A stretch of 33,266 nt of DNA from assembly GCA_034189865.1 (NCBI GenBank), contig JAXHTV010000027.1, positions 1 to 33,266 on the forward strand, read 5' to 3'. The position numbers and the translations under genes were made by a program. This DNA is from Pseudomonadota bacterium (GTDB lineage Bacteria; Pseudomonadota; Gammaproteobacteria; UBA5335). The notes below the pieces were generated by a model. The model was not told the origin of the DNA and ran no database searches. It was given only the letters and a program-made list of their open reading frames with translations. Position 1 is the first letter of the stretch, and every line of letters begins with the position of its first letter. Of this stretch, positions 1 through 33,266 are shown piece by piece.

Positions 1-128
1 CCCAAGTATCGGTATGAAAGCTGGACAAAGTGTTGACTTCAGCCATACGACTTCCTGCTGCCTATAGCTTTGTGATGGAGTGCTCTAATTTTATCCAGTC
101 AGGCGATCGCTTCGTAGAATCTGAACCG

Positions 129-173
129 ATGGATTCCGGGGTAGGTATGGAATCCATACTTTGGTTTTTTTTT
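129..173 (+). terminator. Possible intrinsic terminator of an off-window gene
   Basis: A perfect 9-base inverted repeat (129-137 with 149-157, 11-base loop) is followed seven bases later by nine consecutive T residues (165-173). The T run is further from the stem than in a typical intrinsic terminator, and the stem is not GC-rich. The call is therefore weak. No coding region upstream of it could be recognised in bases 1-128. Confidence 0.35.
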
Positions 174-289
174 CGCGGTATCCGGCTCTGCATGAAAATC
201 GTTCTAATTTTCTGATCGTTTAGCATGCCGGCAATAACCCCTGCCCTCGCCCCGTTCTAAACAGGCTTAGCAGTTTTTGTATTGGGGCT

Positions 290-1924
290 TTAGCGAACGG
301 AGTACACGCTCACCGTATGCTCCCGGCCACGGATGAGGTGTTCCCCCTGGTCTTGAATTCGGCTGATCAGCTCTTCCGGTAAGTGTGCATACACTTCGTG
401 GCTGATGAGGATGTCGCTACCAAACGACTTGTTCAGCTCTTCGAGTCGGGCCGCGACATTGACAGTGTCACCGATGACGGCGTATTTCATGCGTGAGGGG
501 CTGCCCAGGTTGCCGGCGATGACGGTGCCGGAATGAATGCCCATTCGAGCAGCCAGTTGGGTACCCCGCCCCCATTTCCGATAGCGGGCGATCTGGCCTT
601 GTTCCCACTCCTCGTTGAGGGCGATGAGGCGATCACGCATGTCGATCGCGCAGGCCACGGCACGTTCTGCGTGATCTGGCCGATAGCAGGGCGCGCCGAA
701 CACGATCAGGATGGCATCGCCCAAGAACTCAATCACGCACCCCCGGTGACGGTCGATGATCCGCTGCATCTCCCCGAAATATTCGTTCAGCATGCGCACC
801 ACTTCTCCTGGGGGCATTTGTTCGCTCAGGGTGGCGTATCCGCGCAGATCGCTGAGCAGTACGGTAACCACCCGCTCCTCACCGCCAAGCGCGAGGGCGG
901 ATGGTTGAGTCAACAAGGCATTGGCGACTTCCTCGCTCACATAGCGGCCGAAGGTTTCGCGGATGAATTCCCGCTGCTGGAGTTGTTGGGCCATGGCGTC
1001 GATTTGATTGCTGAGCACGCCAAGCTCGTCGTGGCGACGAAGTTTCACTCGTGTGTCCAATCGCCCACGGGAAATGGCGGTTGCCGCTTCGATGATTCGA
1101 GACAACGGCGCACGGACATTGTGCGCCACGATCATGGACACCAAGCCGAGCAAAAGCACGGAAAGCCCAAAGCCCACCAGCACGAACTGCAAGATTTCGC
1201 GTTTGATCGCGTCCAGGCGGGAGGCATGCACATCGATGCCGACAATCGCGACGCTGCGACCGGCCGCATCGAAAATGGGCGCGTATCCGGAAAGGCTCAG
1301 CCCGAACTCGTCGGCGTAGGGTTCGGTTTCCACGCTCTCTTTGCTGAAGCCTTGAATCAACACCGGCACATCGGTGGCATCGTAGATTTCACCGGGTGCG
1401 CCGACGATATCGTCGCGAGCAACGTCGACGAAAAAACGCAGTTTGGTCGGCTCCGCTGTGGGCCGGAGAATGTAAATGCTTTCGATATCGGGGTCGGAGG
1501 CGATCACCCGGCTAAAGCGGGCACCGATCGCTTGGTGCATGGGGCCGGGTTCGGTTGTATCCGGCGCCACCTGCCGAATCGCTTCACCGTCGATACCACT
1601 GGCCAAGCTGGTGACGGCGCTGAGCAGGCGCTGCTGCAGTGCCGTGAGCTCGTTTGCTGTGATGGTTTGGTAAACCCACTGCCCCAGGCTTAACAACACA
1701 CCGATCGTCGCGATTGCGAACAAAGCGGTGACGCGGGCATGAAAACGTTGCCACGCCCGGATGTGACTTAGCGGATCTCCCTCCAGAAGCGTTTCGGTAG
1801 GCGAAGGATCCGACGGCAGATCTTCTGTTGAACTGGTGATTGCTTCATCGGCCACCACGCTAACTTGACTCGGGGAGTGCGCATCCATTGATGATCTTAT
1901 TTCCTTGTGGGTGGCCGCTGACAT
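290..1924 (-). CDS. Membrane-bound class III adenylate/guanylate cyclase with HAMP domain
   Basis: This 544-residue protein probably makes a cyclic nucleotide from a nucleoside triphosphate in response to a periplasmic signal. A cytoplasmic N-terminus leads to a membrane segment at about 65-88. A periplasmic sensor region of about 160 residues follows, then a second membrane segment at about 247-268, a HAMP linker (about 268-320) and a class III cyclase domain (about 350-540). Metal-binding Asp359 and Asp403 and the transition-state pair Asn489/Arg493 are present. The two usual substrate-selecting positions hold Glu399 and Ala482 instead of the Lys and Asp/Thr of canonical adenylate cyclases, so ATP versus GTP use cannot be assigned. 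Met13 (position 1888) is an alternative start with an AAGGA-like element upstream. The gene is isolated, facing a long gene-free gap on its 5' side. Confidence 0.9.
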   Translation of the reverse strand: MSAATHKEIRSSMDAHSPSQVSVVADEAITSSTEDLPSDPSPTETLLEGDPLSHIRAWQRFHARVTALFAIATIGVLLSLGQWVYQTITANELTALQQRLLSAVTSLASGIDGEAIRQVAPDTTEPGPMHQAIGARFSRVIASDPDIESIYILRPTAEPTKLRFFVDVARDDIVGAPGEIYDATDVPVLIQGFSKESVETEPYADEFGLSLSGYAPIFDAAGRSVAIVGIDVHASRLDAIKREILQFVLVGFGLSVLLLGLVSMIVAHNVRAPLSRIIEAATAISRGRLDTRVKLRRHDELGVLSNQIDAMAQQLQQREFIRETFGRYVSEEVANALLTQPSALALGGEERVVTVLLSDLRGYATLSEQMPPGEVVRMLNEYFGEMQRIIDRHRGCVIEFLGDAILIVFGAPCYRPDHAERAVACAIDMRDRLIALNEEWEQGQIARYRKWGRGTQLAARMGIHSGTVIAGNLGSPSRMKYAVIGDTVNVAARLEELNKSFGSDILISHEVYAHLPEELISRIQDQGEHLIRGREHTVSVYSVR

Positions 1925-2813
1925 TTGCCACTCGGTCGTAATCCGCTACAGTCCGCTCGAATCGCCGGCTTAAAGCCGCGTTCTGCGTATTCAGGTGACC
2001 AGGAAATCAACGATAGACGGCTGACGCCTAAAGCGCCGCCACCGGTTGCGGGAGCACAATCGACACCTGCCGATTGTGCATTGACGGGCATACCTGGATT
2101 TCTCAGCTACGCCAGCGTCAACCACTTAGATCGTCTCGAAGATAATTACCGCAACCTATTAGACGCAATCGGGCAGTCTAATCACAGTTTGCGCCCCTCA
2201 CGTCATTGAGAGGATGGCTCTGCAGAGCGTCCTTGCCGCTGACCCCAATCTTATTTCCTTCGGCCACAACCCCAGTAAAGCAGCCAAAATGTTAAGCATA
2301 TTTAACCATATGGGATACCGGTCTTTCGACAAATAGAATCCCACACCGTGAAATATCAGGCATCAATCGGCGGTTAGCAATGGTAATAATTCACAAAATT
2401 GGAATTCGCCGTCCGAACCGGCGGACGATTGTTAGGCAACTGTCACGAAAAGGTACACGCGAGAAGAGCGTTCACAGGCTCAGGAAAAAACCATCAACCC
2501 TGCGCGCAATCCACGATCGCACCCGGAGTCACCCGGCCGAGCCTGAAACGCGATATGAAAACCGGCGTCTTTCACACACCCCGGCAGCGGTAGCGGTTAC
2601 CCTGTTCCCGACCCGATAGATCATCGCGACCGTGTTGTTCGGTTCACAAAAACCCACGGGTGAATGACTAACAACGCTTCGGCGGAAAACGCAGGGATTC
2701 GGATCATCGTCAGCGCCGACGGCTACACAATCGCTGTTCTCGGGCAACGATTCGAACAAATTGGCAAAAACGGTCATCCCTCGATGGAGACCGGCAATTC
2801 GAGGTAGATCAAA
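1925..2813. other. Gene-poor intergenic stretch
   Basis: No convincing coding region is visible here. Short reading frames on both strands have no recognisable domain, poor start context and composition unlike the neighbours. The stretch should hold the promoter of the cyclase (left, minus) and of the VOC protein (right, plus). It also contains a perfect inverted repeat at 2054-2079 and a smaller one at 2409-2426 (CGTCCG and CGGACG around a six-base loop). Confidence 0.5.
2054..2079. repeat. Perfect 9-bp inverted repeat
   Basis: GCACAATCG (2054-2062) and its exact complement (2071-2079) are separated by eight bases. No T run follows on either strand, so a terminator is unlikely. It could be a protein-binding site or the stem of a structured transcript. 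It lies about 130 bases upstream of the nucleotide cyclase start. Confidence 0.45.
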
Positions 2814-3209
2814 ATGGTTAAGTTCGGGTACGCCATACACTACGTCTCGGATGTGGAATCGGCCCTGAGGTTTTTCGAGAAAGCATTTGGGCTCACCCGC
2901 CGCTTTATGACTGACGAAAAGGACTACGGGGAACTCGAAACGGGTGACACGGTGTTGGCTTTTGCCTCGCACACACTGGGCGAATCCAATCTACCCGACG
3001 GCTACGTGAGCGCCACGGATTCAGCACAACCATTAGGCGTGGAAATTGCCCTGGTAACCGATCAAGTGCACGCCGCGCACAAGCGAGCGATCGAAAACGG
3101 CGCAACGGAACTGAAAGCACCGGAAACCAAACCTTGGGGGCAAACGGTCTCCTACCTTCGCTGCCCCTCGGGCCTGCTACTGGAATTGTGCACGCCGATG
3201 AATACCTAG
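2814..3209 (+). CDS. VOC-superfamily (glyoxalase/bleomycin-resistance-like) protein
   Basis: A 131-residue single-domain protein of the vicinal oxygen chelate fold, the usual size for the family. It shows the two beta-alpha-beta-beta-beta half-modules: an N-terminal half beginning with an aromatic-rich strand (His9) and the SALRFFEKAFG helix, and a C-terminal half from about residue 74 ending in the conserved strand LLLELCTP with Glu124. His9, Glu77 and Glu124 are plausible metal ligands, although one is not at an invariant place. Family members include glyoxalase I, ring-cleaving dioxygenases and antibiotic-binding proteins, and the sequence does not decide between these. GAGG lies nine bases before the ATG, supporting this start. 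It stands alone, convergent with the diguanylate cyclase on its right. Confidence 0.85.
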   Translation: MVKFGYAIHYVSDVESALRFFEKAFGLTRRFMTDEKDYGELETGDTVLAFASHTLGESNLPDGYVSATDSAQPLGVEIALVTDQVHAAHKRAIENGATELKAPETKPWGQTVSYLRCPSGLLLELCTPMNT

Positions 3210-3272
3210 AGCACCAAGCCCACCGCTGGTCCGGCGGACGATTCCACCGACGTCGGCAAACGATGGTCCGGT

Positions 3273-4721
3273 TTAATCGGGTGCGGCAGAGCGATCGTCC
3301 ACGAACACGCGGTCCCGACCGGCATCCTTGGCCGCATAAAGGGCGGCGTCCGCCCGGGCCAGGACATTTTCTAGCGTTTCACCTGGCTGGAGCGTGGCAA
3401 CCCCGGCACTCAGAGTCACGTTAATTGAATTTTCGGGGCTTACCTGAATCGGTTCGGCTGCCAAATTTGCGCGCAAACGCTCCGCCACAATCCGTCCGCC
3501 CACCGCATCGGTGTCCGGCAGCACCACAATAAATTCTTCTCCACCCATGCGGCCACACAGATCCACCTCCCGGACCAACCGGGTTGCGATTCGGGCAAAA
3601 GCGACCAAAACCGCATCACCACTGCCATGTCCCCATGAGTCGTTGATGCGTTTGAAGTAATCCAGGTCCAAAGCCACGACGGTCAGCGGCAGTTTGGAGC
3701 GTTGAGACCGGGCTACCCAACTTGTGAGGAATTCGATGATCAATCGCCGGTTCGACAGGCCGGTGAGTTCGTCGGTTGTGGCAAGGGCAACCAAACGTTT
3801 TCGAGCGCGTTCCTGGGCGATGTTGTGACCCACCGTATCGGCGAGCAGTTGGGAAAAAAGCAGGTCATCTCGGGTGAACGGCTCGCACGGGTTCAGCGAC
3901 GAGAAATTGAGGGTGCCATACACCTCGCCATCCACCAGGACAGGGCTGCCGATATAGGCCTCCAAGCCGAAGTCCCGATAGCATGGATGGGTGCGAATCT
4001 CGCTCCGGCCAGCATAATGAAATCCAACAGGACGACCCGAACGGAGCGTATAACTGCAGTAGGTGCCTGAAACATCAAAAGTCGTTCCGGGCTTCAGTTC
4101 CCCGCTCGAGTCCAAGCAGTGTTCCACCAAATACTCGCCATCGCTGACCCGTGACTGAATGGCCAAACCCAAACCGAAATATTCCACCCCGAGCGAGAGT
4201 ATCGCCTTCAGGCGGCCGTCGTAGTCCAACGCCGTGTCGGCGGTGATGGCGTGAAGTCGCTGCAGCGCATCCAGCGCCCGTTCCTCCGACCGGGCCGCCC
4301 GGATGATGCCGATAAAACCGCAGACCTCGCCGGCGGTGTCTCGCATCGCGCCCCCGGTGGTGACACCCAGAAAAGGGCTGCCATCAGCGCGACAATAGAG
4401 AACACGATAGTCTTCCATGGCCGATTCGGTTGCGGTGTTGAAGCGTTTGGCGCCCTGGGTGGAAAAATCCTCCTCGCTGGCGTAAAGAATGAGCGTTTTT
4501 CGACCCAGCAATTCTTCAGTCGAGTAGCCGAACAACGCCTCGCAGGCCGGGTTGACGTAGACAATCTGACGCTCCACGTCGGCAACGATCACCGCGTCCG
4601 GCAAGTGGTTAAAAATATCCGCGAGCAGCGAAGGTGAAAGGGAATCCAAGACCAATCGGTTAGTCATATCGTCGTGTTCGGCGATCGTTTCGGAAGCGTT
4701 GCGGGACTTTCTCGCAGACAT
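3273..4721 (-). CDS. Diguanylate cyclase with PAS and GAF sensor domains
   Basis: A 482-residue soluble protein that should condense two GTP into cyclic di-GMP. A PAS domain (about 33-145) is followed by a GAF domain (about 155-305) and a GGEEF domain (about 310-475). The active-site motif GGEEF at 393-397 is intact. An RxxD inhibitory site (Arg384-Asp387) sits exactly five residues before it, so product feedback inhibition is expected. No EAL or HD-GYP domain is present, so it is a synthase only. There is no membrane segment, and the PAS and GAF domains should read cytoplasmic cues such as redox state, light or small ligands. No strong ribosome-binding site precedes Met1 or the alternative Met19, so the exact start is uncertain. 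Confidence 0.93.
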   Translation of the reverse strand: MSARKSRNASETIAEHDDMTNRLVLDSLSPSLLADIFNHLPDAVIVADVERQIVYVNPACEALFGYSTEELLGRKTLILYASEEDFSTQGAKRFNTATESAMEDYRVLYCRADGSPFLGVTTGGAMRDTAGEVCGFIGIIRAARSEERALDALQRLHAITADTALDYDGRLKAILSLGVEYFGLGLAIQSRVSDGEYLVEHCLDSSGELKPGTTFDVSGTYCSYTLRSGRPVGFHYAGRSEIRTHPCYRDFGLEAYIGSPVLVDGEVYGTLNFSSLNPCEPFTRDDLLFSQLLADTVGHNIAQERARKRLVALATTDELTGLSNRRLIIEFLTSWVARSQRSKLPLTVVALDLDYFKRINDSWGHGSGDAVLVAFARIATRLVREVDLCGRMGGEEFIVVLPDTDAVGGRIVAERLRANLAAEPIQVSPENSINVTLSAGVATLQPGETLENVLARADAALYAAKDAGRDRVFVDDRSAAPD

Positions 4722-5138
4722 AGGGGTTAATCACCAGAAAATTCTATTGCAGGCCCACGGCTTGCCACGATAAGCCCGATTCCTCTCGCCCCACGATCAA
4801 TTGGCATGCCGCCGATGGGTGTTGCCGGTTTTCCGCTCATCAGCGTGACCGCAACTACACCAGTGGCTGTCGGACGATCGAACGAGACCCAGGCCAATCC
4901 GGCGAACAATGCGCTCTGAAATGAACGGCCCAAATAACGCCCCGTACTTTAACTATTAGCGTTCACAGCCAGGGAAAGCTTAACCGAACCGCGCTTGAAT
5001 CCAGGGGTACTCGACGGGCAACGACGGGCCACCGAGAACGGTGCTTCGCTCCGCGTAAAAGTCAGAGCGGCATAACGGCTTGTACCACGTCATGTTGCCT
5101 TGGCCGCGGACGTGGAGCGAGCATCATCCGCCGTTGAA
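4722..5138. other. Intergenic stretch without recognisable gene
   Basis: About 415 bases between the diguanylate cyclase start and the helicase stop codon. It should contain the promoter of the diguanylate cyclase. Only a short hairpin (CACCG/CGGTG around four bases, 5030-5043) was noticed. No terminator with a T run follows the helicase stop. Confidence 0.4.
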
Positions 5139-6980
5139 TCAGGCCGCACTTAAAAGGCGCACGAATTCGGATTGCTCACTGGCGGTGATCAGTAACTTGT
5201 CGATGGCCCGGGTCATGGCCACATACAACAATTTGGCCTCACCCAACGAGTCATCGTGATCCACCGGCAGTTCGCCCACGCCGGGAATCACCACCATGGG
5301 AAACTCCAAACCCTTGCTGCTGTGCATGGTCATCACCTTGACCGAATCGTGGGCGGGATCGAACGTCCTTTTCTCGGTGGAACTCAGCAACCGCTCGACC
5401 GGAATACCTTCCGCTTTCAAGCCGAGGGCGAGCCGTTCGACAAGCCAGCGGCTCCGGCAGGTCACGGCCACTTCCCGCCACGCCAGGCCGTCCTGATTCA
5501 ACCGCCGCAATGTCTTGGCGATGTACCGAATCTCCTCCGCTAGGGAGGTGCATCGTTTCAGATAGGGTGCCGGGCCACGACGTCCGGCCGCCTCAGGTGC
5601 GATGAGCGGAACATGGTCTTCGTCAGAGTCGGCCGGCGACAGGTAATGGGCGGCGAAACGGTATGCAAAATCAAGTATTTCCCGCGTATTTCTATAGTTC
5701 AGCTTTAGTATTGTCGTGCGACCCTGAGCTTGGATTCCGACACTGGAGAGGCTGAAATCCAAGGTTTTCTTGTTGTGGTAGATGGACTGGGCATCGTCGT
5801 ACAGCAGCAACAGCGAGCCTTCGTCCGGGTCCACCATTTGCGCGATCAGACGCAACCAATCCGCCTCGAAATCGTGGCCTTCGTCGATCATGACAGCGCC
5901 GTACTGCCCCCGGGGAATGTGACCGTGATCGGTGGCGGAAATCACGCGCTCGACGAGCTGAGTCGGGTACGCGTTTCCGGGAGGCGGCAGCGGCACATGG
6001 TAGGTTTTGAGTTGCTCGGCGCACCAATCATGAAAATGATAGACATGCACCCGATCGTTGATCGCGTGCTCAATCATCAAACGACGCAACCGGGCCGCCA
6101 GGGTGATGTTAAAGCACACCACAAGTATGGGTTTGTGCATCAGCTTGGCCAGGTATAAGCATCGGTAACCGAGAATCAGTGTTTTTCCGGAACCCGCCAC
6201 GCCATGGATCACCCGATGCCCCCCGCCCATACTTCGGGCGAGTTGTTCCTGCTGTCGATCCATCACGCGGATGATATCGGGAATGCCCAGATCTTCGCCG
6301 GGTTCTGCCCCATCGGATGAATCGGGATCATCGAACATACCGGCCTGGCCGTCGGCAATGCGAACTTCCGGGAACAAGTGCCAACGCACGCGGTCAATCT
6401 GCGGCAAGGTCAACTGCGATGAAAAGGTGGCGTTGAACATGTCCCAGAGTCTTTTCTGAAATACCTCCACGTCTGTGGACTCAGTCATTTCATCGGCACA
6501 GATCACTTGATGGGCCGGCATCACCTGCCCCAACTCATGGCGCTCAAAATCCTTGCGAGTAATGTTTGTCAACACCACCCCGTACCCATAGGGAAAAACC
6601 AAGCGTCCCCGCTGCGGGCCCTTATGACCGGTCAGCTGAGGGTCTTTCTCCAACGTGTTCACCAAACGGTAAGCGCATTGGCGAACCTGCTCGATGGGAT
6701 TGCCCACCACCTTCTGCCCGGCCGGGGTCAGCAAACTCACGGAGGCGCGGTCTATGGCTCTGATCGTATCGATCTTCCAATCCTTCACCTCCAACAACAG
6801 CAGACCGCGCGCGGGATGCAGAACGATGAAATCGGTATAACGGATGCGCCGGCCCACCGGAACTTCGTACCAGCAAAGGTAGTCATCCTCCAGGTGGCTC
6901 TCCAGCCGGCGGGCAAATCGTTTTTCGCCCGAAGTCATGCGTGCCAGGCAACTACTGAGTGCAGGAATCAACTTCGCCAT
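5139..6980 (-). CDS. NERD nuclease-like domain fused to UvrD/Rep-type superfamily I helicase
   Basis: A 613-residue protein. Residues about 15-125 form a NERD domain, a nuclease-related fold: Asp50 and the Glu64-Val-Lys66 pair match the PD-(D/E)xK metal site. Residues about 235-605 carry superfamily I helicase motifs: Walker A (260-267, GVAGSGKT), Walker B (DEGHD, 366-370), a motif III-like LLLYDDAQ near 391-398, a motif IV-like arginine at about 430, motif V (MTMHSSKGLEFP, 550-561) and motif VI (YVAMTRA near 586-592). All motifs are present, so an active ATPase is expected. NERD-helicase fusions are widespread but little studied, with roles assumed in DNA processing. The gene is monocistronic and divergent from the deaD-like gene. 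Its short regular length argues against truncation. Confidence 0.9.
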   Translation of the reverse strand: MAKLIPALSSCLARMTSGEKRFARRLESHLEDDYLCWYEVPVGRRIRYTDFIVLHPARGLLLLEVKDWKIDTIRAIDRASVSLLTPAGQKVVGNPIEQVRQCAYRLVNTLEKDPQLTGHKGPQRGRLVFPYGYGVVLTNITRKDFERHELGQVMPAHQVICADEMTESTDVEVFQKRLWDMFNATFSSQLTLPQIDRVRWHLFPEVRIADGQAGMFDDPDSSDGAEPGEDLGIPDIIRVMDRQQEQLARSMGGGHRVIHGVAGSGKTLILGYRCLYLAKLMHKPILVVCFNITLAARLRRLMIEHAINDRVHVYHFHDWCAEQLKTYHVPLPPPGNAYPTQLVERVISATDHGHIPRGQYGAVMIDEGHDFEADWLRLIAQMVDPDEGSLLLLYDDAQSIYHNKKTLDFSLSSVGIQAQGRTTILKLNYRNTREILDFAYRFAAHYLSPADSDEDHVPLIAPEAAGRRGPAPYLKRCTSLAEEIRYIAKTLRRLNQDGLAWREVAVTCRSRWLVERLALGLKAEGIPVERLLSSTEKRTFDPAHDSVKVMTMHSSKGLEFPMVVIPGVGELPVDHDDSLGEAKLLYVAMTRAIDKLLITASEQSEFVRLLSAA

Positions 6981-7366
6981 ATACCGCGCACCGCATCAAC
7001 CGTTGGGGCAACCGTTCTTAACACCCGCGCTCTCCTTCGAGGCGCACCGAATTCGGCAACGCCATGCGCCAAAGAACATTCACGATAGGCGAGAAAGCCA
7101 TCAGACCCGAGACAATTCTCGATCTCATATGTCGGCGGATCGAGATTGACATTGAGTCAGATCGGCACTTGATTAATACACTCCGATCAAGGGAATCTTC
7201 ACGTGACGTCCCCTGAAGCCGACCGAGTCGACGAGCAAGAGGCAAAGACTGTTAAAGACATAGGTGAACCATGCGCGTATACTTGCGCGCCCGTTCGCAC
7301 CCTTCTTGCGGCCCGCGCCGGCCTCCTAGAATGCGCCCGTTTGCCTCACCACAGGATCAGCATGGC
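6981..7366. other. Divergent intergenic region between the two helicase genes
   Basis: No gene was recognised. The region separates the minus-strand NERD-helicase from the plus-strand RNA helicase and should hold both promoters. A frame continuous with the RNA helicase extends back to 7271, but those extra 32 residues are rich in arginine and proline and unlike the family, so they are treated as untranslated. Confidence 0.45.
7303..7332 (+). promoter_or_regulatory. Candidate sigma-70 promoter for the DEAD-box helicase
   Basis: TAGAAT (7327-7332) resembles a -10 element, with TTGCGG (7306-7311) as a poor -35 element at a short 15-base spacing. Transcription from it would begin near 7339 and leave a leader of about 28 bases before the ATG at 7367. 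This agrees with choosing the inner start codon. The match is weak and not experimentally supported. Confidence 0.28.
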
Positions 7367-9160
7367 ATGACCGAGTCCACCGAAACATTTGAACAGCTGG
7401 GGATTGGCGAAAACCTCCTCAAAGCACTGAAAGAGGTGGGCTACGAAACCCCAACCCAAATTCAGGCCGGGAGTATTCCGCCCTTGCTCGAGGGGCGAGA
7501 TATTCTGGGTCAGGCGCAAACCGGCACCGGGAAAACGGCCGCCTTCGCTTTGCCGTTACTGCAGAAAATCAACCTGACCACGCCCGTCCCGCAAGTGCTG
7601 GTTTTGGCGCCGACCCGTGAGTTGGCCATTCAAGTGGCCGAAGCTTTTCAGCGGTACGCTCAGCACCTCAAAGGATTTCACATCTTGCCGATTTACGGCG
7701 GCCAGGGTTACGAGCGACAAATCAGCGCTCTGAAGCGCGGCGTTCATGTGGTGGTCGGCACGCCTGGCAGGGTGATGGATCACATGCGCCGCGGCACGCT
7801 CAAACTCGGCGGGCTGAAGCATCTGGTATTGGATGAAGCCGATGAGATGCTGCGTATGGGTTTTATTGACGATGTGGAATGGATTCTGGCGCAAACGCCG
7901 CCAGAGCGTCAGATCGCCCTATTTTCCGCCACCATGCCGCGGCAAATCGCCAAGGTCGCCAAGACTTACCTCCGCGACCCGGTCCACATCGCCACCAAAG
8001 TGGCGACTGTCACAGCAGAAACGATTCGGCAGCGCTATTGGCCGGTGAGCGGACTTCACAAGCTCGATGCGCTGACACGCATCCTGGAAGCGGAACCGTT
8101 CGACGCGATGATCATTTTTGTGCGAACCAAAACCGCAACGGTGGAACTGACGGAAAAGCTTCAAGCGCGAGGTTATCGCGCCGACGCCTTGAATGGGGAC
8201 ATCACCCAGGCCCTGCGCGAACGCAGCATCGAAAAACTCAAGAACGGTCAGACCGACATCCTCGTTGCCACCGATGTCGCTGCCCGCGGGCTGGATGTGG
8301 AACGAATCAGCCATGTGCTGAACTACGACATCCCCTACGACAGCGAGGCGTATATTCATCGCATCGGCCGAACAGGCCGCGCCGGCCGAACCGGCGAGGC
8401 GATTTTGTTCGTCGCCCGGCGCGAAATGCGGATGCTGCACGCCATCGAAAAAGCCACCCGTAAGCGCATCGAGCCCATGACGCTGCCGTCGGCCACAGCC
8501 ATCAACGATCAACGGGTGCAACGCTTTAAACAAAAAATCACCGACGCCTTGGCGGACGAGGATTTGTCGTTTTTCCGCGGTTTGATGGAAGACTACCAGC
8601 GAGAAACCGATTACGAAGCTTTGGACATCGCTGCCGCCCTGGCCCATATGGCGCAAGGCGACAAGCCGTTTCTGCTGAAAGATGCCCCGAAACCGTCACC
8701 TGAGCGCGATCGGTTTCGGGACAAATCCGACCAGCGCGACAAAGGCAGCCCCCGCGAGCATCGCAATATCCCTCGGGTGACCTACCGGATCGAGGTTGGC
8801 CACGTGCACGGTGTCTCACCGGGACAAATCGTCGGCGCCATCGCTAACGAAGCCGGGCTGGAAGGCAAACACATCGGCCACATCAAAATTCACGATGACT
8901 ACAGCACGGTGGATTTACCCGCGGGCATGCCGGAAGAGATTTTTGAAGATTTGCAGCACACGCGGGTGTGCCAACAAGCGCTCAAGATCTCGCCCATCGG
9001 TCGGTCCGAAGGACGAAAACCCGCCCCCTCCCGCCGCCCGCGGACCAAACCCAAACCCGGCGCGGTAAAGAAAAGCAGCGCCCCGCGGGCGGGAAGCAAG
9101 AAACCCTCCGCGAACAAGAAGCCGCCTCGGAAAAAATCGGCGGATAAGAAGGCCCGGTAA
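7367..9160 (+). CDS. deaD: DEAD-box ATP-dependent RNA helicase, DeaD/CsdA type
   Basis: A 597-residue RNA helicase that should unwind structured RNA in ribosome assembly and mRNA decay, particularly in the cold. The helicase core carries the Q-motif region (about 8-33), Walker A AQTGTGKT (50-57), PTRELA (82-87), TPGR (132-135), DEAD (156-159), SAT (187-189) and HRIGRTGR (331-338). A DbpA-type RNA-binding domain follows at about 467-545, then a Lys/Arg/Pro/Ser-rich tail (about 546-597) of the kind seen in CsdA. The start at 7367 was chosen because homologues begin with FEQLG-like sequence just after it and AGGA lies ten bases upstream. The frame is open upstream to 7271. The stop codon is embedded in a strong hairpin. 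Confidence 0.94.
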   Translation: MTESTETFEQLGIGENLLKALKEVGYETPTQIQAGSIPPLLEGRDILGQAQTGTGKTAAFALPLLQKINLTTPVPQVLVLAPTRELAIQVAEAFQRYAQHLKGFHILPIYGGQGYERQISALKRGVHVVVGTPGRVMDHMRRGTLKLGGLKHLVLDEADEMLRMGFIDDVEWILAQTPPERQIALFSATMPRQIAKVAKTYLRDPVHIATKVATVTAETIRQRYWPVSGLHKLDALTRILEAEPFDAMIIFVRTKTATVELTEKLQARGYRADALNGDITQALRERSIEKLKNGQTDILVATDVAARGLDVERISHVLNYDIPYDSEAYIHRIGRTGRAGRTGEAILFVARREMRMLHAIEKATRKRIEPMTLPSATAINDQRVQRFKQKITDALADEDLSFFRGLMEDYQRETDYEALDIAAALAHMAQGDKPFLLKDAPKPSPERDRFRDKSDQRDKGSPREHRNIPRVTYRIEVGHVHGVSPGQIVGAIANEAGLEGKHIGHIKIHDDYSTVDLPAGMPEEIFEDLQHTRVCQQALKISPIGRSEGRKPAPSRRPRTKPKPGAVKKSSAPRAGSKKPSANKKPPRKKSADKKAR

Positions 9161-9198
9161 ACCCCATCGCGGGCGACGGGGTTGGCCTACCGGGCCTT
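9149..9198 (+). terminator. Hairpin overlapping the deaD stop codon
   Basis: An 11-base perfect stem (9149-9159 with 9188-9198) is extended inward by AACCCC (9160-9165) pairing with GGGGTT (9178-9183). The left arm contains the stop codon of deaD. There is only a TTT after the stem, so termination may be weak or Rho-assisted, or the hairpin may protect the transcript end. Confidence 0.5.
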
Positions 9199-9219
9199 TC
9201 GGACAGTGCGATCAGCTCA

Positions 9220-9263
9220 CCGGATCAGGCGGGGTTTTCTAACCCGGAAACGCCGTGATCCGG
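9220..9263. terminator. Second hairpin between convergent genes
   Basis: CCGGATCA plus GGCG (9220-9231) pairs with CGCC plus TGATCCGG (9251-9263), with one unpaired G. The stem ends one base from the stop codon of the minus-strand GNAT-nitrilase gene (9265-9267). Neither side has a proper T run. It probably serves as a transcript end for either strand. Confidence 0.45.
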
Positions 9264-9264
9264 C

Positions 9265-10821
9265 TTATTCTTCGCCTTTCCATTCAATGCGGTAGAGGTC
9301 ACGTCGCCGGTCCAGATAGTTTCGAACCGAGCCTTCGTTTTGCAGTGTTTGGAGCTTGTCCAAATCGACGTCGACGATTAGGGTCATCTCGGTATTGGGC
9401 GTGGTTTCGGCCATGATCGCATCGTGGGGGAAAGCAAAATCCGACGGCGAGAAAACCGCCGTTTGACCGTACTGGATGTCGACGTTATCAACCTTCGGCA
9501 GATTGCCGATACTCCCCGCGATCGCCACATAACACTCATTTTCGATCGCCCTGGCCTGGGCACAGCGGCGAACGCGCAAGTAGCCGTTCTTGGTGTCCGT
9601 CCAGAACGGGACGAACAGAATCTGCATTTCCTTTTCGCCAAGCAAACGTGCAAGCTCCGGAAACTCCACGTCGTAGCAGATGAGCACGCCGATACGACCG
9701 AAGTCGGTGTCGAAAAGCTTCAGATGGCTGCCGCCTTCCATGATCCAATCTTTTTTCTCATGAGGCGTGGGATGGAGCTTGTACTGCGATTCGACGGAGC
9801 CGTCACGTCGGCACAAGTACGCGACGTTGTAGAGCGCACCGTCTTCCAGCAGCGGCATGGAGCCGGCAACGACGTTGATGTTGTAACTCACCGCAAGTTT
9901 CGATATCTCATCCCGAATCCGGTCGGTAAATGTGGCCAGAAAACGAATGGAATCGGCCGAGCTGTACTGGTCCGACAGACCCATCAACGGCGCATTGAAA
10001 AACTCAGGGAACAGCGCGATATCGCAGCGATAGTCCGATAGCGCATCGATGAAGTATTCGACCTGCTGCAACAACTCCTCGACGCTGTTCATCTCCCGCA
10101 TCTGCCATTGCACGCAGCCGATTCGCGCCACGGTTTTCTTGGCCCCGAACAGTTTGGCGTGTTTGGGTTCGTAGTAGATGTTGAACCACTCGAGCAAAGT
10201 CGCATAGCCCTGCGATTCGCTGTCCTCGGGCAAGTAGCCTTTTAACACCCGCTTTACTTCGAAGTCGTTGGCAAGCTGGAAACTCAAAATCGGATCGTAA
10301 ATTTCCTTGCGGCGCACGGCCTCGATATATTTTTGCGGGGTTAGCGTGTCGGCATATTGCACATAGTTGGGAATGCGCCCGCCGGCGACGATGGCACGCA
10401 GATTCAGGTTTTTACAAAGCTCCTTTCGCGCCTCGTACAAGCGTCTGCCCAGGCGCATATTGCGATAATCAGGGTCGACGAAAACGTCCACCCCGTACAA
10501 CACATCGCCGTTGGGATCGTGCGTGGTCAAATACGCGTTGCCGGTGATTTCCTCATAGGTGTGCTCATCGCCGAACTTGTCGTAGTCGACAATCACGGCG
10601 AACGCCGCCGCCACCGGGCGGCCGTTGTCCTCGATGCAGATCTGTCCCTCCGGGAAGATCTTCAGCATCGACAAATACTTCTTCTTCGGCCAGGCACCAC
10701 CCATCCCCGGGTAAACCCGATCCATAATCGCTTTGATGTCGGCGTAATCTTCAACCTTGAGGTTTCGAAGGCTCAATTTGACATCGGAGGTGGCCTGCAA
10801 ACCTTCGTGCGTCGTTTCCAT
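9265..10821 (-). CDS. Bifunctional GNAT acetyltransferase-carbon-nitrogen hydrolase
   Basis: A 518-residue fusion. Residues about 15-200 are a GNAT N-acetyltransferase domain, with the acetyl-CoA-binding loop and helix around 120-135 (NMRLGRRLYEAR). Residues about 231-505 are a nitrilase-superfamily amidohydrolase with the complete catalytic triad Glu273 (FPEF), Lys348 (YKLHP) and Cys382 (ICYDVEFPE). The hydrolase would cleave an amide or nitrile bond and the GNAT domain would acylate an amine. The shared substrate is unknown. This domain order recurs in many bacteria, so the fusion is real rather than a sequencing artefact. The gene lies downstream of the phn-EamA block on the same strand but 243 bases away, so it is probably a separate transcription unit. 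Confidence 0.93.
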   Translation of the reverse strand: METTHEGLQATSDVKLSLRNLKVEDYADIKAIMDRVYPGMGGAWPKKKYLSMLKIFPEGQICIEDNGRPVAAAFAVIVDYDKFGDEHTYEEITGNAYLTTHDPNGDVLYGVDVFVDPDYRNMRLGRRLYEARKELCKNLNLRAIVAGGRIPNYVQYADTLTPQKYIEAVRRKEIYDPILSFQLANDFEVKRVLKGYLPEDSESQGYATLLEWFNIYYEPKHAKLFGAKKTVARIGCVQWQMREMNSVEELLQQVEYFIDALSDYRCDIALFPEFFNAPLMGLSDQYSSADSIRFLATFTDRIRDEISKLAVSYNINVVAGSMPLLEDGALYNVAYLCRRDGSVESQYKLHPTPHEKKDWIMEGGSHLKLFDTDFGRIGVLICYDVEFPELARLLGEKEMQILFVPFWTDTKNGYLRVRRCAQARAIENECYVAIAGSIGNLPKVDNVDIQYGQTAVFSPSDFAFPHDAIMAETTPNTEMTLIVDVDLDKLQTLQNEGSVRNYLDRRRDLYRIEWKGEE

Positions 10822-11064
10822 ACAATTCCATAAGAAAAAATGACGGGATACTCATCTCCAAGCGACCGGCAAATCCCGAACCGCCGCGGAAGGTTTAAGA
10901 TGATGCGGACTACCAAGCCCGTCAAGTAGCATCAAAAGCCGTGAAGGATACGAAGCCAGTATGAGGATGGCGGATCTTTATTCCAGACCTCACGCGAGGG
11001 GCACGCGACGACCCGACGTTCCCCTGGTCTCTAACCGGAGATGACGAGATTGTGCGCGGCCGTG

Positions 11065-11964
11065 CTAGCCTGCGGCCAGTTGCGCCGGAACAGCTGCCGG
11101 CCGTTCGGCCAACCCGACGATGATAAGCCCCGCCACCACCATGCCGGCGGCGACCAGTCGCTTACCCCAATGCGCTCGCTCCTTGAACAGCGTCATGGAC
11201 AACAACGTGGCGATGACAATGCCGGCATTGGTGTACGCCACTGCATGCGCCGCCGATATCCACTGCATGGCGTGAATAACCAATGCATACGCCGTGCCGA
11301 TGAACAGCCCACCGGTTAAAACATAAAGCAGCTTCGGGCGACAACGGGGAACCCACGCCGGGTGGTGATAACGATGGTGGAGGGTCAAGGCCACAAAAGA
11401 GGCGAAATAGCCGGCGGTGACAAAACCCAACTGTGCGCCGAAGCCGGGCAGGTAATCGACCGCCACCTTGTCGCTCAGCGAATAGATACTGGTGGATAGG
11501 GCCGCCAGGATAATCCAGGGCAGCGCCGCCCGTTCATGATCGCGACGGGCGGTTGAGGCCAGAAACAACAGCCCCACCACGCTCACCGCAATGCCCATCC
11601 ATACCCCCGGCCCCAAGCGCTCACGAAAGAACAACCATCCCCAAAAGGCGATCAACAGCGGTGAACTGCGAGCGATGGGGTACACAAACGCCACCGGCGC
11701 ATGGTGATAGGCCCGCCGTAGGCCCAGAAAATAGGCCGCGTTGGCGGTCATCGTGATCAGCAGAGTCAGAATCAGCGTGCTTTCCCAACGGGCGTCGACC
11801 ACCAGGCGATAGAGCGACCACGGCCCGAGTAAAACAAGGTGGGTCAATAGCCCCCACCACAGGAAATTGCACTCGCTGGGCACATAACGGGCCAATAGGT
11901 TCCAAACAACGTGGAGAACCACCGATCCGGCGATGACCCATGCCGCCCACTCAGCCCCGGGCAC
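11065..11964 (-). CDS. EamA/DMT-family transporter
   Basis: A 299-residue integral membrane protein with about ten predicted membrane segments arranged as two EamA repeats (about 8-140 and 150-290). It belongs to the drug/metabolite transporter superfamily, whose members export or import amino acids, sugars, nucleotide derivatives and other small molecules. It starts with GTG (11962-11964), with GGAG ten bases upstream. It follows phnN by 80 bases on the same strand, with no terminator between them, so it may be the last gene of the phosphonate operon. If so, a role in moving an organophosphonate or a C-P lyase product is possible, but the sequence does not show a substrate. Confidence 0.87.
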   Translation of the reverse strand: MPGAEWAAWVIAGSVVLHVVWNLLARYVPSECNFLWWGLLTHLVLLGPWSLYRLVVDARWESTLILTLLITMTANAAYFLGLRRAYHHAPVAFVYPIARSSPLLIAFWGWLFFRERLGPGVWMGIAVSVVGLLFLASTARRDHERAALPWIILAALSTSIYSLSDKVAVDYLPGFGAQLGFVTAGYFASFVALTLHHRYHHPAWVPRCRPKLLYVLTGGLFIGTAYALVIHAMQWISAAHAVAYTNAGIVIATLLSMTLFKERAHWGKRLVAAGMVVAGLIIVGLAERPAAVPAQLAAG

Positions 11965-12044
11965 GGATGACGCTCTCCGGGATCATGCCGGGCCGAATCG
12001 AACCAGAAGAGAGGCCCTGCGGCCGACCGATAGAGGTGGCAAGC

Positions 12045-12605
12045 TCACGCCACCACTCGGCCGGCGTTGGTGATTAACCGCACCAGTTGATCGCCCGCGT
12101 CTTTCAGTGACGTATCGTTGTCGATGATGGTCATCCGCGGGTGAGCGGGCAATCGTAGACATTGCGTGCGCTGAAGGCGCTCGGCAATCTGTGTGTCCGA
12201 CTCGCGCCCCCTTTGGCGAAGTCGCTCTGCCAGCACGTCGGGAGAAACCCGAACCAGAATGGGGTGAAGTTCGCGATATCGTCGGGCCGCCTCGTCCAAA
12301 TAGCCGCGAGAGCCGTTCATGACCACGCTCAGCCCTTTGGACAACCAATGTTCGACCTCAAAGCCGATGCCGTAGTGCAGTCCGTGGCATTGCCAATGCA
12401 TCACGAAGCATCCCTTGTTTCGGTACTTCGCGAATTCCCGCTCCGTTAGCGCGATATGGTTTTCACCGCCGGCCTCGACCGGGCGGGTGATGTAACGATG
12501 GGCGAACATCACCTCGGCGTCGGCCAGCGGATGATGGCGGGCATAGCGCAGCAGGCTGTCTTTGCCCGAGCCGGATGCCCCCATGAGGTAGAAAAGCTCA
12601 GCCAT
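12045..12605 (-). CDS. phnN: Ribose 1,5-bisphosphate phosphokinase PhnN
   Basis: A 186-residue P-loop kinase that phosphorylates ribose 1,5-bisphosphate to PRPP, the salvage step that returns the ribose of C-P lyase intermediates to metabolism. The guanylate-kinase-like P-loop GASGSGKDS lies at residues 9-17, and the length matches the family. The start at 12605 was chosen because it places the P-loop at the usual distance from the N-terminus and overlaps the phnM stop by eight bases. The open frame continues upstream to 12638. It is the last recognised phn gene of the operon. Confidence 0.94.
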   Translation of the reverse strand: MAELFYLMGASGSGKDSLLRYARHHPLADAEVMFAHRYITRPVEAGGENHIALTEREFAKYRNKGCFVMHWQCHGLHYGIGFEVEHWLSKGLSVVMNGSRGYLDEAARRYRELHPILVRVSPDVLAERLRQRGRESDTQIAERLQRTQCLRLPAHPRMTIIDNDTSLKDAGDQLVRLITNAGRVVA

Positions 12606-13749
12606 GGTCGTAAACGCTTCGGTAGACCTCAACGCCACCGACCCAAACGGCGGATACCTGCGGCAGCCCCTTGGGCCGGTCCACGGCGATCAGATCCGCT
12701 CGCTTGCCCTCCGCGATTTCGCCCCGGTCGGACAGCCGGGCGGCGCGCGCGGGGTTCAGTGTCACCATACGCACCGCCGCCGGCAGATCGAGATCGGATT
12801 GCTCGGCCACCCGCATCATCGAAACGATCAGTGCCGCGGGTGAATAGTCGGCGCAGAAGCAGTCGGCCAGGCCGGCATGAATGGCATCAATGGCTTTCAT
12901 CGATCCCGACTGGCTCTGACCCCGCAAGATATTGGGTGCGCCGAAAATGGTGGTCATACCTGCCGCTTTGGCGGCTTCGGCCGCCTCCAACGAAACGGGA
13001 AATTCCGATATTTCAGCACCGATCCCCCGCATAGTCGCCACCCGCTCCGGACTGTCATCGTCGTGACTGGCAACCGAAATCCCGGCGCGATGGGCCGCCG
13101 CGGCCAAGCGCTGCATCCGGTCGAACGCACCGCTGGCCGAAGCCACTTTCCGTTCGAGAATACCGTCCAGTTCATCCGCCGTTTTCTTATAGGTGCGCTC
13201 AAGATAGCTGCGATAGGCCGCGATGTCTTTAAACTGCCCCTGGCCCGGCGTGTGGTCCATCATGGAGACCAGATGCATGGCCTCTTCTGTCAATAAATTC
13301 TCCAGCACCACCAGCCCCGTCTCGTCGGTGATTTCGTAACGACAGTGGACCCGGTTATCCACCAGCCCATGCGGTTGCCACGCATGCACCGCGCGGGCGA
13401 TATCGGCGGCGAAATGATTGTTACGCACGCCCAGCTCGTCGTGAGCAAAGGACAGTGCGTGGAACACCGTCGTAATGCCTGCCGCGGCATTACGTTTATC
13501 GGCCTGGGCACACGCGAAGTCGAGTGGAAAGTGAACGTTGGGCCGAGGCTCGACCTCCTTTTCCAAGGCGTCGCAATGCAAATCGATCATGCCGGGCAGC
13601 ATCATCTTTCCGCCCAGGTCGATCACCTCCGCGCCTGGGCTGCCGGCCGGATCGACCGCTCGAATCCGTCCGTCCTCCACCAGAATGCTGCCGTCTCGAA
13701 TGACGTCATCGCTCAACACGAAATCGGCGTTCACGAATAGCTGTTTCAT
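12598..13749 (-). CDS. phnM: Alpha-D-ribose 1-methylphosphonate 5-triphosphate diphosphatase PhnM
   Basis: A 383-residue amidohydrolase-superfamily enzyme that removes pyrophosphate from the triphosphorylated ribose 1-alkylphosphonate made by the PhnG-H-I-L proteins, giving the substrate of PhnJ. The N-terminal beta-sandwich is followed by the metal-binding motif DLHCDALEK near residue 57, and later His and Asp residues (SHDDD) fit the amidohydrolase barrel. The length is typical. The start overlaps the phnL stop in an ATGA arrangement (13746-13749), and the end overlaps phnN, consistent with translational coupling. Confidence 0.96.
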   Translation of the reverse strand: MKQLFVNADFVLSDDVIRDGSILVEDGRIRAVDPAGSPGAEVIDLGGKMMLPGMIDLHCDALEKEVEPRPNVHFPLDFACAQADKRNAAAGITTVFHALSFAHDELGVRNNHFAADIARAVHAWQPHGLVDNRVHCRYEITDETGLVVLENLLTEEAMHLVSMMDHTPGQGQFKDIAAYRSYLERTYKKTADELDGILERKVASASGAFDRMQRLAAAAHRAGISVASHDDDSPERVATMRGIGAEISEFPVSLEAAEAAKAAGMTTIFGAPNILRGQSQSGSMKAIDAIHAGLADCFCADYSPAALIVSMMRVAEQSDLDLPAAVRMVTLNPARAARLSDRGEIAEGKRADLIAVDRPKGLPQVSAVWVGGVEVYRSVYDHG

Positions 13750-14477
13750 GGCGTGGCCACCTCGTCCAAAACCTGCTCAAGGCCCGAGGGGGGCTCGAGT
13801 TCAACCACCTCGTCGGCCAATCGCTTCACCAGATCGGGATCATGCAAAATCGCGAGCATGGCGATGCCTTCGTCCTTGAGTTGCTTAAGCAAACCGACGA
13901 CGCGCTGGGTAATCCGGGGATCCAGGCTCGCCGTGGGTTCATCGAGCATCAACAAGCGTGGCCTGGCGACCAAACCGCGGGCGAGATTCACGCGTTGCTT
14001 CTCCCCGCCCGAGAAGGTCGATGGCGATATCCCCCACAAACGTTCGGGCAGACTGAGCGCCCGCAACGCCTCGTGCGTGCGCGCGCGCGCAGTCTGCCGA
14101 TCCACGCCGCGGCGGATCAATGGTTGGGCGACCACGTCTTCGGTGGCTTGTCGCGGCAGAACGCGCAGGAACTGGGTCACAAAACCGATTTCAGCTCGAC
14201 GCAGCGCCAGAATGTGATGCTCGTCGGCTCCGGCCAAATCGACGGTGGCCCCGTCCCGGGTTCTAAACAGCATCCGCCCGGCGGTGGGAATATACGTGCG
14301 ATAGATGCCGTTGAGGACAGTGGATTTCCCTGAACCCGTCGGCCCCACCAAGGCCGTCAGGCGGCCAGGGTATACCGTCAGATTCACTTTTTGGGATGAA
14401 GGGATCACCTTGCCCTGTTCGTGCAGGATGAATTGTTTCGAGAACCCTTCGACCTGCAAAATCGGCTCAAGTGGCAT
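13746..14477 (-). CDS. phnL: C-P lyase ABC-type ATPase subunit PhnL
   Basis: A 243-residue ABC ATPase needed, with PhnG, PhnH and PhnI, to couple phosphonate to the ribose of ATP. In the cryo-EM work on E. coli C-P lyase it pairs with PhnK as a dual ATPase module. Walker A GPTGSGKST lies at 45-53, the ABC signature FSGGEKQR at 155-162 and Walker B LLMLDEP at 175-181. There is no membrane domain. The start follows the phnK stop by 14 bases, and the stop overlaps phnM by four bases. Confidence 0.95.
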   Translation of the reverse strand: MPLEPILQVEGFSKQFILHEQGKVIPSSQKVNLTVYPGRLTALVGPTGSGKSTVLNGIYRTYIPTAGRMLFRTRDGATVDLAGADEHHILALRRAEIGFVTQFLRVLPRQATEDVVAQPLIRRGVDRQTARARTHEALRALSLPERLWGISPSTFSGGEKQRVNLARGLVARPRLLMLDEPTASLDPRITQRVVGLLKQLKDEGIAMLAILHDPDLVKRLADEVVELEPPSGLEQVLDEVATP

Positions 14478-14491
14478 GATTCAGTCCTCCA

Positions 14492-15322
14492 CTAAAGCGC
14501 CGACGCCACGAGGCGCTGAGTGTAGGCGTGCTGGGGATCTTCCAAGATCTGGTCGGTGAGTCCCGATTCCACGACCCGGCCGTACTTCATGACCAGGGTC
14601 CGGCCCGCGAGCAGCCGAATCACGCCCAGATCGTGAGTGACCACAATCATGGCCGTCTCGCGCTCCTGTTGGAGCTCGAGGATTAAATCCAAGATCGCCG
14701 CCTGAACGGAAAGATCCAAGCCGGTGGTCACCTCGTCGAGAAGTAGCAACGGGGGATCAGTGGCCAATGCCTTGGCAATCTGCACGCGCTGTTGCATGCC
14801 GCCCGAAAAGGTGCCGGGCAATTCATCCATTCGCTGCGCCAAGACTTCGGCGCGCGACAACAGGTTGATTGCCCGCTCGCGGATCGCCCGGTAGTTGTGG
14901 CGGTCGGCCATTAAAAGACGCTCGGCAATGTTGCCGCCGGCCGAGATCTCGAAGTTCAGTCCCTGATGGGGATTTTGATACACCATCCCGAAGCGGTGAT
15001 TGGCCAGACGGCGCCGCTGGGCCGCGTTCAACTCAAACAACTCGTATCGCTCGCCCCGGTCGAAAAACGTCGCCTGCCCGGCGGTGGGTTCCTGATCGAA
15101 ATAGAGACATTTCACAGCCGTCGATTTGCCCGAGCCCGACTCCCCCATGATGCCGAGAATCTCACCCTGGTGGAGATCGAACGAAACCTCATGGGCGGCG
15201 ACCACGCTGGCGCAGGCCGGGCAGATATTGGTCTCGAATTTCGGGCCGGTCGACTCGAAACAGGCCGGACACCCCGGGCCGTAGACCTTCGACAACCCAA
15301 CCACTTCGAGCACCTTACTCAT
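14492..15322 (-). CDS. phnK: C-P lyase ABC-type ATPase subunit PhnK with Cys4 insertion
   Basis: A 276-residue ABC ATPase that docks on the PhnG2H2I2J2 core near PhnJ. Walker A GESGSGKST is at 60-68, the signature FSGGMQQRVQ and Walker B LLLLDE follow, and the C-terminus is a typical PhnK end. Between the first strand and Walker A there is an insertion with two CPAC motifs (Cys18-Cys21 and Cys34-Cys37), a likely zinc-ribbon-like knuckle. As I recall it, E. coli PhnK lacks this segment. The start at 15322 overlaps the phnJ stop by eight bases. The frame is open upstream to 15589, but that part is antisense-like shadow of phnJ with no family similarity. Confidence 0.95.
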   Translation of the reverse strand: MSKVLEVVGLSKVYGPGCPACFESTGPKFETNICPACASVVAAHEVSFDLHQGEILGIMGESGSGKSTAVKCLYFDQEPTAGQATFFDRGERYELFELNAAQRRRLANHRFGMVYQNPHQGLNFEISAGGNIAERLLMADRHNYRAIRERAINLLSRAEVLAQRMDELPGTFSGGMQQRVQIAKALATDPPLLLLDEVTTGLDLSVQAAILDLILELQQERETAMIVVTHDLGVIRLLAGRTLVMKYGRVVESGLTDQILEDPQHAYTQRLVASAL

Positions 15323-16208
15323 TGATCTGCTCCAGTTGTCGCTCGCATTGCCGGGCCTCGCGTTGTTCGTTGCACCAGTCGGTATCGGAGCATTGATGCA
15401 CTTTGTCACCGCTGTTGGCGTCGATGAACTCGTCCAGAAAACTGTCGGTGCAACCGCAAACGGCACAGGGCCGACGGCGCCCAACGCCGTCCAGAAACGT
15501 CTCGACCCGGAACGGCACATCCTCAAACGCCAACGGCTCGGCGTCGGTGTAGGGAGGCACGGCGTAGATCTTTTTCTCGCGGCCCGCACCGAACAGGATC
15601 AACGCCTCGGAGCGGTGGATTTTGGGCACATCCCAGCGCGGTATAGGCGAGGGATCCAGTACGTAATATCCGTTCACTCGCGTGGGGTAGCGATGGGAGA
15701 TGGTGATTTCGTCAAACTGGACGATGTCTTCGTAAAGCTTCACCAACAGGCGTGAGTAGTCCGCCTCGCCGTGGAGGATTTTGCGTTTATCCTCAGATGG
15801 CTCGACCACCACCAGAGGGTCCGGATACGGCACTTGCAAAATCAGCAGTTGATCCTTCCGTAGTGGCTTTTCGGGGATGCGATGTCGGGACTGGATCAGA
15901 TCCGCCTCGCCGGTTTTGGCAGTGGTGTCGATTCCGGGGCAGGTCATCTCGATGAAGCTGCGCAGGTTCACGGCGTTCACGGAATCGTCGGACCCTTGAT
16001 CGATCACCTTCAAGGTGTCGTCCGGGCCGATCAAGGACAGGGTGAGCTGCAATCCCCCGGTGCCGAAGCCACGCCCCATGGGCATCTCCCGGCTGGAATA
16101 CGGCACTTGGTAACCGGGCAAGGCAATGGCCTTGAGAACGGAGCGACGGATCTCCTTCTTGGCGAACTCGTCTAGAAAACCGAACGGGTAAGACGACGGC
16201 GCGCTCAT
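15315..16208 (-). CDS. phnJ: Alpha-D-ribose 1-methylphosphonate 5-phosphate C-P lyase PhnJ
   Basis: A 297-residue radical SAM enzyme that breaks the carbon-phosphorus bond, giving the hydrocarbon and ribose 1,2-cyclic phosphate 5-phosphate. The unusual C-terminal cluster motif C-x2-C-x21-C-x5-C is exact (Cys248, Cys251, Cys273, Cys279). Gly32 lies in the conserved PGYQVP segment and corresponds to the glycyl-radical residue of the E. coli enzyme. The last cysteine of the motif corresponds to the catalytic thiyl residue. The start at 16208 overlaps the phnI stop in ATGA and puts Gly32 at its canonical number. The frame is open to 16307 without family similarity. All key residues are intact, so an active lyase is expected. 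Confidence 0.97.
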   Translation of the reverse strand: MSAPSSYPFGFLDEFAKKEIRRSVLKAIALPGYQVPYSSREMPMGRGFGTGGLQLTLSLIGPDDTLKVIDQGSDDSVNAVNLRSFIEMTCPGIDTTAKTGEADLIQSRHRIPEKPLRKDQLLILQVPYPDPLVVVEPSEDKRKILHGEADYSRLLVKLYEDIVQFDEITISHRYPTRVNGYYVLDPSPIPRWDVPKIHRSEALILFGAGREKKIYAVPPYTDAEPLAFEDVPFRVETFLDGVGRRRPCAVCGCTDSFLDEFIDANSGDKVHQCSDTDWCNEQREARQCERQLEQINE

Positions 16209-17320
16209 GACCGCGACTCCGCCGGGGCGTGCTTCTGTTGTGTGGCACGCAATCGATCGGTGTCGGACTGAAAAGTCACGTAGTGCGGTAGCTTGTAGTG
16301 GGTGCAAAAACCCATGGAATCCACACCATCGATATGCAACAAGACAAACTCGGGATCTTCGGACGGATGCGCCGGACCGTCTTTCATGCCCTTTTGCAAA
16401 GCACGATCCAAAATCGCCATGGAAATCGCCTTGACTTCGTTATGACCGAAACACGCGCCGTAGCCCAGGGTAAAGGTCGGCCGGGCACCGTCGTCCGCTG
16501 CTTCGTACATGGCCACGACTTCGCATTCGGTGATCAAGATTTCGCCTGCCTCGATCAACTCTCCGCTCACCGGGTGCGGCAACATCACCGGCAGATAGCC
16601 CACCCGCAGCTCCGCGACCGTCGGATGAATATCGCCATAGCCCCGCATATTGGAGTAGGCCATAGCGAGCAACGAGCCCTGCTCGGCCCGGGCCATGGTC
16701 GCCAGTGCCGCCGAACGGGGCACGGGAAACAGCAAAGGCTCCCGGGTGATGTCAAACGGCGGTTGTTCCCGAGCGTCTTGCTGAATCGGCGGCAATAGGC
16801 CTTCGGCCCGCAAGTGATCCAGAACTTTCGGAAAGGTGTCGGGGATTTCCTCGTCCGGCATGTCGGCCAACCAGGACCGGGCGATGGCTTGGAAACGCGC
16901 CGGTGTTTCGTCCAGCAGATCCATACGCATCAGCCGCAGATGATAATCCGTGGTCGCCCCCAGCATCTGGCCGCCCGGAATGTCTTTGAAAGAAGCCGAT
17001 ATGCGTCGCACCAGCCGCATCCGGGTGCTATCGACCGGCGGTGTCTGGAGCAGACGCGGCTGGGTGGAGCGATAGGCCCGAAGCGCGAAGGCGGCTTCCA
17101 GGGTATCCCCCAGCGATTGTTTGATGGCCAAGGCCGCAAGCTTCGGGTGATACAACCCCCCTTCGGACATCACGCGCCCGTGCAGGAAGCGCAACTGGGT
17201 TTGAATCGGCGCCAGCGCCAGTGGCTCACCCTGCTCGCCCTGCTCGGCCCGCAAGTATTCGAGTAGCGCCTCGGCGCCCTTGATGGCTTCAACGCCACCT
17301 TTGATCGCAACGTAGCCCAT
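16205..17320 (-). CDS. phnI: C-P lyase core subunit PhnI
   Basis: A 371-residue core subunit of C-P lyase. With PhnG, PhnH and PhnL it replaces the adenine of ATP by the phosphonate to form ribose 1-alkylphosphonate 5-triphosphate. PhnI alone has purine nucleosidase activity in vitro. The N-terminus MGYVAIKGG is the family signature, and the body includes the conserved LRVGYLPVMLPHP and THYKLPHYVTFQS segments. The start at 17320 shares one base with the phnH stop (TAATG on the coding strand). An open frame continues to 17365 but lacks family similarity. Confidence 0.96.
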   Translation of the reverse strand: MGYVAIKGGVEAIKGAEALLEYLRAEQGEQGEPLALAPIQTQLRFLHGRVMSEGGLYHPKLAALAIKQSLGDTLEAAFALRAYRSTQPRLLQTPPVDSTRMRLVRRISASFKDIPGGQMLGATTDYHLRLMRMDLLDETPARFQAIARSWLADMPDEEIPDTFPKVLDHLRAEGLLPPIQQDAREQPPFDITREPLLFPVPRSAALATMARAEQGSLLAMAYSNMRGYGDIHPTVAELRVGYLPVMLPHPVSGELIEAGEILITECEVVAMYEAADDGARPTFTLGYGACFGHNEVKAISMAILDRALQKGMKDGPAHPSEDPEFVLLHIDGVDSMGFCTHYKLPHYVTFQSDTDRLRATQQKHAPAESRS

Positions 17321-17871
17321 TAGTCCGCCTCGACGCGGGTCGTCCGCGGAAGACCGACCACACAACGCTCATCGGTGAGCAGAATGTCCACGCCCAGCGG
17401 GAATGCGGCATTCCACTGTTCCCGCGCCGACAACCAGGCTGGATTCAAACCCGCCAATGCCAGATGCGCCACCCGCTCGATCCCGGGGCCCGATAACCGG
17501 AGGCGCAAACCACCCTGGCCCAGTGATTTGACGCAAATGATTAAGGTCGCCGCTTCATCCGGGCACGTCAGCGTGCCGAGCTTGGGCTGAAAATCCGGCG
17601 ACCGCGAACCGTCGCACAGCACGTAGTTGGCCGCATCGACGGTGACCTGCTTCGCTTGAAGAAGCGGCCAATCGGTGGCAGGCAGCAGCGCATGGTCATC
17701 CGCCAGTGTGACTTCGCCGTCCAGCAAGCTTGCAAGCACACCCCGATAGGCCGCATCGCCGTTAAGCCAGCGCTCAAGATCGACCATGCAACCGGGATTG
17801 GCCATTGCCTCCACCAATTGACGAAAGATTCTTTGCTGACTGGGCGGTTGCCAAATGGGGTTAATCGTCAT
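17320..17871 (-). CDS. phnH: C-P lyase core subunit PhnH
   Basis: A 183-residue structural subunit of the C-P lyase core. It lies between PhnG and PhnI in the gene order, and its size is close to that of characterised PhnH proteins. Family features seen include the FRQLVEAMANPG motif near residues 16-27, the LPATDWPLLQA segment and the GPGIE motif near residue 129. PhnH has a PLP-transferase-like fold without catalytic residues, and its role is in complex assembly. The start overlaps phnG by 11 bases, a typical coupled junction. Confidence 0.95.
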   Translation of the reverse strand: MTINPIWQPPSQQRIFRQLVEAMANPGCMVDLERWLNGDAAYRGVLASLLDGEVTLADDHALLPATDWPLLQAKQVTVDAANYVLCDGSRSPDFQPKLGTLTCPDEAATLIICVKSLGQGGLRLRLSGPGIERVAHLALAGLNPAWLSAREQWNAAFPLGVDILLTDERCVVGLPRTTRVEAD

Positions 17872-18331
17872 CGTCGGCTCCTGTGGCGTCCAGCAGCGAA
17901 AAATCGACCCGGGTCTTGGCTAACATGGCCTTGCGCCGACGCGTCTCCTCGTCGGCCTGGCGTTCACCGGAAGCCATCAACTCAACGACCCGCTCCCAGC
18001 CCGGTAGCCGATGGGCGACAACGGCGTCGCATACCGCGAGCTGTCGTGCGAACTCGGTGCTGTCGTCCATGACCTGGGCGGCGCCTTCCACTCCCGCTCC
18101 GTCTCTGTGAGTGCGAATCTCCACGCGGGCCGTGGCCAACGGAATCTCGCCCAAATAAAAGGGTTCACCCAACCCGCCGTCGGTCATACGCACCATAGCC
18201 AGGCCCGCTTGTGGCAGCGTGGTGTGACGGACCTCCCAGCTTGCGGTCAACTCGCCAGTCAGGTCGCTAACCGCTTGTCGGGGAACGCTGGACAGGGCAC
18301 GTAGCCACTGCGATTGGTCTGGAATCCGCAT
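17861..18331 (-). CDS. phnG: C-P lyase core subunit PhnG
   Basis: A 156-residue small core subunit of C-P lyase that acts with PhnH and PhnI in attaching phosphonate to ribose. Family features include the PLPQAGLAMVR-like strand pair near residues 38-48, the FYLGEIPLATARVEI segment and the helix around DAVVAHRLPGWER. The C-terminus ends in a run of acidic residues. The 34-base gap to phnE upstream is one of the wider gaps between structural genes of the operon, marking the change from transport to catabolic genes. Confidence 0.95.
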   Translation of the reverse strand: MRIPDQSQWLRALSSVPRQAVSDLTGELTASWEVRHTTLPQAGLAMVRMTDGGLGEPFYLGEIPLATARVEIRTHRDGAGVEGAAQVMDDSTEFARQLAVCDAVVAHRLPGWERVVELMASGERQADEETRRRKAMLAKTRVDFSLLDATGADDDD

Positions 18332-18365
18332 CGATTTTCGGCTCCTTCGACGCCGCGCTTGCCGA

Positions 18366-19379
18366 TTAAAGGGCTTTGCCGCGCAGCTTCTGCGAGAAAT
18401 ACTCCAGCAACATCACGGTAATGAAGATCACCAGCAGGATGGTGGAAACATGCGAGTACTCAAACAGATCCCAACGACCCTTCAGCTCCATACCGATACC
18501 GCCGGCGCCCACCAGACCCAGCACGGTTGCCGTGCGAATGTTGCGTTCAAAAATGTACTGCACAAAGCTGGCGAAGGCCGGCAAAACCGCCGGCAAAACC
18601 GCGAAGCGCAAGACCTTCACCCGATTGGCGCCGCTGGACCGCAACGCCATCTGCGGACCAATCGCGGCATTTTCGATCTCGTCTGCCATAAACTTCCCCA
18701 GCACGCCGCTGGTATGCATGGCCAACGCCAAAACGCCCGCGACCGGGCCAAAGCCGTACATCAGCACGAAGAACAAGGCGATGATCAACTCCGGCATGGC
18801 GCGGTGGAAGCCCAGCCACAACCTCGCGATGCCGTAGGTCACTGTATTGAGGCTGTAATTTCGGGACGCGAACACACCCAAAGGCAGCGAGATTAAAACG
18901 GACAGGAGTGTGCCCCAGAACCCGATCTCGATGGTTTCCCACATTTTGATCAGGACCTTGAGCAAATAACCGAACGGATGAACCAAATATTCGACCTGCA
19001 CCGTGGTGTAGGTTTCGCTGAGCGCGTCGTAGCGGCGCTTCTCCAGGGTTTCCAGGTGGGTAAACAAGGGCGGGTTGTCGCGGTCCAGCTCTGTCAGGCG
19101 ATCGGTTGCAATGCGGGAGGCGACGGCAAAAGGAAACGAGTCTTTAAGAAAGTCGCTGGCACCATCCAGGACTCTTGAGTCCGTTAGACCGGTCAGGGCC
19201 ACGACGGCTCTTCCGGTTTCCCACGCCGCTGCGTCCAGCTTGATGTTGTGCGCCGACCACCCCACCAGGACAAACAGCAGCAAGGCGGCGCCGATCGTCC
19301 GGGATGTCACCGCCCGTTCCAGCGGCCATTGCTCGTAGGATCTGCGCGGATCGGCGCTCGGCGTGAGTTGAGAGTTCAT
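18366..19379 (-). CDS. phnE: Phosphonate ABC transporter permease PhnE
   Basis: A 337-residue inner-membrane permease that forms the translocation path for phosphonate delivered by PhnD. An N-terminal membrane segment (about 28-47) is followed by a periplasmic stretch of about 100 residues, then the BPD-type permease domain (about 150-330). The EAA-like coupling loop ALRSSGANRVKVLRF lies near 241-255 and contacts PhnC. The long periplasmic loop and single gene agree with the fused one-subunit permease type. It starts ten bases after the phnC stop. Confidence 0.95.
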   Translation of the reverse strand: MNSQLTPSADPRRSYEQWPLERAVTSRTIGAALLLFVLVGWSAHNIKLDAAAWETGRAVVALTGLTDSRVLDGASDFLKDSFPFAVASRIATDRLTELDRDNPPLFTHLETLEKRRYDALSETYTTVQVEYLVHPFGYLLKVLIKMWETIEIGFWGTLLSVLISLPLGVFASRNYSLNTVTYGIARLWLGFHRAMPELIIALFFVLMYGFGPVAGVLALAMHTSGVLGKFMADEIENAAIGPQMALRSSGANRVKVLRFAVLPAVLPAFASFVQYIFERNIRTATVLGLVGAGGIGMELKGRWDLFEYSHVSTILLVIFITVMLLEYFSQKLRGKAL

Positions 19380-19389
19380 CGTTCCAACC

Positions 19390-20196
19390 TCAGGCTACGG
19401 CGTTTCGCACCGCCAATCCGGCGACACGACCAGCGGTGTGCGGTTGGTCTTCCAACCGAGGGATGTGTTCGTCTTGATAGATGTCGTTCAACACCGAGTC
19501 GGTCAGCTCAGCCGGCGGTCCGTCGAACACCAACCGCCCTCGGCGCAACGCAATGACCCGATCGGCAAACTCGGCCGCGAATTCCACCTGATGCAAACTG
19601 CAAAGCACGGTCGCACCCTCGTGTCGGGAGGCGTTTTTCAATCCTTGGAGCACGCTGCGACTGACAACCGGGTCCAGGCTGGAAACCGGTTCATCCGCCA
19701 GCACGACCTCAGGCGCCGACATAAACGCCCGGGCGATGGCCACCCGCTGTTGCTGGCCGCCCGACAATTCCGATGCCCGGCGGTAAATGTGCTTTTCCTC
19801 CAGCCCCACGTGCTGGAGCAACATGCAAGCCCGACGCTGGTCGACCACGGGAAATAACTTGAAGAGCGTTCTGAAGTTCGACAGCTCGTGTAATTTGCCC
19901 GACGCAACGTTGTGCAGAACCGACAGACGGGGCACGAGATGCAGCTGCTGATGGATCATCCGCGTGCGTTGTCGAAGACGTTTCATGTTGCGGTCCGTGA
20001 TCAACTCGTCATCGAAGTAGAGCTCGCCCTCGCTGGGCGTAACCAGCCCGTTGATCATGCCCATCAGTGTCGATTTACCGGACCCGGAGGGCCCGATCAT
20101 GGCGCAGAATTCACCACGCTCGATACTCAAGCTCAGTTTGTCGGTGGCTTTGGTGCCGTCATCGTAGATCTTGGAAACCCCGTTGAACTTAAGCAT
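19390..20196 (-). CDS. phnC: Phosphonate ABC transporter ATP-binding protein PhnC
   Basis: A 268-residue ATPase that powers phosphonate import with PhnD and PhnE. Walker [10 protein letters not shown] is at 35-43, the ABC signature LSGGQQQ at 144-150 and Walker B VVLADEP at 164-170. The C-terminal stretch after about 240 is longer than the minimal ATPase. A good ribosome-binding site (GAGG, seven bases before the ATG) precedes it. It begins only about 75 bases downstream of the intrinsic terminator that follows phnD, so its expression depends on read-through or on an internal promoter I could not identify. Confidence 0.96.
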
Positions 20197-20271
20197 CTCG
20201 CCACCTCGAAAACTGTTTACCCCCAGAGGCTTTGAACACGTAACAGCCCAGGGTCATTGCGCTTCGCATTG

Positions 20272-20306
20272 AAAAAAAGGCCGGGAGGCGCTTCTTCCTC
20301 CCGGCC
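20272..20306 (-). terminator. Intrinsic terminator/attenuator between phnD and phnC
   Basis: Read on the minus strand, a perfect 10-base GC-rich stem (20297-20306 with 20279-20288, eight-base loop) is followed immediately by seven T residues (20278-20272). It begins seven bases after the phnD stop codon. This is the strongest intrinsic terminator in the window. Being inside the operon, it probably limits transcription of phnC and later genes relative to phnD. Confidence 0.9.
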
Positions 20307-20313
20307 GGCATGA

Positions 20314-21234
20314 TTACCGCTGCCCAGCTTTATCGACGATTTCCGCCTTCAACTCGTCCGTGACTTTGGACAACTTGGCGAGGACCGCCAGCATTTGGTC
20401 TTCCGGATAATCGGCGTCGTAACGGTCAACCTGTTTGCCGCCGTATCCCCGGATCAACCCCGGATTCACGTGCTTGTGGATATTGTTAAAAGCGTTACGC
20501 AGCTTGGCTTTTAACTCGGGATCCAGCTTCGGATTCATGGCCAGCGGGGGGTTGGGAATCGGCTCCGACTTCGCCAATACTTTGAATTCGGCCGGATCGA
20601 TAATCCCCTGATTCACCGCTTTTTCCCAGGAGTTGAACGAAGCCGCTGCGGCATCGACACGACCTTCCTTCAAAGCCGCAATGGAATTGGTGTGGCTGCC
20701 CGCCACCACGATCTTGCCCAGATCTTTGACCGGATCGACGCCGGCGGCGATGATCATGGCCATGGGAAAGTTGAACGACGAGGTGGAGTGCACGGATCCG
20801 ACCGCCAGACTCCGCCCTTTCAGATCGGTCAGCTCGTCCATGCCACTGTCTTTGCGAGCGTAGATACCGGAGAAGTAGACCGCCTCGCCCTTCTTGACAT
20901 CCACGGCCAAAAGCTCGGCACCGCACATATCCTTGGCCTGACCGAAGGTGACCGGGCCGTACCAGGCAATGTCCGCATTGTCGGTGCACAAGCCCTTCAC
21001 CACCGCCGCGTAGCTATCACCCGCCATCACGTTGAAATGAATGCCGTACTGTTTGGCGATGGCATCGAAGACCGGTTTGTAATCCTGGGTCACGTCCGCA
21101 CCACCGGTATCGGCCGGCACCATCATCACGCGCAAGGGCTGGGATGCACTCCCATCCGGCAAGTTGCCAGCGACGGCCACTGCTGCGAATGAGCAGGCTG
21201 CCAGCGCAACCGACGCAAGGGCTTTGAATTTCAT
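20314..21234 (-). CDS. phnD: Phosphonate-binding periplasmic protein PhnD
   Basis: A 306-residue solute-binding protein that captures phosphonates in the periplasm for PhnC-PhnE. A Sec signal peptide occupies about residues 1-22, with cleavage expected after AVA. Family features include the DIAWYGP motif, the SVHSTSSFNFPM ligand-loop segment, and the SHTNSIAALKEGRVDAAA segment seen in PhnD-type proteins. The start at 21234 was chosen over 21246 because GGAG lies six bases before it and it gives a clean signal peptide. Only about 24 bases separate it from the phnF stop, so the two are probably co-transcribed. An intrinsic terminator follows it. Confidence 0.95.
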   Translation of the reverse strand: MKFKALASVALAACSFAAVAVAGNLPDGSASQPLRVMMVPADTGGADVTQDYKPVFDAIAKQYGIHFNVMAGDSYAAVVKGLCTDNADIAWYGPVTFGQAKDMCGAELLAVDVKKGEAVYFSGIYARKDSGMDELTDLKGRSLAVGSVHSTSSFNFPMAMIIAAGVDPVKDLGKIVVAGSHTNSIAALKEGRVDAAAASFNSWEKAVNQGIIDPAEFKVLAKSEPIPNPPLAMNPKLDPELKAKLRNAFNNIHKHVNPGLIRGYGGKQVDRYDADYPEDQMLAVLAKLSKVTDELKAEIVDKAGQR

Positions 21235-21258
21235 GGCTCTCTCCATAGAGGTTAAGGT

Positions 21259-21990
21259 TCAAGGTCTGATGGACAGTTGTGCGGCATCCCCGCGGAAACG
21301 CGTTACGGCATATTCAACCGGCTCGCCGGTTGCGGTATCGACATTCAAACTTTTCACCCGCAAAACCGGCGCGTTGCGAGCCATCCGAAGCCGAAGGGCG
21401 TCATCCCGCTCCGGCAACACGGCGCTGATCAAGCTCTCGGTGCGGCGCAGCGACAAGGCGTAATGTTCTTTCAGGAATCCGTGCAACGAGCCTTGTTCAT
21501 AGTGATCCTTCACCTCGCTAAAACGAGAAGCCGGCAGAAAATGCGAAATGATGCAGAACGGCTGCCCTTCTACTTCGCGCAGTGTTTCGATGAACAACAC
21601 CGCCGTGCCGTCTTCCAGATTCAGACGTCTTGCGACACCACCGACTGCCGGAATCACCAGTTTTCTAAAAACCCGGCTGGCGGTACTCCGTCCCTGGGAG
21701 TGCAGCGTCTCGGTAAAACGGGTCGCGCTGCCGATGGCATAGTCGATGGCAGGGTTGAGCACCACAGTACCTTTGCCGTGAACACGCTCGACCAGTCCCG
21801 GCCCGATCAGCGCCTCCACCGCACGGCGAACCGTATGCCGGTTGACGCCGAAGCGCTCGGCCAGCTCGGCTTCGGAAGGCAGCATTTGCCCCGGCTCGTA
21901 GCGCTCGCGAATCTCACGCTCGAGCATTTCGGCAATCTGGGTGTAAACAGCACGGCCACCGGCCCGCCAACCCACAACTGATCTAGTCAT
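21259..21990 (-). CDS. phnF: GntR/HutC-family phosphonate operon regulator PhnF
   Basis: A 243-residue transcription regulator. A GntR winged helix-turn-helix (about 15-80, with the PSEAELAERFGVNRHTVRRA recognition region) is followed by a UTRA ligand-binding domain (about 95-235). Position at the head of the phn operon and domain type support PhnF. It is expected to repress the operon and release in response to a phosphorus-related ligand. Its own start codon lies inside the palindrome TCTAG-N4-CTAGA, which resembles the GTCTAGAC core reported for HutC-type regulators, so autoregulation is likely. Upstream sequence also contains a Pho-box-like pair. Confidence 0.93.
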   Translation of the reverse strand: MTRSVVGWRAGGRAVYTQIAEMLEREIRERYEPGQMLPSEAELAERFGVNRHTVRRAVEALIGPGLVERVHGKGTVVLNPAIDYAIGSATRFTETLHSQGRSTASRVFRKLVIPAVGGVARRLNLEDGTAVLFIETLREVEGQPFCIISHFLPASRFSEVKDHYEQGSLHGFLKEHYALSLRRTESLISAVLPERDDALRLRMARNAPVLRVKSLNVDTATGEPVEYAVTRFRGDAAQLSIRP

Positions 21991-22000
21991 CTAGACATCT
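21982..22000. promoter_or_regulatory. Candidate PhnF operator overlapping the phnF start
   Basis: TCTAG (21982-21986) and CTAGA (21991-21995) form an inverted repeat around TCAT, which contains the phnF start codon complement. The right part also reads as GTCTAGAT on the minus strand, seven of eight positions of the GTCTAGAC core reported for NagR/YvoA-type regulators of the same subfamily. Binding here would block both initiation and early elongation. Confidence 0.5.
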
Positions 22001-22053
22001 CCATCAGGTGCGTAAACGATAAGCGGGCTGTGTTACGAAGAAATGGAGAACAA

Positions 22054-22072
22054 ATGACAGTTCTGTAAACAG
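22054..22072 (-). promoter_or_regulatory. Pho-box-like direct repeat upstream of phnF
   Basis: On the minus strand CTGTTTA (22072-22066) and CTGTCAT (22060-22054) are separated by five bases. The second heptamer is a perfect match to the E. coli Pho-box half-site, while the first has two mismatches and the spacing is five rather than the usual four. PhoB control of a phosphonate operon would be expected biologically, but the spacing makes this call weak. Confidence 0.33.
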
Positions 22073-22112
22073 GTATTGGAAGTCAGAGCCACGCGGTCAG
22101 CTCATGCCGCGA

Positions 22113-22126
22113 GCGGGAAAACCCGC
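22113..22126. repeat. Short hairpin between the lipoprotein gene and phnF
   Basis: GCGGG (22113-22117) and CCCGC (22122-22126) form a five-base stem around four A/T bases, just downstream of the lipoprotein stop on the minus strand. No T run follows on that strand. It might slow read-through into the phn operon, but on its own it is not a convincing terminator. Confidence 0.3.
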
Positions 22127-22167
22127 GAGGCAGGAAAGGAAAAATTGGTAGGCAAGGACGAAACGGC

Positions 22168-22743
22168 CTAGTCGCTCAGCCACGCTCGACCGAATCGCTC
22201 GAACTTCGGCTGCCAGTAGTAGAGGATATGGCTGCTTTCGAAAACGAAAAACTCCAGGCCGTCGTTGTGCAGTTCGACCACGGTGGACATCTCCGGGGAG
22301 CATTGCGCGTAAGCTTTGCCGCACACCGTCTCGTAACGGCCCGGAGCAACACGCCGAATCCCGACTTGGCTGGCATCCATGCCGACAAACTCATCGATCA
22401 TCCGCCTTTTCGGCTGACCCATCGTGTCCGAGACAAAAAACAGGGCGACTTTTCCGGCGTTGGATTCCTGGGAGAACCTGATCTCGGCGACATCGCGTTT
22501 GCCATCACCATCGAAGTCCCCCGTCGCCTTGAGCGCTCCGTTCTCGAAATCACGACGCCAGTATTGCTCACCGTCCTGGCTCATCGGCAGCGCCTGCCAG
22601 ACTGTTTCGGCAGGCGGGTTGTTCAACGCATGTTCACTCAAGCCGGCCGGCTTGATGGAGCAAGCCGTGGCGATGACGAGCAACGGCACCAAAAACACAA
22701 GCCTAACCACAACCAGGCCGGAAGATGTTCGGTTCAAAATCAT
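22168..22743 (-). CDS. Putative lipoprotein with calcium-loop (FG-GAP/EF-hand-like) motif
   Basis: A 191-residue protein of unknown function. The N-terminus is a lipoprotein signal with hydrophobic residues about 11-25 and the lipobox IATAC ending at Cys28. Residues 76-84 (DFDGDGKRD) form an Asp-rich loop of the kind that binds calcium in FG-GAP/VCBS and EF-hand-like repeats. Three further cysteines lie in the C-terminal half (two of them in VCGKAYAQC). The start at 22743 was chosen because it begins the lipoprotein signal. The frame is open to 23016 but the extension has no plausible export signal. No clear ribosome-binding site is visible. A decayed copy of its C-terminal part lies at 25874-25955. 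Confidence 0.72.
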   Translation of the reverse strand: MILNRTSSGLVVVRLVFLVPLLVIATACSIKPAGLSEHALNNPPAETVWQALPMSQDGEQYWRRDFENGALKATGDFDGDGKRDVAEIRFSQESNAGKVALFFVSDTMGQPKRRMIDEFVGMDASQVGIRRVAPGRYETVCGKAYAQCSPEMSTVVELHNDGLEFFVFESSHILYYWQPKFERFGRAWLSD

Positions 22744-23181
22744 GGGTAATACAGCTTCGCCAAAATAGACGCTCAAGGATCGTATTCCAGGCGGATATGA
22801 TCTGACTCTACAAAACCAAGTCCTCGGAAAAATTCTTCTTTCTCTTGCAAAGTTGAGGCCACGGATCATGACAACGGCACAACACCATGTTAGTTTGCCA
22901 AACGGCGTCAAACACCACTCGGGTCGGGTATGAACCCAAGCTTGACGGAGAAAAATAACGGATGGATGGAGAGAATAATGAAAAAAACTTAACCAATGCC
23001 GAAGAATCTCAAGCATGTTGCACTATGTCGACAGATCGTAAAGTCGGTTTAGGTTTGATCCGAATATCCAATAACAGCGTCGAGAGGACAACATATTGAT
23101 GAAATGGAAAAGGACAAGCGTGCTCTCCCGACGAAAGCACTCAAATACCCCCCACTCTCCGTCACCAATTTTTGATCGACC
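22744..23181. other. AT-rich divergent intergenic region
   Basis: About 440 bases between the lipoprotein start (minus) and the TPR gene start (plus). Some lines are well below the surrounding GC content; for example 22981-23040 is 23 of 60 G or C by hand count. No gene, repeat or mobile-element end was recognised. It should contain both divergent promoters. Confidence 0.4.
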
Positions 23182-24915
23182 ATGAAGATACGTAAAATAA
23201 TCACCGTAGCGGTACATTTTGCCGCGGTTTTTCTCTCCGCGAGCGCCGTAGCCACCGAGAACACCCCATCACAAGAGCCCGGGCTAGAGTGGGAGATCGC
23301 AAGTAGCTATGCCATCAAAAGCCTGTTTCGCAACGATTACTTTGGTGCGGTTAGCGAAGGTCAAAGGGCGCTTAAACTCGCGACCGAAAATCTCGCCTCT
23401 CAACACCCGGCAGTCATTACCAGCGTCAGAACCTTGGCTTGGGCTTATGATCTTCGTCAGGAGTACGATCTCGCCGAACCACTCTACCAACGCTTGCTGG
23501 CAATTACCGAAAGAGAGAAAGGCTCGTTTCATCCGGAGGTCGCGGACAGACTCGACGACCTAGCCAGCCACTATCGCATACGTGGGGCGGACACCAAGGC
23601 GGATCCACTGCGTAAACGCGCGTCGGCGATTCGGCAACAAGAACATCATCCTTACGAGTCTTACTTCGCTGACGACCCCAGAACACCGATGGCCGTGGAT
23701 GAGCTACTGACTCAGGATTGGGAATCGCAAGCGGAAGCTTATTATCGCCTCACGGCGCTGGCAATCGAAGGACTATTGCTTCCCGACCATCCGCTGGTCG
23801 CCACAAGCCTGGACAATCTCGCCGCATTTTATGAAGCCCAGGGCTCGTATATCCAAGCAGAGCCACTCTACCAAACTGCATTGGAAATCCGGTCGCAATC
23901 TCTGGGAAAAGATCATCTAGAAGTCGCAAACAGCCTCAACCGTTTGGCGCGGCTTTACTATGCCGAGGGTAACTACGTCAAAGCCAAGCCACTCCATAAA
24001 TACGCCCTGGGCATCCAAAGAGACGAACTGAACCTGGACCACCTGGACATCGCGAACACTTACGATGACCTTGCAAAAATTTCTCTCATCGAAGGGAATC
24101 CGTCCGAAGCGCTCCGATACGCCTATCGCGCCCTCGTGATCCGGGAAAAATTGCAGGGCCCTTTCCACGCAGACGTTGCGAATACGACCAACCGATTGGC
24201 GAGATCGTTCTTCATTCGGGGTATGGGCGAATACGCCGACGTGTACCTGAAGCGTACCCTCGCGATTCGGGAGAAAACTCTGGGCCCTGACCATCCGGAA
24301 GTCGCAAACGCGCTGAACAATTTGGCGGCACACTGCTTTGACATGATGAAGTTTGAACAAGCCGAAGCGCTGTACAATCAGTCCCTCGCGATTCGGGAGA
24401 AGGCGCTGGGTAAGGAGCACCCTGCCGTCGCGGAGATCCTCGGTACGCTCGGCTCCATCTACAAGCAATACGGCCAACCTGAAAAGGCTCAACCGTACTT
24501 TGAACGTGCCCTGGCCATCTGGCAGAAAACGCCTAATCCGAGCAGTTCGGCATTCATACCGACCCTAGCGGCCATGATCTCGGTCCATGCGTCGCGACAA
24601 GACTACGCCCAGGCCGAAGTATTGGCTCGGCGTCTGGCGGCCATCATTGAAAAAACATGGGGTGGTGAGCATCTGGCGTATGCCAGTGCCTTGGACGATT
24701 TGGCGTGGATTCGCCTAAAGCAAGAGCAAACGGCCGACGCCGAACATTTGCTCAACCGTGCGTTGGACATACGCAAGAAATCGATGAGCCCAGGCCATCC
24801 CGAGCTGGTTCGCACCCTGCGAAGATTAGCGTCGTATTATCGAGAAACCGGACAAGACGACAAAGCGTCCGAGCTCGAAAAACAAGCCGATAGCCTCGGC
24901 AACTTCGCTGGTTAG
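23182..24915 (+). CDS. Secreted tetratricopeptide-repeat protein (kinesin light chain-like TPRs)
   Basis: A 577-residue protein. An N-terminal Sec signal peptide (about 1-25, ending SASAVA) is followed by roughly ten 42-residue TPR units from about residue 35 to 570, each with the pattern AEPLY-A-L-IREK-LG--HP-VA-SLNNLA. This is the TPR_12-like type found in kinesin light chain and in many bacterial scaffolds. No catalytic domain is visible, so a protein-binding scaffold in the periplasm or outside the cell is inferred. The segment around 150-185 departs from the repeat and may be a degenerate unit. It is followed after 27-36 bases by a shorter paralogue, forming a likely two-gene operon. Confidence 0.82.
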   Translation: MKIRKIITVAVHFAAVFLSASAVATENTPSQEPGLEWEIASSYAIKSLFRNDYFGAVSEGQRALKLATENLASQHPAVITSVRTLAWAYDLRQEYDLAEPLYQRLLAITEREKGSFHPEVADRLDDLASHYRIRGADTKADPLRKRASAIRQQEHHPYESYFADDPRTPMAVDELLTQDWESQAEAYYRLTALAIEGLLLPDHPLVATSLDNLAAFYEAQGSYIQAEPLYQTALEIRSQSLGKDHLEVANSLNRLARLYYAEGNYVKAKPLHKYALGIQRDELNLDHLDIANTYDDLAKISLIEGNPSEALRYAYRALVIREKLQGPFHADVANTTNRLARSFFIRGMGEYADVYLKRTLAIREKTLGPDHPEVANALNNLAAHCFDMMKFEQAEALYNQSLAIREKALGKEHPAVAEILGTLGSIYKQYGQPEKAQPYFERALAIWQKTPNPSSSAFIPTLAAMISVHASRQDYAQAEVLARRLAAIIEKTWGGEHLAYASALDDLAWIRLKQEQTADAEHLLNRALDIRKKSMSPGHPELVRTLRRLASYYRETGQDDKASELEKQADSLGNFAG

Positions 24916-24951
24916 TACCCCGTTTCAGGTAAGACATCAAGAGTGAATACC

Positions 24952-25791
24952 ATGAGAAAAGCCATCCCTGAAGGCCTGTTGATCTTACTCATTGCATCTG
25001 CAACCGCTCTGGCACATGCAGAAGATATGGGGCTTGAGTGGCAAATCCTTCGACAGGAGAGCTCGCGACTCAGTTGGGAAAAGGACAAGCACTCCTCCGC
25101 ATTGATTCTTGCTCGGGATTTGCTCGAGCTCGCCGAAGAGCGTCTCGGCCCTGATCATCGTGAAATCGCAAACTGTCTCACGGACATCGCCGGCATATAT
25201 CAACAGATGGAACGACGTGAAGAGGCGCTAGCGCTGCAAAAGCGGGCGGGAGAAGTGTACCAACGCTCGCTGGCGATGCAAGAAAAGGCGCTCGGCAAAG
25301 ATCACCCGGAGGTCGCTAAAACCCTCATCGACATGGGGATCAACTACCACAGATACGAAGATCGCGACAAAGCCGAATCGCTTTTCACCCGTGCCTTGGA
25401 AATACAGGAAAAAGCGCTGGGCGAAAACCATCCCGAGGTGGCAAACACGCTGGATTTGATTGCGGATTATCGGAACGATACATCCGAAGTCGAACCACTT
25501 TTGGAGCGTTCGCTGGAAATCAGGAAGAATGCCTTTGGGCCAACCGATCCTGCAGTCGCGATCAGCCTCGACCGACTTGGCGAGCTCAGAAAAAGTCAAG
25601 ATCGGTACTTGGAATCCGAGCAGCTTTTTAAACGTTCACTGGAGATCCGAAAAGCCGCTTATAGTTCACATGATCCCACCGTCGCTTACAGCCTGGAATA
25701 TTTAGCCTGGCTTTATCACGACATGGGTAGAAAAGAGGAAGCGGCAGCTTTGAAAGAGCGCGCTGAAAGTATGCTAAAAGACACCGAGTAA
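24952..25791 (+). CDS. Secreted tetratricopeptide-repeat protein, shorter paralogue
   Basis: A 279-residue protein paralogous to the preceding gene. A signal peptide (about 1-23, ending ALAHA) is followed by a GLEW-Q motif shared with the first gene (GLEWEI there), then about five TPR units. Residues matching the repeat consensus (EKALGKDHPEVA, EKALGENHPEVANTL) are clear. The ATG at 24952 has AAGAG upstream at a suitable distance; a GTG at 24943 in the same frame would add three residues. Like its neighbour it has no catalytic domain. The two probably bind the same or related partners. Confidence 0.8.
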   Translation: MRKAIPEGLLILLIASATALAHAEDMGLEWQILRQESSRLSWEKDKHSSALILARDLLELAEERLGPDHREIANCLTDIAGIYQQMERREEALALQKRAGEVYQRSLAMQEKALGKDHPEVAKTLIDMGINYHRYEDRDKAESLFTRALEIQEKALGENHPEVANTLDLIADYRNDTSEVEPLLERSLEIRKNAFGPTDPAVAISLDRLGELRKSQDRYLESEQLFKRSLEIRKAAYSSHDPTVAYSLEYLAWLYHDMGRKEEAAALKERAESMLKDTE

Positions 25792-25839
25792 AAAGCGTCT
25801 TCAGCCGGGCAAACAAGCAGCACCTGCGCCCCAACCACG

Positions 25840-25955
25840 GGCCAGCTCGGCTTCGGAAACGCAACATCTGCCCTGGCTGCTTTCGAAAACAAAAAACTTT
25901 AAGCCGGCATGGCGCAGTTCAACCACGTTGGACATTGCGGCGAACAGGCGTGGTG
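25840..25955 (-). pseudogene. Fused remnant of lipoprotein and GntR regulator sequence
   Basis: Bases 25840-25858 match 21859-21877 of phnF exactly over 19 bases, and the match continues weakly to about 25876 with one extra base that shifts the frame. Bases 25874-25898 then match 22229-22253 in the lipoprotein gene with one mismatch over 25 bases. On the minus strand the following codons (about 25880-25955) translate to MSNVVELRHAGLKFFVFESS, close to residues 152-171 of the lipoprotein. The order lipoprotein then regulator is the same as in the intact pair, with the intervening bases deleted at a GGCT shared by both partners. The remnant has no start codon or complete domain. Confidence 0.7.
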
Positions 25956-26296
25956 GCTGCTGTCATCCAGGTGATTTCCCTTGACCCGCATTACGCCGCT
26001 TCTGTCGGCTGACGGGTATCAACGGACTGGCTAGTTCGGCACGGAAGCACTCCACCGACGCCCCCCTCAACTAAGCCGGCCCAAGGATTGACCGCGCCAT
26101 AATCTCAACTCCTCCGATCACCGCAAACCCAATGCCGATCGACAGTGACTGCAAAATCTTACCTTCCGCCCATTCGGCCAATTTGCGACGGGGTGACTCC
26201 CAGTTTTTTGGGAATAAGGTCTCAAGTTTCCGTGAATCGCAATTTTTTGCGGGAATGACATACTCCTAGGTGCTTGTATTTATTGGTTTTACGAAG

Positions 26297-26312
26297 TTGG
26301 CACAACCCATGC
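26297..26312 (+). promoter_or_regulatory. Sigma-54-like promoter of the secreted hydrolase gene
   Basis: TTGGCAC at 26297-26303 and ATGC at 26309-26312 place the GG and GC exactly ten bases apart, as required for RpoN promoters, and TTGGCAC is the consensus -24 box. The -12 box has ATGC rather than TTGC. Transcription would begin near 26324, giving a leader of about 144 bases before the start at 26468. A second similar sequence at 26344-26360 has 11 bases between GG and GC and is probably not functional. Confidence 0.5.
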
Positions 26313-26330
26313 GAAAGGGCTGACACGCAA

Positions 26331-26410
26331 CAGGAGCGGTCAGTTGGCACGTGGCGATGCGACCGGCGCATCAGTGAACGCGCTGTGCCGCGCCAATGAC
26401 TCCGCTCCTG
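26331..26410 (+). repeat. Long-range inverted repeat in the leader of the hydrolase gene
   Basis: CAGGAGCGG (26331-26339) and CCGCTCCTG (26402-26410) are exact complements 62 bases apart and both lie between the predicted transcription start and the start codon. A leader structure is possible. Chance occurrence of a nine-base match over this distance cannot be excluded. Confidence 0.3.
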
Positions 26411-26467
26411 ACGCGACCCACGATCAGCAATCAAGCCATCCAACAATCGGAAAACCAGGAGTCAATC

Positions 26468-27208
26468 ATGAATGCCTTCACGAAAACGCTGGGCACCGTC
26501 GCCACACTGGCCGCCGCTGTCTCGACCGCACTCGCCGCCCTACCCAATCCGGGCATGGAGATCGAAAAGGGAAGAACGGCGCTGGTCGTCACCGATCCGC
26601 AGAACGACTTTCTGAGCCCCGATGGCGTCACTTGGGGCGTGGTGGGCAAAAACGTCGAAGCCAACAACACGGTGAAGAACATCGAGACGCTGTTTAAATC
26701 GGCCAAGGCCAACGACATCCCGGTGTTCGTCTCGCCGCACTACTACTACCCGCACGACCATGAGTGGAAGTTCGAAGGCGCACTGGAAACGCTGATGCAC
26801 AAGATCGGGATGTTCGACCGCAAAGGCCCCGTAAACGTGGACGGACTCGAAGGTTCCGGCGCCGATTGGCTGGCGCAATACAAACCCTACATCGAGGATG
26901 GGAAAACGGTCGTATCCAGTCCGCACAAGGTCTACGGACCCGAGACCAATGATCTGGTTCTTCAGCTGCGAAAGCGTGGAATCGACAAGGTCATACTCGC
27001 GGGGATGTCCGCCAATCTTTGCACGGAATCCCACATGCGCGAGCTGGTAGAACAGGGTTTTGAAGTGGCGGTGGTCAAAGACGCAACTGCCGCGGCCCAA
27101 GTCGAGGAAGGTGACGGCTACGCCGCCGCACTCATTAACTTCCGCTTTATCGCCAACACGGTATGGACAACCGAAGACGCCAACAAGGCGATGGCGGGCA
27201 CGAAATAA
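26468..27208 (+). CDS. Secreted isochorismatase-family cysteine hydrolase
   Basis: A 246-residue isochorismatase-like hydrolase. An N-terminal signal peptide (about 1-23) is followed by the fold from about residue 35. The catalytic triad of the family is present: Asp43 (VTDPQNDF), Lys154 (SPHKVYG) and Cys185 (SANLCTE). Relatives hydrolyse isochorismate, nicotinamide, N-carbamoylsarcosine, biuret or similar amides, and the substrate here is unknown. Most family members are cytoplasmic, so the export signal is unusual. The start at 26468 is supported by AGGAG six bases upstream; the frame is open to 26396. The gene is alone on its strand and has a sigma-54-like promoter. Confidence 0.9.
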   Translation: MNAFTKTLGTVATLAAAVSTALAALPNPGMEIEKGRTALVVTDPQNDFLSPDGVTWGVVGKNVEANNTVKNIETLFKSAKANDIPVFVSPHYYYPHDHEWKFEGALETLMHKIGMFDRKGPVNVDGLEGSGADWLAQYKPYIEDGKTVVSSPHKVYGPETNDLVLQLRKRGIDKVILAGMSANLCTESHMRELVEQGFEVAVVKDATAAAQVEEGDGYAAALINFRFIANTVWTTEDANKAMAGTK

Positions 27209-27218
27209 GCGATGGCGC

Positions 27219-27263
27219 GGGATGCCCGGACTCGGGGTCGGCATGGACCCTTCCGGGTATCCC
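27219..27263 (+). terminator. Strong hairpin downstream of the isochorismatase-like gene
   Basis: A 12-base stem (27219-27230 with 27252-27263, one G-T pair) encloses a second stem, GGGTC with GACCC around six bases. It starts ten bases after the stop codon. There is no T run, so it may act with Rho or protect the 3' end. A smaller stem (CACCGG with CCGGTG, 27372-27388) lies between it and the convergent DUF4386 gene. Confidence 0.5.
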
Positions 27264-27423
27264 ACCCTCAACGCCAATGGTTCGCAACCCCCGGCTGAAA
27301 GACGACCCGTGCGGCGCGGCAGGCCGGTTCGTATTTAGGTAAACCGATACGCTTGTCGTCCACCGCTGGGACACCGGCAGGCCCGGTGCACGCGCCCTTG
27401 CAACGCGCCGGACAACCCCGTAT

Positions 27424-28110
27424 TTACGAACGTAATCCCTTCACCAGCAACCAGGAACAAAACGCAAGCTCCGCGACCAACGGAATGACATAGGCGGGCT
27501 GCACGATTGAGACATCGCCGGGACCGGCGAACCGAATGAAGCTGCCCGCCAAATACACCATCCCGGCGGCGATCAATCCGTAGCCAAGCATGCTCGGGAG
27601 GTATCCGGACCGGCGCACAAGTGAACCGACGATCAAGCTCGAAATCCCAAAGAACAGCAAACCGAGGTCATAGCCGTGGCTGTGAATCTCCAGAAACAGC
27701 AACGCCAGGGAATGGAGTTCTTGGGGTGTAAAGACGGCCCTGTAGGTCTCTCCACTGAGGAGCAGAACCGCTGCGTAGTACAAAAGCAGGTTGAAGCCCA
27801 ACACCGCGGCCTGGATCAACCGGAAAGCCGCGGCCGCCATTGACGCCATCTGGTTCACCGGCTTGAGCAGAACATACAGCAGCACAGCAACGGCAACGTC
27901 GCTCAGCAGCATGATCGAGTCGGCGACAAAACCGAGACGGAACCACCCCGCCGCGCCCAGGATATTGGCGGCGGTGGCATCGGCATCTAACGGTACGACC
28001 AGCCTACCCCGCACGCCAAGCTCCGCGAAGAGGCCGAATACGATAATGATCAAGTACAACCATCCCGTGAGTCGGGCGTAAGCAATCGGCGGCGTTTTGT
28101 CAGCCTTCAT
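27424..28110 (-). CDS. DUF4386-family membrane protein
   Basis: A 228-residue integral membrane protein with about six predicted membrane segments. The N-terminal segment (ARLTGWLYLIIIVFGLFAEL), the strongly hydrophobic middle helices and the MLGYGLIAAGMVYLAGSF region match the DUF4386 family of unknown function. GGA precedes the ATG by eight bases. It follows the DMT transporter gene by about 110 bases on the same strand and could be part of that unit, although the gap leaves room for its own promoter. No function is inferred. Confidence 0.82.
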   Translation of the reverse strand: MKADKTPPIAYARLTGWLYLIIIVFGLFAELGVRGRLVVPLDADATAANILGAAGWFRLGFVADSIMLLSDVAVAVLLYVLLKPVNQMASMAAAAFRLIQAAVLGFNLLLYYAAVLLLSGETYRAVFTPQELHSLALLFLEIHSHGYDLGLLFFGISSLIVGSLVRRSGYLPSMLGYGLIAAGMVYLAGSFIRFAGPGDVSIVQPAYVIPLVAELAFCSWLLVKGLRS

Positions 28111-28221
28111 TGCCTTGTTCCATTTTCGTTAGCTCATGCGCTAACTGTCCGGCGGAGCAGCCCTGCGGGCCATACGGACGAACCTTGATCCATTCGCGGG
28201 TTGCCGCGCTCGTCATCGACT

Positions 28222-29178
28222 TCATGCCGGTTCAGATTGGGTGGGCGGGCGCGTGCACGCTGTCATGCCCCACAGCATGACGACGATGCCGGTGGCGATC
28301 AGTGCGGCGCTGGGCAGGAACGCGGGCAACGCCGGCTCGGCCAGCAAGACCATGGCAATCGGAACACCGAATACGGCACTGACGCCGCCCATGAGGCTGA
28401 GAAACACCGGCCCACCCGCTTTCTGCAGCACGAAGAGCAACAGAAACTGGCCTGCGAACACGACCGCTTGCACCGAGATCAGCGCGAACGCATAGGGACT
28501 TTCTGTCGGGATGCTGAGCGACCAACCCGGTAGCAATGAAAACAGCCCGAGGATGGCGATCGCTCCCACCAGCATGCCGGGGGCCAGGGATTCCGCACTC
28601 GCGCCTGGCGGCCAGCGCCGCGTCCGATACAGGTTGCCAACCGAAAGCAATACCGGCCCGAGTAAGGCCAGCGCAATCCAGAACCGATCGGTACCGGGCG
28701 CCGCCCATTGCCGGATGACCAACAAGGCAGTGCCGGAAAGCGCCAGGACCACACCCGTCGCCCGCCACCAGCAAAACCGCTCCATCCGCATCACCAGCGC
28801 ACCGACATAGGTCAACAGCGGCGGCAGCGAAAACATCAGGGCGATGAAGCTGACGCCCAGATGGGGCACGGCATTGAAGAAAATGAGATTCGAACCGGCG
28901 GTAGACAGAAACCCGGCAATCACAAAGTACTCAACAGAACGCCGGTTCAGCTTGGCGGTTTGGCCTCGGAGGTAGGCGGCGGCCGTGAGCAGCAGCGCGG
29001 AACCGACCAATGACCAAGTCAGATAGGCCAACGGCGCGATGCCCACCCCATCGGCCACTTTAGCGAGGTTCGTTGACACCCCGAGCAGTCCTCCGGCGCC
29101 CAGCAGCGCTGCAACCGCCACAGACAAGGGAGGCCGGCGTATCGGCTGTTCGAGATGGCGTGATCGAGCGCCGCTCAT
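28222..29178 (-). CDS. EamA/DMT-family transporter coupled to cyclase-family hydrolase
   Basis: A 318-residue membrane protein with about ten membrane segments in two EamA repeats (about 20-150 and 165-305). Its start codon overlaps the stop of the upstream cyclase-family gene (ATGA, 29175-29178), and a strong AGGGGG ribosome-binding site lies at the end of that gene, so the two are translationally coupled. Transport of the hydrolase substrate or product is a reasonable inference, but direction and substrate are unknown. It is distinct from the EamA protein at 11065-11964, and no close similarity was seen between them. Confidence 0.88.
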   Translation of the reverse strand: MSGARSRHLEQPIRRPPLSVAVAALLGAGGLLGVSTNLAKVADGVGIAPLAYLTWSLVGSALLLTAAAYLRGQTAKLNRRSVEYFVIAGFLSTAGSNLIFFNAVPHLGVSFIALMFSLPPLLTYVGALVMRMERFCWWRATGVVLALSGTALLVIRQWAAPGTDRFWIALALLGPVLLSVGNLYRTRRWPPGASAESLAPGMLVGAIAILGLFSLLPGWSLSIPTESPYAFALISVQAVVFAGQFLLLFVLQKAGGPVFLSLMGGVSAVFGVPIAMVLLAEPALPAFLPSAALIATGIVVMLWGMTACTRPPTQSEPA

Positions 29179-30185
29179 CGCTCGCCCCCTGCGGTCGACG
29201 CCCTGATGGGCATCGCAATCGGGCGAATGGGTGCCGCGTCCGACCCACGAAGCTTCAGCGAACCGCCGATGAAGGCGAATTCATAGACCTGATCGCGTGA
29301 CAAATCCTCGAGGTAGACGAGCTCAATGATCGGTGCGCCTTGCTCGGCGAGAAGATAGGTATGGACCGGCACGTAGTCGGTTTCTAACTCCGAAGGGAAC
29401 GCCTCGAAGCTCAGGTTGTCCGCACCAACGGCCATGGCACCGCGCTCCTCAACGAGGAATCGTGCCGCAGCCATGCCCAATCCCGGCGGATTCGCCATAT
29501 AGGCTTGGGCGTCTTCGTAGAGTTTCATCCGCCCCGTGCGGATCAACGCCACGTCGCCTTCACGCAGCTCGGTGTGCTGCGTTGTCAAAGCCTCCACCAG
29601 ATCATCGCGTGTGATCCGATAGCCGTCGGGCAGCATCTCCAGGCCTTTTGCCGCGGCGACGTCGATCAGCACGCCTCGCGCCACGAGCGGGGGTATCTTT
29701 TCGGCACCGGCCACCTGCCAGCCGCGATCACCGAGATGCGCTTGCGCACGGAACCCATTCCAGATACGTCCGTTCAAACCGAAGTGAACGAGCGCGTCGA
29801 TATGCGTGCCCATGTGCGTGTACATGGAAATCGCCGCACCGGTGTAACTGACATGCTCGTTCATCGTAGCGCCCACGCGTAGGGGGTCGTCGACCACGGT
29901 GCCGTGCGGCGTGTGGGTCATCCAAATCCGATAGTGTGGATCGCCCGCAGCCTGCCAACTCGGCATGCCGATAAAGTAGTCGACCGCCAAGTCATAGACT
30001 TCACCACCCGATATCCGGGAGAGAATGGCGCCGCGCGACGCCTCGGTGATCAGATTCAGCCGACCGATCTCGTCGTCCGGACCCCAAGGACTTTTACCGA
30101 CGGTCCGCTCGGCGCCGCTTGCCGGCAGCGCCAATACCGCCAGCGAAGCGCCCGTGACGATCAGTTGCGAAAGTGCGTGTTTCAT
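29175..30185 (-). CDS. Secreted cyclase-family (kynurenine formamidase-like) hydrolase
   Basis: A 336-residue metal-dependent hydrolase of the cyclase family, which includes bacterial kynurenine formamidase (KynB) and isatin hydrolase. The signature HxGTHxDxxxH is exact at 124-134 (His124, His128, Asp130, His134) and should bind the active-site metal. A signal peptide (about 1-24) indicates export to the periplasm. It is longer than KynB (about 210 residues), as are many of the uncharacterised members. The start at 30185 was chosen because GGGAG precedes it by seven bases and it opens the signal peptide; the frame is open to 30323. The coupled DMT transporter gene follows. Confidence 0.9.
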   Translation of the reverse strand: MKHALSQLIVTGASLAVLALPASGAERTVGKSPWGPDDEIGRLNLITEASRGAILSRISGGEVYDLAVDYFIGMPSWQAAGDPHYRIWMTHTPHGTVVDDPLRVGATMNEHVSYTGAAISMYTHMGTHIDALVHFGLNGRIWNGFRAQAHLGDRGWQVAGAEKIPPLVARGVLIDVAAAKGLEMLPDGYRITRDDLVEALTTQHTELREGDVALIRTGRMKLYEDAQAYMANPPGLGMAAARFLVEERGAMAVGADNLSFEAFPSELETDYVPVHTYLLAEQGAPIIELVYLEDLSRDQVYEFAFIGGSLKLRGSDAAPIRPIAMPIRASTAGGER

Positions 30186-30213
30186 TGTCGGTCTCCCGGG
30201 GTTGGTGCCATGG

Positions 30214-30855
30214 TCAATAAGCGGTGGTGAATCGGGTTTGGTGATGCTTGGGCGACTCGGCTTCGTCCAGGAGCACCACCGCCAGATCCTCAATGGAAAT
30301 CTCCGAGTGACCTGCGCTATCAAGCAGAAGTTCGTCGGTACCCAAGCGATAGTTCCCAGTACGCAGGCCGGGAAACAGGCGTGCCGGTGGACTCAAATAG
30401 ACCCAGTCCACGCGGGTTTCCGCGAGACAAACCTGCAACTGAGCCAAGCTGGCCTCACCGATTGAGCGAGTGGCCGGGGAAAGGAATCTCGGATCATCGA
30501 GCACCGTCCGTCCGGTAGTACCCGGCACCGACAGACTCGCAGCGCCACCCACGATCAATAACCGCACACCGGTGCGGGCCAGTCCGTCCATGAGCGTGCC
30601 GGTCGTAGCGGCGACTTCGTCACGATTGCTCGTTGCCGACCGCGTGGCGTTGACCACCGCATCTTTGCCGTGGCTGAGCCGGACCACGTCATCGATGTTG
30701 GCCGCATCCCCGACATGGGCAATGGCACCGGCGGGCAACTCATCGAAGCGGGCCGGGTCACGAACGACCGCAGTGACTTCGTGCCCACGTGACAGTGCTT
30801 CGCTGACAACCCGGCGTCCGACGTTCCCGGCCGCTCCGAATACCGTGATTCGCAT
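30214..30855 (-). CDS. NAD(P)-binding Rossmann-fold protein (NmrA/YwnB-like atypical SDR)
   Basis: A 213-residue single-domain protein. The dinucleotide-binding motif GAAGNVG (Gly7, Gly10, Gly13) lies at the very N-terminus, followed by the VTAVVRDP strand-turn typical of the NAD(P)H-binding YwnB-like group. The Tyr-x3-Lys catalytic pair of classical dehydrogenases is not evident, as in other atypical SDRs, so a redox-sensing or quinone-reductase-like role is possible. It lies just upstream of the cyclase-family gene on the same strand (gap about 28 bases) and divergent from the LysR gene, which may regulate it. Confidence 0.87.
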   Translation of the reverse strand: MRITVFGAAGNVGRRVVSEALSRGHEVTAVVRDPARFDELPAGAIAHVGDAANIDDVVRLSHGKDAVVNATRSATSNRDEVAATTGTLMDGLARTGVRLLIVGGAASLSVPGTTGRTVLDDPRFLSPATRSIGEASLAQLQVCLAETRVDWVYLSPPARLFPGLRTGNYRLGTDELLLDSAGHSEISIEDLAVVLLDEAESPKHHQTRFTTAY

Positions 30856-31019
30856 GAATCAAACTCCTTACGCTTCTGTTCAGGCTTGGTTTTTCCACTG
30901 AAGAACCCAGTCAGCACCGGGTTTTCTGTCGTTCCACACAAGATACTCAGCATTGGCGATTTAATAATCGGGTTCAACGGAATAAGATTGTTCACGAATA
31001 TTCACTAATGGCGGGAACG
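30856..31019. promoter_or_regulatory. Divergent promoter region between NAD(P)-binding gene and LysR gene
   Basis: About 160 bases between divergent genes, AT-richer than its surroundings in the part next to the LysR gene. It contains TTCAC repeated in direct orientation with five bases between (around 30990-31006) and the palindrome GAATATTC inside it. Such arrangements are typical of LysR-type autoregulation and divergent target control, but no individual site can be assigned with confidence. Confidence 0.35.
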
Positions 31020-31934
31020 ATGAACTCACTGACCGACATCGCGGTATTCACCCAAGTGGTCGATAGCGGAAGTTTCACCGCCGCGGCGGAAGCGCTCTCG
31101 CTATCGAAATCGGTGGTCAGCAAATACGTCACCCGACTCGAAGACCGCTTAGGCGCGCGGCTTCTGAATCGCACAACGCGACGCCTGAGCCTCACCGAGG
31201 TGGGCAGAGCCTTTTATGAGCGGAGTCGCCGAGCGCTACACGAAATTGAGGAGGCGGAAGCCGAGATTTCCCGGCTGCAGGGTGAGCCGAGAGGAACGCT
31301 TAGGCTCAATACGCCGATGTCCTTCGGTATCTTGCACGTGGCGCCCGCACTGCCGGATTTCCTTCGTCAATACCCCGAAGTTTCGATTGACATGAACCTC
31401 GACGATCGCAAGGTGGACGTGATCGAGGAAGGGTTCGATCTTTCGGTTCGGATCTCCGAACTCCCGGATTCCTCATTGGTGGCGCGACGGCTGGGGCCCT
31501 GTCGTCATGCCGTGGTGGCTGCGCCGGCGTATCTTGAGCAGCACGGCACACCGACCTCGCCGGACGAACTGCAGCACCACAACGTCATCACCTATCGCCA
31601 TCAGGAAGCCGCCCGCAACTGGCATTTCCGGGCACCGGATGGCACCCCGGTTTCCGTGCCGGTGTCGGGTTCGGTGCAGACGAACAACAGCCTCGCATTG
31701 CGCGAAGCGCTACTCGGCGGGGTGGGCATCACGCGTACGCCCACCTTCGCCGTGGGCCAAGACATTCAAGCGGGGCGCTTGCGACCACTCCTGGTCAATT
31801 ACCAGACGCTGGAGCTTTCCATTTTCCTCGTGTACCCACAACGCCGGCATCTCTCACCGAAAGTGCGCGCATTCGTGGACTTTTTCGCCGAACGGATTTC
31901 AAACACACCCGACTGGGATCAGCCAAGCGAGTAA
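31020..31934 (+). CDS. LysR-family transcriptional regulator
   Basis: A 304-residue regulator. The winged helix-turn-helix lies at about 5-62, with recognition helix SLSKSVVSKYVTRLEDRLGA. The substrate-binding LysR_substrate domain occupies about 88-295, of the PBP2_CrgA-like type common in proteobacteria. It is divergent from the NAD(P)-binding gene and likely controls that gene or the following operon (NAD(P)-binding, cyclase-family, DMT). The start at 31020 is preceded by GGGA at short spacing; an alternative ATG at 31008 adds four residues. Its effector is unknown. Confidence 0.92.
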   Translation: MNSLTDIAVFTQVVDSGSFTAAAEALSLSKSVVSKYVTRLEDRLGARLLNRTTRRLSLTEVGRAFYERSRRALHEIEEAEAEISRLQGEPRGTLRLNTPMSFGILHVAPALPDFLRQYPEVSIDMNLDDRKVDVIEEGFDLSVRISELPDSSLVARRLGPCRHAVVAAPAYLEQHGTPTSPDELQHHNVITYRHQEAARNWHFRAPDGTPVSVPVSGSVQTNNSLALREALLGGVGITRTPTFAVGQDIQAGRLRPLLVNYQTLELSIFLVYPQRRHLSPKVRAFVDFFAERISNTPDWDQPSE

Positions 31935-32020
31935 TCGATGCGATAATCAGACGCGGGGATTGGATATTCATCGCACGCGTCGCACATCGCCACATCAGCG
32001 GATGTGGGCGCGGGCGTTGG

Positions 32021-32884
32021 TTAGCGAAGCAACAGGGTGGGGATGCGTGATGAGCGCAGCAAATCGGAGGTTTTACTGCCAAACAGCGCGCTGCGCAGCG
32101 GCGAATGGTTGTAGGCGCCCATCACCAGAATGTCGATCTGGCGGTCGATAATCGACTGGCCAATAATCCGTTCCGCGTCACCCGGTAGGAGCTCCACGGT
32201 GGGTGAAAATCCGGCGGACGAGAGCCTTTCTTCCGCCCACTCCAGCTGCCTGGTGGAATCGGTCTTCTTCCTGCCGGACATCAGAATGTGAATGGGCAGG
32301 TCGCGGAACAGCGGGCTGGTGGCGATGCGTTCGATGCCGCGCCGGGCGGTCATGCCGCCGTCGAAGGCGACCATGATGTTTCGCGGCGGCTGGAATGGCT
32401 CGGTAACCGCCAGGATAGGACGGCGCAACGAGCGAACAACGCGCTCGACGTTACGTCCCAGGTCGCGTTGGGTTGCCTCAGCGGAGCGGCCACGCCGGCC
32501 CAGCACGATCAGCCGTACGCTCGGCTCCAAGTCCACCAGCGTTTCCGCCAGCTCGCCGTGACGTTGGCGGACATCCACCCACGGGGCGCCGGCCACGATG
32601 GCCCGTTCCCGCAACCGGTTCAGAAAGATGCGACCCTGTTCACGGGCCGCCTTGCTGCGCGCTTCATCCTCATCGGAGAGCTGGCTTAACAGTTTTTGCC
32701 GGGCATTGAAGCCGATGGCGCCGCTGTGGTCATCGCTGTCACTCAGCTCCGGGTGGCGGTTGATCACGTGGAGCAGTTCCATCGGCGCATTCATACGCTG
32801 TGCTGCCCAGGCGGCATAGTCAGCCACATGGTCGGCAAATTTTGACTGGTCCACACAGGCCAGTACGCGGTTTTCGCTGTTCAT
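32021..32884 (-). CDS. Tandem universal stress protein (UspA family)
   Basis: A 287-residue protein made of two UspA domains (about 4-160 and 167-287). Domain one keeps VLGRRGRS-type nucleotide-loop sequence, and domain two has GAYNHSPLRSALFGS, close to the ATP-binding loop of the family but with Asn at the second glycine position. UspA proteins bind ATP or act as stress-linked regulators. The start at 32884 is supported by GGGAG eight bases upstream, and the upstream ATG at 32899 overlaps that site. It follows the SulP gene by 20 bases, so it is co-transcribed and probably modulates or accompanies the anion transporter. Confidence 0.92.
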   Translation of the reverse strand: MNSENRVLACVDQSKFADHVADYAAWAAQRMNAPMELLHVINRHPELSDSDDHSGAIGFNARQKLLSQLSDEDEARSKAAREQGRIFLNRLRERAIVAGAPWVDVRQRHGELAETLVDLEPSVRLIVLGRRGRSAEATQRDLGRNVERVVRSLRRPILAVTEPFQPPRNIMVAFDGGMTARRGIERIATSPLFRDLPIHILMSGRKKTDSTRQLEWAEERLSSAGFSPTVELLPGDAERIIGQSIIDRQIDILVMGAYNHSPLRSALFGSKTSDLLRSSRIPTLLLR

Positions 32885-32904
32885 AGTCACGGCTCCCATG
32901 CTGG

Positions 32905-33266
32905 CTAGTGACCCATCAGCCGTTCGACCGCATCCGGTTTATCGTGGACGGCAAAGCGATCCACCATGGTGGCACTGGCCTCATTCAGGCCGATGACCTC
33001 CACCGCTGCGCCTTCGCGGCGGAACTTGACCACCACCTTATCCAGGGCGCTGATGGCGGTGATGTCCCAGAAGTGGGCACGACTCACATCGATGCGGACT
33101 TTTTCGATCACTTCGCGAAAATCGAAAGCCCGGACAAAGGATTCGGCGGAGGCAAAAAAGACCTGTCCGGTGATCCGGTAGGCACGGGTGCGCCCTTCGT
33201 CCTCGGCCATCGAAGCGACATGCAGCACCTGCCCCACCTTGTGGGCGAAGAAAAACCCGGACAGCA
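32905..33266 (-). CDS. SulP-family anion transporter, C-terminal part with STAS domain (partial)
   Basis: The C-terminal 120 residues of a SulP transporter, cut by the right end of the window. The frame is open through base 33266. The first residues seen (LSGFFFAHKVGQVLHV) match the last membrane helix and the following linker, and the remainder is a STAS domain with the typical ITGQVFFASAESF and VDVSRAHFWDITAISALDKV-like elements, except that the expected phosphorylatable Ser/Thr is at the family position DITA. SulP proteins move sulfate, bicarbonate or other anions. The GTG at 33237 is not a start but an internal codon. Confidence 0.88.
   Translation of the reverse strand, partial: LSGFFFAHKVGQVLHVASMAEDEGRTRAYRITGQVFFASAESFVRAFDFREVIEKVRIDVSRAHFWDITAISALDKVVVKFRREGAAVEVIGLNEASATMVDRFAVHDKPDAVERLMGH

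Follow-up and report, generated by a model that had tools for sequence, protein, structure and literature searches.

Prokaryotic pseudogene fragments in intergenic DNA have been surveyed, with duplication, single-copy decay and failed transfer listed as their origins (PMC522871). For Vibrio T6SS arrays, it has been proposed that older gene pieces were displaced behind newly inserted genes by a homology-anchored route (PMC5361080). Here, we describe a fragment that invites comparison with both. We interpret the 107 bases at 25840-25946 of the window (the whole 33,266-nucleotide stretch of DNA that was analyzed) as a non-functional, decayed relic of a second phnF-lipoprotein segment, with a probability of about 0.9. 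The intact pair, the putative relic and the DNA between them comprise the following features.

21259 to 21990, minus strand: intact phnF, GntR/UTRA regulator of the C-P lyase operon (NCBIfam TIGR02325, 231.7 bits, cut-off 156.8; Pfam GntR and UTRA)
22168 to 22743, minus strand: intact putative lipoprotein gene, 191 aa from the ATG at 22743 (the mechanical open reading frame reaches 23016)
22744 to 23181, no strand: AT-rich spacer from the lipoprotein gene to TPR gene 1, GC 0.452, single copy in the genome
23182 to 24915, plus strand: TPR gene 1, 577 aa, TPR_12/TPR_10 repeats (Pfam), codon-fit 0.025
24943 to 25791, plus strand: TPR gene 2, 282 aa (Pfam), codon-fit -0.022, GC3 0.551
25840 to 25878, minus strand: putative phnF relic, counterpart of phnF 21859-21896, codons around PGQMLPSEAELA, 39 alignment columns, 87% identical
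25874 to 25946, minus strand: putative lipoprotein relic, counterpart of 22229-22302, codons CSPEMSTVVELHNDGLEFFVFESS, joined to the phnF relic at GGCT
25875 to 25878, no strand: GGCT at the presumed deletion joint, found in both parent sites (21893-21896 and 22230-22233) and once at the joint

The intact phnF adjoins a phosphonate-binding-protein gene. The putative lipoprotein belongs to no Pfam or NCBIfam family, and its translation contains a lipobox-like VIATAC, seen by eye. Elsewhere in the window, the PhnK match in 14492-15589 covers only residues 132-365 of a GTG-started open reading frame, whose true start is probably further in.

The relic was first noticed in a sequence-only reading of this DNA through two short matches, and both are present: 19 of 19 bases to phnF (25840-25858 versus 21859-21877) and 24 of 25 bases, with one mismatch, to the lipoprotein gene (25874-25898 versus 22229-22253). 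The same reading had described a lipoprotein-like in-frame translation, which is VVELRHAGLKFFVFESS in the relic and VVELHNDGLEFFVFESS in the intact gene, and had correctly placed the two blocks in the order and orientation of the intact pair. The alignment is longer than was seen at that time. The phnF part runs unbroken up to the GGCT, with one 1-nt insertion near 25857 in the alignment with intact phnF, and lies 3981 nt from its intact counterpart. The lipoprotein part continues to 25935 with 52 of 62 positions identical (84% in this core) and, past a 1-nt gap, more faintly to 25946 (8 of 11), about 73 nt overall. On either outer flank of 25840-25946, ungapped identity is 11 of 40, as expected by chance. 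Permissive collinear alignment was no better than shuffles either for the right flank against the rest of the lipoprotein gene and the spacer (94 of 300 shuffles reach the score) or for the left flank against the rest of phnF and phnD (259 of 300). Therefore, nothing of the second copy is readable beyond these approximately 107 bases.

Whether similarity extends past the short matches had been named as a point on which the relic could fail; when aligned with the intact pair, the blocks do extend, with local scores of 51 (phnF) and 76 (lipoprotein) compared to best scores of 31 and 29, respectively, in 500 Markov shuffles each. When the whole window was searched against itself by BLAST, these blocks were the top two matches (E 4e-12 and 4e-5, the next being 0.002). 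We also searched the organism's own genome, a draft of 2,909,356 bases (2.9 Mb) in 72 contigs, in which the lipoprotein block has an E value of 6.3e-12 and the phnF block 4.1e-5. A query of 25780-26480 recovered itself and the two parent sites, and every other match had an E value of at least 0.95. Thus, among the GntR genes of the genome, phnF remains the best fit for its block, where a different GntR source had been a concern. For the intact lipoprotein region, the relic was the one match besides itself.

The relic lacks 337 bp of the intact pair, made up of the lipoprotein gene's 3' end, the spacer between the genes and the 5' end of phnF. The shared GGCT reported in the sequence-only reading is common to both matches, and its presence at both ends of the lost segment supports a microhomology deletion, although a 4-nt repeat is short and could be a chance occurrence. 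Loss across GGCT would be a deletion of the usual short-repeat kind. The changes that disable the relic are thus several: both gene pieces are truncated, they are fused, the phnF part carries the 1-nt insertion and the 337 bp are missing.

How the copies differ is informative about the history of the second one. There are 17 aligned differences between relic and intact sequence, 4 in phnF and 13 in the lipoprotein gene, and all but one of them (16 of 17) fall within 34 complete codons, where 10 are silent and 6 are replacements. In 3000 home-made simulations with a single transition bias, half of all mutations being transitions, neutral decay of the relic alone reached this proportion of silent changes in 0.03% of runs (P 0.0003). 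When the parent received as many mutations but retained only the silent ones, the figure rose to 2.6% (P 0.026; 3000 simulations). Because silent differences exceed what decay since duplication is expected to give, the second copy was probably once a working gene or allele before it broke, either a paralogue here or an allele of another lineage; the evidence, 16 differences and one simple mutation model, is moderate. Some of the divergence seems to predate the decay, which is what a second copy that came in from elsewhere, or that had long been functional, would show. Of the old duplication, microhomology deletion and drift first proposed, the second-copy relic and the GGCT-ended deletion are supported, while drift alone after a duplication within the genome fits only moderately, most differences being silent.

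The DNA between the copies is distinctive in composition, with a GC content of 0.51-0.55 compared to about 0.57-0.63 on either side. Both TPR genes lie outside the codon-fit range of the other 23 genes scored (0.109-0.245). This score is home-made and takes its reference codon usage from this window only, leaving out TPR1, TPR2 and the lipoprotein gene; open reading frames of the window with no clear family were not scored, and the label "phnI?" is a tentative name. TPR gene 1 had matches at E 1e-20 in 5 of 55 other genomes searched (30-48% identity) and in 0 of 8 order relatives, several of which are incomplete genomes. Absence from these relatives is weak evidence, since the same 8 also lack phnF (at 1e-25), the lipoprotein gene, the isochorismatase-like gene and the DUF4386 gene. 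Taken together, these results make the TPR genes between the copies look acquired. A probably acquired patch had been placed at 22.2-26 kb, and the codon-deviant TPR genes bear this out for part of it; codon-fit is ordinary for the window in phnF (0.143) and in the lipoprotein gene (0.137, GC3 0.724), so the odd stretch is approximately 22.74-25.84 kb, the TPR genes and spacer. The two TPR genes (23182-25791) are 36% alike over the repeats and, by eye, share a similar N-terminal region after a signal-peptide-like start (GLEW...). The duplication that produced them is probably older than that of phnF and the lipoprotein gene.

A foreign-looking block with direct repeats on either side is the expected product of homology-anchored insertion. 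We tentatively favor a route in which the TPR block was inserted via phnF-lipoprotein homology and the older copy was displaced, because this single event would explain why the TPR codon usage looks foreign, why phnF is cut internally and why silent differences are in excess. The TPR genes would have arrived on DNA that carried a related phnF-lipoprotein segment ahead of them. One end of this DNA would have paired with homologous sequence in phnF, and the other would have been attached by illegitimate joining (or by a single crossover of a circle). One pair would have stayed intact beside the phn operon, and the other, cut inside phnF, would have ended up beyond the TPR genes, there losing 337 bp across the 4-nt microhomology and decaying.

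Tandem duplication of phnF-lipoprotein within this genome, with both copies working for a while before the TPR genes entered separately between them and the outer copy lost its 337 bp and decayed, is a possible history that performs nearly as well as the insertion route. The order and orientation fit, as does the single-copy status elsewhere in the genome. If both copies worked for some time, the silent excess would follow as well; this excess (10 of 16; P 0.0003 and 0.026) fits long-lived paralogues and separate-lineage alleles alike. This history nevertheless needs two independent events at one place, and no intact tandem pair occurs in any genome searched. It is unlikely that a whole block of about 3.98 kb, from inside phnF through the lipoprotein gene and both TPR genes, was duplicated in tandem and its second copy then almost entirely lost. 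Such a duplication would make the order in one event, and its joint would lie at the abrupt left end inside phnF, in keeping with the 3981-nt spacing of the phnF blocks. It should, however, leave a trace of the spacer or TPR genes to the right of the relic, and none is seen: 25947-26395 is single copy and at chance level against 22304-23181. It also leaves the TPR gene composition unexplained.

Relatives do little to separate these histories. The closest in our collection are five family members, all of other genera. Among 55 other genomes, phnF-lipoprotein DNA gave only matches of 26-35 bases in 3 (E 3.7e-4 to 8.7e-4), which we took as background. The best phnF relatives found are 57% and 54% identical; 2 of 368 other class genomes reach that level, and 6 of 368 have a match at E 1e-25. 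No lipoprotein gene is detectable in the 10-kb stretches around these two, and their DNA is too diverged to polarize the phnF differences. The lipoprotein family is rare, with relatives in 3 of 368 other class genomes and at 4 loci in the genome collection, and none in the viral contigs and plasmids searched. Because these relatives, in what was searched, are only 25-41% identical, the copies cannot be rooted. A lipoprotein gene adjoining phnF is known from this genome alone. Within the stretches examined, phnF, TPR gene 1 and the isochorismatase-like gene occur at 0 of the 8 lipoprotein-relative loci (L009 to L015 and L055; since L055 covers the place of L009 at greater length, these are seven distinct places). 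The sequence-only reading had suggested looking in related genomes for an intact second pair or a TPR-free locus; neither of these, and no donor, was found in the genomes searched, in which relatives are few and distant, and their absence says little.

Two of the lipoprotein relatives deserve mention in their own right. In Pseudomonas alcaligenes MRY13-0052 (L012:5770-11262), the relative lies directly behind a small gene with, by eye, a GG-type leader-like start. An HlyD-type gene and a C39-peptidase ABC exporter precede that small gene, and a Fic-domain gene follows the lipoprotein relative. This placement is possibly that of a protein with an immunity or accessory role for a secreted peptide or protein. 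The best class relative (L009/L055, G129:C14:17957-18304) has one in-frame TGA and may be a pseudogene or mis-sequenced.

We consider it very unlikely that the relic has been kept as a regulatory antisense segment. No terminator-like site was found after TPR gene 2, and plus-strand RNA reading through from the TPR genes would be complementary to the phnF and lipoprotein mRNAs, with predicted duplexes of -78.7 and -89.5 kcal/mol, respectively; Rfam and tRNA scans of the window gave no matches. If the antisense interpretation were true, the phosphonate regulator could be silenced when the TPR genes are expressed. Further downstream, the isochorismatase-domain protein at 26396-27208 has, by eye, a signal-peptide-like start from an ATG near 26470 and is possibly an exported family member.

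Less credible still is an assembly artefact: a false join of a repeat is conceivable in a draft of 72 contigs, but it would yield near-identical copies, whereas these differ at 17 aligned sites plus gaps, and the relic sits within a contig. To chance or convergent similarity, in which conserved GntR helix-turn-helix codons happen to adjoin a random lipoprotein-like stretch, we give practically no weight, for although the phnF part covers an LPSExELA-type region common to PhnF and its relatives, the scores are far above those of shuffles, the blocks come from adjacent genes in the right order and the next-best genome matches have E values of 0.95 or worse. The shuffles, the own-genome search and the self-comparison of the window rule out chance and an origin in another GntR gene.

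The relic is real but an ordinary scar of a past DNA insertion or duplication. It leaves our knowledge of phosphonate use and of bacterial gene decay unchanged; its value is as a readable scar of how accessory genes can come to adjoin an operon regulator and of what remains of a displaced or duplicated copy. The intact gene scores above the curated cut-off for PhnF (TIGR02325), but the relic retains only about 38 nt of this gene and could not code for a regulator. Unlike in the Vibrio case (PMC5361080), effector and immunity genes are not involved here, and the route is inferred. The favored arrangement resembles homology-facilitated illegitimate recombination (PMC3240628, PMC5361080), which would place new genes beside a homologous anchor and can push old pieces behind them. 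Like the fragments of the prokaryotic survey (PMC522871), the relic is a disabled, truncated piece of known genes in intergenic DNA; it differs in that it fuses pieces of two adjacent genes by one internal deletion and lies a few kilobases from its intact source.
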